DNA of 64,000 nucleotides from an uncultured bacterium (GTDB taxonomy: Bacteria; Bacillota_I; Bacilli_A; RFN20; CAG-826), in assembly GCA_949297805.1 (NCBI GenBank), contig CASFTG010000001.1:806001-870000 (forward strand), read 5' to 3'. Shown piece after piece: positions 1 through 64,000 of this stretch. The translations under genes were made by a program, and so were the position numbers. The notes beneath the pieces are model-generated. The model did not search any database. It saw only the letters and a program-made list of their open reading frames with translations, and had not been told where the DNA came from. Position 1 is the stretch's first letter. Every line of letters begins with the position of its first letter.

Positions 1-329
1 GCGACCAAATCATTACCGACTTCGCTCGGGACTGGGACATCGATTCTTATGCCAGTCTTAAGCTTCCGGCCGAGGATTAAAGAATCGATGTGGAAAAGGT
101 CGGAGAGAACCTCGGAATAAATATCGATATAGAGGGGGACGACCGAACAGATGATGGCCCCCTTAACGTCTTCTTTGTTAATACCCTGGTCTTTACAATA
201 AAGGGAGAGGCGGGTCCGTTCCTCGTCTTTGGTCCCCCCTTCCTTAAACCGGGCGATTTGGATGAGCTTCCCCTTATCGAAGAAGCCGATGTCGGTCAAA
301 GTGTTGCCGACGTCGATGCAGATGATCAT
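1..329 (-). CDS. coaX: Type III pantothenate kinase, partial (3' end beyond window)
   Basis: Phosphorylates pantothenate in the first step of coenzyme A synthesis; cytosolic. The visible 109 residues start MIICIDVGNTLTDIGFF, with the DVGNT phosphate-binding motif of the CoaX (ASKHA-fold) family, and reach a TGI...VPSEVGNDL segment that matches the family's P-x-x-VGxD region. The family is usually about 250 residues, so roughly half is missing at the left edge. The ATG at 327-329 is preceded on the minus strand by GGAGG 12 nt away, and a TATGAT -10-like box lies at 382-387, giving a leader of about 50 nt. It lies downstream of leuS on the same strand, separated by a terminator. Type III enzymes do not use the type I or II pantothenate kinase fold. 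Identification rests on motifs read by eye. Confidence 0.85.
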   Translation of the reverse strand, partial: MIICIDVGNTLTDIGFFDKGKLIQIARFKEGGTKDEERTRLSLYCKDQGINKEDVKGAIICSVVPLYIDIYSEVLSDLFHIDSLILGRKLKTGIRIDVPVPSEVGNDLV

Positions 330-409
330 TGGTTTTCGCTACCTCCGGCTTCAGCCCGCTTTCGCGGTGCCTAGCGGGCCTATCATACCCTTTTTGATCC
401 AAAAAGACA

Positions 410-443
410 TAAAAAGCCGTCAGCCTCTAGTTAACTGACGGCT
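410..443 (-). terminator. Rho-independent terminator of leuS
   Basis: A 9-bp perfect stem, AGCCGTCAG (415-423) with CTGACGGCT (435-443), has an 11-nt loop and is followed on the minus strand by a run of five T (411-415). It begins 5 nt after the leuS stop. Confidence 0.9.
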
Positions 444-448
444 AGTGC

Positions 449-2857
449 TTAAGCGACGACGATGTTAAGGATCCGCCCCGGGACGAAGATGACCTTCTTG
501 ATGGTTTTCCCTTCAAGATAGGGCTTGATCTTGTTCGAAGCGCTCGCTTCTTTCAAGGCCCCGTCTTGGTCGATCTCGGCGTCCATCTCGATGACGTCGC
601 GGGTCTTGCCGTTGATCGAAACGGCGATCTTCTTTTTGGCGATGACGAGGTGCTTCTCATCATAACTCGGCCAGCTCTCATAGGTGATGAGGTCTTGATG
701 GCCCAACCGGTGCCACATCTCCTCGCCGACAAAGGGACAGACGCAGGAGAAGATCTTAACGAACCCTTCGAGGTAAGGCTTATAGATCGACTTGGCCTTA
801 TAGCATTCGTTCACGAACACCATCATGGCCGAGATGGCGGTATTGAAGGCGAGGGCTTCATAGTCCTCGCTGCACTTCTTGACCAAAGAGGCGTAGGCGA
901 AATTTAAGGAACCATCGTTAGTATCGCTGATTAATTTGGCCATGTTCTCATCATCGACTAAGCGATAAACCCGTTCGATGAACCGTTTCGCCCCATCTAA
1001 GCCAGTGGTCGACCAGGGCTTAGCTTCTTCTAGAGGCCCAGCGAACATCTCGAATAGCCGGAGGGCATCGGCTCCGTGGCTTTTGACGATGTCGTCGGGA
1101 TTGACGACGTTGCCCCGCGACTTCGACATCTTCTCCCCGTTGGCCCCGAGGATCATCCCTTGATGGAACAGTTTCTTAAACGGCTCCTTGCAGGAGACGA
1201 CCCCGATGTCATAAAGGAATTTATGCCAGAAACGGGCGTAGAGGAGATGGAGGACCGCATGCTCGGCCCCGCCGACGTAAAGGTCGACCGGGAGCCAGTG
1301 GTCCAAGAGTTTTTTATCAGCCAATGCTTTATCGTTATGGGGATCGATGTAACGGATGTAATACCAGCAGGATCCGGCCCATTGGGGCATGGTGTTGGTT
1401 TCCCGTTCGCCATGCCTTCCATCTTCGGTGGTATAGGAAAGCCATTCGGAGCCCGCTTTCGATAACGGCGGTTTCCCGTCTTTGCTCGGCTCATAGGAAT
1501 CGAGTTCGGGCAACACTAACGGCAATTGATCATCCGGTAAGGGGTATTCGGTCCCGTCATCAAGCCGGACGACCGGGATCGGCTCGCCCCAATAACGCTG
1601 ACGCGAGAAAATCCAGTCGCGGAGCTTGTAATTGATGACTTTCTTGCCCTTCCCCATTTCTTCGAGATGAGAAATGATCGCGGCTTTGGCCTCTTCGATA
1701 TTGAGCCCATCGGCATAGTCGGAATTGATATGCTTCCCATCCTCGACGTAGGCGGTTTCACTGATGTCGCCTTCTAAGACCTGGATCAGCGGGAGGCCAT
1801 GCTTCTTGGCGAATTCATAGTCCCGTTCATCGTGGGCCGGGACAGCCATGACGGCGCCCGAACCATAAGAACCTAAGACGTAATCAGCGACATAGACCGG
1901 GACTTCTTTCCCGTTGATGGGATTGATGGCATAGGCCCCGGTGAAGACGCCGGTTTTGCCCTTGACGTCTTTGCTCCGGGCAAGGTCGCTTCTAGATTTC
2001 GCTTCCTTGACGTAAGCCTCAACCGCTTCTTTTTGCTCCGGGGTGGTGATCTTCTCAATTAAGGGATGCTCCGGGGCGAGGCAACAATAAGTGCAGCCGA
2101 ATAAGGTATCGGCCCGGGTGGTGAAGACTTTGAAGGAACCCTTACCTCCGACGAGGTCGAACTCGATCTCGGCCCCGATCGATTTGCCGATCCAGTTCTT
2201 CTGCATGTCCAAAGTCGACTTCGGCCAATCGAGGAGGGAAAGATCTTCCTCCAATCTTTCGGCATAGGCGGTGATCTTGAGCATCCATTGCCGCATCGGC
2301 ATCCTTATGACCGGATACCCGCCCCGTTCGGAGACCCCGTCTTTGACTTCCTCATTGGCGAGAACCGTCCCTAACTCCGGACAATAATTGACCGGGACGT
2401 TGGAGACGTAAGCTAGGTCATGACGGAGCATCTGAGCAAAAATCCATTGGGTCCATTTGTAATAACTCGGATCGATGGTCGCGATCTCCTTGCTCCAGTC
2501 ATAGGAGAAGCCGAGGTCTTTGATCTGCTGTTTGAAATGGGCGATGTTCTGCCGGGTGAATCCTTCCGGGTGAACGTTGTTCTTAATGGCGAATTGCTCG
2601 GCTGGCAAGCCAAAGGCGTCCCAGCCCATTGGGTGGAGGACGTTATAGCCTTGCATCCGCTTCATCCTAGCGATGATATCGGTCGCGGTGTAGCCTTCGG
2701 GGTGGCCGACGTGGAGCCCTTGGCCCGAGGGATAAGGGAACATGTCGAGGACGTAATACTTGGGACGGGAGAAATCATGGGTATCGCAACAGAAGGCGTC
2801 CTTTTCCTCCCATGCTTTTTTCCATTTGTTCTCAATTAGAGTGAAATCGTAGCTCAT
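449..2857 (-). CDS. leuS: Leucyl-tRNA synthetase
   Basis: Charges tRNA-Leu with leucine. The 802-residue class I synthetase has HVGH at residues 49-52 (HIGH motif), a CP1 editing insert in the first half, and KMSKS at 576-580, followed by the anticodon-binding and C-terminal domains. The length is like that of Bacillus enzymes. The ATG has no Shine-Dalgarno sequence: a perfect TATAAT lies at 2866-2871, only 8 nt upstream, so the mRNA is probably leaderless. No T-box leader is possible, because only 39 bp separate it from the ATPase gene upstream. It ends in a clear terminator. Confidence 0.97.
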
Positions 2858-2865
2858 ACCCGGCG

Positions 2866-2871
2866 ATTATA
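2866..2871 (-). promoter_or_regulatory. -10 box of leuS (leaderless type)
   Basis: TATAAT followed by CGCCGGGT and then ATG; transcription would start at or within about 1 nt of the start codon. No convincing -35 box is seen. Confidence 0.6.
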
Positions 2872-2896
2872 GCCTTTATGCGGGCGCGGGGGAAGG

Positions 2897-4225
2897 TCAT
2901 TCCAATAGACCGGCCATATAGACCGGCAAGTAGGTGATGCCCTCTTCCTTTTTGCTGTCTTTAGTCCAGAGGACGGTTGGGGAAACAAGGATCGAGGAAT
3001 ATTCCTTCATCGCCCGTTTCAAGGAGGAAAGGCTATAAACGTCCGAGGACTTGACCTCGACCGGGATAAGCTTCTTGCCCCGACGGAGTAGGAAATCCAA
3101 TTCGTAACGGTGGTCAGAATTGTCATGAAAGGTGTAGTAATAAAGCCGCCTGCCGGCCGCGGCGAAAGCCTGGGCGACGGCGTTTTCGTAGATATAGCCT
3201 TGGTTGGTTGAGAGCCTATCGGAGATGATCGAACGGTAAATATCGCTTCCCCCGCCGTCTTGGTCATTGTAGATATCGGAGATAAGCAAACCGGTGTCGG
3301 AGAAATAAAGCTTGAACCGGCTGTCGGCGCGAAGCTGTTTCATATTGATGTTAAGTTCGGTAAGGTCAAAAGCCCGAAGGAAGATTTTCGAATCCTCCAA
3401 TGCTTTGAAAGTCATGCGGATAGTCGAATCGCTTACCCCTCTTAGCGAGGATACCCGAAACTGCGAATTAGTCTTTCCTAAGTTAGAAGCCGCCATATCG
3501 AATATATCGCCGGCCTTTAGCCCGAATTCATCGTCGAGTTTCGTCATATCCTGCCGATAAAGGCGAAGGATCTGCTGCTTTTCGCGGTCAGCGACAAAAT
3601 GGGAGGAGTCGGTCAAAAAGGCCGCGACCACCTGGGGCATGCCCCCGGTGACTAAGTAATGCCGATATTCTTGAATAGCCTGTTTATGAAGCGCTGGGCC
3701 AAGGCTTCGTTTATTCACATAGCATTGGCGGATAAAATCGGCGAGGATCTTCTTGCCCCTGGCCCAAAGGAATTCCTCGAAGTCCATCGGATATAGAGTG
3801 AAGGCATCTTCTTCGCTGGGAATGAAATTAGTATCGGTTTTCTTGTGAATGCTAATCAAAGAACCGGTTTCGATGAAATCATAACGCCCATCCTTGACGA
3901 AATACTTGATGTAGCTCCGGGCAAGAGGAAATTCCTGAACCTCGTCGAAGATGATGAGCGATTCTCGGGGAAATAGTTCGGTATTATAGTTTGCGCTTAA
4001 GGCAGAGAAGAAATAATCAAGGTCCGGAAGAAACTGAAAGGGATCGGCGGCTACGTTAAGATCTTCGTGGAAGTTTACGATAATATAAGATCGATATTCC
4101 CGTTTAGCGAATTCCTCGGCTAAAGTCGACTTGCCAACGCGGCGGGCCCCCTCAATAAGCATGGCGTATTTACCGTTGTCTTTCTTGAAATCTAGAAGTT
4201 TTTGATATGCTTTGCGTTCGAACAT
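2897..4225 (-). CDS. AAA_14/DUF4143 ATPase (copy 1)
   Basis: A 442-residue protein of the AAA_14 plus DUF4143 family, whose cellular role is not established. Walker A GARRVGKS is at residues 26-33 and Walker B LIIFDEVQ at 90-97, with the family's ETGSL sensor and a PMDFEEFLWARG segment after it. The C-terminal DUF4143 part holds ELDFLL...IPVEVKSS, a PD-(D/E)xK nuclease-like signature. The start is set by GAGGAAA 6 nt before the ATG and by a TTGATA-N16-TAGAAT promoter (4266-4271, 4244-4249). A 33-bp tandem repeat block lies immediately upstream of the promoter. It is a single-gene insertion between the glycogen operon and leuS. Two distant paralogues lie at 13514 and 29992. Confidence 0.85.
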   Translation of the reverse strand: MFERKAYQKLLDFKKDNGKYAMLIEGARRVGKSTLAEEFAKREYRSYIIVNFHEDLNVAADPFQFLPDLDYFFSALSANYNTELFPRESLIIFDEVQEFPLARSYIKYFVKDGRYDFIETGSLISIHKKTDTNFIPSEEDAFTLYPMDFEEFLWARGKKILADFIRQCYVNKRSLGPALHKQAIQEYRHYLVTGGMPQVVAAFLTDSSHFVADREKQQILRLYRQDMTKLDDEFGLKAGDIFDMAASNLGKTNSQFRVSSLRGVSDSTIRMTFKALEDSKIFLRAFDLTELNINMKQLRADSRFKLYFSDTGLLISDIYNDQDGGGSDIYRSIISDRLSTNQGYIYENAVAQAFAAAGRRLYYYTFHDNSDHRYELDFLLRRGKKLIPVEVKSSDVYSLSSLKRAMKEYSSILVSPTVLWTKDSKKEEGITYLPVYMAGLLE

Positions 4226-4243
4226 TTATATTTCCTCAGTAAT

Positions 4244-4271
4244 ATTCTAGTGTTTTTTAAAGAAATATCAA
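4244..4271 (-). promoter_or_regulatory. Promoter of DUF4143 ATPase copy 1
   Basis: TTGATA (4266-4271), 16-bp spacer, TAGAAT (4244-4249), then a short leader with GAGGAAA before the ATG at 4223-4225. Confidence 0.55.
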
Positions 4272-4287
4272 CATTTGTAAATTTGAA

Positions 4288-4374
4288 CCTGTAATTTCCG
4301 CAAGCAGTTTTGGAGGCAATCCTGCAATATCCGCAAGCAGTTTTGGAGGCAATCCTGCAATATCCGCAAGCAGT
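4288..4374. repeat. 33-bp tandem repeats upstream of ATPase copy 1
   Basis: Units start at 4298, 4331 and 4364 (exact 33-bp period) with core CCGCAAGCAGTTTTGGAGG. The first two are identical over the whole unit, the third is truncated, and a degenerate piece precedes the first. The block begins 17 bp upstream of the -35 box of the ATPase gene. Confidence 0.9.
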
Positions 4375-4399
4375 CAAACACTAGATATTCCGTCCAAAG

Positions 4400-4425
4400 G
4401 AAAAGCCCCGGGGAGACCCGAGGCT
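4400..4425 (-). terminator. Terminator of the glg operon
   Basis: Stem 4404-4412 with 4417-4425 (9 pairs, one G-U), 4-nt GAGA-type loop, then TTTT on the minus strand. It lies 20 nt after the glgA stop. Confidence 0.85.
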
Positions 4426-4444
4426 AGACTGATGATTTGAGGCT

Positions 4445-5863
4445 TTACTTGCTGGTATAAAGCTTGAGGTAAGCGGCGGCCGCTTTCTTCCAGGAATGGT
4501 CGCTCTTCATGGCGTTGCGCCGCATCTTGAGCAATTCGGACTTGTCCTTATACACCGCGAAGGCCCGGCTGACCCCATAACGGAGTCCGCCGACGTCGTA
4601 GTCATTGAACAAGAACCCGTCCGGTTTATCAGAGGTATTGGGATCCTCGATGGTATCGACTAAGCCCCCGACGGCTCTCGCGATCGGGAGGGTCCCATAG
4701 CGCATCGCCACCATCTGCCCGATGCCGCACGGCTCAAATAGCGACGGCATCAAGAAGAAGTCGGAGCCCGAATAGATCAGGTGGGCTCTTTCATTTGAAT
4801 AGCCGATGTAGATGCAGACGTGGTCAGGATAAGCCCGGCGGAGGTCCTCTAAGCCTTGCTCAAGGCCGTATTCGCCCGAGCCAAGGACGAAGAGATACCC
4901 GCCTTGATCGATGATCTCATGGGCTAAAGATAAGACCAGATCGATGCCTTTTTGGAAAGTGAGGCGAGAGACCAAGCCAAACACCGGGCCGCCTTGGTCC
5001 TCGAACATCGCGACGTCGAAGAGCCGTTTACGGCACTCCTTCTTCCCAGTCGTGACGTTATTGACCGAGAAGTTCTTATAAACCAACTCGTCATGGAGGG
5101 GATCCCACTCATCGTAATCGATCCCATTGGCGATGCCGACGAAGTGGTCGCCTTTCATCTGCAGCACCGTGTCGAGACCAAACCCGCCGACGGAAGTTAA
5201 AAGTTCCTTGGCGTGATTGGGCGAGACGGTGGTGACGTAATCGCTATAGACGATACCGGTCTTTAAGGTTGAGACCATCCCTTCGAAACGGACCTTTCCG
5301 TTGAAGTAGAGTTCATCGGAGAGTTCATAGAAATCATGGAGGAAATAACGATCGATAATCCCTTTGAAAGCCGGGTTATGGATGGTGTAAATGAATTTGG
5401 CTTTGCTGAAGGTGGGATCGAAGGCGTTCTGCTCCTTGATTAGGCAAGGGATCATCCCGGTCTGCCAGTCATGGCAATGGATGACGTCGGCCTGGAAGCC
5501 GATGAAGCCGAATAAGCCTCTGGCCGCCGTCTGGAAGAAGGCGAACCGTTCGCCATCATCCATATATCCATATAAGGAGGACCGGCCGAAGTAATATTGG
5601 TTATCGATCAAATAGAAAGTGATCCCATCGATCGAAGTCGAGTAGATATCGGCGTTTTGGTGCCGCCAGGATAACGACACCGGATAGCTCCCGACGTAAT
5701 TGAACCGCTTCCCCTTGTTCCGGATCGACTGGTAGAAGGGGAGGATGCAGATCACTTCATGCCCTTCTTCGACCAATTCCTTCGACAAGGCGAAGACGAC
5801 ATCGGCGAGACCCCCCGACTTGGCCAGCGGGTTGATCTCGGAGGCGATCATGGCGATTTTCAT
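4445..5863 (-). CDS. glgA: Glycogen synthase (ADP-glucose)
   Basis: Transfers glucose from ADP-glucose onto the growing alpha-1,4-glucan. The 472-residue GT5 enzyme has the N-terminal KSGGLADV substrate-loop motif (KTGGL in most homologues, here Ser for Thr), a YTIHNPAF segment, and the C-terminal SLFEPCGIGQ motif with the catalytic-site Glu. The start overlaps the glgD stop in an ATGA and has GGAG about 8 nt upstream. It is the last gene of glgC-glgD-glgA and ends at a strong terminator. No branching enzyme or phosphorylase gene is present in this window. Confidence 0.96.
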   Translation of the reverse strand: MKIAMIASEINPLAKSGGLADVVFALSKELVEEGHEVICILPFYQSIRNKGKRFNYVGSYPVSLSWRHQNADIYSTSIDGITFYLIDNQYYFGRSSLYGYMDDGERFAFFQTAARGLFGFIGFQADVIHCHDWQTGMIPCLIKEQNAFDPTFSKAKFIYTIHNPAFKGIIDRYFLHDFYELSDELYFNGKVRFEGMVSTLKTGIVYSDYVTTVSPNHAKELLTSVGGFGLDTVLQMKGDHFVGIANGIDYDEWDPLHDELVYKNFSVNNVTTGKKECRKRLFDVAMFEDQGGPVFGLVSRLTFQKGIDLVLSLAHEIIDQGGYLFVLGSGEYGLEQGLEDLRRAYPDHVCIYIGYSNERAHLIYSGSDFFLMPSLFEPCGIGQMVAMRYGTLPIARAVGGLVDTIEDPNTSDKPDGFLFNDYDVGGLRYGVSRAFAVYKDKSELLKMRRNAMKSDHSWKKAAAAYLKLYTSK

Positions 5864-6984
5864 AGAATGGCTCCTTGGGCGACGTAGACCGGGCTATTGG
5901 GGGTCCCGGTGACTTTATGCGATCTGGTGATGATGGCGTATTTATCGACAAGCGCGTTGCTCACCATCGCCCCATCGCCGATCATCGAGGAGGAGAGGAT
6001 GATCGAATCCTTTACGACGGCGGTCTTGGCGACTTTGACGTTACGGCCGATGATCGAGTTGATGACCGTCCCCTCGACCACCGCCCCATTGGCGATGAAG
6101 GAATTGGAGACGACCGCCTCTTTCCCATACATCGCCGGCGGGGTGTCATGGGTCAAGGTATAGATCGGCCAATCGGGCCGGAAGAGGGCTTTGGAATTGG
6201 CCTCATCGAAGAGCTCGAACGAATAGTCCATGTAATGCTTGAAGCTATCGATCGCCCGGACAAAGCCATCGTAGATATAGACGTGAGGCCGGGTGCCGCC
6301 GGATTCCCGCCCGACAGCATAGATAAGCGAATCGAGGCTTAAGGTCGGGTTCTTGGGCGCATAACGGTGGATCATGTCGGCTAAGACGGTCCGGTTGACC
6401 ACGTAGATCCCAAGGCTCGCCAAGCAGGGTCCTTCGATGGTCCCGTCGTTATCCCGAACATCCTCGACGTAGCCGGAGGAGCCGATCGAGATGATCGATT
6501 CCTTGAGGAATTCCTTTCTTGCGTCAAGGCAACGGGTGGCGACGACGGTCACTTTGTCTTTCCGCTTGATATGCTCGGCTAAAATCGGTCGGACATCGAT
6601 CGAGCCGACGATGTGGGACGGGGCGATGAGGATATAGGAGGCGTCGGAGTCATAGAGGACCCAATCGTTCTCGCGAATGTTGTTGATGTCGGTATTGGTC
6701 TCGGGATGGAGATGGGCTGGTTCGTTATACATGACGATCTCTTGCCCGATCTTGGTGTTGTTGACCCAAGCATCCATCGAGCCGAGGTGCTTCATGACCG
6801 AGCGAAGGTGGTCTTTGACCAAGATCCCAACCGTCTCGATGCCGGCGTTGCAGAAAGCCGAGAGGGGGAAGTCGACGAAGGCATAACGGCCTAAGAAGGA
6901 GAAGGAGCCGAGCGGCCGGTTATCGGTAAGAGGGCTGATTTCTGGGTCGGCGTGGAGATTGACGATGCCGATGACGTTGTTCAT
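5860..6984 (-). CDS. glgD: Glucose-1-phosphate adenylyltransferase regulatory-type subunit GlgD
   Basis: A GlgC paralogue that in Bacillota forms a heteromeric ADP-glucose pyrophosphorylase with GlgC and raises its activity (family knowledge). The 374 residues keep the nucleotidyltransferase fold (GRYAFVDFPLSAFCNAGI near residue 32) but lack the LAGGKGTRL nucleotide loop of GlgC, having IVNLHADPE instead. The C-terminal third has hexapeptide beta-helix repeats (NSFIANGAVVEGTVINSIIG). The ATG overlaps the glgC stop as ATGA and has GGGAGGAA 6 nt upstream. Confidence 0.94.
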   Translation of the reverse strand: MNNVIGIVNLHADPEISPLTDNRPLGSFSFLGRYAFVDFPLSAFCNAGIETVGILVKDHLRSVMKHLGSMDAWVNNTKIGQEIVMYNEPAHLHPETNTDINNIRENDWVLYDSDASYILIAPSHIVGSIDVRPILAEHIKRKDKVTVVATRCLDARKEFLKESIISIGSSGYVEDVRDNDGTIEGPCLASLGIYVVNRTVLADMIHRYAPKNPTLSLDSLIYAVGRESGGTRPHVYIYDGFVRAIDSFKHYMDYSFELFDEANSKALFRPDWPIYTLTHDTPPAMYGKEAVVSNSFIANGAVVEGTVINSIIGRNVKVAKTAVVKDSIILSSSMIGDGAMVSNALVDKYAIITRSHKVTGTPNSPVYVAQGAIL

Positions 6985-8117
6985 TTGTCGTTCCTCCCAT
7001 TGGTGACGAGGATTATTTCCTTGCGATCGGCGTTGATGACCTCGGATTCCTCAACGACCGCGTCGGGGCCGACAATGGCGTCGAACACCCGAGCCCCTTT
7101 CTTGATGTGGGCCCCGTTCATGAGGACGCAGTTGATGGCTTTGGCCCCATCGTCGACGTAGACGTCAGAGGAGATGACGCAGTGGTCGACCTCGCCCCGG
7201 ATAATGGCCCCTTGGTTGATCAGGGAGTCCTTGGCGGTCCCAATCGGCCCGATGTATTGCGGGGTGGCGTGATTGTCCTCGGTGTAGATTTTATTCTTCC
7301 CTTGGATGGTGAAGAGGTTGACGTTGGGGTCGCCCGACATCAGCAGATCCATATTGGCTTCGTGGAGCGAGGGGATGGTCCCGACGTCTTTCCAATAGCC
7401 TTTATAAGTATAGGCGACGAGCTTTTTCCCTTTGGCCATCAGCATCGGGATGATGTTCTTCCCGAAGTCGTGGTCGCTTTGCTCGTCTTTGGCGTCTTCG
7501 ATTAAGGCGGCCCGTAGTGTTTTGTAATTGAAGATGTAGATGCCCATCGAGGCGAGGTTGCTCTTCGGGACCTTGGGTTTTTCCTTGAAGGCGGTGATGA
7601 CCCCGTCCTCATCGGTCTCGAGGATCCCGAAACGGGACGCCTCTTCCAAGGGGACCTGGTAGACCGAGATGGTGCATTCGGCGTTGGCCTCCCGGTGGCG
7701 GGAAAGCATCCCGTCATAGGTGGTGGCGTAAATATGGTCGCCGGAGAGGATAAGGACGTATTCGGGATCGAGGTTATCAAGCCAATCGAGGTTCTGGTAG
7801 ATGGCATCGGCCGTGCCCCGGTACCAGTTGGACCCTTCCTCGGTCTCCTTCGGGGTTAAGACGGCGGTTAAGCTATTGACGCCGTTAAGCCCCCAGTTCT
7901 TGCCATTGCCGACATAGGTGTTTAAGTCGCTCGACTCGTATTGGGTCAAGACGGCGACGTGGTTGATGCCGGAATTGGCGCAGTTGGATAAAGGGAAATC
8001 GATGATGCGGTACTTCCCGCCATAGCCAACGGCCGGCTTAGCCGTTTTCCGCGTTAAAGCCTTCAACCGGGTCCCTTTGCCCCCGGCCAAGATCATCGCG
8101 GCAATTTTTATGCCCAT
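6981..8117 (-). CDS. glgC: Glucose-1-phosphate adenylyltransferase
   Basis: Makes ADP-glucose and PPi from glucose-1-phosphate and ATP, the committed step of glycogen synthesis. It has AAMILAGGKGTRLKALT near the N-terminus, KPAVGYGGKYRIIDFPLSN, and C-terminal left-handed helix repeats. An in-frame ATG lies 33 nt further upstream (8150), but AAGGAGG sits right before the ATG at 8117 and the -10 box TATAAT (8154-8159) would put the transcription start after the upstream ATG; 8117 is therefore chosen, giving 378 residues. First gene of the operon. Confidence 0.95.
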   Translation of the reverse strand: MGIKIAAMILAGGKGTRLKALTRKTAKPAVGYGGKYRIIDFPLSNCANSGINHVAVLTQYESSDLNTYVGNGKNWGLNGVNSLTAVLTPKETEEGSNWYRGTADAIYQNLDWLDNLDPEYVLILSGDHIYATTYDGMLSRHREANAECTISVYQVPLEEASRFGILETDEDGVITAFKEKPKVPKSNLASMGIYIFNYKTLRAALIEDAKDEQSDHDFGKNIIPMLMAKGKKLVAYTYKGYWKDVGTIPSLHEANMDLLMSGDPNVNLFTIQGKNKIYTEDNHATPQYIGPIGTAKDSLINQGAIIRGEVDHCVISSDVYVDDGAKAINCVLMNGAHIKKGARVFDAIVGPDAVVEESEVINADRKEIILVTNGRNDK

Positions 8118-8153
8118 TCGCTCCTCCTTCGATGTATTTGGGATTTCCATGTA

Positions 8154-8159
8154 ATTATA
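8154..8159 (-). promoter_or_regulatory. -10 box of the glg operon
   Basis: TATAAT on the minus strand, about 36 nt before the chosen glgC start and followed by the AAGGAGG ribosome site; no clear -35 box. Confidence 0.55.
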
Positions 8160-8348
8160 CGCACCGCCGCAAGAAGTGGGAAAGTCTTTTTAATGGTCGC
8201 TCCAGGGTTTTAGAGACGACCGCCTAAATTTGAAAAATGGCGGACTATACTGATTTAGCGCTCCACGGCCATAGGCAACGAAACTTTCGATTTGCGGAAG
8301 AACGTCAGTCAAAACCATGGAGTTGGCTTGAAGTCAAGGATGGCCTTT

Positions 8349-8362
8349 GGTTAAATTTAACC
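8349..8362. promoter_or_regulatory. 14-bp perfect palindrome before LRR gene
   Basis: GGTTAAATTTAACC is a perfect dyad ending 11 nt before the ATG of the 8374 gene, which has no Shine-Dalgarno sequence. It could be an operator or an AT-rich -10 region. The rest of the 8118-8373 gap shows only weak promoter-like stretches. Confidence 0.35.
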
Positions 8363-8373
8363 GGTACTGAACA

Positions 8374-10578
8374 ATGAGAAAAGCCCAAACACGACTCTTA
8401 TTAAGCCTCTTGGCGATTTTGACGATCGGCTGCACGCCCGTCGGCCCTAACCGCACTTTTTCGGAAGAGCCGACCCAGACCGAGCCCGAAGAAACCTCTT
8501 CAAAAATCGAAACGCCCGATTCCAAGCCAAGCGAGGAAACGAAAGATCCGATCGAAAGCGAAGAGACCTCAAGTGGCGAAAGCGATAGTTCCGAGCCCAT
8601 AACTAGCGATTCCGGAAGCGGCAATCCCGGCGAAGGGGAAGACGAACTCCCGTTTTCCGGCTTCACCGAAACCGAAGAACCGATCTTCTATGACCTTCGG
8701 GTCAATGACTTCACTCCGGAGTTCCCCATCAGCGAGCTCTCGCTCTATATCGATGAAACCGTTTACGTAGCCGTTAGCCCATTCAACCATCCGATCAATG
8801 GCGATCCGTTTGACAACCGGATATATATCGCCGATGGATCGATCATTGAGATCACCGACGGGGTCTATAGTCCCGAAAGCGAGGAAACCGGCGGCAACAA
8901 AGAAGATTCCGAGGACATGTTTTGGGGATTCTCCGGATACTATTTAAAACTAGAGCCGAAAAAGGTCGGGGAGACCTCGGCCACTCTTTATAGCCCCACC
9001 GCCGAGCGCTTCGACACCTTGGCCATCGCCGTTTTGCCCCGGCCAGAAGCAGAGGAAGCGGATATAAAGGAAAACGTTATCTATCTTTCGCCCTCGCAAC
9101 ATTACCAATTGACCTATTCGTTTGATGAAAAAGATGCCGCCTATTCTTTCTCTTCAAGCGACGAAAACGTCGCCACCTGTGACCAAAGCGGTCTAATCAC
9201 GGCGATAAAGTCCGGGACGGCCAACATTAACCTAACCTCTGGGAAAGCGGCCGATTCGGTAAAAGTCGTCATCGAGGATAATCAAGCGCTATTCGAATAT
9301 CGCCTAGTCAATGGGGGATATGAAATCATCGATTACGCCGGCGATGGAAAAGAAGTGCTTTTGCCCTCTGGCTATAACGGCCGACCAGTCGTCGGAATCG
9401 GTTCGGGAGCTTTCGCCGGCAAAAACATTGAATCGGTGTCGATAAGCGAAAACATTGCCTACATTGGGAAGCGGGCGTTCTTGAACTGCAAATCTCTTGA
9501 CTCAGTGAACTTCACTTCCTCTTTGACCGTTGGCGATTACGCCTTCGCTAACTGCGAGCAATTTGAGATGTTCGTCTTAACGAACCAAATCACCTCCATC
9601 GGTCAATACGCCTTTTCCGGCAGCGGCATCCACAATAGCCCGATATTCGTACCGAAAACCGTTCAAAATATTGGCTACAGAGGCTTGGGTGATTATGTAG
9701 AAATATATAGTGAAAAGGGCGCGGGCTTAGGCTACTATGCCGAGGCGACCCATCGGGAAATCGACCCGGAGAAGCTAATCGAGGAAAACGGCTACTATTA
9801 CTACCCTTTCGAGGAGGGGATGAGTCTAGTTTACTCCCCGAGAAAAACGAGCGTGCTCAATCTGCCGGATGAAATCGATGACCAGCCAATCGAATATATC
9901 GGTTCTCTGGCCCTGGATTATCATGGGGCGGAACTTAAACTCCCCTCCCAGCTCAAAGGATTGAGGGCAACCACCTTCCCGAACCTTACCGCGTTAACCT
10001 TGCCGGAAGGAATTCAGGAACTCAATACCGTCGTCTTCACTAAATTGTCCGAACTCATCGTTCCGGAATCGGTGACCGACTTGTCCATATCCATCCCGAC
10101 CGATAGCCCAATTTATTTCAAAGGGCAGGAAAAGCCTTGGAACTTTTCCGGCATCGGGCAGATATACGTAACCGGTTATCTCGATCGCTTCATCGATGAG
10201 GAAAGCAATGCGACCTTCGCCCACACCGACCGCGGGTTGGTCCTGGTCAAAGGAACCGAGGCAACCGCCATCAAAACCGAAGTCAACGGGGAACCGGTGA
10301 CCGAGATCATCCAGTACGCCTGCGCTGGTAACCAGCTTTTGCAGGAAGTCGACCTTTCCGCCAACGTCCGTACCGTCGGAGACGCCGCGTTCTATCTTTC
10401 AAGCGTGAGCAAAGCCATTATCGGCGATCAAGTCGAAACCATCGGCTCTGGAGCCTTCGAAGTCGGAAACCCATTAGTCATCGAATGCCTATTTTACGAA
10501 GACAAAGGCTGGCAAGACTGGTATCTCGACCACAACACCGAAATCACCTATTTGCCCTTACCGGAGGAAAACGCATGA
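8374..10578 (+). CDS. BspA-type leucine-rich-repeat lipoprotein
   Basis: A 734-residue predicted surface lipoprotein. A signal peptide ends in lipobox LTIGC (C about residue 20). A low-complexity Glu/Ser/Thr linker follows to about residue 95, then a Big_2-like Ig domain (YSFSSSDENVATCDQSGLITAIKSG, around 265-300), then LRR_5 repeats of the Treponema/BspA type (IGSGAFAGKNIESVSI, YIGKRAFLNCKSL, SIGQYAFSGSGI) and a second cluster near the C-terminus (TVGDAAFYLSSV, TIGSGAFEV). Such proteins commonly bind host or matrix proteins, but the ligand here is unknown. No Shine-Dalgarno sequence precedes the ATG. Translationally coupled by ATGA to the next LRR gene. Confidence 0.85.
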   Translation: MRKAQTRLLLSLLAILTIGCTPVGPNRTFSEEPTQTEPEETSSKIETPDSKPSEETKDPIESEETSSGESDSSEPITSDSGSGNPGEGEDELPFSGFTETEEPIFYDLRVNDFTPEFPISELSLYIDETVYVAVSPFNHPINGDPFDNRIYIADGSIIEITDGVYSPESEETGGNKEDSEDMFWGFSGYYLKLEPKKVGETSATLYSPTAERFDTLAIAVLPRPEAEEADIKENVIYLSPSQHYQLTYSFDEKDAAYSFSSSDENVATCDQSGLITAIKSGTANINLTSGKAADSVKVVIEDNQALFEYRLVNGGYEIIDYAGDGKEVLLPSGYNGRPVVGIGSGAFAGKNIESVSISENIAYIGKRAFLNCKSLDSVNFTSSLTVGDYAFANCEQFEMFVLTNQITSIGQYAFSGSGIHNSPIFVPKTVQNIGYRGLGDYVEIYSEKGAGLGYYAEATHREIDPEKLIEENGYYYYPFEEGMSLVYSPRKTSVLNLPDEIDDQPIEYIGSLALDYHGAELKLPSQLKGLRATTFPNLTALTLPEGIQELNTVVFTKLSELIVPESVTDLSISIPTDSPIYFKGQEKPWNFSGIGQIYVTGYLDRFIDEESNATFAHTDRGLVLVKGTEATAIKTEVNGEPVTEIIQYACAGNQLLQEVDLSANVRTVGDAAFYLSSVSKAIIGDQVETIGSGAFEVGNPLVIECLFYEDKGWQDWYLDHNTEITYLPLPEENA

Positions 10579-13310
10579 AACCCATTGCCCTAATCAGCGC
10601 CCTGGCCTTGTTTGGAACCAGCCTTGCGCCTAACGCCATTGACAAAGAGCTGGATTTTGTTTGGAACCCGACCACCGAGATCAATGATTGGCATCAATCT
10701 ATCTATGACGAAAAGGAGCCAGGCATTCCGGAGGAAGAGGCCGGTCCTTTTGACTTTGCTTTGTCGACCTATGCCCTCACCCTGACCAAAGGTGACGTAC
10801 TAGACCTCAACAAACTGCTCTTACCCCAGACCAATCGGAATGAGGAATGGGAAGTGCGATTCTATACTGATTGGGAGACCGGGAAAACCACGATTACCGA
10901 CCATGGCACTTACTCCATTAACCTCGGCAGAAATTTCGTCGACGAAAACGGCGTGACCCAAGACGTTATCATTGATGATGCCTATTGTTCGCTCTTCGTG
11001 TTGCCGGGCGAATCACTCGAACCATATTTGACGTATGAGCTCGCCGGTGACGGGCTTTCCTATCGGGTCGTTGGGGCTTCCGAAGATTTCGAGAAAACCA
11101 ACGAGGAGTTTTATATCCCCTCCACCCACTTGGGATTGCCGGTGACCACGATCGACGATTCCGCGTTCGAGAGATGTTTTTACGAAGTGGAGATTTACCT
11201 TCCGGACACCATCTTGAAAATCGGCGATCGAGCGTTCTATGAGGCCAGTTTCAAAAACATCCACCTCCCATCGAACCTCAACTATATCGGGGACGAAGCG
11301 TTTTTGGAGTCGGAAGAGGTGACCTTCTACCTCCCCCGCTCGCTGACCCACATTGGGGAAAACGCCTTCGGGCATTACCTTTACCAAGACAAGTTAAGCG
11401 TCATCACCCCCTACACCAAGGACGAAGCCAGATCGCTTTTCGGCCAGCTTTCAATCTTCGAAAACGAGCGTTCCGAGTTCGAAACCTATCTTTTCGCTAG
11501 AGGCCATTATAAGATGCAAGAAGACGGGACTTTGAGCCTCAATGGCTTTGACGGAGATTTCTATGAAAGGCAAGAAAACTATGGCAGTCCGTTCGACCAT
11601 TACTATGTCCCGCGGGAAATCGATGGCTATCGGGTCGAATCGGTCACTTCTTTATTCCTTTGCAAATATAAATCCGTCGCCTTTCCCCGTGGGCTAAAGG
11701 AAATCAAAGCCTATGCCACCCGGGGGCTTAACACTTCTGGCCCCGACACCCCGACCATCCTCCAAACAATCGATCTGCCTGAAGGATTAGAAACCATCGG
11801 CGAATATGCCTTCAGCGGCATCATTGGAATGCGGGATCTTTTCCTTCCGAGTTCCGTTGAAACGATCGGCGAACACGCTTTCCCTCGGATTGTCGTTTAT
11901 ACCTACCTCACCGAGCCAAAGCCCGGATTCGATCCCGACTGGGATTATTGGGCCATCCCTTGCTTCAGCTACGTCGACGTCGTATATAAAAACTACGAAG
12001 GGCTAACCCACTATATTTATCGCGATGATGAGGGGCTAGCCGCCATTTTAGTCAACCAGCTTTGCCGTGAGCGGACCACCATCGTCAAATCTACCGTTAA
12101 TTACAATTACACCTCGGTTCCGGTCAAGAAAATCGGTTCTGAGAGCCTTTACGGCGATAACGCCTCGGCTTTGATCATCGAAGAGGGGGTTGAGGAAATA
12201 ATGAATCACGCCTTCGACGAACTGGAGCCGCTTTCTTTCATCTATATTCCTTCGACGGTCAAAAAAATGGCCCACTACGCTATGTCCGGGCAGCACCCAG
12301 AAACCGCCGTTTACCTGGCTTCAACCGAAGCGGTGATCGAAGGCGGGCTCGATGGATTCAATGGGCATTATTTCTTCCGTGGCCCAAAAACGAATTACCC
12401 CGACCTCGTCGAACGGGATCATTTGTATTTCGACTGCGATTGGGTTGAAACCGAGGATTACGGCTATATCGACTACAGCATTGACGGGGAGGCCGATTCA
12501 TTGCTTTGCTGCATAAAACCTGAGTATGAAGAATTTGATATGAATATCCTTCCCTCCGGAAAAGACTTCTCTTTCGCTTACCGCGTTTTCGAGGCTCGCT
12601 CAGTCATCATGCGGAAGAACCTCGCCCGACAAATTGGAACCAGGGCTTTCGCCGAGGGATGGATATCAGGGGAAATCGACCTATCGGGAGTAAAAGAAAT
12701 CGGGGACGAGGCCTTCATCCGCGCCAAATTCGACAATGACGCGAGATTTAGCATCGAAATCCCTCGGATCGAAGAATCGATATTCGAAAATGCTGATTTC
12801 CAAGGGCATTCTCTTTATGTCGAGAACAGCATTATCTGTTACCTTAGCGAACCTTATGCTTTTTGGCTTAATAACGCTTCGAGTTTCGAATATCGAAGCG
12901 AATATCCGTTGCAAATGACCGAGAAAATGTTTGTCGAAGCCGAAGAAATCACCATTATTACTAAGGCGGTGAAAAATTACGTGACCGTAATTAATATGGA
13001 GACAAATGCCTCCAAAATTCATATCCAAGGATACGCGAAAATCGAGAAGTTAGGCGGCTTCTCAAGGATAGAGACGCTCGAATTGATTGACTTATACCGG
13101 ATTGAGGACTATGCCATCGACGCCCCATCCATCGGATATGTCTATCTCCAAAACGTCTTTTCGGCCGGAATGTCGATATTAGGCTACCTAGAGGAGCCGC
13201 CAACAATTGAAATCGGCGGCACGGAAGCCGACCTAAAGAATTTCGATTCCAAATGGAACTTCTTCAACGAAACAGAGTATCCCTACAGTTTCGTCAGTCC
13301 GCGTTATTAG
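10575..13310 (+). CDS. Secreted leucine-rich-repeat (LRR_5) protein
   Basis: A 911-residue partner of the preceding gene. The start is ATG at 10575: GGAGGAAA is 4 nt upstream and the codon overlaps the previous stop (ATGA). The N-terminus MKPIALISALALFG is a signal peptide without a lipobox, so the protein is probably released or held by other contacts. LRR_5 units recur through the length (IDDSAFERCFYEVEIYL, IGDRAFYEASFKNIHL, YIGDEAFLESEEVTFYL, TIGEYAFSGIIGMRDLFL, IGDEAFIRAKF). No membrane anchor or sorting motif is seen at the C-terminus. Function not known; probably co-expressed with the lipoprotein as a surface pair. Confidence 0.82.
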   Translation: MKPIALISALALFGTSLAPNAIDKELDFVWNPTTEINDWHQSIYDEKEPGIPEEEAGPFDFALSTYALTLTKGDVLDLNKLLLPQTNRNEEWEVRFYTDWETGKTTITDHGTYSINLGRNFVDENGVTQDVIIDDAYCSLFVLPGESLEPYLTYELAGDGLSYRVVGASEDFEKTNEEFYIPSTHLGLPVTTIDDSAFERCFYEVEIYLPDTILKIGDRAFYEASFKNIHLPSNLNYIGDEAFLESEEVTFYLPRSLTHIGENAFGHYLYQDKLSVITPYTKDEARSLFGQLSIFENERSEFETYLFARGHYKMQEDGTLSLNGFDGDFYERQENYGSPFDHYYVPREIDGYRVESVTSLFLCKYKSVAFPRGLKEIKAYATRGLNTSGPDTPTILQTIDLPEGLETIGEYAFSGIIGMRDLFLPSSVETIGEHAFPRIVVYTYLTEPKPGFDPDWDYWAIPCFSYVDVVYKNYEGLTHYIYRDDEGLAAILVNQLCRERTTIVKSTVNYNYTSVPVKKIGSESLYGDNASALIIEEGVEEIMNHAFDELEPLSFIYIPSTVKKMAHYAMSGQHPETAVYLASTEAVIEGGLDGFNGHYFFRGPKTNYPDLVERDHLYFDCDWVETEDYGYIDYSIDGEADSLLCCIKPEYEEFDMNILPSGKDFSFAYRVFEARSVIMRKNLARQIGTRAFAEGWISGEIDLSGVKEIGDEAFIRAKFDNDARFSIEIPRIEESIFENADFQGHSLYVENSIICYLSEPYAFWLNNASSFEYRSEYPLQMTEKMFVEAEEITIITKAVKNYVTVINMETNASKIHIQGYAKIEKLGGFSRIETLELIDLYRIEDYAIDAPSIGYVYLQNVFSAGMSILGYLEEPPTIEIGGTEADLKNFDSKWNFFNETEYPYSFVSPRY

Positions 13311-13315
13311 AGAAT

Positions 13316-13335
13316 TTGGCACCCTGCCAAGTTTT
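13316..13335 (+). terminator. Weak terminator of the LRR operon
   Basis: TTGGC (13316-13320), loop ACCCT, GCCAA (13326-13330), then GTTTT. The stem is short, so it is probably leaky. Confidence 0.5.
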
Positions 13336-13363
13336 CTAGTTGCCTAAATAACCAATAAACAAT

Positions 13364-13458
13364 CAAAGTCGTAGGAAAAACGTAACGAAATTGTCAAAAA
13401 GTCGTAGGAAAAACGTAACGAAATCGCCAAAAAGTCGTAGGAAAAACGTAACGAAATC
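13364..13458. repeat. 33-bp tandem repeats upstream of ATPase copy 2
   Basis: Three units start at 13368, 13401 and 13434 (exact 33-bp period). Each has an identical 24-bp core beginning GTCGTAGGAAAAACGTAACG and a 9-bp variable gap between cores. The block ends 32 bp before the -10 box of the ATPase gene. The sequence is unrelated by eye to the repeats at 4288. Confidence 0.92.
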
Positions 13459-13489
13459 AGATTTGGTCGAACTAATTTAATATTCGTGT

Positions 13490-13495
13490 TATAAT
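13490..13495 (+). promoter_or_regulatory. Extended -10 promoter of ATPase copy 2
   Basis: TGTTATAAT (TGn extension at 13487-13489) with no -35 box; the transcript would start just before GAGGAAA (13502-13508) and the ATG at 13514. Confidence 0.6.
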
Positions 13496-13513
13496 CCGCC
13501 TGAGGAAAGACCA

Positions 13514-14884
13514 ATGCTTAGACGAAAAATCGACGCTATTCTCGAAAAATGGCGAACCACGCCAGGCCATAAACCATTGCTAATTAAAGGCCTTCGCCAA
13601 ATCGGCAAGACCTCCTCGGTCGTCGAGTTCGCCAAGACCCATTATCAAAACGCTTTTTTGCTCGATTTCCGACAGCAGCGAAATCTCGCCGCTTACTTCG
13701 AAGGAGATTTTGATGTCGATTCCTTATCGTTTCTGATTTCCTCTTTAGGCAACTCCGCCCGAATCGTCCCCGGCTCAAAACTGGTACCTGGGAAGACATT
13801 ATTTATCTTTGACGAAATCCAGGATTGCCCCAACGCCCGCTCCTCGCTGAAATACTTTGCCATCGATGGCAAATACGACGTCATCGGGACCGGCTCATTA
13901 TTAGGGATAGCCGGCTACCACGTTGGCAAACCCTATCCTCGGGGAATCGGAGTCGGCTATGAATCACAGATTCAGATGCACCCGATGGATTTCGAGGAGT
14001 TCCTTTGGGCCATGGGCTATGAGCAATCGCCATTGGAATTCGCCTATGAATGCTTTAAAAAGAGCGAGCCGATTCCCTTGCCGGTTCATAATCGGCTGCT
14101 GGAGCTCACGCGCCTTTATATTTGCGTCGGTGGCATGCCCTCGGTCGTGACGACCTACCTCGAAACCAGAGACTTAGCTCAAGTAGAAGCCAAGCAAAAG
14201 CAGCTTACTGATGGCTTCCAATCCGATTTCGGCGTTCATTTAAGCGATGATAAAGGCAGCTTTTACGATGAAACCGAAAAGTCACGGGTCCTCGCAACCT
14301 TTCAATCGATCCCGCGGCAACTCGGAAAGGACAACAAAAAGTTCCAATACTCGAAAATCAATCACAATGCCCGGGCCTATCGGTACAAAGGGGCCATCGA
14401 TTGGCTCGAGAACTATGGTCTAATTAAAGTCGCCCACAATGTCAGCAGCCTCGAATACCCCCTCCGTTTCTTTGAAATCGAGGATGAATTCAAGGTCTAC
14501 TTATCCGATATCGGCCTTTTGACTTCCCTTTTCCCGGGGGCGGCACCCGAAGTTTTAGCCGGTGGGCTTTCGATCGCCAAAGGGGCCATTTACGAAAATT
14601 TGGTTGCCGACCAGATTAGCAAAGCCGACGGCGAACTCCATTACTTCGACAAAAACGGAACTTTAGAGGTTGATTTTTTAAAAGAATTCGGATCCTCGCC
14701 TTACTTAATCGAAGTCAAAGCCCGAGATGGCAACGCCAAATCGGCCAAGACGATACTCGCTGACCCCAGATACCACGTCGATGGGCTTATTAAGCTCAGC
14801 GCCCAAAACGTCGGCCGGCAAGTCAAAAACGGCAAAACCATCATCACCGCCCCCTATTATCTCGCGTCCTATATCCTCGGTTGA
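13514..14884 (+). CDS. AAA_14/DUF4143 ATPase (copy 2)
   Basis: A 456-residue AAA_14 plus DUF4143 protein of unknown cellular role. Walker A GLRQIGKT is at 26-33, Walker B LFIFDEIQD at 96-104, then GTGSLLGI and MHPMDFEEFLWAMG, both typical of the family. The DUF4143 half ends with LEVDFL...YLIEVKARD, a PD-(D/E)xK-like active-site pattern. GAGGAAA lies 5 nt before the ATG. It stands alone between the LRR operon and rpmB, with its own extended -10 promoter and a private 33-bp repeat array. It resembles copy 3 (29992) more than copy 1, for example in the RQIGKT Walker A. Confidence 0.87.
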   Translation: MLRRKIDAILEKWRTTPGHKPLLIKGLRQIGKTSSVVEFAKTHYQNAFLLDFRQQRNLAAYFEGDFDVDSLSFLISSLGNSARIVPGSKLVPGKTLFIFDEIQDCPNARSSLKYFAIDGKYDVIGTGSLLGIAGYHVGKPYPRGIGVGYESQIQMHPMDFEEFLWAMGYEQSPLEFAYECFKKSEPIPLPVHNRLLELTRLYICVGGMPSVVTTYLETRDLAQVEAKQKQLTDGFQSDFGVHLSDDKGSFYDETEKSRVLATFQSIPRQLGKDNKKFQYSKINHNARAYRYKGAIDWLENYGLIKVAHNVSSLEYPLRFFEIEDEFKVYLSDIGLLTSLFPGAAPEVLAGGLSIAKGAIYENLVADQISKADGELHYFDKNGTLEVDFLKEFGSSPYLIEVKARDGNAKSAKTILADPRYHVDGLIKLSAQNVGRQVKNGKTIITAPYYLASYILG

Positions 14885-14905
14885 CGGATTAAGGCAGGAA
14901 ATCCT

Positions 14906-14934
14906 TTGCTTCTTATTACCCCCTATGCTATATT
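14906..14934 (+). promoter_or_regulatory. Sigma-A promoter of rpmB
   Basis: TTGCTT (14906-14911), exact 17-bp spacer, TATATT (14929-14934) with a TGn extension. A leader of about 28 nt carries AGAGGTGA. Confidence 0.7.
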
Positions 14935-14968
14935 TGCCTACGCGCCAACGCGAAAGAGGTGATTAACT

Positions 14969-15166
14969 ATGTCTAGATACTGCCCCATTACCGGCAAAGG
15001 ACCGATGACCGGCAACGCGAGAAGCCACTCCGAACGGGCCACCCGCCGGAAGTGGAACGTCAATCTCCAGAAGTACAAGATCAACATCAACGGCCAGACC
15101 GTTGAAGTGAGAATGTCCGCCCGGGCCTTTCGCACCCTCAACAAAACCGTCAAAGCCGGCAAGTAA
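14969..15166 (+). CDS. rpmB: 50S ribosomal protein L28
   Basis: A 65-residue large-subunit ribosomal protein starting MSRYCPITGKGPMTGNARSH, which matches L28 (C-x-x-TGK-x-P-x-x-GN-x-x-SH), followed by TRRKWNVNLQKYKI and the C-terminal VRMSARAFRTL block. Only one Cys is present in the N-terminal motif, so this is the zinc-free form. AGAGGTGA precedes the ATG by about 8 nt. It is monocistronic, with its own promoter and two tandem terminators. Confidence 0.97.
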   Translation: MSRYCPITGKGPMTGNARSHSERATRRKWNVNLQKYKININGQTVEVRMSARAFRTLNKTVKAGK

Positions 15167-15173
15167 GAAACAC

Positions 15174-15196
15174 CCCCGATTCGGGGTTTTCTTTTT
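15174..15196 (+). terminator. First rpmB terminator
   Basis: CCCCG (15174-15178), 3-nt loop, CGGGG (15182-15186), then TTTTCTTTTT. Confidence 0.85.
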
Positions 15197-15204
15197 ATAG
15201 ACTA

Positions 15205-15227
15205 ACCGCCCTCGCCGGCGGTTTTTT
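15205..15227 (+). terminator. Second rpmB terminator
   Basis: ACCGCC (15205-15210), 6-nt loop, GGCGGT (15217-15222), then TTTTTT. The T run reaches the stop codon of the convergent membrane-protein gene. Confidence 0.8.
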
Positions 15228-15915
15228 ATATGGCGGTGCTGACTAAATACAAGCTGATGGGGACAAGGATCGAGGTCGCGATCGAAAGGAAGAAGCAAAG
15301 CCATTCGGAGAAAGCCAATGGGAAGGGGCGCGGACGCTTGGTGGTGATTGAGCCATCCTCATCCATATAGGCGCTTAACTCGGTCCAGCGAGATAATTTG
15401 GGATTTAGTAATATCGAAGCCTTGGCAACCGCCAGCACCACGAAGACGATGGCAAGCAACAGCAAAGAAACCGGCTCATGGAGGGTCGAGTAAACATTCA
15501 GCAAGATTATGGCATCGGTCACGTCGACCATGATCTGGGAAACGAAGAAGACGACGGCCGAGATCAAGTGGCTCCGGAATAAGAAGGCCGGGACGATGGT
15601 AATCGACACCACGGCGGCCGTTGAAAGGAAAGCGAAGACGGCCATGAAAATCGATAACCCGAATAGCGATCCCGAATTGGGGGCGAAAGTCAGTAGCAGC
15701 GAGCCGAGCACGGCGAAGGCATAAGAAAGGGAAAGGGCGGTTTTCGCCGTAATCCCCGGGCCCCGGGAAATGGAACCGAACTCGAAGGGGAAATCGGACA
15801 AAAAGTCATAACGCTTCCCCGACTGCTTCTGATCGATAAAGGAAAGAAGGAAATACAGGAGCAACAAGAACCCATACCCCCCAAGGGAAACCGCTAAGAC
15901 AATAGTAGTGTTCAT
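15226..15915 (-). CDS. Multi-pass membrane protein, function unknown
   Basis: A 229-residue protein with about seven hydrophobic segments (roughly residues 5-27, 60-78, 82-104, 106-128, 132-150, 152-170, 205-227) and short polar loops. I do not recognise a family. It is the last gene of the gmk-to-rpe run, and its ATG overlaps the rpe stop (ATGA) with GGAG only 3 nt before it, so it is probably translated by coupling. The position taken in Bacillus relatives by thiN-type genes is filled here by this protein; no thiamine-enzyme motif is seen. Confidence 0.6.
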   Translation of the reverse strand: MNTTIVLAVSLGGYGFLLLLYFLLSFIDQKQSGKRYDFLSDFPFEFGSISRGPGITAKTALSLSYAFAVLGSLLLTFAPNSGSLFGLSIFMAVFAFLSTAAVVSITIVPAFLFRSHLISAVVFFVSQIMVDVTDAIILLNVYSTLHEPVSLLLLAIVFVVLAVAKASILLNPKLSRWTELSAYMDEDGSITTKRPRPFPLAFSEWLCFFLSIATSILVPISLYLVSTAI

Positions 15916-16550
15916 AATCTCCGCAAAGCCTCGATCCTTTCCTGATAATCATCGTGGCCGTAGATATAGGAACCGGCGACTAAGACATCGGCCCCGTAAC
16001 TGGCGGCCAGCCTACCCGTCTGCTGGTTAATCCCCCCATCGACCTCGACGAGGCAATTATATCCTCTTTCTTTGATTCGCTTTTTTAAATAAGCGATTTT
16101 GCCGTTGGCTTCGTCTAAGTAGGCTTGCCCTCCTTTCCCTGGCTCGACCGACATGACCAAGACCAGGTCAAGGTCGCTAAGATAGGGTTCGATGGCCTCC
16201 GCCGGGGTCGCCGGCTTGATCGATAAGCCGACCTTGCAGCCTAAACTACGAATATACTCGATGTCGCCTTTAACGTCTTCGCTCGCTTCAATATGGAAAG
16301 TGATGAGGGAGGAATAAGGGGCGTAAAGTTTAGCGTAGCCTCGAATATCCATAACCATAATATGGGTGTCTTTGAAAATATCGACGTCTTGAATCAAAGG
16401 CAGGTATTCGATTAAGGAAGTGGTATTGGGCACGAACTTCCCATCCATCACGTCGAGGTGGATAAACTCAGCCCCGGCCGCCTGGACTTTTAAGACTTCG
16501 TCGCGGAAACAAGACTTATCAGCCGATAAAACACTCGGAGCGACGATCAT
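15912..16550 (-). CDS. rpe: Ribulose-phosphate 3-epimerase
   Basis: Interconverts ribulose-5-phosphate and xylulose-5-phosphate in the pentose phosphate pathway. The 212-residue TIM barrel shows IVAPSVLSAD at the start, HLDVMDGKFVPN (metal-binding His and Asp near residues 32-34), MSVEPGKGGQ, and VEVDGGIN near 167. The ATG overlaps the prkC stop as ATGA with no ribosome-binding sequence, which points to termination-reinitiation. The rsgA gene that usually sits between prkC and rpe in Bacilli is absent. Confidence 0.95.
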   Translation of the reverse strand: MIVAPSVLSADKSCFRDEVLKVQAAGAEFIHLDVMDGKFVPNTTSLIEYLPLIQDVDIFKDTHIMVMDIRGYAKLYAPYSSLITFHIEASEDVKGDIEYIRSLGCKVGLSIKPATPAEAIEPYLSDLDLVLVMSVEPGKGGQAYLDEANGKIAYLKKRIKERGYNCLVEVDGGINQQTGRLAASYGADVLVAGSYIYGHDDYQERIEALRRL

Positions 16551-17422
16551 TTGAAACCAAAGATCCGCGACAGCAGACCTCTCCTTTCGCCTCGGAAACT
16601 CTCTTTATCCTTCATCGCCTCCAGTATCGCCTCGTGCATCGCCGAAGAAGTGAGATAACGTTCCTCGGGCCGCTTCCGGCAGGCGGTGATGATGATCCGC
16701 TCGATCGATTTCGGCAAAGAAGGGACTAATTTGCTCGGCTCAGGGAACCGTTTCTTGATTTGCTTTAAGGCCACTTCCTCTAACGTCTCCCCGTCAAAAG
16801 GAACTTGGCCGGTCAAGCATTCGTAAAAAACCACCCCCATCGAATAGATGTCATTGGCGATACTAGCCGGGGCCCCGGTTAGGACCTCGGGGGCGCAGTA
16901 ATAAATCGTCCCTTGGATCGCATCCCCTTCCTCGGGCGTCCCGATCGGCGCGGCGATGCCAAAGTCACTGATTTTGATCGTCCCGTCGCTTAAATAGAAC
17001 AAATTATCGGGCTTTATGTCTCGGTGGATGATCCCGTGCCGGTGGATATAGTCGATCCCGGCGGTCAGTTGCAACATGACGTCGCAGGCATCGGTCAGCG
17101 AAAGCGACATCGAGAAATTGAGCTTATCCCTTAATGTCTGCCCTTTGATGTATTCATTGGCCATATAAGGCCGGTTATCGACGAAACCTCGGCCATAGAC
17201 CTTGACGATATTGGGGTGATTTAAACTGGCGGCGGCCGCCGTCTCATTATTGAACCGGGCCAAGTTGACCGGGTCCTTCAATAGTTCTTCCTTCATGACC
17301 TTCAGCGAGACGATCCGCCGATAGATGAGGTCGTTGGCCTCATAGATATCGGCCATGCCGCCAGAGGCGATGCGGGAAGTTATCCGATAACGGGAATCGA
17401 TCCGATCGCCGATTTTGATCAT
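16547..17422 (-). CDS. prkC: Ser/Thr protein kinase, PrkC-like, lacking membrane and PASTA domains
   Basis: A Hanks-type kinase that in Bacillota pairs with the neighbouring PrpC phosphatase to control growth. Its 291 residues cover the kinase domain only: glycine loop IASGGMADIYEA (18-29), Lys41, catalytic HRDIKPDN at 133-140, DFG at 153-155, and GTIYYCAPEV at 171-180. After the kinase core there is only a short basic tail (RGLLSRIFGFK). Usual PrkC proteins are about 600 residues with a transmembrane helix and extracellular PASTA repeats that sense peptidoglycan fragments; these are missing and the next gene starts at the stop codon. A TTG at 17431 is possible, but the ATG at 17422 overlaps the prpC stop and gives the normal N-terminus. 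Confidence 0.92.
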   Translation of the reverse strand: MIKIGDRIDSRYRITSRIASGGMADIYEANDLIYRRIVSLKVMKEELLKDPVNLARFNNETAAAASLNHPNIVKVYGRGFVDNRPYMANEYIKGQTLRDKLNFSMSLSLTDACDVMLQLTAGIDYIHRHGIIHRDIKPDNLFYLSDGTIKISDFGIAAPIGTPEEGDAIQGTIYYCAPEVLTGAPASIANDIYSMGVVFYECLTGQVPFDGETLEEVALKQIKKRFPEPSKLVPSLPKSIERIIITACRKRPEERYLTSSAMHEAILEAMKDKESFRGERRGLLSRIFGFK

Positions 17423-18165
17423 GATTTGCAAGCCTCGAAATAGGCGATGGCAATGTTATCCGAACCCCCGGAGGCATTGGCTTCCTCAATTAAAGAAGCG
17501 ACTTTCTCATCCGGCCGCTCGTCGCCGGAAAGGATCGCCCGGATCTCCGATTCGGGGAGGTTGTTGTATAGGCCATCGGAGCAGACTAAAACCGCTTCCC
17601 CAGCATAAGGTTTAACCTCGATCTCGGCCGAGGAAGAGGGATAGATCCCCAAAGCGTTCAGCAAGACGTGCCGGTCTTCCCGCTTGCTCGTCTCCTCAAA
17701 GCTGATCTTGCCGGTCCGATAAAGGTAATCGACGTAGGTTTGATCATTGGAAAGCCGAACTAAATCGTGGCCTTTAAGCCAATATGCCCTTGAGTCCCCG
17801 ACATTGGCGATGAAAAGCTTCTCACCGCTAATTAAGGCGAGGCAGCAGGTGGTGCCCATATCGTGATAACGCTGGTCGCGATTGGCTTCGCTATAAATGA
17901 GTTTATTAGCCCCTTTGATGATCCGGGAAAGCCACATCTTCAATAGAAACGAAGGGAGTTTGGGCTTTTTGGTGAAGGCCTCGACTAAATAATCGCGGGC
18001 GAGTTTGGAGGCGCAGTCGCCTTTGTTTTGCCCGCCCATCCCGTCGCAAACAAGAAGGAATATCTCCCCTTGGCTATTGGTTAGACTGGCGGCTTGATCC
18101 TCATTGGCGATCCTTACCCGCCCGACGTCAGTTTTCGATTCGAAGGCCCCTTTGTACTGTTTCAT
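17419..18165 (-). CDS. prpC: PP2C-family protein phosphatase
   Basis: Metal-dependent Ser/Thr phosphatase expected to reverse PrkC phosphorylation. The 248 residues carry the PP2C motifs: VCDGMGGQNKGD (metal-binding Asp and Gly, near 38-49), NVGDSRAYWL, CSDGLYNNL, and GGSDNIAIAYF at the C-terminus. It sits between rlmN and prkC with ATGA overlaps on both sides, the standard stp/prpC-prkC arrangement of Bacilli. Confidence 0.95.
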   Translation of the reverse strand: MKQYKGAFESKTDVGRVRIANEDQAASLTNSQGEIFLLVCDGMGGQNKGDCASKLARDYLVEAFTKKPKLPSFLLKMWLSRIIKGANKLIYSEANRDQRYHDMGTTCCLALISGEKLFIANVGDSRAYWLKGHDLVRLSNDQTYVDYLYRTGKISFEETSKREDRHVLLNALGIYPSSSAEIEVKPYAGEAVLVCSDGLYNNLPESEIRAILSGDERPDEKVASLIEEANASGGSDNIAIAYFEACKS

Positions 18166-19205
18166 TGCTTTCTCTCGTATTTTACCCGGAGCTGCCCGCA
18201 GGCGGCATCGATGTCGCCCCCGAACTCCTTTCTAACCGTGGCGTTGATCCCTTTCTTAAGCAAAGCATTGTGGAAAGCGGCAACGCTCGTTTTGGAGGAC
18301 CGTTTCCATTTCATCTCCTTCACTTCGTTATAAGGAATGAGGTTGACGTAGGCGAATAAATCGTTGTCGCGGATAAGATGGGCCAATTCGTCGGCGCACT
18401 CCAAGGAATCGTTGACCCCGGCTAAAAGAATGTATTCGAAAGTGACCCTCCGCCCCGAGGAAGATAGGTAATCCTTGATGGCGGATACCAGCTCATCCAT
18501 CGGGTATTTTAAGGAGACCGGCATGATCTTGTTCCTTATTTTATCGTTCGGCGCATGGAGGGAGAGGGCTAAATTAGTCTGGAGGCCTTCTTTCCCATAC
18601 CGCCTGATCCCCTCGGGCAAGCCGCAGGTCGAGACTGTGATATGGCGAGCCCCGATGGCAAGCCCAGCTTGGCAATTGGCGATCCGGATGAACTCCATGA
18701 CGTTATCGTAATTATCAAACGGCTCCCCGGTCCCCATGACGTTAATATGGGTGACCCGGAGGCCATATTCGGAAAGGACCTGGTTCATGACGAGCAGTTG
18801 CCCCACCATTTCGGCGCTGGTTAAGCCTCGTTCTTTCTTGAGCAACCCGGAGGCGCAGAAAGCGCACCCCATCGAGCAGCCGACTTCGCTGCTCACGCAG
18901 ATGGGGCAGCCATAATCATAAGGCATCATGACTTCCTCGACTTTGGCTCCGTCTTCTAATTGGAGTAAGAGTTTGACCGTCCCGTCACTCGCCACCTGCT
19001 TAGTGATGATAGAGGGAAGAGTAAGGCAAAAGTCTCGCTTCAGCTCCTCGCGGAAAGAAAGCGAGACATCGGTCATCTTGTCGAAATCGAGGACCCCTTT
19101 GCCGTATATCCAGCCGAAAACCTGCTTGGCCCGGAATTTGCTTTGGCCCCGGGCGAGGAAGCAGTCGGTCATCCTTTCAAGGGAATAGCCGAGGAGGTTT
19201 TCCAT
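18162..19205 (-). CDS. rlmN: 23S rRNA/tRNA adenine-C2 methyltransferase
   Basis: Radical-SAM enzyme that methylates C2 of A2503 in 23S rRNA and of A37 in some tRNAs. The 347 residues contain the CxxxCxxC cluster motif (CSMGCAFC), the GTGEPFDN segment, and the C-terminal catalytic Cys in DAACGQL. The start is well fixed by AGGAGG 5 nt before the ATG. It is downstream of the RsmB-like gene with a 9-nt gap and overlaps prpC. Confidence 0.96.
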   Translation of the reverse strand: MENLLGYSLERMTDCFLARGQSKFRAKQVFGWIYGKGVLDFDKMTDVSLSFREELKRDFCLTLPSIITKQVASDGTVKLLLQLEDGAKVEEVMMPYDYGCPICVSSEVGCSMGCAFCASGLLKKERGLTSAEMVGQLLVMNQVLSEYGLRVTHINVMGTGEPFDNYDNVMEFIRIANCQAGLAIGARHITVSTCGLPEGIRRYGKEGLQTNLALSLHAPNDKIRNKIMPVSLKYPMDELVSAIKDYLSSSGRRVTFEYILLAGVNDSLECADELAHLIRDNDLFAYVNLIPYNEVKEMKWKRSSKTSVAAFHNALLKKGINATVRKEFGGDIDAACGQLRVKYERKQ

Positions 19206-19214
19206 TTTTTCCTC

Positions 19215-20540
19215 CTACTTGGCGGATGCGCAGTGGACGGGCTCAGTGGTTAAGGCGTTCATCTCGCCGAAAGGAACGGCGATCGAGGCGACTTTGGGCC
19301 CGAGCGAGAGTTTAGCGTAATAGGCGGCGCAGCCATATTCGTCATAGGGGAAGTGCTGCTTCTCCTCGACGAGGGTGAATTCTGGATGCTTAGAGAGGAA
19401 TTCGGCGACGGTGTTATGGCCTTCTTTCTTCGAAATGGTGAGGACGCAATAGATGAGGGTCCCGCCCTCTTCGACGTAGGCGGCGCAGCCTTCTAAGGCT
19501 TTGGCTTGATTGGCGATAACCTCGTCCATCTTGTCTTTATCGTAATGGAGGAAGAAATCCGGGGTGGTCGGGACGGCATCGAAATCGGTCGATTCCGGCA
19601 GGCAACACACCAGTTCGGCCTTCGAGGAGATATAAGCTTCCATCGAAGTCGGATCGGCGACCGAGAAGAGGTTGATATTGCGAAGCCCTAATTGCTTGAT
19701 AAGCCGCTTGGCTTCCAATAGATCATCTTCATTCGGGGTGGCGATGTTAACCGGGACCTCGTTTAGGTAAGAGGAAATGACCTCCTTATCGGCCCCGCCA
19801 TTGGACTTCCCGCAATATAGGACGACCGAGGCCGGGGCGACGACTTTGTTGTCATCTAATAGTTTCTTGACGATCGGCCGGATCTCGAAGGCGTGGCGGT
19901 CTTTGATTTGCTCATAGGTCCTTAGAGCCGCTTTGCCCGAATAGGCATAGACATCAGGAACCGAAGTGGCGGCGAAATCGGGATTGTTCCGAAGTTCGTC
20001 GGCCTCCGGGACCGAGCGGAGCCGCACATAAGGCTGATAGGGCCGGGCGAACCGCTTGATGGTCTTGTACGTATTCGAATACCCGAAATGGTGCATGATC
20101 TTCAAAGCCCAAATGGGAACGTTATAACGGAGGGAAAGATATTCAAGCGAGGAATGGTCGATGCCTTCCGGGATATAGGACTCGGCATGGCCGGCTTTTT
20201 CCAATAAAGGGAGGCAGAGGGCGTATTTCTCTTCCCCGATGGCTTCCTTGAACTCGGCGTCGATTTCTTCTTGCGGGAAATGACGGAAATAAAAATCATT
20301 GGCCAAAACCAAAGATAGGAGTTCCTTGTCGGCGTCCTCTAATCCTTCGATCGAGCCGAAGAGCTTGGTGAACAAGATGTCATGACGGAGTTCGCAGCCA
20401 ACGAGCCCGGCCACTTCCTTCCGGAGGGGACGGAGTTCGACGTTTTTCTGGAACATCGCCTTCAAAGCCTCACCAAAATAGAGGCGGTCGGCTTTGACGC
20501 TGTGCAGGATCTGCAGAGCCAATTCAAATTCTTTACGCAT
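19215..20540 (-). CDS. RsmB-like protein with lost catalytic motifs (probable pseudoenzyme)
   Basis: A 441-residue protein in the place where rsmB (16S rRNA m5C967 methyltransferase) normally stands, before rlmN. The N-terminal NusB-like helical part (residues 1-125) and the linking segment LEYLSLRYNVPIWALKIMHH (132-151) resemble RsmB, as does the end (EEGGTLIYCVLTISKKEGHN at 358-376, then FLSKHPEF). The SAM-loop motif (CAAPGGKT type) reads YCGKSNGG at 242-249, the DAPCSG catalytic Cys motif is replaced by LVCCLPEST around 310-318, and the second catalytic TC motif reads YCVLT. It is an intact frame, so it is under selection but probably not a working m5C methyltransferase. It could have become an RNA-binding or assembly factor. 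GGAGG lies 10 nt before the ATG. Confidence 0.7.
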   Translation of the reverse strand: MRKEFELALQILHSVKADRLYFGEALKAMFQKNVELRPLRKEVAGLVGCELRHDILFTKLFGSIEGLEDADKELLSLVLANDFYFRHFPQEEIDAEFKEAIGEEKYALCLPLLEKAGHAESYIPEGIDHSSLEYLSLRYNVPIWALKIMHHFGYSNTYKTIKRFARPYQPYVRLRSVPEADELRNNPDFAATSVPDVYAYSGKAALRTYEQIKDRHAFEIRPIVKKLLDDNKVVAPASVVLYCGKSNGGADKEVISSYLNEVPVNIATPNEDDLLEAKRLIKQLGLRNINLFSVADPTSMEAYISSKAELVCCLPESTDFDAVPTTPDFFLHYDKDKMDEVIANQAKALEGCAAYVEEGGTLIYCVLTISKKEGHNTVAEFLSKHPEFTLVEEKQHFPYDEYGCAAYYAKLSLGPKVASIAVPFGEMNALTTEPVHCASAK

Positions 20541-20554
20541 GGGGTGGAATCCTC

Positions 20555-21097
20555 CTATTTGCCTTTCTTGGCCAATTCCTCTTCGAAGCCGGCGAAGGCG
20601 TTGCCGAGGAATATCTGGTTGGGGTCATTGGGGTCGAGGTCGGCCCGATCGGCCGGGTTGGGGGCGTCGTGGTCATGGCCGCAACCGCAATCGTCCTCCT
20701 CTTCCTCCTCTTCGCCATAGGAGAAGGAGACATCGGCCTCCTTGATGTTGTCCTCGGCGAGGTAACGGGGATATTGGTCGTTGAGCTTCTCATAACGGGA
20801 GCTGGAATCGAAGTATTCGAATTCCAATTCGACGTTGATCGAGAAAAGCGACAACGTATCAAGCAGATAATGGGCGGCTTCGTGTTCCCGCTGTTTGAAC
20901 TCCTTGGGGGCCCGGACGATGACGAGGGTATTCCAGCTCGTCTGCTCGGCCCCGGCGTGGAAAATCATCGAATTGGGGGCGAAGAAATTAATCGCCGATT
21001 CGGGGACGGCGTAAATATCGGCTAACTTGGCCGTATGGTCTTTGGAGTAATGGCCGACCACGAATTGGTCAAGGCCGAGGATGGAGATAGTGATCAT
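20555..21097 (-). CDS. Unknown acidic protein with a C-terminal Cys/His cluster
   Basis: A 180-residue protein I do not recognise. The first 110 residues look like a folded alpha/beta domain. An acidic run at 129-136 (seven Glu/Asp residues) leads into CGCGHDHD at 137-144, a potential metal-binding cluster (C137, C139, H141, H143), and then a charged tail ending FEEELAKKGK. It lies between priA and the RsmB-like gene, where def and fmt are found in Bacillus, and its stop codon is 14 nt from the next start. A TATACT -10-like box at 21118-21123 and GGAAG before the ATG suggest its own start of transcription. Confidence 0.6.
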   Translation of the reverse strand: MITISILGLDQFVVGHYSKDHTAKLADIYAVPESAINFFAPNSMIFHAGAEQTSWNTLVIVRAPKEFKQREHEAAHYLLDTLSLFSINVELEFEYFDSSSRYEKLNDQYPRYLAEDNIKEADVSFSYGEEEEEEDDCGCGHDHDAPNPADRADLDPNDPNQIFLGNAFAGFEEELAKKGK

Positions 21098-21146
21098 ATA
21101 TAGCTTCCGGAAAAGAAGTATAAACCATAAATGGTTTTACTTACAA

Positions 21147-23348
21147 TCAATAATCAAGCGGGTCGACGTCGATATAGAGGCGGACCCCGCCTTTGCCCGA
21201 GAGGGTTTCAATCAATTTCTTCAAATAAGGTTTGATCTCCTTCCCGTCCTTGAACTTGACTAAGAGTTCCCGCCGATAAAGGCCGCCTTCAAGTTCGAAA
21301 TAAGGGATTAAGGGGCCGAGGACATCAACCCCAGGGAAGGCTTTGTTCATAATGGTGGCTTTAATGGCCCCGGCCGCCTCGATGGCCTTTTCTTGTTTGG
21401 CTGAGCCAATAATCAAATTCGCCAAATGGCAATAAGGCGGGTAATGGCCGGCTTTCCGATTTTGCATCTCGACTAGAAAGAAAGCGTCGTAATCCTGCTT
21501 CGCCCCTAAGGTAATGGCCGGATTAGTCGGATTGAAAGTCTGGATGATGGCCTCGCCGCTCGTCTGGCCGCGTCCCGCCCGCCCTACCGCCTGGGCAATT
21601 AGGGAGAAAGAGGATTCGCTGGCCCGAAAAGAGGGGATCGATAAGCCGACGTCAGCGAGCAGCACCCCAACCAAGGTACATAACGGGAAATCATGCCCTT
21701 TCGCGATCATCTGGGTTCCAACCAAGATATCGTATTCCCCGCCTTTCATCTTAAAGGTGATGTCCTCGGCCTCGTCTTTGATCCGCGAGACGTCGCTATC
21801 TAACCTAGCGATCCGAGCCGACGGGAATAATTCGGCGAGGTATTTGCAGACTCTTTCCGTCCCATAGCCGGCTCTTGCGATATTAGGTGAGCCGCATTCG
21901 GGGCAATGTCCGTCAAAGGGGGCGACGTAACCACAGTGATGGCATTTAAGCATCATGTCGGCTTTATGGAGGGTCAGATGGGAACCGCAGCTCGGGCAGA
22001 CGAAAACATAGCCGCAGGAGCCGCAGGTGGAATAAAAGGCATAACCCCTTCGGTTTAAAAGCAATATCGTCTGCTCGCCTTTATTCAACCGGTCCTTGAT
22101 CTTCTCGATGAGTTTTTTGGAAAACATCCGGGCCGAGGGCAAAAGGTTAGCCGGGCGGGATAAATCGATGATCGAGGTCGTGGGCAAGGGCTTGGCGTTG
22201 ACCCGGCTATCGAGCCGGCAGAAGCCATACTTCCCGGCCTCGGCTTTGGCCCGGGTTTCTAAAGTCGGGGTCGCCGAGCCTAAAACCACCTTAGCCCCGC
22301 TTTGCCGGCCCCGGAGGATCGCCACTTCTCGCGCATGGTAATAAGGGGCGCTATCTTGCTTATACGATTCGACATGCTCCTCGTCGAGGATGATGAGCCC
22401 GATGTTGTCTAAAGGGGCGAAGACAGCACTTCTAGCCCCGACGACGACTTTGGCCTCCCCTTTGGCGATCCGGCGGTATTCATCGTATTTCTCGGCTGGG
22501 GTAAGCGAAGAATGAAGGATCGCCACCTCCTTCCCAAAACGGGAGAGGAAATACCGAACCATCGCTGGGGTCAGCGAGATCTCCGGGACCAACATAAGGA
22601 TGGTTTTGCCTTGCTCCAAATAGAATGAGGAGAGATGGAGATAGACCTCGGTCTTCCCTGACCCAGTGACCCCTTGAAGTAAATAGACTTCCTTGTCGCC
22701 AGAAGTGATCTTTTCAAAAACCGCTTGCTGGGCGCTAGTTAAGGGGAAGGGTTCGGTTCGGGGGACCTCGGTTAGCTGCAAACGGTTGATTTCTTCTTTA
22801 AAAACGCGCAAATACCCCTTATCTATGAGGGCTTTTACGATTGACGGGCTCCCGGCTTCCTTCTTTTTGCAGCGTTTTCTCTCTTTCAATAACCGAACCG
22901 ATTCGATTTGTTTCGGGGTCAAACCTTCCTCATCTTCTTTCAGCAATTCGACGTAGGTTTCATAGGCGACCTTTGGCCCCTTAAGCGAGCTTCTTGCCGG
23001 TTTTAAAGAAGAAGGCAGCATCGCCTGCAATAAGGAGACCCGGGGGCAAAGGTAATAGGTGGCCAAAGCATCGGAAAGAGCCAAAAGGTCGGGCTTTAAA
23101 AGACATTCGCTATCTAAGACCGAATCGATCCAGGCGATGGGATAGCCTTTCCTTTCCTCTAATTCAGCCTGACTTAATTTGGTCGGAGTGACCTTGGTCA
23201 CGAAGCCGACTAAAGGCTTAGGGTTATTGCCAAAATGGATCAAGACCCGAAAACCGACCTCGACCTTAACTTCATCATCGCAAAGATAATCAAAGGGCCG
23301 GTCAAGGGAAGACGCGGGGAGTTCAAGCAAAACCTCGAGCAGCTGCAT
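21147..23348 (-). CDS. priA: Primosomal protein N' (replication restart helicase)
   Basis: Reloads the replisome at collapsed forks. The 733 residues show Walker A GVTGSGKTEVYLHL in the middle, the DEEH Walker B box in LIILDEEHVESYK, helicase motif SATPTLET, and the zinc-binding region with four CxxC-type pairs (CGSCGYVFVCPSC ... CHHCGYVAPFDGHCPEC). Length is normal for the family. The start lies 14 nt after the gmk stop with no Shine-Dalgarno sequence; TACAAT 6 nt before the ATG could allow an internal leaderless start. Confidence 0.96.
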   Translation of the reverse strand: MQLLEVLLELPASSLDRPFDYLCDDEVKVEVGFRVLIHFGNNPKPLVGFVTKVTPTKLSQAELEERKGYPIAWIDSVLDSECLLKPDLLALSDALATYYLCPRVSLLQAMLPSSLKPARSSLKGPKVAYETYVELLKEDEEGLTPKQIESVRLLKERKRCKKKEAGSPSIVKALIDKGYLRVFKEEINRLQLTEVPRTEPFPLTSAQQAVFEKITSGDKEVYLLQGVTGSGKTEVYLHLSSFYLEQGKTILMLVPEISLTPAMVRYFLSRFGKEVAILHSSLTPAEKYDEYRRIAKGEAKVVVGARSAVFAPLDNIGLIILDEEHVESYKQDSAPYYHAREVAILRGRQSGAKVVLGSATPTLETRAKAEAGKYGFCRLDSRVNAKPLPTTSIIDLSRPANLLPSARMFSKKLIEKIKDRLNKGEQTILLLNRRGYAFYSTCGSCGYVFVCPSCGSHLTLHKADMMLKCHHCGYVAPFDGHCPECGSPNIARAGYGTERVCKYLAELFPSARIARLDSDVSRIKDEAEDITFKMKGGEYDILVGTQMIAKGHDFPLCTLVGVLLADVGLSIPSFRASESSFSLIAQAVGRAGRGQTSGEAIIQTFNPTNPAITLGAKQDYDAFFLVEMQNRKAGHYPPYCHLANLIIGSAKQEKAIEAAGAIKATIMNKAFPGVDVLGPLIPYFELEGGLYRRELLVKFKDGKEIKPYLKKLIETLSGKGGVRLYIDVDPLDY

Positions 23349-23362
23349 GAGGGTATTGTAAA

Positions 23363-23929
23363 CTACTTAGCGGCGTTTTTGATGATAGAGGCGATCTCGG
23401 CGGCGGCTCTTTCGACTGAATCGTTTAAGACGACGTGGGCATAGAGATGGGACATGGTTAGTTCCGACCGGGCTTTCTCAAGCCTTTCGGCGATCGCTTC
23501 CTCACTTTCGGTCTTTCTCCCTCTGATCCGGTCCTCTAGTTCCTTAATCGAAGGGGGCATGAGGAAAATCGATAAGGCATCGGGGCATTGCTCTAAGACC
23601 TTCATCGTCCCCGAAACCTCGATCTCGAGCAGGACGTTCTTGCCCTCTTCCCGCATCTTCTCGACTTTATCCTTCGGGGTCCCATAGCAATTGCCGACGA
23701 ATTCGGCGTGCTCTAAAAGGTTTCCTTCCTCAAGGTTCTTCTCAAATTCCTCGCGGGAGACGAAATAATACTCTCTCCCATTGACCTCGCCGGGCCGGAT
23801 GGGGCGGGTGGTCATGGAGACCGAATAAAAAAGGTTCAGACTCGGGTCCTTCATCAGTTCCTTCCGAACCGTCCCTTTCCCGACCCCGGAGGGACCGGAG
23901 AGAATGATTAGCAACCCTTTACGTACCAT
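23363..23929 (-). CDS. gmk: Guanylate kinase
   Basis: Phosphorylates GMP to GDP. The 188 residues begin with the P-loop GPSGVGKGT and contain the GMP-binding TTRPIRPGEVNGREYYFV segment and EIEVSG; the ending is normal. It heads the run gmk-priA-...-rpe, as in many Bacillota, but rpoZ, coaBC and def/fmt are missing from the usual order. No Shine-Dalgarno sequence precedes the ATG; the upstream 20 nt are AT-rich with possible -10 boxes. Confidence 0.96.
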   Translation of the reverse strand: MVRKGLLIILSGPSGVGKGTVRKELMKDPSLNLFYSVSMTTRPIRPGEVNGREYYFVSREEFEKNLEEGNLLEHAEFVGNCYGTPKDKVEKMREEGKNVLLEIEVSGTMKVLEQCPDALSIFLMPPSIKELEDRIRGRKTESEEAIAERLEKARSELTMSHLYAHVVLNDSVERAAAEIASIIKNAAK

Positions 23930-23993
23930 AATATAAGGGGAATATTAATACGGCTTAAAAGCGATAATCAAGGTTTTATCCCTAAAAATGGGT

Positions 23994-24017
23994 AAAAAGG
24001 GCAGGTTGCCCTGCCCT
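23994..24017 (-). terminator. Terminator of the OB-fold lipoprotein gene
   Basis: AGGGCAGG (23998-24005), 4-nt loop, CCTGCCCT (24010-24017), followed on the minus strand by TTTTT (23994-23998). Confidence 0.9.
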
Positions 24018-24038
24018 AGATTCGATTAGTTAGAAGAA

Positions 24039-26171
24039 TTACTTCGAAGGGAAGTTGTTGCGGTTGATGACGGTGGTCCCGTCAGCGGTCGTTAAGGAGA
24101 AGAGGCAGCCTTTGAGCCCGCTGTTATTCCAGTTGCAGGGGGCAAAGACGATGTCGACCGTCTGATCGAGATAATCCTCGAGCCAACTATATCCTCCGCC
24201 TCCAGAATAGAGTTGGGTACTGGACTCTCCTTGATTAATATAGAAGTTCGAATAATAAGCGGTTACCACTCCGGTTATGGTGACATCCTCAAGCACATAG
24301 GCTTTGGCCGTTTCGGCTAAAGCGTCGCTGGAAGCGAGGATTTCGGCTAAGGTTTTGCCGGTGATGAAGGAGGAGGAAGGATAAGTGCCGTCGCCATATT
24401 CCGAAACGGTAATTTCGGCATCATAAAGCTTAATTTGGGTATTCGTGCCGTTTTTGCCGTTGAAGCCACGGGTCGCTTTGACGATGACGGTATCGCCGAT
24501 GTCAAAGGTGCCGTCGAAAACATCGTGGCCACCGAGGACCTCCGTCGCGATAACCCCGGTTTCGTCGATCAAATAGAACCCGTTCTTATTGACTAAGCCC
24601 GGGCCGACCACGCCTTTGACGGTGAGTTCATCGCCATCTTTGGCCTCGATGGCCTGCTTGACGGTGATGGTCTCAACCGCCGCCGCTTCCCGAGCATCGA
24701 CGGTTACGGTCGCCGAGTAATCAGTTTGCCCAGCGAGGGAGCCGGTGATGGTGACGGTAACCGATTTGTTCTTGCTCGGATCGACATGGAAGACGGTTTT
24801 GCCCTCCTCGTCGGCAAACCAAACGGCCGAAGTGTCATCGGAAGCATAGGCGAGGGTCGCATTGTTGATGCCTAAGATCTCAGAACTGACCGAAGTCACC
24901 AATTCTTTGGCCGGATCGTCCCCATAGGTCCCGGTGAATTGGGGAATTCCATAATACTCAACGGCGAATTTCGGGGCGTCGGCCAAGTCGAAGGCGAACG
25001 GCTCATCGCTCACCTTGACCGGCAGCAAGCGCCAGACTCCGCCAGTCGAGCTCATCTTGGCGTTCAGGGCAACAAAGTAGAGATTGACGATCTTCCCATC
25101 ATATTCGTCAAGCCAAGCGAAGTCTTTGCCGTTGGCTTGGGTGTAGGTGTAGGAGCCAGTATTCTGATCAAGATCGAGAAGGTAATAATTGGTATAGCCG
25201 GTGCCTTCCCGTTTATCGATGTAGGTCGGCGCTTTGTAAAGAATCGAGGTGATATCATCGCTTAAATCCGAGGTGACAACATCCCGGACGGTGGTTTCGA
25301 CCGCAACGGAATCATAATCGAAGCCGCTTCCCGCCTTATGATCGACCAAAACGCAATCGGTGATCTGATGGCATCCAAGATAGCCGAATTTGTCGGCGCT
25401 GGTTTGCTCATCCTCGAGGATCCAGTGGTCTTTCTTCCCGACCAAAGTGACTTCCTCTCCCTCTTCGACTTGGGCCGAGAGGCGGGAATCATAGATATAG
25501 ATCGAAGCCGTCTTATCGGCCAACATAAAGCCGATTTCCGACAGGTTGATGTTATAGGTGAAGCGGAGAACCGTCCCTTTGACCTTGACATATTCCCCGT
25601 CGGCGACTTTCCGCGCCTCGGCGAGGCTGGTCAATTGGTAATCGTCGGGGTTGATTTCCTCCTCGCTTGATTGGGAGACGAAATCGAGAAGATAGCCCGG
25701 ATCGAATTCATAGGTGCCCTTATAGTTCTTGACCTGGCCCTTGAACAGAACCAAATCGCCTTCTTCAGGGGCTTCAGGCAATTTGTCGAAGTAAGTGTCG
25801 TCTTCCCCGTGCACCCCATAGCATTCGAAGGTCCCGGTATCGTCGCTGATGACCATTTGGCCATAGGTCGGATTGGTGATCTCTTTGACCGTGGCCGCAA
25901 CGTAATAGGTCTCGGCCGATTTTTCGCCATCGGCGACGGTCGCCCCGACGGCGTTAAGCTCAGCGCAGGTCGAAAGCTCGTATTTTTTCCATTCGGCGGG
26001 GATGCCGTCGTCTTCCTCGCTGCTGGTTGGGGACGAGGAAGTTGGGGTTGAGGTTTCCGATGGGGTCTCGGATTCAGACGGGCTAGCCGACTGACTTGAG
26101 GTGGTGGTAGGACCGCAGCCGGCTAGTAGCAAGGCCGCCGCGAACCCGTAGAAAAGGCTCTTGGTTTTCAT
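24039..26171 (-). CDS. Lipoprotein with repeated OB-fold-like domains
   Basis: A 710-residue predicted surface lipoprotein: signal peptide with lipobox LLAGC (C about residue 19), then a Ser/Thr/Pro-rich linker to about residue 50. At least three segments of about 100 residues have the pattern of extracellular OB folds, each starting with a V-x-V-K/A-x-G/A-T-V strand and a G-F/Q-x-x-x-D-x-T turn (AATVKEITNPTYGQMVISD; VKGTVLRFTYN...GFMLADKTASIYIY; VKGVVGPGLVNKNGFYLID), and a fourth near 640-690. A middle region looks like a bacterial Ig fold. Such OB arrays occur in secreted nucleases and sugar-binding proteins, but no catalytic domain is visible here. GGAGG is 4 nt before the ATG. Confidence 0.75.
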   Translation of the reverse strand: MKTKSLFYGFAAALLLAGCGPTTTSSQSASPSESETPSETSTPTSSSPTSSEEDDGIPAEWKKYELSTCAELNAVGATVADGEKSAETYYVAATVKEITNPTYGQMVISDDTGTFECYGVHGEDDTYFDKLPEAPEEGDLVLFKGQVKNYKGTYEFDPGYLLDFVSQSSEEEINPDDYQLTSLAEARKVADGEYVKVKGTVLRFTYNINLSEIGFMLADKTASIYIYDSRLSAQVEEGEEVTLVGKKDHWILEDEQTSADKFGYLGCHQITDCVLVDHKAGSGFDYDSVAVETTVRDVVTSDLSDDITSILYKAPTYIDKREGTGYTNYYLLDLDQNTGSYTYTQANGKDFAWLDEYDGKIVNLYFVALNAKMSSTGGVWRLLPVKVSDEPFAFDLADAPKFAVEYYGIPQFTGTYGDDPAKELVTSVSSEILGINNATLAYASDDTSAVWFADEEGKTVFHVDPSKNKSVTVTITGSLAGQTDYSATVTVDAREAAAVETITVKQAIEAKDGDELTVKGVVGPGLVNKNGFYLIDETGVIATEVLGGHDVFDGTFDIGDTVIVKATRGFNGKNGTNTQIKLYDAEITVSEYGDGTYPSSSFITGKTLAEILASSDALAETAKAYVLEDVTITGVVTAYYSNFYINQGESSTQLYSGGGGYSWLEDYLDQTVDIVFAPCNWNNSGLKGCLFSLTTADGTTVINRNNFPSK

Positions 26172-26185
26172 AAACCCTCCATAAC

Positions 26186-26203
26186 GGCACCCCTCTTGGT
26201 GCC
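26186..26203. promoter_or_regulatory. Hairpin in the leader of the OB-fold lipoprotein gene
   Basis: GGCACC, 6-nt loop, GGTGCC is a perfect 6-bp dyad about 5 nt upstream of the GGAGG ribosome site. It has no T run, so it is not a terminator; it may stabilise or mask the mRNA start, or bind a regulator. Confidence 0.45.
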
Positions 26204-26293
26204 ATTTATCTTAACCCCCCCCTAACATTCTTTTCAACCCTCAATGCACGAAAAAACGCTTGGCCGAAAAGAGCGCAAAATCCGGATATCATG

Positions 26294-27142
26294 TTATTTA
26301 TCTTCGACTTCGATTCGGCAATTGCAGGGATATTTACTGTCTTGGGTGAGTATTATCTTCGTCGGTTTGGCGAGTTTTATGAGGCCGCGGCAGGGATTCT
26401 TGATGGAGATTATCTCCCCGGAGATGGTTGCTTCGACATCGCTATATTCAAAAGCCAGGTCGGCCCCTTCGAAGACGCAGTCGATGAGCTTCAGGTTCTG
26501 ACAATAGCAGAAAGGCTGGGTCCCTTTGATATGGCAATTGATGAGGGTGAGCCCATCAGAATACCAAGCGAGGTATTCACCATCGATATAAGAGTCTTTC
26601 ACCACCACGTTATGGCTATGCCAGAAGCAGTCCTTGGTATGGAATTCGGAATCGGTTATCTCAACGTCCTTGGTGTATTGGAATGCGTACTTCCCAGTGA
26701 AATGGAGGTTGTTCGCTTTGACATTGGTCGCCTCAAGGAAAGCGTATTCCGATTCGATCTTGGAATCGTTTATCGCCAAGCCATGCGACTTCCAGCCGAA
26801 TTCAGGGGAAAGGACTTCAAGCGTATCCAGATGAATATCCTGGCATTCGCGAATGGCCTTGATCCCGAACATATGGGTATGCTCAATGTCGATATGTTGG
26901 CTATACCAGATGGCCGCCCGGCAATTGGGGGTCAATTCGCTGTCTTTGATCTTTAATCCGTCGACATGCCAAAAAGGATAACGGAGATCCATATAGCAAT
27001 GGGCGAGAACAACATTGCTTGCTTCCTTTAAGGCCGACTCCCCGTCTTCTTTTCCTTCGAAACGGCAGCCGATGAGTTCGATATCCTTTTCCCCATAAAG
27101 GTCGCGTTCATGAGGGAAGGTTTGATTCTTGATGGTCTTCAT
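26294..27142 (-). CDS. DUF3737 family right-handed beta-helix protein
   Basis: A 282-residue cytosolic-looking protein without a signal peptide. It is made of short repeated strands with the pattern D/N-x-x-I/V-x-D-S-x-I/F (LKIKDSELTPNC, LAINDSKIESEY, VEITDSEFHTKD, VVVKDSYIDGEY, LTLINCHIKGTQ), typical of the DUF3737/pectate-lyase-like beta-helix family, whose biochemical role is not established. The ATG follows the stop of the exonuclease gene by one base (TAA-t-ATG), so the two are translationally coupled. The ending is normal for the family. Confidence 0.82.
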   Translation of the reverse strand: MKTIKNQTFPHERDLYGEKDIELIGCRFEGKEDGESALKEASNVVLAHCYMDLRYPFWHVDGLKIKDSELTPNCRAAIWYSQHIDIEHTHMFGIKAIRECQDIHLDTLEVLSPEFGWKSHGLAINDSKIESEYAFLEATNVKANNLHFTGKYAFQYTKDVEITDSEFHTKDCFWHSHNVVVKDSYIDGEYLAWYSDGLTLINCHIKGTQPFCYCQNLKLIDCVFEGADLAFEYSDVEATISGEIISIKNPCRGLIKLAKPTKIILTQDSKYPCNCRIEVEDK

Positions 27143-27143
27143 A

Positions 27144-27764
27144 TTAACGGTATTTCCACCACGGATAGGGGCTTTTCTTCTTCACCTTGGGTTTGGCGGT
27201 TTTAACGATCGGCAATAAGCAGGCGAAGATCTTGCCGCAGGTCAAAGCATCGTCTAAGGCCCGATGGGCGTTCTCGTTGACTAAGCCGAAATGGGCGGCG
27301 ACGTCATTTTGCTTATTCGATTCCAAGCTCAAATAAGAACGGGAGATGGCCATCGTGTCATAGGAACGGAGGTCGCAGTCATAGCCATGGCGTTTGAACA
27401 TGACGAGCAAGAAGCCTAAATCGAACTTGGCGTTATGGGCGACTAGAGGGATGTTTCCCATCATGGCCTCGCCTAAGAAGTCGGCGAACTGGGCGGCCGC
27501 TTGCTCATCGTTTGGCGCATCCTCAACCATGGCGTCGGTGATGCCGTTAACCGAAGAGGCGGCCGGGGAGATGAGCATGCCGGGGTTGACTAAGGTGCCA
27601 AAGGTCTTGACCGGTACCCCATTCTCGAAATAGACCGCCCCGATCTCGATGATCCGATCGTTGAAGTTCGAAAAACCAGTGGTCTCGAAATCAAAGGCGA
27701 TATAACGGGAAAGGACTATGTCGGCTTTCTCGGGGGTGATGGTCAATAAGGTGGTGGTGTTCAT
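27144..27764 (-). CDS. DnaQ/PolC-type 3'-5' exonuclease
   Basis: A 206-residue DEDDh exonuclease: Exo I DFETTG near residue 20, Exo II HNAKFD, and Exo III HRALDDALT. It resembles the proofreading domain of PolC and stand-alone DnaQ-like proteins acting on DNA or RNA ends. Reading frame continues 45 nt upstream, but the start at 27764 gives the normal N-terminus and has the -10 box TACAAT (27774-27779) only 9 nt upstream, so the earlier codons would not be transcribed. No Shine-Dalgarno sequence is seen. It is divergent from rqcH, with 76 bp between the starts. Confidence 0.88.
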   Translation of the reverse strand: MNTTTLLTITPEKADIVLSRYIAFDFETTGFSNFNDRIIEIGAVYFENGVPVKTFGTLVNPGMLISPAASSVNGITDAMVEDAPNDEQAAAQFADFLGEAMMGNIPLVAHNAKFDLGFLLVMFKRHGYDCDLRSYDTMAISRSYLSLESNKQNDVAAHFGLVNENAHRALDDALTCGKIFACLLPIVKTAKPKVKKKSPYPWWKYR

Positions 27765-27773
27765 AGCCCGTTT

Positions 27774-27779
27774 ATTGTA
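27774..27779 (-). promoter_or_regulatory. -10 box of exonuclease gene (leaderless type)
   Basis: TACAAT with 9 nt to the ATG at 27762-27764; this box decides the start chosen for that gene. Confidence 0.5.
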
Positions 27780-27825
27780 ACGGCGAGGGCCGGCCCTTTC
27801 CATATCCACGCTTAACGGATTAGGT

Positions 27826-27831
27826 TATAAT
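27826..27831 (+). promoter_or_regulatory. -10 box of rqcH (leaderless type)
   Basis: TTAGGTTATAATCGCCCCG then ATATG: 9 nt between the -10 box and the start codon. Nearly the same string precedes the gene at 32213. Confidence 0.65.
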
Positions 27832-27840
27832 CGCCCCGAT

Positions 27841-29217
27841 ATGATCCGTCTTCGCCATTTCCCTAGTTATGTCGCCGCCTTGAGGTCGGCCTTGCTCAAT
27901 AAGAAACTCCGCCTTTTCAAAGAATTCGCTCCCGGTCATCTATCGGCTTCGGTAAGCAAAGGAAGGAGCCTCGTCATCAACCTCAAAGGGGAGATGGGGT
28001 GCTACCTTTCCCCCACTTCCTTTAATCCAGCTTTATCCTCCCCTTTCCTAGAGGCCTTAAAGAAAAGGCTATCCGATGCTTTGGTCATCGATGTCTCGCC
28101 CTTTAATGATGACCGGATCATCGTTTTCCAGTTAGAAGGGGTCAATGAGGTATTCCACCCCACCGTCTATGACCTTTATATCGAATTGATGCCGGGTCGA
28201 GGCAACATGGTCCTTTGCGAGAATTCCCATCAAATCATCGCCAGTTATCACGGCGAGGCCGGGCGATTGTTATTAAAAGGGGCTCGTTATCTCCCGCCGG
28301 AACGAAAACTGACTGAGGACATCGATCCCTCGCCTTTCGATTTGGAAGCCTATAACCAAGAAATGATCGCAAAGGAAACGATCATCTTCCGGCAAAAAGC
28401 CGCAGCTTTGGCTTCGCCTTTATTAAGCCTATGCAAACGGAAGATCAAAGCCAGTGAAAAGAAAGTCAGCCAATTGACCCAGGATAAGCTAGAAGCCGAA
28501 AGCCATCTTTCTGACGGAGAGAAAGGCAACTTCATCTTCATGAACCTCGATTCGATCGATACTGAATCCGGCTATATGGATTTCTATGGGGAGAAGGTGG
28601 CCTTAAACAAAGCTAAGTCCTTAACCGAGAACGCCGAAGCCTTCTTCAAAAGAGCCAAGAAAGCCCGATCCACCATCGAGAACGCCGATAAATACATCGA
28701 ATTAGCCAAACAAGAAGGGGAAGAAGCCGCCTCCTTATTGCCGATCATCCAAAACGCCAGCGAAGAAGCGATAAAAGAACTATTGGAACGTTATTCGATC
28801 TTAGACCGGAAAGGCAAAGGGAAGAAAGAAAAGCTAAGCCCGGCCTTATATCCTTATAAAGCCGAGATTGAAGGAACGGTGTATCTATTCGGACACAACG
28901 CGGCGATGAATGACTTCCTTTCTTTCGTTTACGATACCCGGAAGTCCCATTATTGGCTCCATGTCAAGGATACCCATGGGGCCCACTTATTGATCCAAGC
29001 CGATAACCCAAGCGATAAGCAAATCCAATATGGCTGCGAATTAACTTTGCTTGCCTCTAACCTCGAGGAAGGGGAAGTCATCTATTGCCCCAGAGGGAAT
29101 ATAAGAAAAGGCAAGGAAAAGGGACAGGTCGTCTTAGGCGAATACCAATCGGCCATGATTCGGAAGATATCCCCGGAAGCCCGGAAGGCCTATGAATTAC
29201 GGGAGAAGGTCAAATGA
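27841..29217 (+). CDS. rqcH: NFACT family ribosome rescue protein RqcH
   Basis: In Bacillota RqcH binds stalled 50S-peptidyl-tRNA complexes and adds alanine tails (family knowledge). The 458 residues include an NFACT-N domain at the start (with FNDDRIIVFQLEG, the region of the conserved Asp-Arg), a long helical coiled-coil middle (about 190-320), and a C-terminal NFACT-R domain (RKSHYWLHVKDTHGAHLLIQ). It is about 100 residues shorter than the Bacillus protein, mainly in the middle region. The likely leaderless start is described with its -10 box. The stop overlaps the next ATG (ATGA). Confidence 0.88.
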   Translation: MIRLRHFPSYVAALRSALLNKKLRLFKEFAPGHLSASVSKGRSLVINLKGEMGCYLSPTSFNPALSSPFLEALKKRLSDALVIDVSPFNDDRIIVFQLEGVNEVFHPTVYDLYIELMPGRGNMVLCENSHQIIASYHGEAGRLLLKGARYLPPERKLTEDIDPSPFDLEAYNQEMIAKETIIFRQKAAALASPLLSLCKRKIKASEKKVSQLTQDKLEAESHLSDGEKGNFIFMNLDSIDTESGYMDFYGEKVALNKAKSLTENAEAFFKRAKKARSTIENADKYIELAKQEGEEAASLLPIIQNASEEAIKELLERYSILDRKGKGKKEKLSPALYPYKAEIEGTVYLFGHNAAMNDFLSFVYDTRKSHYWLHVKDTHGAHLLIQADNPSDKQIQYGCELTLLASNLEEGEVIYCPRGNIRKGKEKGQVVLGEYQSAMIRKISPEARKAYELREKVK

Positions 29218-30017
29218 ACGAACGGGAACTCTCCTTCCTTTTCGCCCAAGCCAAAGACGAGGAAAAGCCCGTTCTTTTAAAAGGCGGAACCTCCAATCAA
29301 ATATACGGGACCAGTAAGCATATCTATCGTTATAAGACCCCTTACCCCATCGATTTCCTCGATACTACAGAGAAAGAAAGAATCGCCATCGCCAGAGGCC
29401 TGAATTGCCCCATCCTCCCTAAAGTCTTCTATTTTTCCAAAGAAGGAAACAAAGTCGAGCAACGGCTTATTGGCACGGTAAAGGAAAAGTTCGGCCCGGA
29501 TGATATCCAAGCCGTCGCCATTTCGATCAAACAACTTCATCAATGCCCCCTCATCGGCATTGAGTTTGATTTGGCCAAACGGATCAGCTTTTACCATGCC
29601 CAGGCCGGGGATATCCCCGAGATCGAAGACGAGATCAGCCGGCAATACCAAATAAAGGCTATCCAGGAAATCGAATCCTATCCTAGGGTCTATTCCCATA
29701 ATGACCTCTGGGCTGGGAATATCCTCTTCAACGCGGGCAAGGCTTATTTCCTGGATTTGGAATTTGCCGCCGACGCGCCCGATATCCTCGATTACCTATC
29801 CTTTGTCGAAGAAAACGACATCGACCTTCGTTTCGATTTCGGACCGGCCAGCAAGGAAAAGACCTTAGCTCTAAGTTATTGTCTTGATATCTTATGGGCC
29901 TATTGGGCCAAAGCCCGTTACCTTCAAGGCTGTAAAGCCGGGAAGGCGATAATGGAAAGCAAAATCGCTCGGTTCCAAAAAGGCCAAGCGATTATCGATT
30001 CTTATCTGCGGGGCTAA
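29214..30017 (+). CDS. Aminoglycoside phosphotransferase/choline kinase-fold small-molecule kinase
   Basis: A 267-residue kinase-like protein with the catalytic loop SHNDLWAGNIL (H-N-D-x-x-x-x-N, near 172-182) and the metal-binding FLDLEFA after it, as in LicA-type choline kinases, thiamine kinases and aminoglycoside phosphotransferases. The N-terminal lobe begins with KGGTSNQIYG. The likely substrate is choline, ethanolamine, thiamine or another metabolite; resistance is not implied. It is coupled to rqcH by ATGA. Its last 26 bp overlap the 3' end of the convergent ATPase gene. Confidence 0.75.
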   Translation: MNERELSFLFAQAKDEEKPVLLKGGTSNQIYGTSKHIYRYKTPYPIDFLDTTEKERIAIARGLNCPILPKVFYFSKEGNKVEQRLIGTVKEKFGPDDIQAVAISIKQLHQCPLIGIEFDLAKRISFYHAQAGDIPEIEDEISRQYQIKAIQEIESYPRVYSHNDLWAGNILFNAGKAYFLDLEFAADAPDILDYLSFVEENDIDLRFDFGPASKEKTLALSYCLDILWAYWAKARYLQGCKAGKAIMESKIARFQKGQAIIDSYLRG

Positions 30018-31437
30018 CCAAGTTCACCCAAAAAGGCAAGATCCGATATAGGAAAGGCAATAGATAAGCCGGCAGGCTGAAGAGATTATCAATATAGCCG
30101 ACATTCCGGAAACCTGAGCGGATAGCCCAAGCTTTCGAATTCTGCGCCATCATTTCCGGCAGCGATTTGCTTTTCTTATTGACCGAGCTCTTGATCTCCA
30201 ACAAGACAACCCGGTTTTCATAGGCGAAGACGAAATCAATCTCCAGCCCTTTGGGGTTGGAATAATAATGGAGGTTATCGAATAAGTGGTTTAAAACGGT
30301 GGCTGCCCCATTTTCATAAATCGGCCCTTTGCCCATATGGTTCTCCCCCGGGGCTAAGGCAAAAGCGGAGTCCAAGCCGGACAAGGCGAAGAAAAGGCCA
30401 TTGTCGGCGACGTAAAGCTTCTCGGAATCAGTCCGTTCAAAGACTTTGAGGGGGATATCGCAACGAGTCAGGTTATCGGCATGGATGACCATCCCCGAAT
30501 CCTTCAGATAGTCGAGTGAGGATTCATAGTCCCGAGCTTTGGCGTTCTTATCAATGTCAGAATAGAAAAACCGGGTCCGTTCCTTGGCGATGGCGCGCGG
30601 CAATGACTCCAAAACCATCCGAGCCCTCCGCCCAACTAAGGATGAGGCGTATTTGCCTAAATCGTTCTCTAGCGAAGAAAGCAGGTTCCGGGCCACCGCG
30701 TAAATCGAGGCCGGATCGAATTTGGGCTGCCCTAAATAAAAGGAGACGACTTCCGGCATTCCCCCGACTAGGAGGAACTCCCGATAGAGGTTCGAAAGCT
30801 CCTCGTGGACCGAAGAGGGTAACGGGCGGAGAGAACAAGCGTTATTGATCAGGTTTTGGATGAAGGAATCCTCATATCCCCTAGCCCACATGAACTCCTC
30901 GAAATCCAGCGGATGCATCCGGCGGGAATCCAAATAACCAACTGGGAAACTACGGGCTTTCTTCAAGGCCACCCCAACCAAGGACCCAGAGGCGATGACG
31001 GTAAGGTAAGGCTGATAAGTAAGATACTTCAAAGCATCGATCCCTTGCCCCTCCTGGCTATCTTGAATCTCATCGAGGGCGAGGATTATCCGATTGTCGA
31101 CCCTCGGCTGAAGGTCAAGGGAACGGAATTCCGGCAGCAAAGAAAGCGATTGGAGGAACGAATCCGGTAGAAGGCTGGACCTAAAGATGTCCCTTATCTC
31201 CTTCCGCGAGTGAAAATCGAGATAAAGCGCGATGGCGGAGAACCCAGTTCCTTTGTAAGTAGCGAAGGGCTGGGAAAGATCATTTTCTTTGAAGCCCAAG
31301 GCTCGCCGGATAGAATAGGTTTTGCCGATTTGCCGCATACCGTCGATCAGCAGGCATTTATGGATGCCCTTAGCCTCCCGGGAGGGGGCTTCGTCGATGA
31401 ATCGGCGGATATTGTCTTCGATTTTCCGTTTGATCAT
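29992..31437 (-). CDS. AAA_14/DUF4143 ATPase (copy 3)
   Basis: A 481-residue AAA_14 plus DUF4143 protein: Walker A GMRQIGKT at 33-40, Walker B ILALDEIQD at 118-126, then ASGSLVGVALKK, MHPLDFEEFMWARG and LVGGMPEVV, with the C-terminal LEIDFVFAYE...LLEIKSS nuclease-like pattern. The C-terminus runs past the usual family end and overlaps the kinase gene at 29214-30017 tail to tail. The ATG has no Shine-Dalgarno sequence; TGCTATGAT (extended -10, 31444-31449) lies 6 nt upstream, so the mRNA is probably leaderless. A 32-bp degenerate repeat block is just upstream. Confidence 0.87.
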   Translation of the reverse strand: MIKRKIEDNIRRFIDEAPSREAKGIHKCLLIDGMRQIGKTYSIRRALGFKENDLSQPFATYKGTGFSAIALYLDFHSRKEIRDIFRSSLLPDSFLQSLSLLPEFRSLDLQPRVDNRIILALDEIQDSQEGQGIDALKYLTYQPYLTVIASGSLVGVALKKARSFPVGYLDSRRMHPLDFEEFMWARGYEDSFIQNLINNACSLRPLPSSVHEELSNLYREFLLVGGMPEVVSFYLGQPKFDPASIYAVARNLLSSLENDLGKYASSLVGRRARMVLESLPRAIAKERTRFFYSDIDKNAKARDYESSLDYLKDSGMVIHADNLTRCDIPLKVFERTDSEKLYVADNGLFFALSGLDSAFALAPGENHMGKGPIYENGAATVLNHLFDNLHYYSNPKGLEIDFVFAYENRVVLLEIKSSVNKKSKSLPEMMAQNSKAWAIRSGFRNVGYIDNLFSLPAYLLPFLYRILPFWVNLVSPADKNR

Positions 31438-31443
31438 GGAGCT

Positions 31444-31449
31444 ATCATA
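31444..31449 (-). promoter_or_regulatory. Extended -10 box of ATPase copy 3 (leaderless type)
   Basis: TGCTATGAT with 6 nt to the start codon; no -35 box. Repeats begin at the place a -35 box would occupy. Confidence 0.55.
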
Positions 31450-31472
31450 GCACAGAAAACTTCCTGTTTAGG

Positions 31473-31537
31473 ATTTTTCGTGCAGGTTTTCCCGAAAATT
31501 CCAGAATTTCCGTGCATCCAATCCCGAAAAGTCCGGT
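31473..31537. repeat. 32-bp degenerate tandem repeats upstream of ATPase copy 3
   Basis: Two units with a 32-bp period: CGTGCA at 31479 and 31511, TCCCGAAAA at 31490 and 31522, with GAxTTT before and TCC after in both. A further decayed unit may precede them toward the gene. Less conserved than the blocks at 4288 and 13364. Confidence 0.65.
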
Positions 31538-31555
31538 TCTATATAGATTTTGATA

Positions 31556-31586
31556 CAAAAAGTCCCCTCCATTCGCTTAGGGGACC
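31556..31586 (-). terminator. Terminator of ppa
   Basis: GTCCCC (31562-31567) pairs with GGGGAC (31580-31585) across a 12-nt loop; TTTTT follows on the minus strand. Confidence 0.85.
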
Positions 31587-31603
31587 AAAGATTTTATCGC
31601 CGA

Positions 31604-32143
31604 TTATTCCTTCGATGGGAACTTCTCTTGATAACGGAGCAGCCCTTTCCGAATCGCCTCTTCCGCTTCGGCGACCCCACCATAACCTTGGACGACGGTC
31701 TTCTTGCCGTGCTCTAACTCCTTATAGACAGTGAAGAAGTGCCGGATTTCCTCCTCGACATGGTCAGGCAAGGCATCAACCGAATGGAAGGCGTTGTAGA
31801 AGGGGTCTTTCTCGGGAATGGCGATGATCTTGACGTCCTCTTTCCCCGAATCGATCATGGTCAGCACCCCGATTGGATAGCATTTGACCATGGCTAACGG
31901 GACGATCGGGCCCGAGGAAACGATTAAGACGTCGAGCGGATCCTCATCCCCACCCCAGGTCTTGGGGATGAACCCGTAGTTATGGGGATAATGGGTTGAG
32001 GTATAGAGGAAGCGGTCTAAGACCAAGGCCCCTGACTCGTGGTCGATCTCGTATTTGGCCGAGGAGCCGCTGGAGATCTCGACCACGGCATAGAAGGAAG
32101 AGGGGGTTTGGTAAGCGGAAGGGACCGAGTGGATTAAGTTCAT
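31604..32143 (-). CDS. ppa: Inorganic pyrophosphatase, family I
   Basis: Hydrolyses PPi to phosphate. The 179 residues have the family I signature region GDEDPLDVLI (metal-binding Asp residues, near 62-71), KYEIDHESGALVLDR at the start, and HFFTVYKELEHGK near the C-terminus. Two upstream in-frame starts exist (32179, 32149), but the -10 box TATACT at 32151-32156 leaves only the ATG at 32141-32143 downstream of the transcription start, and this gives the usual MNLIH-type N-terminus. Divergent from the thioredoxin-like lipoprotein gene. Confidence 0.94.
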   Translation of the reverse strand: MNLIHSVPSAYQTPSSFYAVVEISSGSSAKYEIDHESGALVLDRFLYTSTHYPHNYGFIPKTWGGDEDPLDVLIVSSGPIVPLAMVKCYPIGVLTMIDSGKEDVKIIAIPEKDPFYNAFHSVDALPDHVEEEIRHFFTVYKELEHGKKTVVQGYGGVAEAEEAIRKGLLRYQEKFPSKE

Positions 32144-32150
32144 GTCCATA

Positions 32151-32156
32151 AGTATA
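32151..32156 (-). promoter_or_regulatory. -10 box of ppa (leaderless type)
   Basis: TATACT with 7 nt to the ATG at 32141-32143. Confidence 0.5.
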
Positions 32157-32199
32157 GAGGCAAAGACGGGGTTTTGCACTGTATAGCCGCAAGTTAGGG

Positions 32200-32205
32200 T
32201 ATAAT
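32200..32205 (+). promoter_or_regulatory. -10 box of thioredoxin-like lipoprotein gene (leaderless type)
   Basis: TTAGGGTATAATCGCCCCG followed directly by ATG; 7 nt between box and start codon. Confidence 0.65.
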
Positions 32206-32212
32206 CGCCCCG

Positions 32213-32890
32213 ATGAAAAACTTAGCCCTCCTCGCCCTTCTTCCCCTCTGCTTAGCCTCCTGCGAGAGGAGTATCGCCTTCGATACCCATAAAGGGGAAA
32301 GCTATGCCTATGTCGAGAAAAGCTTTGATACGTCGACCGCCAAGGGGCTTAATTACGAAAGCGCCCTCGTCCCCTTTGATTTCGAGCAGTTTCAAATCAA
32401 GCTCGAATATGGCTCCGCCTCCTTGATCCTTTTAACCCAGGCCAGCTGTTCCCACTGCGCCACCCTCGAGCCGACTTTTGCTTCCGTCGCTAAGCAATAC
32501 GGGGTCGAATGCTATGGCATCCATGACCAAGAAATCACCCTCTATGTCTCCTTTCTGCGGGCTTTATCCGATAGTTACGCCGAAATCCTAAGCGATCTCT
32601 ACACCCCGATGCTGCTGCTATGTGCTTCTTTTGAAAAAGCCGAAGCCATTGATCTGAAGGGGTTATATCGAGATGAGGATGGCTTGGCCAAGAAACTCGG
32701 CGACGCAGCCAATTACGTCGAGATCTATAACGTCCGGACCAGCGAAGCCTATGAGTTCGCTAAACAGAGTCAACGCCAATACGTCTATTCCAATGACGAG
32801 GAATACGAAAAGTTCTATCAAGAGATCTATCCTGACGTCAAAGACGATAAAGAGCCCTACTTCTTAATCAGTCAGGAAGCGCTCAACTAA
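32213..32890 (+). CDS. Thioredoxin-fold lipoprotein
   Basis: A 225-residue lipoprotein: signal peptide MKNLALLALLPLCLASC with the lipid Cys at about residue 17, then a thioredoxin-like domain with the redox pair in QASCSHCATLEP (CxxC near residues 80-83). It may act as an extracytoplasmic disulfide reductase or isomerase. The usual cis-Pro loop can be seen only loosely (YTPMLLL), which fits the fold. Leaderless start. It converges on the ATP-grasp gene at a shared terminator. Confidence 0.78.
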   Translation: MKNLALLALLPLCLASCERSIAFDTHKGESYAYVEKSFDTSTAKGLNYESALVPFDFEQFQIKLEYGSASLILLTQASCSHCATLEPTFASVAKQYGVECYGIHDQEITLYVSFLRALSDSYAEILSDLYTPMLLLCASFEKAEAIDLKGLYRDEDGLAKKLGDAANYVEIYNVRTSEAYEFAKQSQRQYVYSNDEEYEKFYQEIYPDVKDDKEPYFLISQEALN

Positions 32891-32913
32891 AAAAGAGGCC
32901 AGAGCCTCTTATT
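32890..32913. terminator. Bidirectional terminator
   Basis: AGAGGC (32894-32899), loop CAGA, GCCTCT (32904-32909). AAAA on the left and TATTT on the right serve the convergent genes on both strands. Confidence 0.8.
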
Positions 32914-34126
32914 TCCTAGTCCGAACGAACCGATCGAACGCTTGCCCTTCCTCAAAGGAATCGAATTTGGCGTAGTAGAAGCTATCGCCCATCGCAATGG
33001 CCATATGGGCGGGGTAACGGCCATGCAAGCAAAGGTGGTTTTGATAATGGGAGAGGATCTCATCCTCGCTATGGAGGTAATTGACCCCATCGCGCCTAGC
33101 CGAGGCAAAGGCGTAATATTTAGGATAATCCATCTTCTGCCGGTTCTCATCGAAGCAGATGACGTCGGCATAGATGTCATAGACCGAGACCGAGTTGGCG
33201 AAGTCGATTAAGTCCGGGGTATAGCCGCCAGCCGGCCGCATATTGCATTCAAGGGCGACGAACTCGCCCTTTTTAGCGAGGCCAGGCCGGTCTTTGGTCA
33301 AGACGAAGAATTCGATGTGGAAGAACCGCTTCTTGATGCCGAAGGCTTTGACCACCTTCCGCCCGACTTCCCGGAACTTCTTCTTGTCGATATCGAAGAA
33401 AGGCAATTCAAAGGGAGTGTTATAGTAATAGTAATCTTCCTTCTCGTTGACGATGTCAGCGATCGGGGTCAGGAAATGGTCGGCGGCATCGAAGACGACG
33501 TTGGACTTCGAATCGCAGATCCCATCATAAGAGACGATGAACCCTTCGACGTATTCCTCCATGATGTAGGTCTCGGGGAGGCGCTGCTTGAAGAATTCGT
33601 CGAATTCCTTATCGTCATGGAGGGCATAAGAGGAGGCGGCCCCGACGCCGATGTTCGGCTTGACGAAGAGGGGGTAGCCGACCTCATCGCGGAAAGCTTG
33701 GGCTTTGGCTTTGTCCTGCTCCCCATCAACGAGGATATAACGCATGGTTTTGGCCCCGCCTTTATTGAAGTATTCCTTCATCGCCGACTTGGCTTTGATC
33801 TTGTTCATGTCGGCCGGATGGAAACCGGTGTCGACGCCAAACTTCTCTCGAAGCAAAGCATCGGAATATAGCCACCACTCATTGTCGGATTCAATGTAAT
33901 CGATCTTGCCGTACTTATCTTGGTAATAACGGCAGGCGGCTTCGAGTTGCCCCATATCCGAAAGATCGGCGTAATAGTATTCGGCAAGAGTTTCCTTCAG
34001 CCGGGGATGAAGATCCCAATAAGGCGAATCGCCGATGCCTAAGACATTGACCCCGTGCCGTTTTAAAGCTTCGACCCAAAGATAATAATTGGTCGGGAAG
34101 TTGGGGGAGACGAAGATGAAATTCAT
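32909..34126 (-). CDS. ATP-grasp carboxylate ligase of unknown substrate
   Basis: A 405-residue cytosolic protein with an N-terminal Rossmann-like half (MNFIFVSPNFPTNYYLWVEAL) and an ATP-grasp half: YPLFVKPNIGVGAASSY (ATP-binding Lys and glycine loop, near 148-164), EEYVEGFIVSYDGI, and ALECNMRPAGGYTPDLI (metal-binding Glu and Asn, near 300). Related enzymes join a carboxylate to an amine or thiol. The start is set by AGAGGAAAA 4 nt before the ATG and by TATAAT at 34150-34155. The substrate cannot be told from its neighbours. Confidence 0.8.
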   Translation of the reverse strand: MNFIFVSPNFPTNYYLWVEALKRHGVNVLGIGDSPYWDLHPRLKETLAEYYYADLSDMGQLEAACRYYQDKYGKIDYIESDNEWWLYSDALLREKFGVDTGFHPADMNKIKAKSAMKEYFNKGGAKTMRYILVDGEQDKAKAQAFRDEVGYPLFVKPNIGVGAASSYALHDDKEFDEFFKQRLPETYIMEEYVEGFIVSYDGICDSKSNVVFDAADHFLTPIADIVNEKEDYYYYNTPFELPFFDIDKKKFREVGRKVVKAFGIKKRFFHIEFFVLTKDRPGLAKKGEFVALECNMRPAGGYTPDLIDFANSVSVYDIYADVICFDENRQKMDYPKYYAFASARRDGVNYLHSEDEILSHYQNHLCLHGRYPAHMAIAMGDSFYYAKFDSFEEGQAFDRFVRTRK

Positions 34127-34149
34127 GCGCTTTTCCTCTAAACGAGGAA

Positions 34150-34155
34150 ATTATA
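34150..34155 (-). promoter_or_regulatory. -10 box of the ATP-grasp gene
   Basis: TATAAT on the minus strand 23 nt before the ATG, with AGAGGAAAA in the leader; it directly follows the terminator of the upstream gene. Confidence 0.55.
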
Positions 34156-34157
34156 GT

Positions 34158-34186
34158 AAAAAGCGGCTAAAGTTCCACCGCTTTTT
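34158..34186 (-). terminator. Terminator of the aldo/keto reductase gene
   Basis: AAAAAGCGG (34158-34166) pairs with CCGCTTTTT (34178-34186); the T run on the minus strand runs into the promoter of the ATP-grasp gene. Confidence 0.8.
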
Positions 34187-35255
34187 ATTCGTGGGCCTTC
34201 GTCAATAGATCGCGGATTGGCAAATGCTGGGGGCACATTGATTCGCAGGCCCCGCAGGCGAGGCACTCAGCCGATTTATTCGATAAGGAAACATCGATCT
34301 TTTTCCCGTTGACCTTTGCTTCGTTAAGGGCGGCGAAGATATCGGGGATCGGCATCTTGACCGGGCAGACGGCTTCGCAATACTCGCAATGGGTGCATTC
34401 GATTAAGCCCTCGGTCCGTAGATAGGAACGGGCTTTGGCGATGACCGCTTGCTCCTTTTCTCTTAAAGGAAGGAAATCCCTCATGGTTGCGATGTTATCT
34501 TCCATCTGGGAAGTGTCGCTCATGCCGGAAAGAACCATTTTGACGTCAGGGAAGGAGGCGGCATAGCGAATGGCGAAAGAGGCCGGGGAAGCCGAGGATA
34601 ACGATTTGAATAAAGAGACGACCGGGGCGCTGACTTTGGCGAGCCGTCCACCCTTAACCGGTTCCATGACGATGACCGGGAGACCATGCTTCTCCGCCAC
34701 TTTATAGCAGTCCAAACTCTGCACGTTCGGATCGTCCTCATCTAAGTAATTCAATTGAAGCTGGACAATTTCGATCTCCGGATGCTCAGTCAAGATCTTA
34801 TCAAGGAACTCGGGGGTATCGTGGAAGGAAATGCCGATATGACGGATCTTGCCCTTCTCCTTCATCTTCTCCGCCACCTCATAGGCGTGACAATCCAGGT
34901 AATGCTGATAATTGTTTTGGCCTTGGGCATGCATAAGGTAGAAGTCGAAATAGGAAACTCCGCACCAAGCGAGCTGGGTGTCAAGCATCGGCTCTATGTC
35001 CTCTTCCTTATTGAAGTAATTGGACGAGAGCTTATCGGTTAAAACATAAGCCTCCCGGGGATAACGGGAGGTCAGAGCCTCTTTGACCGCCCTCTCGCTC
35101 TTCTCGTTGATGTATCCGTGGGCGGTGTCGAAATAATTGAATCCCGCCGCCATGAAAGCATCGACCATCTTTTTGGTCTGCTCGATATCGATGTCTTCGC
35201 CGTTCATCGGCAGGCGCATCATTCCAAAGCCTAATTTTTTCTTGATTCGGTCCAT
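34185..35255 (-). CDS. Aldo/keto reductase with C-terminal 4Fe-4S domain
   Basis: NAD(P)H-dependent reductase fused to a ferredoxin-like domain. The 356 residues have the AKR barrel with GFGMMRLP at the start, catalytic Asp/Tyr in FDTAHGY, Lys in VLTDKLS and His in YLMHAQG, and a C-terminal pair of cluster motifs CTHCEYCEAVCP and CLACGACESMCP. The fusion is common in anaerobes and suggests ferredoxin-linked electron transfer. A TTG at 35273 is in frame, but the ATG at 35255 gives the standard N-terminus; no Shine-Dalgarno sequence precedes either, and a weak AACAAT box 6 nt upstream fits a leaderless start. Confidence 0.9.
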   Translation of the reverse strand: MDRIKKKLGFGMMRLPMNGEDIDIEQTKKMVDAFMAAGFNYFDTAHGYINEKSERAVKEALTSRYPREAYVLTDKLSSNYFNKEEDIEPMLDTQLAWCGVSYFDFYLMHAQGQNNYQHYLDCHAYEVAEKMKEKGKIRHIGISFHDTPEFLDKILTEHPEIEIVQLQLNYLDEDDPNVQSLDCYKVAEKHGLPVIVMEPVKGGRLAKVSAPVVSLFKSLSSASPASFAIRYAASFPDVKMVLSGMSDTSQMEDNIATMRDFLPLREKEQAVIAKARSYLRTEGLIECTHCEYCEAVCPVKMPIPDIFAALNEAKVNGKKIDVSLSNKSAECLACGACESMCPQHLPIRDLLTKAHE

Positions 35256-35303
35256 GGGCTTATTGTTCGCCAATTAGAACGGAAAAGAAAGGCTTAATTC
35301 GCG

Positions 35304-35415
35304 TTAGGCATATTCGAGGAAAGCCGCGGCAAAAACGTCTTTAGGGGATATTAGCTTTGATCGAAAGATTTTTGATAACGGCTTTCAATTAAGCTAAATT
35401 GTTCCACTTTTTCAT
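35304..35415 (-). pseudogene. Remnant of AbiEii-type toxin (nucleotidyltransferase), 5' end only
   Basis: An ATG overlaps the AbiEi stop codon as ATGA, with GGAGGT 7 nt upstream, exactly as in intact abiEi-abiEii pairs. The frame reads MKKWNNLA, then a TAA, then LKAVIKNLSIKANIP, then a frameshift, then KDVFAAAFLEYA and a stop. Ignoring the breaks, this resembles the N-terminus of AbiEii/DUF1814 toxins (LKxxIKNxSxxxNIxxxxVxxxFxxE). Everything after about 37 residues, including the nucleotidyltransferase active site, is gone. Confidence 0.6.
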
Positions 35416-35999
35416 AGCAGCACCTCCAAATATGGCAAAAGGCGTTTCTCAACATGAAGTTTCTTGGCATAATCCAATAGTTTTGGAATATCGCGGGAAG
35501 AGTAACTGACATACTCCTTAATTGCTGGTATAACAGTATCGGGAGAAGTGTTGTTCCGTCGGAATAGATCGCAAATAGTCCTTTCCAAATCATGAATCCG
35601 AATTGGGTTCCCGAACGGTGAACGAACATAGATAACGCCTAACCGGTAAAACTCTGGGCGTTCCCTAATAACCCGAACGGTCGAATCGACGGAGAGCGAA
35701 TCAGCATGATAACCAGCTGGAAAAGTCATAGTAAAACGGGACGGCACGCCTCGGCCAAAGCCCAGTAAAAACAACGAGGTTTCATGAGAGAAAATCCCTT
35801 TCGAATAACGCTTTTGAAGCAAAAAGAATTCATCGTCGAATTCATCGCTTTTGGTATAAATACCTCGGGCATATTTTTCGTAAAAACCAGACTTTTCCCA
35901 AACCGAAAGAATATAGGGGCTTAGCCCCGCGTCTTTCAAATCGATAGGCGACAAAGCCGCTTGCCAAGGTCGAACTTTAGCCAGTTCCCTTTTTGTCAT
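35412..35999 (-). CDS. abiEi: AbiEi-type antitoxin / winged-helix regulator (orphan)
   Basis: The antitoxin and repressor half of a type IV AbiE toxin-antitoxin or abortive-infection pair. The 195 residues have an N-terminal winged helix (LKDAGLSPYILSVWEKSGFYEKYARGIY), the SHETSLFLLGF segment, TMTFPAGYH, and the C-terminal IHDLERTICDLFRRNN motif of AbiEi proteins. The ATG at 35999 is preferred over a TTG at 36035. Its toxin partner is only a remnant, so it is an orphan. Base composition is more AT-rich than its neighbours, suggesting transfer. TATAAA about 20 nt upstream of the ATG is a possible -10 box. Confidence 0.8.
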   Translation of the reverse strand: MTKRELAKVRPWQAALSPIDLKDAGLSPYILSVWEKSGFYEKYARGIYTKSDEFDDEFFLLQKRYSKGIFSHETSLFLLGFGRGVPSRFTMTFPAGYHADSLSVDSTVRVIRERPEFYRLGVIYVRSPFGNPIRIHDLERTICDLFRRNNTSPDTVIPAIKEYVSYSSRDIPKLLDYAKKLHVEKRLLPYLEVLL

Positions 36000-36207
36000 G
36001 GGTTTTAAGCCTTTTTTAATATTTATACGCAGCAAAGCCCTCTTTTTTAGTTCAGCACACGCTTTTTAAGTTTTTGTAGTTCGTTTGTGAAATCCTTGTT
36101 TATTAATCGCATATTTCCGATTAACACTATCTTAATAAACCAAAATTCCATTTGCAATAGGTCCGGGTCTCGGCCTACGCAATAGGCATATTGAATCCGG
36201 TAATTTT
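36000..36207. other. AT-rich non-coding stretch between abiEi and the 23-bp array
   Basis: No open frame of note. It holds the likely abiEi promoter region, one isolated copy of the array core (GATTAACACTATC at about 36119-36132) and two GCAATAGG copies about 25 bp apart, which suggests an older, decayed extension of the repeats. Confidence 0.5.
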
Positions 36208-36367
36208 GCTTAGCAATCTCGAGGCAATACGATTAACACTATCGTGGTATTCAACCGGACACTTGTGTGGCGTTTTGCTTAACACTTTCGTGGCAATTTA
36301 GTTAACACTTTCGCGGTACTCCACCGGACACTCTTGCGGTATTTCACCGGACACTTTTGCGGGGTCA
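36208..36367. repeat. Array of seven 23-bp repeats
   Basis: The pentamer ACACT recurs at exactly 23-bp steps (36236, 36259, 36282, 36305, 36328, 36351), with a degenerate first unit ending its core at 36217. Units come in two types, TTAACACTxTCGxGG and CCGGACACTxTTGCGG. No gene lies inside. Sets of end-proximal repeats of this kind are known from IS21-family transposons, so it may be the remnant of an element end; no transposase is present. Confidence 0.75.
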
Positions 36368-36397
36368 CAACCCGAGATATTACGTTACTTCCTAAAT

Positions 36398-36434
36398 CAA
36401 AAAGCCCATCGCCTGCTTATAAGACAATGGGCTG
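36398..36434 (-). terminator. Terminator of the atp operon
   Basis: AGCCCAT (36403-36409) pairs with ATGGGCT (36427-36433); TTTTT follows on the minus strand. It lies 8 nt after the atpC stop. Confidence 0.85.
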
Positions 36435-36440
36435 GAATTA

Positions 36441-39090
<2,650 letters not shown>

Positions 39091-39093
39091 CTT

Positions 39094-40596
39094 TTACCGT
39101 CCTTTGAGGAATTCGATCAAAGCGTCCTTGATTTGCGCGGAAACCTCGTCGCTTAAATCATGGCTTTCCTCAATCGAATCGATGAGGTTTTTATGCAAAG
39201 AGCTGAGTTTGGCATAGAAATCGTTAAGCAAGGGTCGGATATCCTCAATCTTCTTATCATCGAGGAGCTTGGTTTTAGCGGCGTATAGCTCAATGACTTG
39301 TCTAGCCAAAGGATAAGGATCGTAATTCTTCTGCTTTAAGATCTCCATCAAGATCCCGCCATGCCGGAGGATCTTCTTGGTCGATTCATCAAGGTCGCTG
39401 CCAAACTGGGAGAAGGAAAGCATCTCGCGGTAAGAAGCGAGTTCGATCTTCAAGGAGGCGCTGGCTTTCTTCATCGCCTTGAACTGGGCCGAGGAGCCGA
39501 CCCGGGAGACAGAGAAGCCCGAATCGACCGCCGGGCGTTGGCCAGCGTTGAAATAGTCGGTCAATAAGAAGATCTGGCCATCGGTGATGGAGATGATGTT
39601 GGTCGGGATATAAGCCGAGATATCACCGGCCTGGGTCTCAACGATCGGAAGGGCGGTGATCGAACCCCCGCCGTTTTCTTCGTTTAACCGGCAAGCCCGT
39701 TCTAGAAGCCTCGAATGGAGGTAGAAGATATCGCCAGGATAAGCTTCCCGGCCCGGAGACCGCTTTAAGAGCAAAGACAAAGCCCGATAAGCGACTGCAT
39801 GTTTGGATAGGTCATCGAAGACGATCAGGACGTCTTGGCCTGCTTCCATCCATTCCTCAGCCATCGCCATGGCGGCAAAGGGCGCGATATATAGAAGCGG
39901 AGCCGCTTCGCTCGCGGAAGCCGAGACGACGGTGGTATAGGAAAGGCAATCGAGGGTCCGGAGTTTCTCAACCAAGGCGGCGACGCTCGAGTTTTTCTGC
40001 CCGATGGCGCAGTAGACGCATTTGACGCCGGTATGCTTCTGATTAATGATGGCGTCTAAGGCAATCGCGGTCTTGCCGGTTTGGCGGTCGCCGATGATCA
40101 ATTCCCGTTGGCCCCTTCCAATCGGGATCATGGCGTCGATCGCCTTGATGCCGGTCATTAAGGGGGTATCGACCGATTTCCGTTTCATGACCCCGGGGGC
40201 GATCCGTTCGATCGGCCGGGTGTTCTTATAGCTAATCGGCCCTTTCTCGTCGATCGGCTGGCCCAGGGCATTGACGATCCGGCCCGATAAGCCATCCCCA
40301 ACCGGGACTTCGACGACTTTACCGGTCCGTTTGACCTCGTCGCCTTCTTTGATTTCCTCGTCATCGCCAAGCAAAACCGCCCCGACGTCATCGAGGTTCA
40401 GGTTCATCGCCATCCCGTAGACGTCGCCGGGGAAAAGGAGCAATTCGCCGAGCATCGCGTCTTTTAGCCCATAGATGCCGGCGATGCCGTCGCCAACCGA
40501 GACGACGGTTCCGACGTCATCCTGTTTGATATCCTTTTGGTAATTCTTGATTTCGGCTTTAAGCAACGCGCTTAAGCCTTCGGTATCGATTTTCAT
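39094..40596 (-). CDS. atpA: ATP synthase F1 alpha subunit
   Basis: The 500-residue non-catalytic nucleotide-binding subunit, with P-loop GDRQTGKTAIALDAI near 169 and the VGDGIAGIYGL N-terminal barrel. Length is normal. It sits 1 nt after atpH. Confidence 0.98.
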   Translation of the reverse strand: MKIDTEGLSALLKAEIKNYQKDIKQDDVGTVVSVGDGIAGIYGLKDAMLGELLLFPGDVYGMAMNLNLDDVGAVLLGDDEEIKEGDEVKRTGKVVEVPVGDGLSGRIVNALGQPIDEKGPISYKNTRPIERIAPGVMKRKSVDTPLMTGIKAIDAMIPIGRGQRELIIGDRQTGKTAIALDAIINQKHTGVKCVYCAIGQKNSSVAALVEKLRTLDCLSYTTVVSASASEAAPLLYIAPFAAMAMAEEWMEAGQDVLIVFDDLSKHAVAYRALSLLLKRSPGREAYPGDIFYLHSRLLERACRLNEENGGGSITALPIVETQAGDISAYIPTNIISITDGQIFLLTDYFNAGQRPAVDSGFSVSRVGSSAQFKAMKKASASLKIELASYREMLSFSQFGSDLDESTKKILRHGGILMEILKQKNYDPYPLARQVIELYAAKTKLLDDKKIEDIRPLLNDFYAKLSSLHKNLIDSIEESHDLSDEVSAQIKDALIEFLKGR

Positions 40597-40597
40597 G

Positions 40598-41134
40598 CTA
40601 TTGGCCTCCTTTTAGTCGGGTCCGCAAAGCGTTGAGCTGGGATTTTAAGGTGTAGTCATAAGTCTTTTCCCCGAGGGCGACCTTATAGCCCCCGAGCAAC
40701 GAGGAATCGATCTTGTTATGAAGCCGGACCGCCGCCCCGAGTTTCTTCTCTAAGGCCTGCGACAATCTAGCGATATCATCTTCCTTCATCGCCCTAGATG
40801 AATAGACGGTCCCTTGGCAAATGCCCAGGGCCTTGTAGGCCAAAGAAAGGAAGGAATCCAAGGAATCGATCAGTTCCTTTAAGTCGCTATGGTCGGCCAT
40901 GACGAAGAGGAAGTCGGTCAAGATGGGGAGGTTAACGGCTTTGGTTAGCTCGCCTAAAACCTTTTTCTTCTCCTCCTTATCGACCTTAGGGGAGGAAAGG
41001 AAATCCATAGCCTCCGGGGTCTTTTTCAATAAGCGCAGCAAGGCTTCGCTAAATTCAGCATACGAGGAAAGCTCCGATTCCTGAACACAGGAATAGAGGG
41101 CTTTTCCATAAGCGAGGCCGCGCTTATCCATCAC
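40598..41134 (-). CDS. atpH: ATP synthase F1 delta subunit
   Basis: The 178-residue peripheral-stalk subunit; N-terminal helical domain beginning RGLAYGKALYS and the C-terminal LGGYKVALGEKTYDYTLKSQL segment, typical of OSCP/delta. Overlaps atpF (ATGA). Confidence 0.93.
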   Translation of the reverse strand: MMDKRGLAYGKALYSCVQESELSSYAEFSEALLRLLKKTPEAMDFLSSPKVDKEEKKKVLGELTKAVNLPILTDFLFVMADHSDLKELIDSLDSFLSLAYKALGICQGTVYSSRAMKEDDIARLSQALEKKLGAAVRLHNKIDSSLLGGYKVALGEKTYDYTLKSQLNALRTRLKGGQ

Positions 41135-41703
41135 TTCTCCTCCAGTTTAGCCAAGAAATCATTAAGCAGCTTCCGCTCGTCCTCGCCATCGACTTCCCGA
41201 GAGAGCAAAGCGCTCGAGGCCGAAAGGGCCATGTCGACCACTTCGCCTTTTAATTGCTTCTTGGCCTTCTCCATCTGCAAGGCGATGTCTTCATCGGCCG
41301 CCTGCTTCTTTTTGGCGATGGCTTCTTCGGCTTGGGCAATGCTGGCGGCGGTTTCGCTTTGGGCTTGCTTTCGCGCCTCCTCGACGATCTTGGCTGCCTC
41401 CGCTTGCCCTTCCTTGATCAATTCGTCTTTATGGAGGGCCGCTTCCTTGGCTTCGGCGAGTTTGCTCTCCGACTCCTTGATATTGCCTTCGATATACTCT
41501 TTCCGTTTGATCAAAAGCTTATGGACCGGCTTATAGGCGATGAAGTAGACCAAAACCAATAAGACCACGAAGCCCAAAAGCTGGACGACGAAATCAATGA
41601 TCCCGTTCGGGAAGATCTTGCTGGTGAAGTCATCCCCATCAAAGGGCCGATCATCGGGGCCGGAGTCGCTTAAAGTGATGAGGAATAGATAGAGCCTATC
41701 CAT
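41131..41703 (-). CDS. atpF: ATP synthase F0 b subunit
   Basis: The peripheral stalk: one membrane helix (IIDFVVQLLGFVVLLVLVYF, about residues 36-55) followed by a long charged coiled coil rich in Ala, Lys and Glu. It has an unusually long acidic stretch of about 30 residues before the helix (SDSGPDDRPFDGDD), which would lie outside. Two adjacent ATGs exist; the second (41703) is 5 nt from AAGGGG and is chosen, giving 190 residues. The ribosome site overlaps the atpE stop. Confidence 0.92.
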   Translation of the reverse strand: MDRLYLFLITLSDSGPDDRPFDGDDFTSKIFPNGIIDFVVQLLGFVVLLVLVYFIAYKPVHKLLIKRKEYIEGNIKESESKLAEAKEAALHKDELIKEGQAEAAKIVEEARKQAQSETAASIAQAEEAIAKKKQAADEDIALQMEKAKKQLKGEVVDMALSASSALLSREVDGEDERKLLNDFLAKLEEK

Positions 41704-41713
41704 CATTTCCCCT

Positions 41714-41995
41714 TTAGAACATGCTCGGCAAGGCGAAGATGATGAGGATGGCGACGATGAGGGCGTAAATGCCGGTCGATTCGTCAAGGGCGACGGCGAG
41801 GATCATCGTCGAGCGGAGCTTGCCATACATCTCCGGATTCCGGGCGATCCCGTCGATGGCATGCGAGCAGATCAGCGCTTCGCCGACGGCCGAGAAGGTG
41901 CCGGTGCAGGCGCAGAGGCCAGCGCCGATGGCGACAAGCCCCATCTGGTCGACGGCCTCGAGGGCCGGTAGGACCACATTAGTGAGAAAACCCAT
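41714..41995 (-). CDS. atpE: ATP synthase F0 c subunit with Na+-type two-carboxylate signature
   Basis: The 93-residue rotor-ring hairpin. The polar loop is IARNPEMYG (50-58). The ion site in helix 2 is DESTGIY (E72, S73, Y77), identical to the ESTGIY of the Na+ enzyme of Ilyobacter tartaricus. In helix 1 the position of its Gln32 is Glu39 here, 33 residues before E72, which is the two-carboxylate pattern described for Fusobacterium Na+ c-rings. This indicates Na+ rather than H+ coupling. AGGAGG is 8 nt before the ATG. Confidence 0.95.
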   Translation of the reverse strand: MGFLTNVVLPALEAVDQMGLVAIGAGLCACTGTFSAVGEALICSHAIDGIARNPEMYGKLRSTMILAVALDESTGIYALIVAILIIFALPSMF

Positions 41996-42007
41996 GGTAA
42001 TAACCTC

Positions 42008-42799
42008 CTATTGGGCAACTGCTTCCTTATCCCCGCGGGTGATTTGCCCCTCGATCCCCATCAAGTCGTCCTCCTCGGGCATCTCAGCCCCGATCCAGAC
42101 GGCGTTAAGGGAAGCGAAAACCAAGGTTTGGACAAACCCGGAGAATAAGCTGAAATAAAGATTGAGGACCCCGATGGCGAAGGGGGCGATAAATATCTGA
42201 CCCCAGGGGCCCATGGCGCCAAACAAGGCATAGGATAAGCTCTTCAAGCACCAAGAGACGATGCCGATGATGACCGAGCCGGACAAACAATTGCCGAACA
42301 TACGGAGGCAAGTGGAGATGATCGGGGTCCACATGGTGACCAAATTGATCGGGAGCCAGATCTTAAGCGGCTCGATATAGCGATGGAAATAGCCCCAGTG
42401 GGAATAACGGATGGCCGTCGCCTGGATCAGGATGAACATGACTAACGACAGTGAGAACGGGACGACTAGGTAATCGACGATCGAGGGGAAGCCGGTCAAG
42501 GACCAGTTGAAGGCGAGGAAAAGATAAATCCAAAGGCCGCAGAAATAACCGGGCCATCTTCCGACGTTTTTATGGCCCATCATCGAGACGGTCCACTCAT
42601 CGACGTAGCCAACCCCCATTTCGGCTAAAAGCAATATCCCTCTCGGGGCTTGCTTATAGTCGGCTCTTCTCGCTTTGACCCCAACGATGATGGCGAGGAT
42701 CAAAACGATGGTCATGACGGCCAAAGAGGAAATGATCGCTCCGGAGATATCGAGGTCGAGGAAATGCTCGATCATGTTGTCAATCGGTGACTTATTCAT
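42008..42799 (-). CDS. atpB: ATP synthase F0 a subunit
   Basis: The 263-residue ion-channel stator with five or six membrane helices. The essential Arg is in CLRMFGNCLSGSVI (near 167), matching the RLFGN motif of the family. The C-terminal helix GVLNLYFSLFSGFVQTLVFASL is typical, followed by an acidic tail. Overlaps the upstream gene by 8 nt. Confidence 0.95.
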   Translation of the reverse strand: MNKSPIDNMIEHFLDLDISGAIISSLAVMTIVLILAIIVGVKARRADYKQAPRGILLLAEMGVGYVDEWTVSMMGHKNVGRWPGYFCGLWIYLFLAFNWSLTGFPSIVDYLVVPFSLSLVMFILIQATAIRYSHWGYFHRYIEPLKIWLPINLVTMWTPIISTCLRMFGNCLSGSVIIGIVSWCLKSLSYALFGAMGPWGQIFIAPFAIGVLNLYFSLFSGFVQTLVFASLNAVWIGAEMPEEDDLMGIEGQITRGDKEAVAQ

Positions 42800-43220
42800 G
42801 GCTTTCCTCTCTCGTTGACCCCTTCTTATTGATGAGCCCGGCGATAATGCAGACCACCGGCATCGGCAGATACCCCCCGACCGTGGTCCAGACGTTCAGC
42901 CAATTGGACTCGAAAGTATAGGTGACGAGGGCCGCCCCGACGACGGCGGCGACCAATAGAATAAAACGCAGCAGCATGAACAAGACAGTCAAAGCCATCC
43001 GTCCCCCCTTAGCCCCATTGGGGTCGAGGACCGATTTCGAGGTAAAGGCGATCGACCAATAGGTGAAGGCCCCGACCGCCCCGCCGAGCAGCCAGCCGAG
43101 CGGATACCCCGGATTGCCGATAAAGAAGCCAAAAAGGAAAGCCAAAAAGCCCAGGAGGGCGCAAAGGGCAAGCACCAGCAGGATCTTGGTGGTTTCCGGC
43201 AAGGTGAGCAGCTTCTTCAT
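42792..43220 (-). CDS. atpI: ATP synthase subunit I-like membrane protein
   Basis: A 142-residue protein with four hydrophobic segments (about 12-33, 38-60, 78-102, 108-130) in the position of atpI, whose product helps assemble the c ring or imports ions (family knowledge). Sequence similarity to known AtpI cannot be judged by eye; the call is mainly positional. AGGAA lies 7 nt before the ATG. The 92-bp gap to pfp holds a short CCCCT/AGGGG dyad without a T run. Confidence 0.7.
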   Translation of the reverse strand: MKKLLTLPETTKILLVLALCALLGFLAFLFGFFIGNPGYPLGWLLGGAVGAFTYWSIAFTSKSVLDPNGAKGGRMALTVLFMLLRFILLVAAVVGAALVTYTFESNWLNVWTTVGGYLPMPVVCIIAGLINKKGSTREESHE

Positions 43221-43312
43221 AACAAGATTCCTAACAACCGGGAAATGATAAGCACGAATATCAGTATTTGCAATCCCCTAAAAGGGGAAAGATAGAGTAA
43301 TGATACCAATGC

Positions 43313-44503
43313 TCAGCGGTTGTAGCGGAACTTCGCCACCGCGTAGATCCCGTCTTCAAATTTGATGTCAACCTCACCTTGGATCAGGGGATAAAGGTAT
43401 TCCCGGAAAGCCGGAGTCAGGTGATAGACCGAATCGAGGAAGTCACTCGGGATCTTCTTCTCGACGTTGGCAATCCCCTCGACAGGTTTGAGCTCGTATT
43501 CGACCTTATAAGGAGAGGAGGACACCCGATGGAGGGCGACCATGCAGCCGGTCTGGCCGGATAATCCGGCCTTGACGGCTAGGCGCCCACATTCGATGGC
43601 CTCGTCCCGATCGACTTTGCTAATAAGGATCGGATCGGCCCGTTGGGGTAAAGAGAGTTCGATCGAACGGGTCGGGAGGCCGAGGTTCTTCTCGACTAAG
43701 CGGGTCAAGTCATCAGCCGCCCCACCGAGTTGGATATGGCCGAAAGCATCGACCCGGGCGGCGCTGGTGTCGCGGGGAAAGATGATGCCTTCACTGATGG
43801 CGACGACGCAGTGACCCTTCTTCTCGTGGATCGCCTTGACCTCGGAATAGAAGGATTCAAGGTCGAAGGCATCCTCGGGGAGATAAATCAAATCGGGACG
43901 ATAAGGCGCGGGCAATAGATCAACCGAGGCGGTCAGCCAGCCGGCGTTCCGACCCATGATCTCGACCACGAATACCTTGCCCTTCTTATAGCAGGCGGCG
44001 TCGACACAGACCGATTTGACGGTGTTGATGACGTATTTGGCGGCCGAGCCGTAGCCAATGCAATGGTCGGTGGCCGAGAGGTCGTTATCGACGGTCTTGG
44101 GGACCCCTATGACCTTGACGTCAAGCCCTTTCTTAGCGAAGAGGCGCGAGAGCTTGGCGCAGGTATCCATCGAGTCGTTGCCCCCGTTGACCAGGACTAA
44201 GCCGATGTCGTTGGTTTCAATCGTCTCGACGATCTTGCTATACCGTTCATCGTCTGAGTCGCTCGGCAACTTATAACGAGTCGAGCCGAGGATGGCCCCC
44301 GGGGTCTGCAAAAGCAATTCGATCTGCTCTGGGTCTTCCTTATTGATATCGAAGAGGTCATCGTTCAATAACCCTTCCACCCCGTTCCGCGACCCATAGA
44401 TATGGGGGATGCCCTGGGCCTTGGCTTCCTTGATGGCCCCATAGAGGGAGGAGTTGATGACGGCGGTTGGACCACCGGACTGCAGATAGACGAGGTTTTT
44501 CAT
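43313..44503 (-). CDS. pfp: PPi-dependent 6-phosphofructokinase
   Basis: Phosphorylates fructose-6-phosphate, probably using PPi. The 396-residue enzyme has QSGGPTAVIN at the start, VNGGNDSMDT near 109 and PKTVDND near 136. The Asp after GGN and the Lys of PKT are the residues that mark PPi-dependent enzymes; ATP enzymes have Gly at both places. MGRNAGWLTA and the active-site region follow. The start overlaps the preceding stop (ATGA) with GGAGA upstream. Confidence 0.92.
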   Translation of the reverse strand: MKNLVYLQSGGPTAVINSSLYGAIKEAKAQGIPHIYGSRNGVEGLLNDDLFDINKEDPEQIELLLQTPGAILGSTRYKLPSDSDDERYSKIVETIETNDIGLVLVNGGNDSMDTCAKLSRLFAKKGLDVKVIGVPKTVDNDLSATDHCIGYGSAAKYVINTVKSVCVDAACYKKGKVFVVEIMGRNAGWLTASVDLLPAPYRPDLIYLPEDAFDLESFYSEVKAIHEKKGHCVVAISEGIIFPRDTSAARVDAFGHIQLGGAADDLTRLVEKNLGLPTRSIELSLPQRADPILISKVDRDEAIECGRLAVKAGLSGQTGCMVALHRVSSSPYKVEYELKPVEGIANVEKKIPSDFLDSVYHLTPAFREYLYPLIQGEVDIKFEDGIYAVAKFRYNR

Positions 44504-45030
44504 GCGGGTTCTCCTTCAATGACATCAATATGGGTGTATTGCAATGCTTTATAGGCATTTTGCTCGGCTTCCGAATTGGAAGAAGCGCAATATCGGCGCA
44601 AAACCTTGATCTTCGCATTAGGAAGGGCGGCTTTGGCTAAGACGGCGTTGGAAAAGACGCAGATGGCGGAGTCAATCCCGCAGAAGAGGACTTCTTGGTA
44701 GCCTTTTTCCTTTAATCTCAAAGCTAAGTCGAGGCTCCCAAATGTCTCTTTCTTAAAGGTGTTGCAAGGGCCCACGAAAGGAAGCAACGCCGGAATGAGT
44801 CTATAGCCCGGGGTCCCTTCTAGACAATGGGGAACCGGCAGGCGTTTCCCTTCCTCGGTCGTTAGGTAATCGGAATGATGGGTATCGAGGGTGAAGTAGA
44901 TATCGTATCCAGAGAGGCGAGTCAAAAGACCGGCGATCTTCTCATCGAGCCCTACTGCCCCGGGGAAGCCTAAAGCCCCCTTGACGAAATCGACTTGCAT
45001 GTCGATGACCACGATGGCTTTCGTTTGCAT
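44500..45030 (-). CDS. Isochorismatase-fold cysteine hydrolase (nicotinamidase-like)
   Basis: A 176-residue hydrolase with catalytic Asp in VVIDMQVDF (residue 10), Lys in the FKKETFGS segment and Cys in CGIDSAICVFS. The metal site of nicotinamidases (D-x-H-x-x-x-H) reads DTHHSDY, so the second His is Tyr; nicotinamide may not be the substrate. The ATG at 45030 is chosen because CATAAT (45037-45042) is 6 nt upstream and reading further upstream gives a non-family N-terminus. Coupled to pfp. Confidence 0.78.
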   Translation of the reverse strand: MQTKAIVVIDMQVDFVKGALGFPGAVGLDEKIAGLLTRLSGYDIYFTLDTHHSDYLTTEEGKRLPVPHCLEGTPGYRLIPALLPFVGPCNTFKKETFGSLDLALRLKEKGYQEVLFCGIDSAICVFSNAVLAKAALPNAKIKVLRRYCASSNSEAEQNAYKALQYTHIDVIEGEPA

Positions 45031-45036
45031 GGCAAA

Positions 45037-45042
45037 ATTATG
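45037..45042 (-). promoter_or_regulatory. -10 box of cysteine hydrolase gene (leaderless type)
   Basis: CATAAT with 6 nt to the ATG at 45028-45030; no Shine-Dalgarno sequence. Confidence 0.45.
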
Positions 45043-45337
45043 GGGTCGGATTAAAAAGAAAGCAAGGAGGGAACCAGGGTCCGAGCAAATGGCGAAGGCG
45101 TTCGTCATTTAATCGGAGTCTCAAGATTGTTTAGGAGTCATGGCGATAATTTCTTCGAGCGTTTTCCCGATTTGGAGCGCTTTCGAAGTCAAACCCATCG
45201 ATAAAGGCCTCTAGTAAGGAAGGCAAACGATGTTGGCTTATCCCGTCTCTTATTCAATAACGATGTAAGACTATTAAGGGATACTACGCGCTTCCCGCCT
45301 GCCGATGGCCGGCAAATTCGGAAACCCCGATAAACCT
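45043..45337. other. Intergenic stretch without a recognised gene
   Basis: The gap between divergent genes. A 25-codon frame on the minus strand (45121-45198, MGLTSKALQIGKTLEEIIAM) reads like protein but has no ribosome site and is closed by a stop just upstream; it could be a gene remnant. Apart from this I see nothing up to the promoter at 45338. Confidence 0.4.
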
Positions 45338-45366
45338 TGATATGTAAGCCCTTACATTGTACCATT
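45338..45366 (+). promoter_or_regulatory. Promoter of the nucleoside kinase gene with overlapping cre-like site
   Basis: TTGATA (45338-45343), exact 17-bp spacer, TACCAT (45361-45366). The spacer contains TGTAAGCCCTTACA (45343-45356), which matches the catabolite-responsive element consensus TGWAANCGNTNWCA except for C in place of the central G. A site here would block the polymerase when CcpA binds. Confidence 0.6.
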
Positions 45367-45405
45367 ATAGGCTAGGGCCACCGAACAGGAGTCCCGTATC
45401 GACCT

Positions 45406-47055
45406 ATGCAATTCACCGTTAAGACGAATAACGACACCCTCACCTTCAACAAAAAGACCAGCCTGTTGGAAATACTCGGCGAAGAGAACCCCGACCGGGA
45501 CATCATCGCCGCTCGAGTCAACAACCGGGTTCGGGAATTGACCTACGAAGTCAATTATGACTGCGAGATCGAATGGCTGACCGTCAAGGATTCCGACGCG
45601 GTCAAAACCTATGAAGCCTCCCTCCGTTACGTGGTGGCGATGGCTTTCCATCGGGCTTATCCGGAACTAAAGATCCGCTTCGCCTACAACGTCTCCCGCT
45701 GCGTCTCGATCCATCTTTTGACCCCGGGGTACACCGCCAATACGGCGATGCTGCTCAAAGTCAGCCATGAGATCGAGGAGATCATCAAAGCCGACTATCC
45801 CCTAAAACGGATGCTCGTCCCCCTCGACGAGGCCAAGCCGGTTTACGAGAAGCTCGGCTACGAAGATAAGATGGGGCTATTGCCCTACCGGCCGGAGAAG
45901 ACCGTCCACCTTTATGAATGCGATGGCTTCTACGATTACATGTATAACCACATGGTCCCCTCGACCGGCTATATCAAGAAATACAAGCTCCGGCTTTATG
46001 CCCCGGGCTTCCTCCTCCAATACCCCCGGGCCGAAACCGGGGGCGAGATCCCGCCCTTCCAAGACGCCCCGACTTTCGGCCGGACTTTGACCGAAAGCCA
46101 CGATTGGTCGAAGATCGTCGGCAGCGACACCGTCGCCGGCATCAATGATTCGATCAAGAAAAACGGGACGGTCGAGTTCATCAACATCTGCGAAGCCCGC
46201 CACAACCGGATGCTTTGCGAGCTCGGCCAGCTCATCGAGGATTCGATCGACGACGTCTCCTTAATCTGCGTCGCCGGGCCCTCCTCCAGCGGCAAGACCA
46301 CCTTCGCCAACCGCCTGCGGATCGAATTGCTGGCCCGCGGCATCCGCCCGATCCGGATCTCGATCGACGACTATTACCTCGAGAAGCACCTGATCCCGAA
46401 GGATAAGGACGGGAACATCGACCTCGAATCGATCGAGGCCCTCAACATCCCCCTTTTCAACCAGAACATGGTCGATTTGATCGCCGGGGAGGAAGTGACC
46501 TTGCCCCGCTTCGACTTCCAATCGGGGAAATCGGTCCCCGGTCGGACCTTGAAGGTCCAACACGGCCAGCCAATCATCATCGAGGGGATCCACGCCTTGA
46601 ACGATCGGTTGACCCGCGATATCCCAAAGTCGGCCAAATTCAAGATCTTCATCGCCCCCCAGGCCCAGATGAACCTCGACGACCATAACCCGGTGTCGCT
46701 CACCGACCTCCGGCTCATCCGCCGGATCGTCCGCGACTACAAGTTCCGCAACGCCTCGGCCGAAGAGACCATCGAGATGTGGCCGAGCGTCCGGGCTGGC
46801 GAATTCAAATGGATCTACGATACCCAGGAAGGCTCGGACTACGTCTACAACTCGATGCTTAGCTACGAGCTCCCGGTCATGAAGAAATACGCCATGCCCT
46901 TGCTTAAGCAAATCGACGAGCAGTCCCCCTGCTTCCCGACCGCCCTCCGGCTGATGCGGATGCTGAAATTCTTCATCGACATGCCCGACGACTGGGTCCC
47001 GAGCAACTCGCTGATGCGCGAGTTCATCGGCGGTTCCTGCTACGCCGACGTATAA
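45406..47055 (+). CDS. Uridine kinase-like nucleoside kinase with TGS/ThrRS-like N-terminus
   Basis: A 549-residue cytosolic protein: a TGS domain (about 1-65), a region like the second additional domain of threonyl-tRNA synthetase (about 66-240), then a phosphoribulokinase/uridine-kinase domain with Walker A AGPSSSGKTT near 295 and the RISIDDYY motif. This domain order is typical of many Bacillota, where the role is thought to be nucleoside phosphorylation but is not well established. Start ATG at 45406 with AGGAG about 14 nt upstream, rather far. Codon use is strongly biased to C-ending codons. Promoter with a cre-like site upstream and a strong terminator after it. Confidence 0.87.
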   Translation: MQFTVKTNNDTLTFNKKTSLLEILGEENPDRDIIAARVNNRVRELTYEVNYDCEIEWLTVKDSDAVKTYEASLRYVVAMAFHRAYPELKIRFAYNVSRCVSIHLLTPGYTANTAMLLKVSHEIEEIIKADYPLKRMLVPLDEAKPVYEKLGYEDKMGLLPYRPEKTVHLYECDGFYDYMYNHMVPSTGYIKKYKLRLYAPGFLLQYPRAETGGEIPPFQDAPTFGRTLTESHDWSKIVGSDTVAGINDSIKKNGTVEFINICEARHNRMLCELGQLIEDSIDDVSLICVAGPSSSGKTTFANRLRIELLARGIRPIRISIDDYYLEKHLIPKDKDGNIDLESIEALNIPLFNQNMVDLIAGEEVTLPRFDFQSGKSVPGRTLKVQHGQPIIIEGIHALNDRLTRDIPKSAKFKIFIAPQAQMNLDDHNPVSLTDLRLIRRIVRDYKFRNASAEETIEMWPSVRAGEFKWIYDTQEGSDYVYNSMLSYELPVMKKYAMPLLKQIDEQSPCFPTALRLMRMLKFFIDMPDDWVPSNSLMREFIGGSCYADV

Positions 47056-47091
47056 AACGTTCTATCGAGCGCTTAGGCTCCCTAGATAAAG

Positions 47092-47130
47092 AAAACGGAG
47101 ACCAACTTAGGATCTCCGTTTTTCTTTTTT
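47092..47130. terminator. Bidirectional terminator
   Basis: AACGGAGA (47094-47101) pairs with TCTCCGTT (47113-47120); TTTTTCTTTTTTT follows on the plus strand and AAAA precedes on the left, so it serves the nucleoside kinase gene and the convergent lipoprotein gene. Confidence 0.88.
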
Positions 47131-47139
47131 TACCCTATA

Positions 47140-48714
47140 TCAGCCGTTATAGGCCAATAGCTCGTAGGTGTCGTCGGAGGACCAGTAATCCTGCTTTTCG
47201 ACCGAGTCGAGGTCGTCGAGGGTGAAGCGGATGTAATAGGTGTCGCCTTGGATGGTGAAGCCGGTGTCGACGGTCGAGATGGCCTTCTTGTCGGCGGTCA
47301 AGGTGATCTTGCATTCGAAGGTCGAGGTCGCCAAGGCGTCGGAGTGGACCCCGAGCATCCCGTTGTCGAAGTAGCCGCCGATGGTGCTTAAGACCAGCTC
47401 CTCGGCCTCGTAAGTCAAATCGCCGGTCTTCTTGAACAGGGCCGGATCGAGCTCGGTGAAGCTCGGCCCGATCTCCTCGAAGGTGTCGATGGTATAGGGG
47501 GTGCTCCCCGAGAGCATGACGACCGCCCACATCCACGAGGTGGCGTAGGCCTCGCAGTCCTCGACCGAGTAGTGCCCATTTTCTGCGTCGTAGATGCAGC
47601 GGTAGTCGTAATCGTCCCCGCCCCGGTAGGGAGTGGTATCGGAATCGTCTTCGGCCGCCCGTTGACGGAAATAGACGATGTCGTCGCGGATGAAGTAACC
47701 CTTCGTCCAAGTCGTCCGCTCGGTCCGTTCCGGATTGGTGAAGTACTCCTTCAGATAAGTGTAGGACTGGATGTCGTCAAGGCAATTGAGCGCGGTCGCA
47801 AGATCCGGGTTGTCGTTTTCCAGCGGGCTCAAATGGGGAATCGGGTTCGCCCCGATGTCGCGGTCGTAGGTGATGAGCACGGTGTTGGTCCGGACGTAAC
47901 GGGGGTCGTCGTCAAGCGAGGGGATATCGAACACCAAGCCGTCGATCCCCCCGTCGGCCCCAAGGGTCAGGGTGATGTCCTCGACGTAGTTGATCGAGGT
48001 CCCGCCGTAGCATTCGACGAGGAACTGCGACTTGTCGGCGGCCAGATGGAGTTCGCCATCTTCGTCCTCGGTCAAATCGGCGGCCGAGATGTAGTCCCAG
48101 GGGTTTTTGAACAGCCCGTCGAAAGAATACGGGGTGTAGGACGCGGTGACGTCGCTATAATCCGAGAGCCAGGAGGTCGTGACCTCGTTTTGGGCGGTGA
48201 GCCGCTCGACGGTCGCGAGCCCGGTTTCCTGGTCGCGGTAATAATAGGCGGTCGGGCTGGAATAGCTCCACTCGGTCGATTCGACCTTTTCCTGCACGCC
48301 GGTCTCGCCGTTAAGCTGGTAATCCCAATAGGAATAGGTCATCTTCTCCCGGTAGCTCCTCACCTCCCCATATTGGTGGGCCAAATCGATGATCCGGCCC
48401 TGATGGATGCCGACTTCGACCGTCGAGTTCCGGTAGACGTCGGTGTTTAGCTCGATGTGGGCCGAATGGTTTTTCCCCTTCAAGGAAGAGAGGGCGGCGA
48501 TGGCTTTTTGGCTCGCCTCCGGTTTCTCGGGGATGGTGATCCCAGAATATTCCGGGTCCTCGGCAGTCGAGCTCCCCGGGGTCGAGGATTCGCCCGGGGT
48601 GGTCGTCGGACTGGTGGAGGCCGGGGTCGAGGAGGAAGAGGACGAGGTATCGTTCGGCCCGCAGGCGACGAGCGAGAAGGCCAGAAGAGGCAAAAGGAAT
48701 GCGGTTTTGTTCAT
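47140..48714 (-). CDS. Surface lipoprotein, paralogue family member A
   Basis: A 524-residue lipoprotein: signal peptide with lipobox SLVAC, then a Ser/Thr/Pro-rich linker (about 22-52). The body appears to be two related halves; the first has NPWDYISAADL...FLVECYGG and a strand YVEDITLTLGADGGIDGLVF, the second begins after NDNPDLATALNCLDD. The same marks occur in the two genes upstream, so they are paralogues. No family recognised. ATG at 48714 is used because AAGGAG is 7 nt upstream; an ATG two codons earlier is too close. Last gene of a four-gene operon. Confidence 0.72.
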   Translation of the reverse strand: MNKTAFLLPLLAFSLVACGPNDTSSSSSSTPASTSPTTTPGESSTPGSSTAEDPEYSGITIPEKPEASQKAIAALSSLKGKNHSAHIELNTDVYRNSTVEVGIHQGRIIDLAHQYGEVRSYREKMTYSYWDYQLNGETGVQEKVESTEWSYSSPTAYYYRDQETGLATVERLTAQNEVTTSWLSDYSDVTASYTPYSFDGLFKNPWDYISAADLTEDEDGELHLAADKSQFLVECYGGTSINYVEDITLTLGADGGIDGLVFDIPSLDDDPRYVRTNTVLITYDRDIGANPIPHLSPLENDNPDLATALNCLDDIQSYTYLKEYFTNPERTERTTWTKGYFIRDDIVYFRQRAAEDDSDTTPYRGGDDYDYRCIYDAENGHYSVEDCEAYATSWMWAVVMLSGSTPYTIDTFEEIGPSFTELDPALFKKTGDLTYEAEELVLSTIGGYFDNGMLGVHSDALATSTFECKITLTADKKAISTVDTGFTIQGDTYYIRFTLDDLDSVEKQDYWSSDDTYELLAYNG

Positions 48715-48729
48715 GGTCATGCTCCTTTT

Positions 48730-49971
48730 TTAGGGCTCTACGAACCAAGTCGGGAACTCGGTCGTCCCGATGCCGGCGTAGGAAGCGGTGATGGCGTAAG
48801 GCCCGTACATGTAATCGTAGAAGCCGATGCTGAATTCGGAGAGGGCGTCCCCGTTAAGCCGAGCGTAGGCGTAATACGGCTCGGCCCCGGAAGCCCCGAA
48901 CTCGCTCGGGACGAGGTCGCGGCTCAATAGGGAGAGGCCGTTGTCGAGGACCGAGTAGGTCCCGTTGCCCTCGTCGTGGAACAAGGCGGGGGACATCTTC
49001 GGGAATAACGGCAGCAAGGAAGCGACGGCGTCGCCGCTGCCGACCCTCTCCCACCCCCGGGAAAGGGAATACTCGTAAGTCCGGGTGCCGGTCCCGTATG
49101 GGGTGACGAAGGTATCGCCTTCGACCGGATAGGGGAGGTAGGCATCATGATGGATGAGCAAGGAATCGCCGACGTAATAGTAGGCTTGCGAGATGGCGTA
49201 GTCGTTCTCGGTGACGTAGACGGTGTAGTTGGTGCCCAGGGAAGCGAAGGCCGCCTCCAGCGCCGGATTGTCCTCGTCGCCCGGGGCGAGCCGGTCGAAT
49301 GACTCCTCGTAGAAGGCGAAGGAAAGACTAACCTCGAGGGTCGATTCCCCGACCACGATCGTCCCGTTCCCGTCGGTTTCGAAGCCGTCGGGCCGGACCC
49401 CGCAGGTGAACTCGACCGAATCGACCAGCCCCGGCATCGACTCGTTGGGGACGACGCTCGCCGAGACGACCGGGAACTCGAGCCCGAAATAGGCGGTAAG
49501 CAGCAGCTCGGCCTTATTCGAGGAGAGGGAGGTCCCGGAGAAATCGTCGACGTCGATGTAATCCCAGGGGTCGTAGTAGGTCTCGGCGTAGATGACGTCC
49601 ATCGAAAGCGAGGATTCGCTGACCGACTCGAGCTCGTTGAGGTAGTTCAAGGTGTCGTGGTAGCTGGTGCCGTCGGGCCCTTCGTAATGGATGAGGGAAG
49701 AGGCCCCGCTATTGTCGCGGACGGCATCGCGGATCGTCCCGTCGACCTCGATCTGGCCGTAATCGCGGTCGACCGGGAAGACGGTGCTGTTATCCAAATC
49801 GGGGGCGTCCTCGAAATGGGTGGCGAGGACCGCTTGCCCGGTGACGTTATAAGGCAAAAGGAACGCCCGGGAATAGTCGACCTGCTCCGAGGCGGAAGCC
49901 TGGGTCGCCGGGATGGCGGTCCCGATGGCCAAAGCCGCCAAAGGGGAAAGCAATATCAATGTCTTTTTCAT
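48730..49971 (-). CDS. Secreted protein, paralogue family member B
   Basis: A 413-residue exported protein with a Sec signal peptide (LLSPLAALAIGTAIPATQASA, cleavage after ASA) and no lipobox. It shares DPWDYIDVDDF...KAELLLTAYFG and EDNPALEAAFASLGTNYTVYV with its operon neighbours. It starts directly after the stop of the next upstream gene (TAA-ATG) with GGAGG 8 nt before. No catalytic motif seen; function unknown. Confidence 0.7.
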   Translation of the reverse strand: MKKTLILLSPLAALAIGTAIPATQASASEQVDYSRAFLLPYNVTGQAVLATHFEDAPDLDNSTVFPVDRDYGQIEVDGTIRDAVRDNSGASSLIHYEGPDGTSYHDTLNYLNELESVSESSLSMDVIYAETYYDPWDYIDVDDFSGTSLSSNKAELLLTAYFGLEFPVVSASVVPNESMPGLVDSVEFTCGVRPDGFETDGNGTIVVGESTLEVSLSFAFYEESFDRLAPGDEDNPALEAAFASLGTNYTVYVTENDYAISQAYYYVGDSLLIHHDAYLPYPVEGDTFVTPYGTGTRTYEYSLSRGWERVGSGDAVASLLPLFPKMSPALFHDEGNGTYSVLDNGLSLLSRDLVPSEFGASGAEPYYAYARLNGDALSEFSIGFYDYMYGPYAITASYAGIGTTEFPTWFVEP

Positions 49972-51444
49972 TTATTCGCCCTCCGTGTGCAAAGCGTTCT
50001 TGAAGGTTTCGATGACCCCGTTGTCGACGAATTCGGCGACCGATTCGAGATTGGTGGTCCCAAAATCAGAGAAGGAGATGGTCGAGGTGGCATCATACCC
50101 GTAGGTGTCGGAGCTAAAGCCCAGAGTCAAAACCGGGTAGCCGGCATCGTCGATCTCGATGGCGATCGAATGGAAATCGAACTCGAAGGTCGAGGAATCG
50201 CCTAGATAGCGGCCCGAGGACCGCGAGAGCCAGTCGCCGGCCCCGAAGAGGGCCTCCATGGCGTCGAAGCAGAAGCCATAGTCGTTATAGGCGAACGAAT
50301 CGAGGTCGAAGACGTAACGTCCGGCAACCGACTCGTCCTTGGCGAAGAGGTCGCTATTCAACATCCCGATGTTGGGGACGGCGCCGGTATCCAGGTCGAG
50401 GACGTCTTGATTGAGGTTGGCGGCGTAGTCAACGCTCGGCGAGACGCCGACGGCGACATATCCCCCGGCGAAAGGAAGGTAGGCCATCCCGGTGTAGGTC
50501 GCGCCGTAGGAAGCGTCAGTCTGCTCGTTATCGGAGAGCATGAGCTGGAGATCGGAATCGTAGGCGTAATAGGAATTGTAGGAGATCGGCTCTTCCATCT
50601 GGGAGGAATCGATGGTGATGTGGGTGGTGAAGTTGAGTCCGGCAATGGCGGCGACGAGCTTGTCGAGGGCCGCGTCCAAGGGGGCGGCGTCCTCCTCGCT
50701 CATCTTCGGGGCGGCCGGGGAGAGGGTCGTGACCTTCTCCAAGGCGGTAAGCTCGACCGAGTAGGATTCGCTCATGGCCCCGTAGCGGTCGGCGTTCACG
50801 AAGCGGAAGTCCATATGGGAGGGGATGCCGGCCTCGTCGGTCTTGATGACGACGTTGTCGACGTATTTGGTCGAGGAGAGGGCGTCGAAATTATAGGGGT
50901 TGATGGTGAAGAGGAATTGCCCCATCTTCTCGCTCAATAGCCCGGTGGCGGAGGGCTTGCCGGTCAAGGTATAGCCGTTTTCATCCTGGGCTAGGTCGAA
51001 ATACTTCCCGAGCTCGGAGGCGCTATCCAACCTGGCAAGAGGGAGGTAGCCGGAATCGTATTGCCCGGCGAATGGGACGGGGTTATAGGAATCGTCGATG
51101 ACGGCGGTCTCGATGACCTCGTTGCTGATCGAAAGGCTCAAGAGGGTGACGTTGCCGTCCTTCGCGTCGATATCGTTGCTGATGAGCGTCTCGCCCGCGG
51201 CCGAGAGGCGCGAGGAACGAGCGACGTCGCTCACCTCCTCGATGGCGGTGAAGCTATCGATGGTGAAGGCGGAATAATTCGGGGTGATGGTCGAGACCGA
51301 GCGAAGCGGCGAATCGAAGAAGGAAGCGAAGGCTTCGGCCTGATCGTCGGTCCAAGTCGCGGTCCCGTCGGCCGCTTGGGCCGCCGTGGGATCGGCGCAA
51401 GCGGTGGCGAGCAAGGTGCCTAATAGCAATAATGGCTTTTTCAT
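49972..51444 (-). CDS. Secreted or lipid-anchored protein, paralogue family member C
   Basis: A 490-residue exported protein. The N-terminus MKKPLLLLGTLLATACADP could be a weak lipobox (ATAC) or a plain signal peptide. Two-halved body like members A and B: KYVDNVVIKTDEAGIPSHMDF and later DAAPLDAALDKLVAAI...NFTTHITID. The ATG at 51444 is 2 nt after the stop of the M6-like gene, with GAGGAAA overlapping that stop. No enzyme motif seen. Confidence 0.68.
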   Translation of the reverse strand: MKKPLLLLGTLLATACADPTAAQAADGTATWTDDQAEAFASFFDSPLRSVSTITPNYSAFTIDSFTAIEEVSDVARSSRLSAAGETLISNDIDAKDGNVTLLSLSISNEVIETAVIDDSYNPVPFAGQYDSGYLPLARLDSASELGKYFDLAQDENGYTLTGKPSATGLLSEKMGQFLFTINPYNFDALSSTKYVDNVVIKTDEAGIPSHMDFRFVNADRYGAMSESYSVELTALEKVTTLSPAAPKMSEEDAAPLDAALDKLVAAIAGLNFTTHITIDSSQMEEPISYNSYYAYDSDLQLMLSDNEQTDASYGATYTGMAYLPFAGGYVAVGVSPSVDYAANLNQDVLDLDTGAVPNIGMLNSDLFAKDESVAGRYVFDLDSFAYNDYGFCFDAMEALFGAGDWLSRSSGRYLGDSSTFEFDFHSIAIEIDDAGYPVLTLGFSSDTYGYDATSTISFSDFGTTNLESVAEFVDNGVIETFKNALHTEGE

Positions 51445-51446
51445 CG

Positions 51447-52934
51447 TTATTTCCTCGTGATGATGAGGCTCGCCCCATCGGAAGAGAGGCTTCCGATCTC
51501 GACGGTGAGGCCAAGGGCAGCCCCGTCGAACCCATTGCCGTCGAAGCGGAAATCCTCGTAGAAACCGGCGAATTCGCTTTCGCCCCCGAAGACATCGCCT
51601 TCGTGGAACAGATTGGCGTCGGTCAGCTGGATTAGGTTGGCCATGTGGCGGTTGGCCCCGGTCGAATCGAGCAATTCGCAAAGCGGGAAGTTGCCGGGGA
51701 CCCCGTAGGTCGAATAGACGTTGCGCCCGGAATTGGTGAAGGCGAAGTCATGGACCCGGCCATCGTCCAAATCGGGATCGGAGTTGAGGTAGAGCCCGTC
51801 TTCCCCGCCGGAGATCAGCCGGGAATCGATCTTGTAGAAACGGACCCCGGGGGATTGGAACACCCCGGAACGGTCGAGGCCGGTCGGGGCGACGAGGTCG
51901 ACGAGGAGGTATTCCCCGAACAACCCGGTTTCCGAGGGGGCGAGCAAGAGGGTCGACCCTTCTCCGGACGCGGTCAGCTCGACCGTGGTCTCGCCTTCGA
52001 GCTCGTCGGCGTAGACGGCGGTCGGCTCAACCCAGCCGAGGAGGTATTTGGCGAAGGGATTGAAATCGGCCGACATCCCCTCGGAGACGTCGGTATACCC
52101 CAAGGGGGCGCGGGCGTTCCCGTTGATGTCGCCGGTGGTATCCTGGAATTCCGGAACCCCGAGCATATCGGAGATGGTCCGGATGATCCGGTTTTGGTAA
52201 GTCGATTCCTGGGCGGCCGCCGTAAGGACCGAGCCGGAGACCCAGGCGCCGATCTCGGCGTTGTCCGAGGAGCCGATGGTATTGACGAACAAACTGGCGG
52301 CGTCCGAATCGCCTGCCTCGCTGCCAGTGGTCCAATACCCGTTCCATTCCGGATAGCCATGCAGGAGGATGAGGTTATCGATCTTCCCGTCCCCGTCGCC
52401 GTCATAATCGCTTTCCTCGAATTGCTTGGACTCGACCAAGAGCTCCGCCACCTCGTCTAGCAAAGCCGAGAGGCCGGAATCGAAATCCGCGGCTAGGGAA
52501 GCGAGGATGGTCCCGGATTCCTCGGGAAGGGTCAACGGCAAGGAAACGACGACGTCGAGGTCGAAAAGGCCGTTGGAAGCCTCGGCGAAATAGGATTCGA
52601 CGCTATAAGGCTTGGCGCTTGTCCCCGACATCTGCCCTTCCATGGTCAATACATCGAGGGGGATGAAGGAAGTGAGGTTAGAGAAGTTAAGCGGCACGAT
52701 GACCGTTTTGACCGTCCCCGCCGACGGGAGGACAGGATTGCCCTTGCTTTCCTCTATCTTCATCAACGCGCTCGGCTCGACCGGCTCCGGGCGGCTGGGT
52801 TCGGTTTCCGAGGGGGTCGACTCGGGAGTGCTGACGCTGCTCGTGGAATCGCTCGGGCCGCAGCCGGCCAGGATCAAGGCCGAGACCGCTAACGGAAGAC
52901 AGAGGAAGCCATGGTTTTTGGATTTGTTCGACAT
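51447..52934 (-). CDS. M6 metalloprotease-like lipoprotein lacking the HExxH active site
   Basis: A 495-residue lipoprotein (lipobox ILAGC, C25) with a Ser/Pro/Glu-rich linker to about residue 55. The body follows the immune-inhibitor-A (M6) plan: VKTVIVPLNFSN, YSVESYFAEASNGLFDLD (110-127), the calcium-type loop YDGDGDGKIDNLILLHG (177-193), then IRTISDMLGVPEFQD (251-265) and the closing FAKYLLGWVEP (294-304). In active enzymes the segment at 251-265 is HExxHxLGLPDxYD; here the zinc ligands His-Glu-His are Arg/Thr, Ile/Ser and Asp, so it should be proteolytically dead. First gene of the operon, AGGAG about 9 nt before the ATG, cre site about 90 bp upstream. Confidence 0.7.
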   Translation of the reverse strand: MSNKSKNHGFLCLPLAVSALILAGCGPSDSTSSVSTPESTPSETEPSRPEPVEPSALMKIEESKGNPVLPSAGTVKTVIVPLNFSNLTSFIPLDVLTMEGQMSGTSAKPYSVESYFAEASNGLFDLDVVVSLPLTLPEESGTILASLAADFDSGLSALLDEVAELLVESKQFEESDYDGDGDGKIDNLILLHGYPEWNGYWTTGSEAGDSDAASLFVNTIGSSDNAEIGAWVSGSVLTAAAQESTYQNRIIRTISDMLGVPEFQDTTGDINGNARAPLGYTDVSEGMSADFNPFAKYLLGWVEPTAVYADELEGETTVELTASGEGSTLLLAPSETGLFGEYLLVDLVAPTGLDRSGVFQSPGVRFYKIDSRLISGGEDGLYLNSDPDLDDGRVHDFAFTNSGRNVYSTYGVPGNFPLCELLDSTGANRHMANLIQLTDANLFHEGDVFGGESEFAGFYEDFRFDGNGFDGAALGLTVEIGSLSSDGASLIITRK

Positions 52935-53020
52935 GGTGATCTGCTCCTATAAACAAAGGTCCTTATAAATAAGGCTATAAAAACATAACAAAGGGCGCAA
53001 AAAGATAAAGCGCGATTTTA

Positions 53021-53034
53021 TGAAAGCGCTTACA
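53021..53034. promoter_or_regulatory. Catabolite-responsive element (cre)
   Basis: TGAAAGCGCTTACA is a perfect match to the Bacillus cre consensus TGWAANCGNTNWCA. It lies in the 168-bp gap between the divergent 52934 operon and the 53103 gene, 69 bp before the plus-strand ATG and 87 bp before the minus-strand ATG. CcpA-like control of both arms is inferred. Confidence 0.75.
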
Positions 53035-53102
53035 TCAAAAAATAGTTTTCCTTTTTTGATTTGCCCGTTTAATAACGTCATTCCAAATTGGAGGGAAAAG
53101 AC

Positions 53103-55703
53103 ATGAAAAAGCCACTTGCCCTGCTCGCCCTTGCCTTGGCTTTGAGCCTAGCGGGGTGCCAACCGGGAACCACCACCACCAGCTCGGGAACCGATCCTGA
53201 TACGTCGGATACAGGCGGTTCCTCGACCGTCGATGTCACCGACACGACCGAGACCGACAGCACGCCGGAGCAAACCTTGACCGTCGAGATCACGAGCACC
53301 GTCACCACCGTTGAGGCCGGCAAGACCATCACCCTGTCCGCGAACATCGTCAACGGCGAGGAAGGGGACAAGGTCACCTGGTCCAGCGGCAACACCGCCG
53401 TCGCGACCATCGACGCCAACACCGGCGTCTTGACCGGGGTCGCCGCCGGGACCGCCACCATCACCGCCGCCTGCGGGGAAGCGACCGACACGGTCGAGAT
53501 CACCGTCACCCCGGCCATCCCAGCCGAGCTTGCCAGCGGGACCTCTTTCTATACCTACCTCAAGGGGCAGGCCGAAGCGACCGTCAGCTCCATTTCCTAT
53601 ATGAACCGGGAGCTCAGGCCGACTTCCGAGAAGCCCGAGACGACCCGTTACGTCTCGAAGATGACCAAGGACGAGATATTGCGGGAATACGACAACACCG
53701 GCACCTGGGACGAGGGAAAGCACTCGAGCTACGCCGCCATCATCGGCTCGACCTATTACGAAATCGACACCTACGGTTCCGGAAGGGGCAACCGGACGGC
53801 CATCCTCCCAGGCGATTCCGAGGCCGAGTTCAGCGAAGCCGTCGCCCGGCAGAACCTGGAAATGACGCAAGAGGAAGGCGACCTCCACGGCATTTTGGCC
53901 GAAGACGAGGCCTTGGCCGCCTGGAAAGCCGACCGAAACGTGGAAGGGGCCTTGAAGGAGTTGGATTACCAGGTCGATGTCGATGGGGGCAACTACATCG
54001 TGACCTACGAAGCGGCCTACGAGCACCAAGAAGAGGGTTATGAGTGGGAAAACTGCGTCCATTACCAGGTGACCGCGACCTTGAATTCCGAGAAGGAGAT
54101 CATCGACCTGACCGCCGAGGAAACCCGAGCCACCATCAATCAATGGGACTTCGAGACCCACTCGCCGAAAGCCGATGCCTCCTCGGTTTACGAATACACC
54201 TACTCGGTTGAGGACATCGTCTACGTCGACGAGCTCCCCGACGCCGATCCAGACGGCCTCCTGCTCGACCCGACCGCCTATTTCGTCTCCGAAGTCACCA
54301 AGGCGACCCTCGATATGGAGGGGGCGACCGGTGAAGACGATGACGGCAACCCCGTCTTCCAAGTTGGCGACCGGATTTGGCTCGACGAGAAGACGATCGA
54401 ATACCTGCCCGCCACCGCCTTGGACGCCGATAGCCTTAAAATCACCGGCTACTACGACTCGACGACCGACGACCCGGTCGAAGGCGCGGCCATCACCGAC
54501 ATGTACGGCGGCACCACCTGGGCCAAGCCCGGCACCTACGACATCGCCATCGGCAACGCCTATGACGCCGACATGGGCCGAATCGAAGGCGTCGTCGTCA
54601 CTGGTGAGGCCGTCTCGACCTCCATCCCCAACATCACCGCCATCGACACCACCAGCGGCGTCTTCACCGACGTCTCGGCGGATCAAAACGGCGACGAATA
54701 CGCAGTCTCAGTCGCAAAATGGGCCTATGCCGAAGCAACTTTCATGACCGATCAGCCCAACGCTTCTCAATCGGCGTTTGACCAAATCGAAATCACCTAT
54801 TCAAAACAGGGGATAGCTCAAGCCTTCTTCTACGTTGGCGATGGCATGATGCTCTTCCAAATCAGGGGTATGGCCGACGGGGAAGTCGATATCACGATCC
54901 ATAACTCCGACCCGGCCGCCGCCTATGGCATCGAGAAAATCGTCATACACGTCACTGTCGGCACGGGCGGTTCAGGCGAAGCAACCGCCCCGACCATCAC
55001 CGGCCTTTGGAAATACGATGCCGAAACCTCGAACATGAGCGAATTGACCGGGTCAATGGGCGAGTACAACGTCACCGTCTCCGGTGCCGAGAACTACTTC
55101 ATTCCTTTCTATGATAACGTCATGGAGACCACCCCTGATGAGGTTGCCTTAATCGATTACGAACTCTATCCAGCTGACGAGACCGCAATCACGGTCAGCC
55201 TCGAATACATAAGCGACATCGGCCTTCCGATCATGACCATCGATGCCTCGGCGGCTCAAGAAGGCGATACCTTGAGCATCAATATCATCAATCCCGATGG
55301 ATCGGCCATTATCATCAACGTCACCGTCGGCCAAGCCGGAACCGTCGACCCGACGCCTGGCGGAGAGGAAACCGAAGCTCCTATCGTCACCAACATCACC
55401 GATGACGGCATCGGCTTAACCAAGGTATCCGATGGCGAATACAATCTCCCGATTAGCAAATATTATCCGACATCCATCTACCTTTATAAAGATGAAGATG
55501 TGGCCTTAACAGTCGACGAACTTAACGCTGTCGACTACACCGTCTCCGACCAAACCAAAGTTGATGTCGCAGCCGCTAGCTGGAAAGACCTCACTTATCT
55601 TAACATCACCGCGACCTATGCTGCGGCAAATGGCGATGTGGTAGACGTTACCATCAATAATCCAGACGGCTCTACCATCGTCATCCACTGCACCGTCGCT
55701 TAA
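53103..55703 (+). CDS. Large Ig-like (Big_2) surface lipoprotein with C-terminal domain repeats
   Basis: An 866-residue lipoprotein: lipobox SLAGC (C about residue 19), Thr/Ser-rich linker, one Big_2 Ig domain (about 60-135; VTWSSGNTAVATIDANTGVLTG motif), a 250-residue unique region rich in Tyr and charged residues, then three repeats of about 110 residues at the C-terminus, each ending in a GDxxxIxIxNPDGSxIIIxVTVG-like pattern and linked by Gly/Pro stretches. The ATG at 53103 has GGAGGGAAAA just before it; an in-frame ATG at 53088 precedes the ribosome site and is not used. The first two thirds are very GC-rich, the last third (from about 54700) is not. Confidence 0.78.
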   Translation: MKKPLALLALALALSLAGCQPGTTTTSSGTDPDTSDTGGSSTVDVTDTTETDSTPEQTLTVEITSTVTTVEAGKTITLSANIVNGEEGDKVTWSSGNTAVATIDANTGVLTGVAAGTATITAACGEATDTVEITVTPAIPAELASGTSFYTYLKGQAEATVSSISYMNRELRPTSEKPETTRYVSKMTKDEILREYDNTGTWDEGKHSSYAAIIGSTYYEIDTYGSGRGNRTAILPGDSEAEFSEAVARQNLEMTQEEGDLHGILAEDEALAAWKADRNVEGALKELDYQVDVDGGNYIVTYEAAYEHQEEGYEWENCVHYQVTATLNSEKEIIDLTAEETRATINQWDFETHSPKADASSVYEYTYSVEDIVYVDELPDADPDGLLLDPTAYFVSEVTKATLDMEGATGEDDDGNPVFQVGDRIWLDEKTIEYLPATALDADSLKITGYYDSTTDDPVEGAAITDMYGGTTWAKPGTYDIAIGNAYDADMGRIEGVVVTGEAVSTSIPNITAIDTTSGVFTDVSADQNGDEYAVSVAKWAYAEATFMTDQPNASQSAFDQIEITYSKQGIAQAFFYVGDGMMLFQIRGMADGEVDITIHNSDPAAAYGIEKIVIHVTVGTGGSGEATAPTITGLWKYDAETSNMSELTGSMGEYNVTVSGAENYFIPFYDNVMETTPDEVALIDYELYPADETAITVSLEYISDIGLPIMTIDASAAQEGDTLSINIINPDGSAIIINVTVGQAGTVDPTPGGEETEAPIVTNITDDGIGLTKVSDGEYNLPISKYYPTSIYLYKDEDVALTVDELNAVDYTVSDQTKVDVAAASWKDLTYLNITATYAAANGDVVDVTINNPDGSTIVIHCTVA

Positions 55704-55717
55704 TAAAGCCCTAACGC

Positions 55718-55758
55718 AAAACCCCGATGGATCTTCTCCTTCGGGGTTTTCTTGTTTT
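55718..55758 (+). terminator. Terminator of the Ig-like lipoprotein gene
   Basis: AAAACCCCGA (55718-55727) pairs with TCGGGGTTTT (55741-55750), then CTTGTTTTT. It can also act on the convergent esterase gene, more weakly. Confidence 0.88.
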
Positions 55759-56639
55759 TAATGGTTTTCAATGAATTGGATGGCCTTTTGCATCCAATTC
55801 GCAGCCATCGTCCCTGTTCCAATGCCCCAGCCATGGCCATCGCCAGGATAGATGACGTATTGATGGGGAATATCGACTTTCTGCAACGATTCGACAAAGG
55901 AATCAGAGTTGACGATCGGCACGATGGGGTCGCTCTCGCAACGCCAGATGAAGGTTGGAGGATAGGTTCCGTCGATATGCTTTTCCGCGCTTAAAGCTTC
56001 GATTAGGGAAATGTCTTTCCCGGTTATGAATTCCTTTGATTCCTTATGGGTCGGTAGGACGAGGCTAGTAACCGGATAGCCAAGGATCAGATGGTTGGGG
56101 CGTGGGTAATGATAGGCTTCGGCCCACTGCCATTCGGCGAAGTTCGCCGCTAGATGGCCGCCGGCGGAAAAACCCATGACCGTCACTTGCCCCCTCGCTT
56201 CCGGGCAATGGGAAAGAAGAATTTTCTCCGCCTGAATGATATCTAGCAAAGGGGTCGGCCACTTGGCTGCCTTCTTGGTTGAATACATCGCTAAGCAAAC
56301 GATATAACCCGCTTGAAGCAATGGCTTGACAAACGGGGCGGCTTCCCCGATGGCCAATATCTCATATCCCCCGCCGGGGACGACGAGAAACGCCCCTTTG
56401 GGATGTTCGGGCCGATAGATAAGGCAGCCGAGGCCATCGCCGTAAGGATAGAATTCGCTTGGGTATTCGCAGATCATCCGCCTGCAGGAGAAAGCGAAAC
56501 CCGGATCGAGGTTAAACGTCTTCTTGCAGGCTCTTTCCAAGCTTGCCTCCTGATCGGCGTAAAAGCTTTCCTTTGCCCCGAAGAAGAGGTGGCGGCAGGC
56601 GTAAAGAAATGGGGTGTTGAGGAATTCAGTTACTCTCAT
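55758..56639 (-). CDS. Alpha/beta-hydrolase esterase (BD-FAE-like)
   Basis: A 293-residue cytosolic hydrolase: oxyanion region VVPGGGYEILA (near 86-96), nucleophile elbow GFSAGGHLA (Ser near 155), Asp in CESDPIVPIVNS, and catalytic His in GDGHGWGIG. The arrangement resembles acetyl-xylan or feruloyl esterases and related carboxylesterases; the substrate is unknown. Its start overlaps the end of the upstream gene by 14 bp. No signal peptide. Confidence 0.85.
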   Translation of the reverse strand: MRVTEFLNTPFLYACRHLFFGAKESFYADQEASLERACKKTFNLDPGFAFSCRRMICEYPSEFYPYGDGLGCLIYRPEHPKGAFLVVPGGGYEILAIGEAAPFVKPLLQAGYIVCLAMYSTKKAAKWPTPLLDIIQAEKILLSHCPEARGQVTVMGFSAGGHLAANFAEWQWAEAYHYPRPNHLILGYPVTSLVLPTHKESKEFITGKDISLIEALSAEKHIDGTYPPTFIWRCESDPIVPIVNSDSFVESLQKVDIPHQYVIYPGDGHGWGIGTGTMAANWMQKAIQFIENH

Positions 56640-57744
56640 CTTTGTCTTTGCTTAAGGAAGCGATCTTCTTTTTCTGGAACTCATAGGCTTCCTCAAGCTG
56701 GCGGTGATAAACCTTCCTCAGCTCGAGGTAGCGTTCCTTCTCCGAGGCGCTGACGCTCGACATATAAAGCGAGGCGAATATCTTCTCCAGCCGGAAGAAG
56801 GATTCGTAAAGGGAGAGCAAAGTAAGGGAGAAGAAATAGTCTTTCTTCGAATAGATCAATAACGGCGAGCTATGGGCGATCTCGCTGCTCATCTCATACA
56901 CCCGCGAATAAGCCGAGAGCCCGGCCATCCGCTGGACCCCGTCGCGGAAATTGAGCTTGAAGTTCTCAACCTCCTCGACCCGGTCGATGGCGAACAGCCA
57001 CCCGTATTCGATGAAGCGCTTCATGTCCTTGCTTTTCAGCCCATGGGCTTTCATCTGCTCTTTGATCTCGATGAAGATGGCGTCGGTCTCCTCCTTCGAT
57101 TTGACCCCGCCGCGGAAGGCGAGGGCATAACGCATATGGCGAAGATACCCATCGATCACCTTAGCCCCGTATTTGATGAGGCATTGGAGGATGCATTCAT
57201 TCTCATGCAAGGTCCGCCAGGTCGAAAAGGCCTCGGTCTCGAAGCCGTTCTCCAATAAGGAGGCGACGCATTTAGCCATCTGGAACCCTTTGTTCATCAC
57301 GTCGACGATCAAAGTCTGCGACGGATCGTTCCGCTTATAACGGGAGAGCATCCCCAAAATGAAATTGAGGTAGAGGTCAAGGGTCGACATCAACGGCGAA
57401 TACTTGGAAGTCAAACTTCCCATCCGGAACGCCAGCTTCTCATTGGTGAAGTATTTGTCTAAGGATACCGAAGCAAGGAACGAACGGTATTCCTCGTCAT
57501 CGTAAAGCTTTTCCCGGTCGATATCCGGGTGGGTCTGCAAATAGAAGGCATGCTCCGAAACGAGGTATAAGGACAAAGTGGCCACGTTCACCCCGAATTG
57601 CCCCATGCCCCCCTGCCGCATCTCGCGGTAGGCTTGCATGGCCAAAAGGAACACCTTCTCCAGGAAAGGGTAATTCAGTTCCTCCGGGACCTTAAGGGCC
57701 TTCAGCAAAGAGGCATAGCCCCGGGTGGGTTCAGTGTCCGCCAT
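56626..57744 (-). CDS. DUF5677-like helical protein
   Basis: A 372-residue, nearly all-helical cytosolic protein. The centre has ETEAFSTWRTLHENECILQCLIKYG and a following RHMRYALAFR, which resemble DUF5677, a HEPN-like family of unknown function often near defence or repair genes. A conserved R-x-x-H-E-type patch (RTLHE) is present. It lies 17 nt after addA and overlaps the esterase gene. No nuclease call is possible from the sequence alone. Confidence 0.55.
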   Translation of the reverse strand: MADTEPTRGYASLLKALKVPEELNYPFLEKVFLLAMQAYREMRQGGMGQFGVNVATLSLYLVSEHAFYLQTHPDIDREKLYDDEEYRSFLASVSLDKYFTNEKLAFRMGSLTSKYSPLMSTLDLYLNFILGMLSRYKRNDPSQTLIVDVMNKGFQMAKCVASLLENGFETEAFSTWRTLHENECILQCLIKYGAKVIDGYLRHMRYALAFRGGVKSKEETDAIFIEIKEQMKAHGLKSKDMKRFIEYGWLFAIDRVEEVENFKLNFRDGVQRMAGLSAYSRVYEMSSEIAHSSPLLIYSKKDYFFSLTLLSLYESFFRLEKIFASLYMSSVSASEKERYLELRKVYHRQLEEAYEFQKKKIASLSKDKDESN

Positions 57745-57761
57745 CGAGGCAATGATACTCC

Positions 57762-60700
57762 TTAGATTCGGACTTGGCGAACCTCGACCTTGCTCAAGGA
57801 TAGCAAATACCCGTTGACCGGCTGATGGAAAGTCTTTTTCAAATACTCGGCATAGCCTTTAACCTGCTCATCGTAAGAGGGATCATCGATCCGCGAGGCC
57901 TTGAAGTCAAACAGGTCGATATGGTCGTCATAGACCAAGAATAAGTCGATGGATCCTTCCTTTTCGTCTTCGATGAACCGGTATTCATGGTATTCCTGGG
58001 CTTTCTCGGCCTCCTTAAAGACCGGGAGATCGAGGATCTTCTCGATCATCTTCTTCTCCCGCGGGCCGATCCCCTCGGGAATAGCCTTATGGGCAAAAGA
58101 GGTGAATTGCATCAAGCGATGGAGATAGTTGCCGTATTCTAGGGCCTCGGCCGAGGATTCGATTTCCTCTTTCGAGTAGCCTAAGGAGACAACCGGTTGG
58201 GCCGGCTTGATATCCAGATGCCGGCGTTCCACGTTAATGGCTAAGGGCTTGTTCAAGGAGATTTGGCCTTTCCGGGCCGGGGCGGGCTTGGAGTATTTGA
58301 TTCCTTTGAGGTTATCCAAGAGTTCAGCGTAATTGGAACACGCGCTGAAGGGGAGGGACGGCGATTCGATGACCTCCCCGTCCTCATTGAGCTTGGCGGG
58401 CTTTTCCTCGAGTAGGAAAGTGCATTTTTCCCTGGCTCTGGTGATGGCGACGTAGAAGAGACGCAAGGCCTCGCTCCGCTGCTCCAGTTTCTCCTTTTCG
58501 TCATAGAGGACGGCAAGCGGGCAGGTCTCCCCATCGCCGGGAATCGGGAGGAAGACCCCGAAGTCGCTACTGGCGACGACGCTTTTGCCGGCCCGCGGAG
58601 CCGAATCGAAATCCCGTTCCATCTCGACCATGTAGACGAAGGGGAACTCGAGCCCTTTGGAGTGGTGGATGGTCATGGCCTGGACCGCTTCCTCCGCCAG
58701 GGCGTTTTGGCTTTTGACCTTAATCTTTGAAATATCGCACTGGGCTAAGAATTCAGCGAACTGTTTGAGATCAGCCCCCATATCGTCATAGCTTTGGGCG
58801 AGATTAGACAAGTATAGGTAAGTATCGACGTTATGCTCCGGCTTCTCGATGTGGATGAGTTTGGGGAAGTAGCCGAAGGCCTCAGCCAGCAAGGAAAGGC
58901 TATCCTGGACCCCTAAGTCAACTAGCTGCGGCTTAATCGACTGAATGGTCTTATAACCATAGAAGGAAGAATAGTCTTGTTTCCGGAAAGCCTCGAGGAT
59001 CACCCCATCGTCGAAACCCGGATTAAGGAAACTCCGCTCGATGGCGATGAGCGATTTCTGGAATTCAGCCGAAGATTCGTCGCCATTAATAAGGCAACCA
59101 GCGAGGGTCAACAAAGAGGTTAAGACCCCGAAGCCCTCTAAGTCGACCCCGGTTTCGTCATAGCTCGGGGCGAAGGGGAGCCCTTGGGCGTTAAAGACCC
59201 GTAATAAGGCTGGGAAGGGCTTATGGGTCGCGACCAAGACGCAGAAATCGCCATAATGGCACGGCCGGAAGTCTTTCAATTCCTTGTCATAGACCGGGAC
59301 CTTCTTGGCGATGGTGTTCTTGATGTCTTCGGCGATGGCCTCGGCCTCGGCTTCAAACCGCCGTTTATTCCCTTTGCTGAATTTGATCTGGGCGAAGCCA
59401 TAATCGCCGGAGAAGGAATTCTTATCATAGCCATGCTGCCCGAAATTCAGCCCTTCGCCGGAACGGTAATTCACCCCGCCGAACGACTCGGTCATCATCT
59501 GATCGAAGGCGAGGTTCAGATTGTCGATGATCTCCTGACGGGAACGGAAGTTATCGTCGAGCCGGACTAAGGTCTTCTTCCCCTCGGCGCATTGTTTCAA
59601 TAAGGAAGCGAAGAGGCTCGGATTGGCTTTCCGAAACCGATAGATCGATTGCTTGATGTCCCCGACGGCGAAGAAGTTATTGTCGATCAAGGTGTCGAGC
59701 ATCGCCATCTGGAGGTTGGAGGTATCCTGGAACTCGTCGACCATGATGAACTTATACCGTTCTTTTAACCTCGCATTGATCGCCGGGATATTGGCGGCCT
59801 TCCTTGCCAAGGCCGCGATGTCGTCGAACTCGAATAAACCCTGCTCCTTCTTGAATTCATCGAGCTTGGTGTTGACCTCGGCGGCGATTTGGACGACTAG
59901 GTTACCGGCTTTTAAAGCCGACAAAGTCATCTCCGGGTCGGCCAAGGCCGCCTGAATCGCCCGATTGGCCGGGTTGATGTAGGTTTTCTTGATGATGTCC
60001 CTAAGTTTCTTATCGGCCTCGGTCTTCTCGATGGAGCGGCCAACGGTAGAGTTCAGCGAAGCGACCTGAATCCCCGAAACGGCCAATTCCTCATTCGATT
60101 TGGCTAAAGCCTCCTCGATCCAGCGGGCATCGAAGTCGGTAAAATCGGTATTGGAATAGTTCTTAATCGCCTCTTGGGCTTGGGCGAGCTTGGCCCGGAC
60201 CCACTCGAAATAAAGAGGCTTATAGGATTCAATCTTCTCTAAGGAGAGGAAGTCTTTTTCGTAATTGGCGAAGTAGGCTTCCTTATCCCCGGAGAGGGCC
60301 GCGACCCCTAAAGCGTCCAGCACCCCTTTATAGAGGGAGTCGTAGCTGCTGCGGCAGTAATACTGGGCGAATTCGTTAAAGGGATCGCTCGGGTCTTTTA
60401 AAGCTTGGGCCGCTAACCTATTAACGATCGAATCGAATATCTCCTGCTGCTTTGAAGCGAAGATAGCGGCATCGGCGATCTTGGGGGCGGTCTTAAGCCC
60501 TAAGGCGTCTTGGAATTCCCTAACGATCGAATAAGCGAAGGAATCGAAGGTGCAGATGGCGGCGTTCTCGACTTCCGAGGCGTAGAGGCAAACCGAATCA
60601 TCCCCTTCGATCTTTTGTCTTATCCGTTCCTTCATCTCGGCCGCCGCCTTCTCGGTGAAGGTCAAGACCAGAAGGTTCTTCGGGGTGGCGAGCCCTTTCT

Positions 60701-60821
60701 TGCATAAGGCGAGGGCTCTCGAGGATAAGACCTCGGTCTTGCCCGAGCCGGCCCCGGCGGCGACTAAACAATCGCCCCGTTCGAACTCGACGGCCTTTAA
60801 TTGCTTAGCACTCAGATTCAT
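57762..60821 (-). CDS. addA: ATP-dependent helicase/nuclease AddA
   Basis: The helicase-nuclease subunit that resects double-strand breaks with AddB. The 1019 residues show the UvrD-type motifs: Walker A AAGAGSGKTEVLSSR near 20, VDEFQDTSN, GDIKQSIYRFRKA, MTIHHSKGLEFPFVYM, and FYVAITRA, and the C-terminal RecB-family nuclease motif HIDLFDFKAS. The ATG at 60821 has GAGGAGG 9 nt upstream, inside the addB end; the frame is open further upstream but that part lies within addB. Somewhat shorter than the usual 1200 residues. Confidence 0.93.
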   Translation of the reverse strand: MNLSAKQLKAVEFERGDCLVAAGAGSGKTEVLSSRALALCKKGLATPKNLLVLTFTEKAAAEMKERIRQKIEGDDSVCLYASEVENAAICTFDSFAYSIVREFQDALGLKTAPKIADAAIFASKQQEIFDSIVNRLAAQALKDPSDPFNEFAQYYCRSSYDSLYKGVLDALGVAALSGDKEAYFANYEKDFLSLEKIESYKPLYFEWVRAKLAQAQEAIKNYSNTDFTDFDARWIEEALAKSNEELAVSGIQVASLNSTVGRSIEKTEADKKLRDIIKKTYINPANRAIQAALADPEMTLSALKAGNLVVQIAAEVNTKLDEFKKEQGLFEFDDIAALARKAANIPAINARLKERYKFIMVDEFQDTSNLQMAMLDTLIDNNFFAVGDIKQSIYRFRKANPSLFASLLKQCAEGKKTLVRLDDNFRSRQEIIDNLNLAFDQMMTESFGGVNYRSGEGLNFGQHGYDKNSFSGDYGFAQIKFSKGNKRRFEAEAEAIAEDIKNTIAKKVPVYDKELKDFRPCHYGDFCVLVATHKPFPALLRVFNAQGLPFAPSYDETGVDLEGFGVLTSLLTLAGCLINGDESSAEFQKSLIAIERSFLNPGFDDGVILEAFRKQDYSSFYGYKTIQSIKPQLVDLGVQDSLSLLAEAFGYFPKLIHIEKPEHNVDTYLYLSNLAQSYDDMGADLKQFAEFLAQCDISKIKVKSQNALAEEAVQAMTIHHSKGLEFPFVYMVEMERDFDSAPRAGKSVVASSDFGVFLPIPGDGETCPLAVLYDEKEKLEQRSEALRLFYVAITRAREKCTFLLEEKPAKLNEDGEVIESPSLPFSACSNYAELLDNLKGIKYSKPAPARKGQISLNKPLAINVERRHLDIKPAQPVVSLGYSKEEIESSAEALEYGNYLHRLMQFTSFAHKAIPEGIGPREKKMIEKILDLPVFKEAEKAQEYHEYRFIEDEKEGSIDLFLVYDDHIDLFDFKASRIDDPSYDEQVKGYAEYLKKTFHQPVNGYLLSLSKVEVRQVRI

Positions 60822-63141
60822 CGTTATCGTCCTCCTCGGCTTCTTCTTTAGCGATAGCCGCGTCGACCAGGGTATAGGTCCGGGGCTCATTCTTTTTCTT
60901 ATGCTCGATATAGACCACCTCGTCCTCATCATGATGATGGCAGATCGAGGCGAAGCTGCATTTCTCGCAAGGGTTGACCTGGGCGTTGAAGGATTCGTTC
61001 ACGATCTTCCGCGGGAGAATTGGGAACCCGTGTCCGAGGATCCGGTTTAAGGCTTTATCAATATGTTGGCCGGCGATATGGGCGAGTTCGGCGAATTGCT
61101 CGGGACCATAGGCCCCCTGTTCGATGCCGACGTTCCCGCCCCGGTCCTTCCGGGTCAGAAGGCCATCCGGATCAAAGGCCGGCATTTCCCCTAGGCTCGG
61201 ATAAACCCCCGAGAGGTAAGAATAGTCTTCGTCCGGATCGACCGCCGCTCCCGTCTTATTCTTATAGGCGAAGGGGGCGATGAAGAGACCAGCCAATTCA
61301 TAGCCCTCCACTTGCCCGGCGGTCAAATAGGCATAGATCGGGAGCTGTAGATTGACGCCGAACTGGAGGCGTTCGTAAACGAAGTTCTGCTTCTGGCTCG
61401 ATTTGAAGTCGAAGACGTAATAGAAGCCGTCTTTCTTTGCCAGTAAGTCGACTTTGCCGGTCAAATCGATCCCTGCGAAAAGGGGCCGGTTGAAGACCTT
61501 CTCATGCTCAACCTCGCCGATAGGCAATGAGAAGAAGAGGTCGGCGTAACGGGCGGCGTCTTCCTTCACGTGGGTGAGGATGAGCCGCTCGGAATCATTG
61601 ACCTTATAGGGGGAAGCGGCGACTTCCGCCTCAAAGGCGGAGTTGGCTTGGACGAGGTCGGGGTAATGTTCCAAATAAGCATGGGCCGCCGTCCCCCGGA
61701 GCATCCCGAAATTGGTATCGGATTTGAGCCCTAAGACATAGGAGCAATAATAGGAGAAGGGGCAATCGATCCAGGTCGAGATGGCGGAGTAGGAGGTATG
61801 GTCGGGCCGATAATCGTAAGGGCTCGCTTGATACTTATGCGAGTAATGGATTTGAATGGGGAATCGCGACTTCAGCGAATCGCCACGTGGAGAGAAAATC
61901 TTGTACTTTTGGGCGTTTTCCTCCGCAAAAGCGGCCTCATTCTGTCCAAATTGCTCAGAATATTCATAATCTAGAAGCGGTTCTTTGATCTCCTTGATCC
62001 CCAGCTTTTTGATTAAGGGCGAGGGGTAACGGGAGGAGGGGCCGGTCTCGAAATAGAGGGCGAACTCGATACTCCCCGAACGGAGGGCGATGGTCAAGTC
62101 GGCCTCGTTTTGCCTTAGCCTTTGCTCGACCGGGGATAGCCCGGCTTCGCTAAGCAAGGAATCGGAGGGGAGCAAGGGGTCATCCCCGACCGTTTTGGGC
62201 GCATGATTAAGCGAGAAATCAAGGAAGTAGCCTTTCTTTCCAAAGCTCGGCATCACGGCTGAACTAGCCTCAATCGCCCCGGTCAATTTCGGAGTCGAGA
62301 CGGTGGTAAGGCTCAATAATTCCCTAGCGGCGTAATAAGCTTGGGCCCCAGTAAGTTTCGGGTAGTTCAAGGGGGCTAAGGCCTTCGCGATCTCTTCAGG
62401 CGCCTCCTTTAGGATCTCCCCCACTTCGATATCGCTGTCTTTGAACTTGGATAGGATATCTTTTCCTTCTTTGGTTGACGATAGACGGGTAGAGGAAGGC
62501 AAAGCCAAAGGCAAGTGGTAATAAGCCGCCATCTGCTCTAAGTAGAACCGGAGCTCCTTGGAGTAATTGAGGATGACCAACTCCTCTGGCTTAGCCCCAT
62601 TGGCTAAGGCCTCGGAAAGCTTATTGCCTAGGAAATGGAAGGCCGAGATGGCCTTCGCAAAGCAATATAGGGGAGGCAAGGGTTCGTTAACTCCCGTATC
62701 GAGGTCATAGGAGACCGAGATATTGGGGAGGTCTTTGAGCATGGTCGAGATCCGCTCCCCCGACCCATAGCCGGAGATAATGATGTCCCGGCCCTGGAAG
62801 TCATATTCCGGATGGAAGGTCCGTTTGACCAGTCCGGCTTCCTCGAGGCCTTTTAAGACGGCGGAGAGTTTTTGCACTTCCGGGGAATGATAGGTCTTAT
62901 TGCTTTTTAGGAACCGGATGTCACGAAGGATATTCGACGCCTCCTGATAGCTATGGCCTTGGAGCAAAAGATACCCTAAGGCGTTGGAGGCAAAGGTCGC
63001 TCCGAAATGGGCTTCGAGCGAAGGCAAATCGAAGAGGATGAAGTCGGCGGAGGGATATTGCTGCCGGTACTTCAGGAACTTCCCCCACTTACTCCGGGGG
63101 GCGAGGATGGCCGAGTGGCGATACAAAACGATTTCCTGCAT
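60805..63141 (-). CDS. addB: AddB-type nuclease subunit with Fe-S cluster motif, short form
   Basis: Partner of AddA. The 778-residue protein has the C-terminal RecB-type nuclease domain with YYVFDFKSSQKQNF (Asp and Lys of the active site) and the four-Cys cluster: one Cys in STWIDCPFSYYC and C725, C728, C734 in CEKCSFASIC. The N-terminal helicase-like part is much reduced (AddB is normally about 1100-1200 residues) and no Walker A is visible. An acidic tail ends the protein. AGGAGG is 14 nt before the ATG, rather far. Confidence 0.87.
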   Translation of the reverse strand: MQEIVLYRHSAILAPRSKWGKFLKYRQQYPSADFILFDLPSLEAHFGATFASNALGYLLLQGHSYQEASNILRDIRFLKSNKTYHSPEVQKLSAVLKGLEEAGLVKRTFHPEYDFQGRDIIISGYGSGERISTMLKDLPNISVSYDLDTGVNEPLPPLYCFAKAISAFHFLGNKLSEALANGAKPEELVILNYSKELRFYLEQMAAYYHLPLALPSSTRLSSTKEGKDILSKFKDSDIEVGEILKEAPEEIAKALAPLNYPKLTGAQAYYAARELLSLTTVSTPKLTGAIEASSAVMPSFGKKGYFLDFSLNHAPKTVGDDPLLPSDSLLSEAGLSPVEQRLRQNEADLTIALRSGSIEFALYFETGPSSRYPSPLIKKLGIKEIKEPLLDYEYSEQFGQNEAAFAEENAQKYKIFSPRGDSLKSRFPIQIHYSHKYQASPYDYRPDHTSYSAISTWIDCPFSYYCSYVLGLKSDTNFGMLRGTAAHAYLEHYPDLVQANSAFEAEVAASPYKVNDSERLILTHVKEDAARYADLFFSLPIGEVEHEKVFNRPLFAGIDLTGKVDLLAKKDGFYYVFDFKSSQKQNFVYERLQFGVNLQLPIYAYLTAGQVEGYELAGLFIAPFAYKNKTGAAVDPDEDYSYLSGVYPSLGEMPAFDPDGLLTRKDRGGNVGIEQGAYGPEQFAELAHIAGQHIDKALNRILGHGFPILPRKIVNESFNAQVNPCEKCSFASICHHHDEDEVVYIEHKKKNEPRTYTLVDAAIAKEEAEEDDNDESEC

Positions 63142-63208
63142 GGCTAAACGATAGACCTCCTGTTTGATTTACGGGGCGTTTTATTCCCCAAAGTGCGTTT
63201 TTTCGGAC

Positions 63209-64000
63209 CTAGCGTTTGAACGCCATGGTCGCTTTGACGGCCGATAGCCAGCCATCGTAAAGCTCATCGGCTTCTTTTTTCTCCATCTTTGGATGATAGA
63301 TCTTATCAATCCCATGCCGCTTGACCAGTTCTTCCTTATCCTTATATATGCCGGCCCCGATCATGGCGAGGTAACCGGCCCCGATGGCGGTCGTCTCCAC
63401 CGAGGAGGGCAAGACGACATCGCATTGGAGAATATCGGCTTGGAATTGCATGAGCAATCCATTGGCCGAGGCCCCGCCATCGACGCGGAGATAAGGGAGG
63501 TCAAGATGGGCCTCCGCTTTCATCGCCTCGATGACGTCCTTGCTTTGATAGGCGATGGAGTAGAGGGCGGCCCTCGTGATGTTATGCCGGTCAGCCCCAC
63601 GGGTTAAGCCGAAGATCGCGCCCCGAGCGTCATCATCCCACCAGGGGGTTCCTAAGCCGACGAAAGCCGGGACGAAATAGACGCCGGCGGTGTCGGGCTT
63701 TCTTTTGGCGTATTCCTCCGATTCGCTCGAAGCAGAGATCCATCGGGTTTGATCGCGCAGCCACTGGACGATGGCCCCGCCGATGAAGACCGAGCCTTCT
63801 AAGGCATAGGTCAATTCTCCTTTCTCCCGCCAGGCGACGGTAGTAAGCAGTCCTCGTTGGCTAAGAATCGGCTTCTTCCCGATATTCATCAGCATGAAGC
63901 AGCCGGTTCCGTAAGTGTTCTTGCTGTCCCCTTCTTTGAAGCAGCATTGCCCGAATAAGGCGGCTTGTTGATCGCCGGCCACCCCAGTGATATGGACTCC
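63209..64000 (-). CDS. glpK: Glycerol kinase, partial (5' end beyond window)
   Basis: Phosphorylates glycerol to glycerol-3-phosphate. The visible 263 residues are the C-terminal half of the FGGY-family enzyme: GVAGDQQAALFGQ, NTYGTGCFMLMNIG, ALEGSVFIGGAIVQWLRD, VPAFVGLGTPWWDDDARGAIFGLTRG and VDGGASANGLLMQFQADIL. The frame is open to the right edge; the full protein is normally about 500 residues. It is upstream of addB on the same strand with a 67-bp gap. Confidence 0.95.
   Translation of the reverse strand, partial: GVHITGVAGDQQAALFGQCCFKEGDSKNTYGTGCFMLMNIGKKPILSQRGLLTTVAWREKGELTYALEGSVFIGGAIVQWLRDQTRWISASSESEEYAKRKPDTAGVYFVPAFVGLGTPWWDDDARGAIFGLTRGADRHNITRAALYSIAYQSKDVIEAMKAEAHLDLPYLRVDGGASANGLLMQFQADILQCDVVLPSSVETTAIGAGYLAMIGAGIYKDKEELVKRHGIDKIYHPKMEKKEADELYDGWLSAVKATMAFKR

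Follow-up and report, generated by a model that had tools for sequence, protein, structure and literature searches.

An orphan AbiEi antitoxin gene beside the remnant of an AbiEii toxin gene in an uncultured bacterium

We found that an open AbiEi antitoxin gene in the genome of an uncultured bacterium (G000) is directly followed by the remains of a decayed AbiEii toxin gene. The locus lies in a 64,000-nucleotide stretch of DNA, the whole of which was analysed and is called the window here. In the reading that we consider likely, it is a former AbiE operon whose toxin was cut down before the split from a sister species and whose antitoxin is now a relic that stays open by chance. The ancestral state, in which we infer that the pair worked, would have been an AbiE (type IV) operon, with AbiEi followed by an AbiEii nucleotidyltransferase across a 4-nucleotide overlap. 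The toxin gene would then have been reduced to its first ~40 codons and have gained two stops and a frameshift, of which at least the frameshift and the last stop would have arisen before the split from the sister genome G024. The antitoxin would have stayed open in G000 and been lost from the sister, and the orphan AbiEi would now have no selected role, being open only since neutral decay has yet to reach it.

The open antitoxin frame and the truncated toxin

The AbiEi gene and the toxin remnant sit on the minus strand between an aldo/keto reductase gene and a gene that we take to be atpC from its position behind atpD (Table 1). The window gene is a full-length AbiEi, because it matches the PADLOC AbiEi model PDLC02225 (E 3.7e-52), because a profile built from it and 27 relatives finds the solved structures 6y8q (AbiEi of S. 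agalactiae, 7.2e-61) and 9hlo (AbiGI, 2.2e-61), and because the fold predicted by AlphaFold2 (mean pLDDT 90.4) matches 6y8q in Foldseek with a TM of 0.83. It scores 180 bits against our own profile from 64 relatives, and a search against Pfam and NCBIfam gave zero matches at E ≤ 1. The ATG at 35999 (195 aa) is a more likely start than the TTG.

Table 1. Features of the orphan AbiEi locus, its neighbours and its counterparts in related genomes.
Feature	Position	Strand	Basis or remarks
Aldo/keto reductase with 4Fe-4S domain	34185-35273	-	Conserved neighbour, opposite side from atpC
AbiEii toxin remnant	35285-35415	-	ATG, codon-9 TAA, frameshift after codon 24, shifted-frame TAA, truncated
Part of the remnant also present in G024	35290-35383	-	5 differences in 94; frameshift and last TAA identical
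Stretch missing from G024 (toxin start, AbiEi, part of repeat array)	35384-36272	-	Site comparison
ATGA overlap, antitoxin stop and toxin start	35412-35415	-	Sequence
AbiEi antitoxin, open frame	35412-36035	-	TTG start at 36035, 207 aa; PADLOC, profile, AlphaFold2, Foldseek
Degenerate array of ~23-bp repeats (..AAGTGTCCGG.. / ..AAGTGTTAA..)	36204-36362	-	Relatives of the array at the equivalent site in G024 and G030
Terminator-like hairpin after atpC	36403-36433	-	1 found vs 0.6 expected in shuffles
atpC	36441-36842	-	Conserved neighbour, guide to the equivalent site in relatives
Toxin-less AbiEi ORFs	L236-L250, L016; e.g. L014:1480-2058	-	Divergent from an rplM motif; strand is that of the L014 example

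The AbiEi gene ends in ...CTATGA, and, read base by base, the ATG at 35415 has ATGA in common with the AbiEi TGA, which gives the locus the antitoxin–toxin bicistronic order and the 4-nucleotide overlap of an AbiE system. The ATG frame of the remnant meets a TAA at codon 9 (35391-35389) and another at codon 25 (35343-35341), and after the frameshift the similarity continues in the next frame, which has its TAA at 35306-35304. The original prediction had read the overlap, the premature TAA, the frameshift, the likeness to AbiEii N-termini and an intact AbiEi from the letters of this DNA, and we found all of them, the AbiEi being intact as a full-length open frame whose fold is the right one. 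It had also placed the cut-off after ~37 residues; the truncation stands, and the similarity runs ~7 residues further.

For these comparisons, we built a toxin profile from 67 AbiEii N-termini that follow related AbiEi genes. Over profile positions 3-24, the ATG frame scored 8.4 bits. None of 2000 dinucleotide shuffles reached this best-frame score, and none reached the 10.3 bits of the two best frames added together; when the window was cut into 133-nt tiles at 40-base steps on both strands, the place of the remnant scored highest. When the search was free, the second frame of the original prediction scored 0.1 bits on its own (profile 17-40), and it was the third frame that supplied the other part of the sum (1.9 bits, profile 29-41). 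The second frame was then scored ungapped at the single profile register that continues from the first piece, where it reached 10.4 bits, a score attained by 0 of 20,000 mononucleotide shuffles and 6 of 127,874 window positions, while 16 other registers gave at most 0.3 bits. Taken only up to the TAA, that is, with the residues first read, the same frame scored 4.4 bits at the fixed register (58 of 20,000 shuffles), so most of the 10.4-bit score needs residues past the last TAA and the similarity extends to ~35285. The exact path after codon 24 is tentative, because a 13-residue third-frame piece also matches the AbiEii profile (13.4 bits at a freely chosen place).

Could the DNA behind AbiEi be plain intergenic DNA that resembles a toxin by chance? 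The match is short, the third frame partly matches as well, and the last piece of the remnant is loosely like the DNA that precedes the next gene in another genome of the genus (G030). We nevertheless hold a chance likeness to be very improbable, since no shuffle reached the first score or the register-fixed second one, the similarity begins exactly at the overlap ATG, and an intact AbiEii stands directly behind AbiEi in 69 of 132 related loci.

The remnant stops after about 37-45 of the ~280 residues of related aligned toxins. It ends upstream of the K-G-G, R, T and D-x-D columns that are invariant in the 13 toxins from which the motif columns were taken (positions 51-71 of the toxin of locus L034) and thus has no catalytic motifs. 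No toxin with such motifs can be made from it, and the full AbiEii/DUF1814 nucleotidyltransferase with KGG and R-x-T-x-D-x-D that stands behind the antitoxin in an AbiE system is absent from the window locus. A search of G000 for a toxin of the window's subfamily found none at E ≤ 1e-20. The locus therefore consists of an open antitoxin with no functional toxin adjoining it and a toxin remnant, that is, an orphan antitoxin. The persistence of the ATG and the overlap would suit a remnant that is still translated, as an 8-residue peptide with a role in, for example, translational coupling; with a stop at codon 9 and a start wholly missing in G024, this is highly improbable.

Age of the lesions and state of the orphan

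Equivalent sites in related genomes, all of them drafts, were located through AtpC, which had a match in 28 of the 31 genomes of the genus, and the site was compared in two of them, G024 and G030. G024 (AtpC 99%) aligns collinearly to both flanks of the locus in the window, with 95% and 90% identity over kilobases. It carries the remnant only from 35383 downward, with a 23-bp repeat array abutting it and no antitoxin, and G030 (AtpC 87%) has neither AbiEi nor toxin at the equivalent site. Since the frameshift and the last TAA are shared with G024, which has no antitoxin, the toxin was probably broken before G000 and G024 split; most simply, G024 would then have lost the antitoxin. Divergence of the shared remnant (5/94) is lower than the four-fold-site average of seven neighbouring genes compared between G000 and G024 (129/1029, K2P 0.14) and falls within the spread of these genes (0.05-0.22). 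If the two sister species exchanged DNA, a younger lesion could look like an old one that they share.

The comparison with G024 also bears on sequencing or assembly error, which the original prediction had named as a possible source of the lesions and under which the toxin would be intact in the living organism. Although G000 is a draft of 11 contigs, the frameshift and the last TAA recur in G024, a separate assembly, and ~240 codons are missing before the next conserved gene. The frameshift, the last TAA and the truncation cannot be errors, and the chance that error explains the locus is negligible; the codon-9 TAA falls outside the part of the remnant kept in G024 and so is not covered by this comparison. 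With the anatomy of the locus, the profile similarity and the lesions common to the sister genome, the original reading of a decayed AbiEii beside an intact AbiEi holds.

Repeat arrays with the core words GTGTCCGG and GTGTTAA stand at the equivalent place behind atpC in three species (window 36204-36362, L166:5002-5088 and L167:9512-9558), and different gene remains follow each of them. At the G030 site, a C-terminal fragment of a DUF4143 protein lies behind the repeats (L167:8963-9466, minus strand); a full AAA_14/DUF4143 protein is also encoded in the window (29992-31437, minus strand). A search for the origin of the 23-bp repeats did not find one. IS21 ends were considered as a source and not confirmed: G000 and G024 have no IS21 matches, and the genus's IS21 matches, all scoring below the curated cut-off, lie in 17 loci, none of which contains the repeat words searched for.

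Does the open antitoxin frame indicate selection? We simulated neutral change over half the four-fold-site divergence (t = 0.07; 5000 runs, indels ignored), and the AbiEi frame stayed free of nonsense changes in 31% of the runs, a share that was 11% at t = 0.14. Because ~31% of neutral frames remain without nonsense changes, openness is no evidence of selection, and that argument was rejected. The protein may well still be a working one, because it retains 23 of the 28 columns conserved at ≥85% in 64 toxin-paired relatives, which is within the range of these relatives (18-23 columns in the seven lowest). By the rule that we used, there is no sigma-70-like promoter upstream of the gene on its strand, and the same rule finds such a site within 180 nt upstream in 45 of 63 toxin-paired relatives; the lack of a consensus promoter carries little weight. 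In the tree, the window row has a long end branch (1.34 vs a median of 0.19), which we did not take as a sign of relaxed constraint, as some lone toxin-paired rows are as long.

The original prediction had pointed to the rest of the genome for another AbiEii, and Pfam's model finds only one other in G000 (C1:404349-404909). It is of a different subfamily and adjoins its own AbiEi, the best PADLOC models of which differ from those of the orphan. Between the two AbiEi proteins there is no significant similarity, the best BLASTP piece matching at 12/32 residues (E 0.055). Anti-addiction against the genome's own second AbiEii was rejected as unsupported, as that toxin is of another subfamily and has an AbiEi of its own. 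The second pair is intact (L001:1228-2857, C1 near 404000). G030 has a single AbiEii match, similar in score and frame length to the second AbiEii of G000, and G024 has three AbiEii matches.

The alternative with most in its favour is that the orphan is under selection, either because it binds DNA as an autoregulated regulator or because, as an anti-addiction factor, it neutralises incoming AbiEii toxins of its own subfamily. The full-length frame is open and has the AbiEi fold; incoming toxins are plausible because the family has pairs of the same subfamily (intact in 19 of the 52 loci examined), as do viral contigs (intact in 23 of 36); and other genomes of the genus conserve an AbiEi clade that has no toxin. 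On the other hand, the sister species lacks the gene, the window copy is outside that clade, the frame would be open by chance in nearly a third of cases, no promoter-like site precedes it, and it is unlike the AbiEi of the genome's other AbiE. We regard selection on the orphan as unlikely. The original suggestion that such an orphan persists as a regulator or an anti-addiction factor is thus not upheld for the window copy; a relic is most likely, because of the neutral openness, the absence of a promoter-like site and a second AbiE that is of another subfamily, and a function is less likely.

Toxins beside related AbiEi genes

Loci that carry a related AbiEi numbered 136: the family supplied 56 (including the window's own) and named genomes 80. 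We relocated the AbiEi in 132 of them (missed: L012, L013, L019 and L030). Behind AbiEi, 69 of the 132 loci had an intact AbiEii, 25 a broken one and 27 none, 8 were cut by contig ends, and 3 others were dropped. Flags for a broken toxin numbered 33 of 132 at first and 28 once stops at the very ends of alignments were ignored; the removal of L004 (the hit was another AbiEii further on), L134 (antitoxin mislocated) and L068 (a run of N) left 25. The window locus (L002) is counted among the 27 with none, its remnant being too short for the full-length profile, and loci of the rplM-linked clade described below are there too. The toxin is thus broken in 25 of the 94 loci with a detectable toxin, a count in which many rows are near-copies and not independent events.

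Most of the broken loci (19 of 25) came from named genomes, and 8 of these 19 are titled isolates, not MAGs (L064, L083, L093, L121, L127, L128, L132 and L137). In L121 and L132, only about the last third of the toxin stands directly behind AbiEi, as if the start and the middle had been deleted. The 25 broken loci were marked on a tree of 106 AbiEi proteins, where this label required 23 changes, at least 21 of them forced by well-supported branches. Shuffling the labels gave a count as low in 356 of 500 cases, so the broken loci are not clustered beyond chance. Because mending is unlikely, the broken toxins are mostly separate breakages.

The search from the antitoxin side favours readable antitoxins, which builds in part of the asymmetry, and a small count from the toxin side served as a check. 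Of the 42 toxin matches listed, 30 loci were examined, and an AbiEi that was intact by one fixed rule was found in all 29 with room upstream, the remaining one lying at a contig end; those counted as intact include the antitoxins of L231-L233, which align only from profile position 31 or 33, and that of L230, which has a stop within the first residues of the alignment. The toxins themselves were broken or short in 5 of the 30 (L222, L224, L229, L230 and L232). Stops were found in 3 of 94 AbiEi matches among those listed. Fisher tests gave p = 0.001 and 6e-6, values that are loose because of relatedness among the rows and overlap between the sets. Viral contigs look similar: 36 loci, with near-copies among them, comprised 23 intact, 4 broken, 6 none and 3 cut. 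By these counts, the toxin breaks before the antitoxin, as expected; broken toxins beside antitoxins that are still open fit the expectation if losing the antitoxin first is harmful.

Solitary AbiEi proteins and known systems

The weaker AbiEi hits in the genus proved to be a single toxin-less group. We searched all 31 genomes of the genus and found it in 15, and it also occurs in G181 of another genus. All 16 genes begin on the strand opposite a motif of L13, 170-202 nt upstream, and a YebC motif lies on the other side in 10 of the 16, within the stretches examined; from these sequences, we take the neighbours to be rplM (L13) and the YebC gene. None of the 16 stretches has a match to the AbiEii profile. 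The 16 proteins form one clade (100/100) that excludes the window row. Among the ten lowest-pN pairs of 120, dN/dS was 0.06-0.19 (computable for 9 of the 10), with dS near saturation. The one member tried lies above the Pfam AbiEi_4 cut-off, and the two members tried match PADLOC AbiEi models. A TATAAT-like box with short inverted arms was seen by eye just before the start of many of these genes.

The rplM-linked clade may well represent a solitary AbiEi that has been domesticated, as a candidate regulator. G000, G024 and G030 are without it, no match having been found in the stretches around their rplM, and the window AbiEi is outside the clade and is not divergent from rplM. The clade is like the window copy in being an AbiEi-family protein without AbiEii, and it differs in that its members group together, have low dN/dS and occupy a fixed site. 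Thus, the idea of a regulator or an anti-addiction factor may hold elsewhere in the genus. A literature search for AbiEi with rplM or as a solitary antitoxin, which left most subscription papers uncovered, found no paper.

The AbiE system of S. agalactiae, as described by Dy et al. 2014 (PMC3985639), has two genes that overlap by 4 nt with the antitoxin gene first, and the window locus resembles it in AbiEi fold, gene order and overlap. In contrast, the window toxin is a ~40-codon remnant without catalytic motifs. PMC3985639 and PMC8436566 present AbiEi as a transcriptional regulator, and PMC3985639 reports no antitoxin–toxin binding for S. agalactiae AbiE. For MenA3, phosphorylation of the toxin is described as the antitoxin's action (PMC11375011, in the passages concerned); how AbiEi-type antitoxins act is unsettled. 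In Mesorhizobium huakuii, AbiEi is reported as a regulator needed for nodulation (PMC8436566), and this proposed role beyond the toxin is of the kind considered for the orphan AbiEi. The M. huakuii protein, however, is described as belonging to an AbiE toxin–antitoxin system.

Orphan antitoxins have been discussed as remains of degraded toxin–antitoxin systems, as regulators or as anti-addiction modules (passages of PMC7192599 and PMC7354431). The degraded-system orphans of the Klebsiella pneumoniae complex (Horesh et al. 2020, PMC7192599) and those of mycoplasmas, which include an AbiE-like pair (PMC8562856), are, in the accounts given there, antitoxins without a toxin at a former toxin–antitoxin locus, as in the window. 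Unlike those orphans as described in the same passages, the window orphan has a remnant that is still readable and a sister genome that helps date the decay.

A broader reading is that AbiE modules keep giving rise to AbiEi proteins without a toxin, since the toxin breaks first and often and the AbiEi gene stays open; that at least once in this genus such a protein was permanently recruited as a solitary regulator divergent from rplM; and that the window gene is at an early stage of this path, a working AbiEi guarding against incoming AbiEii or regulating other genes. We regard this reading, taken as a whole, as decidedly doubtful. The window locus is a real but ordinary relic and, taken alone, is one more decayed toxin–antitoxin pair of a kind already known. 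Its relatives supply the numbers, namely toxins broken in roughly a quarter of the loci that have a detectable one, scattered over the tree beside antitoxins that are open, and the conserved solitary AbiEi beside rplM makes a toxin-free role of AbiEi directly testable.
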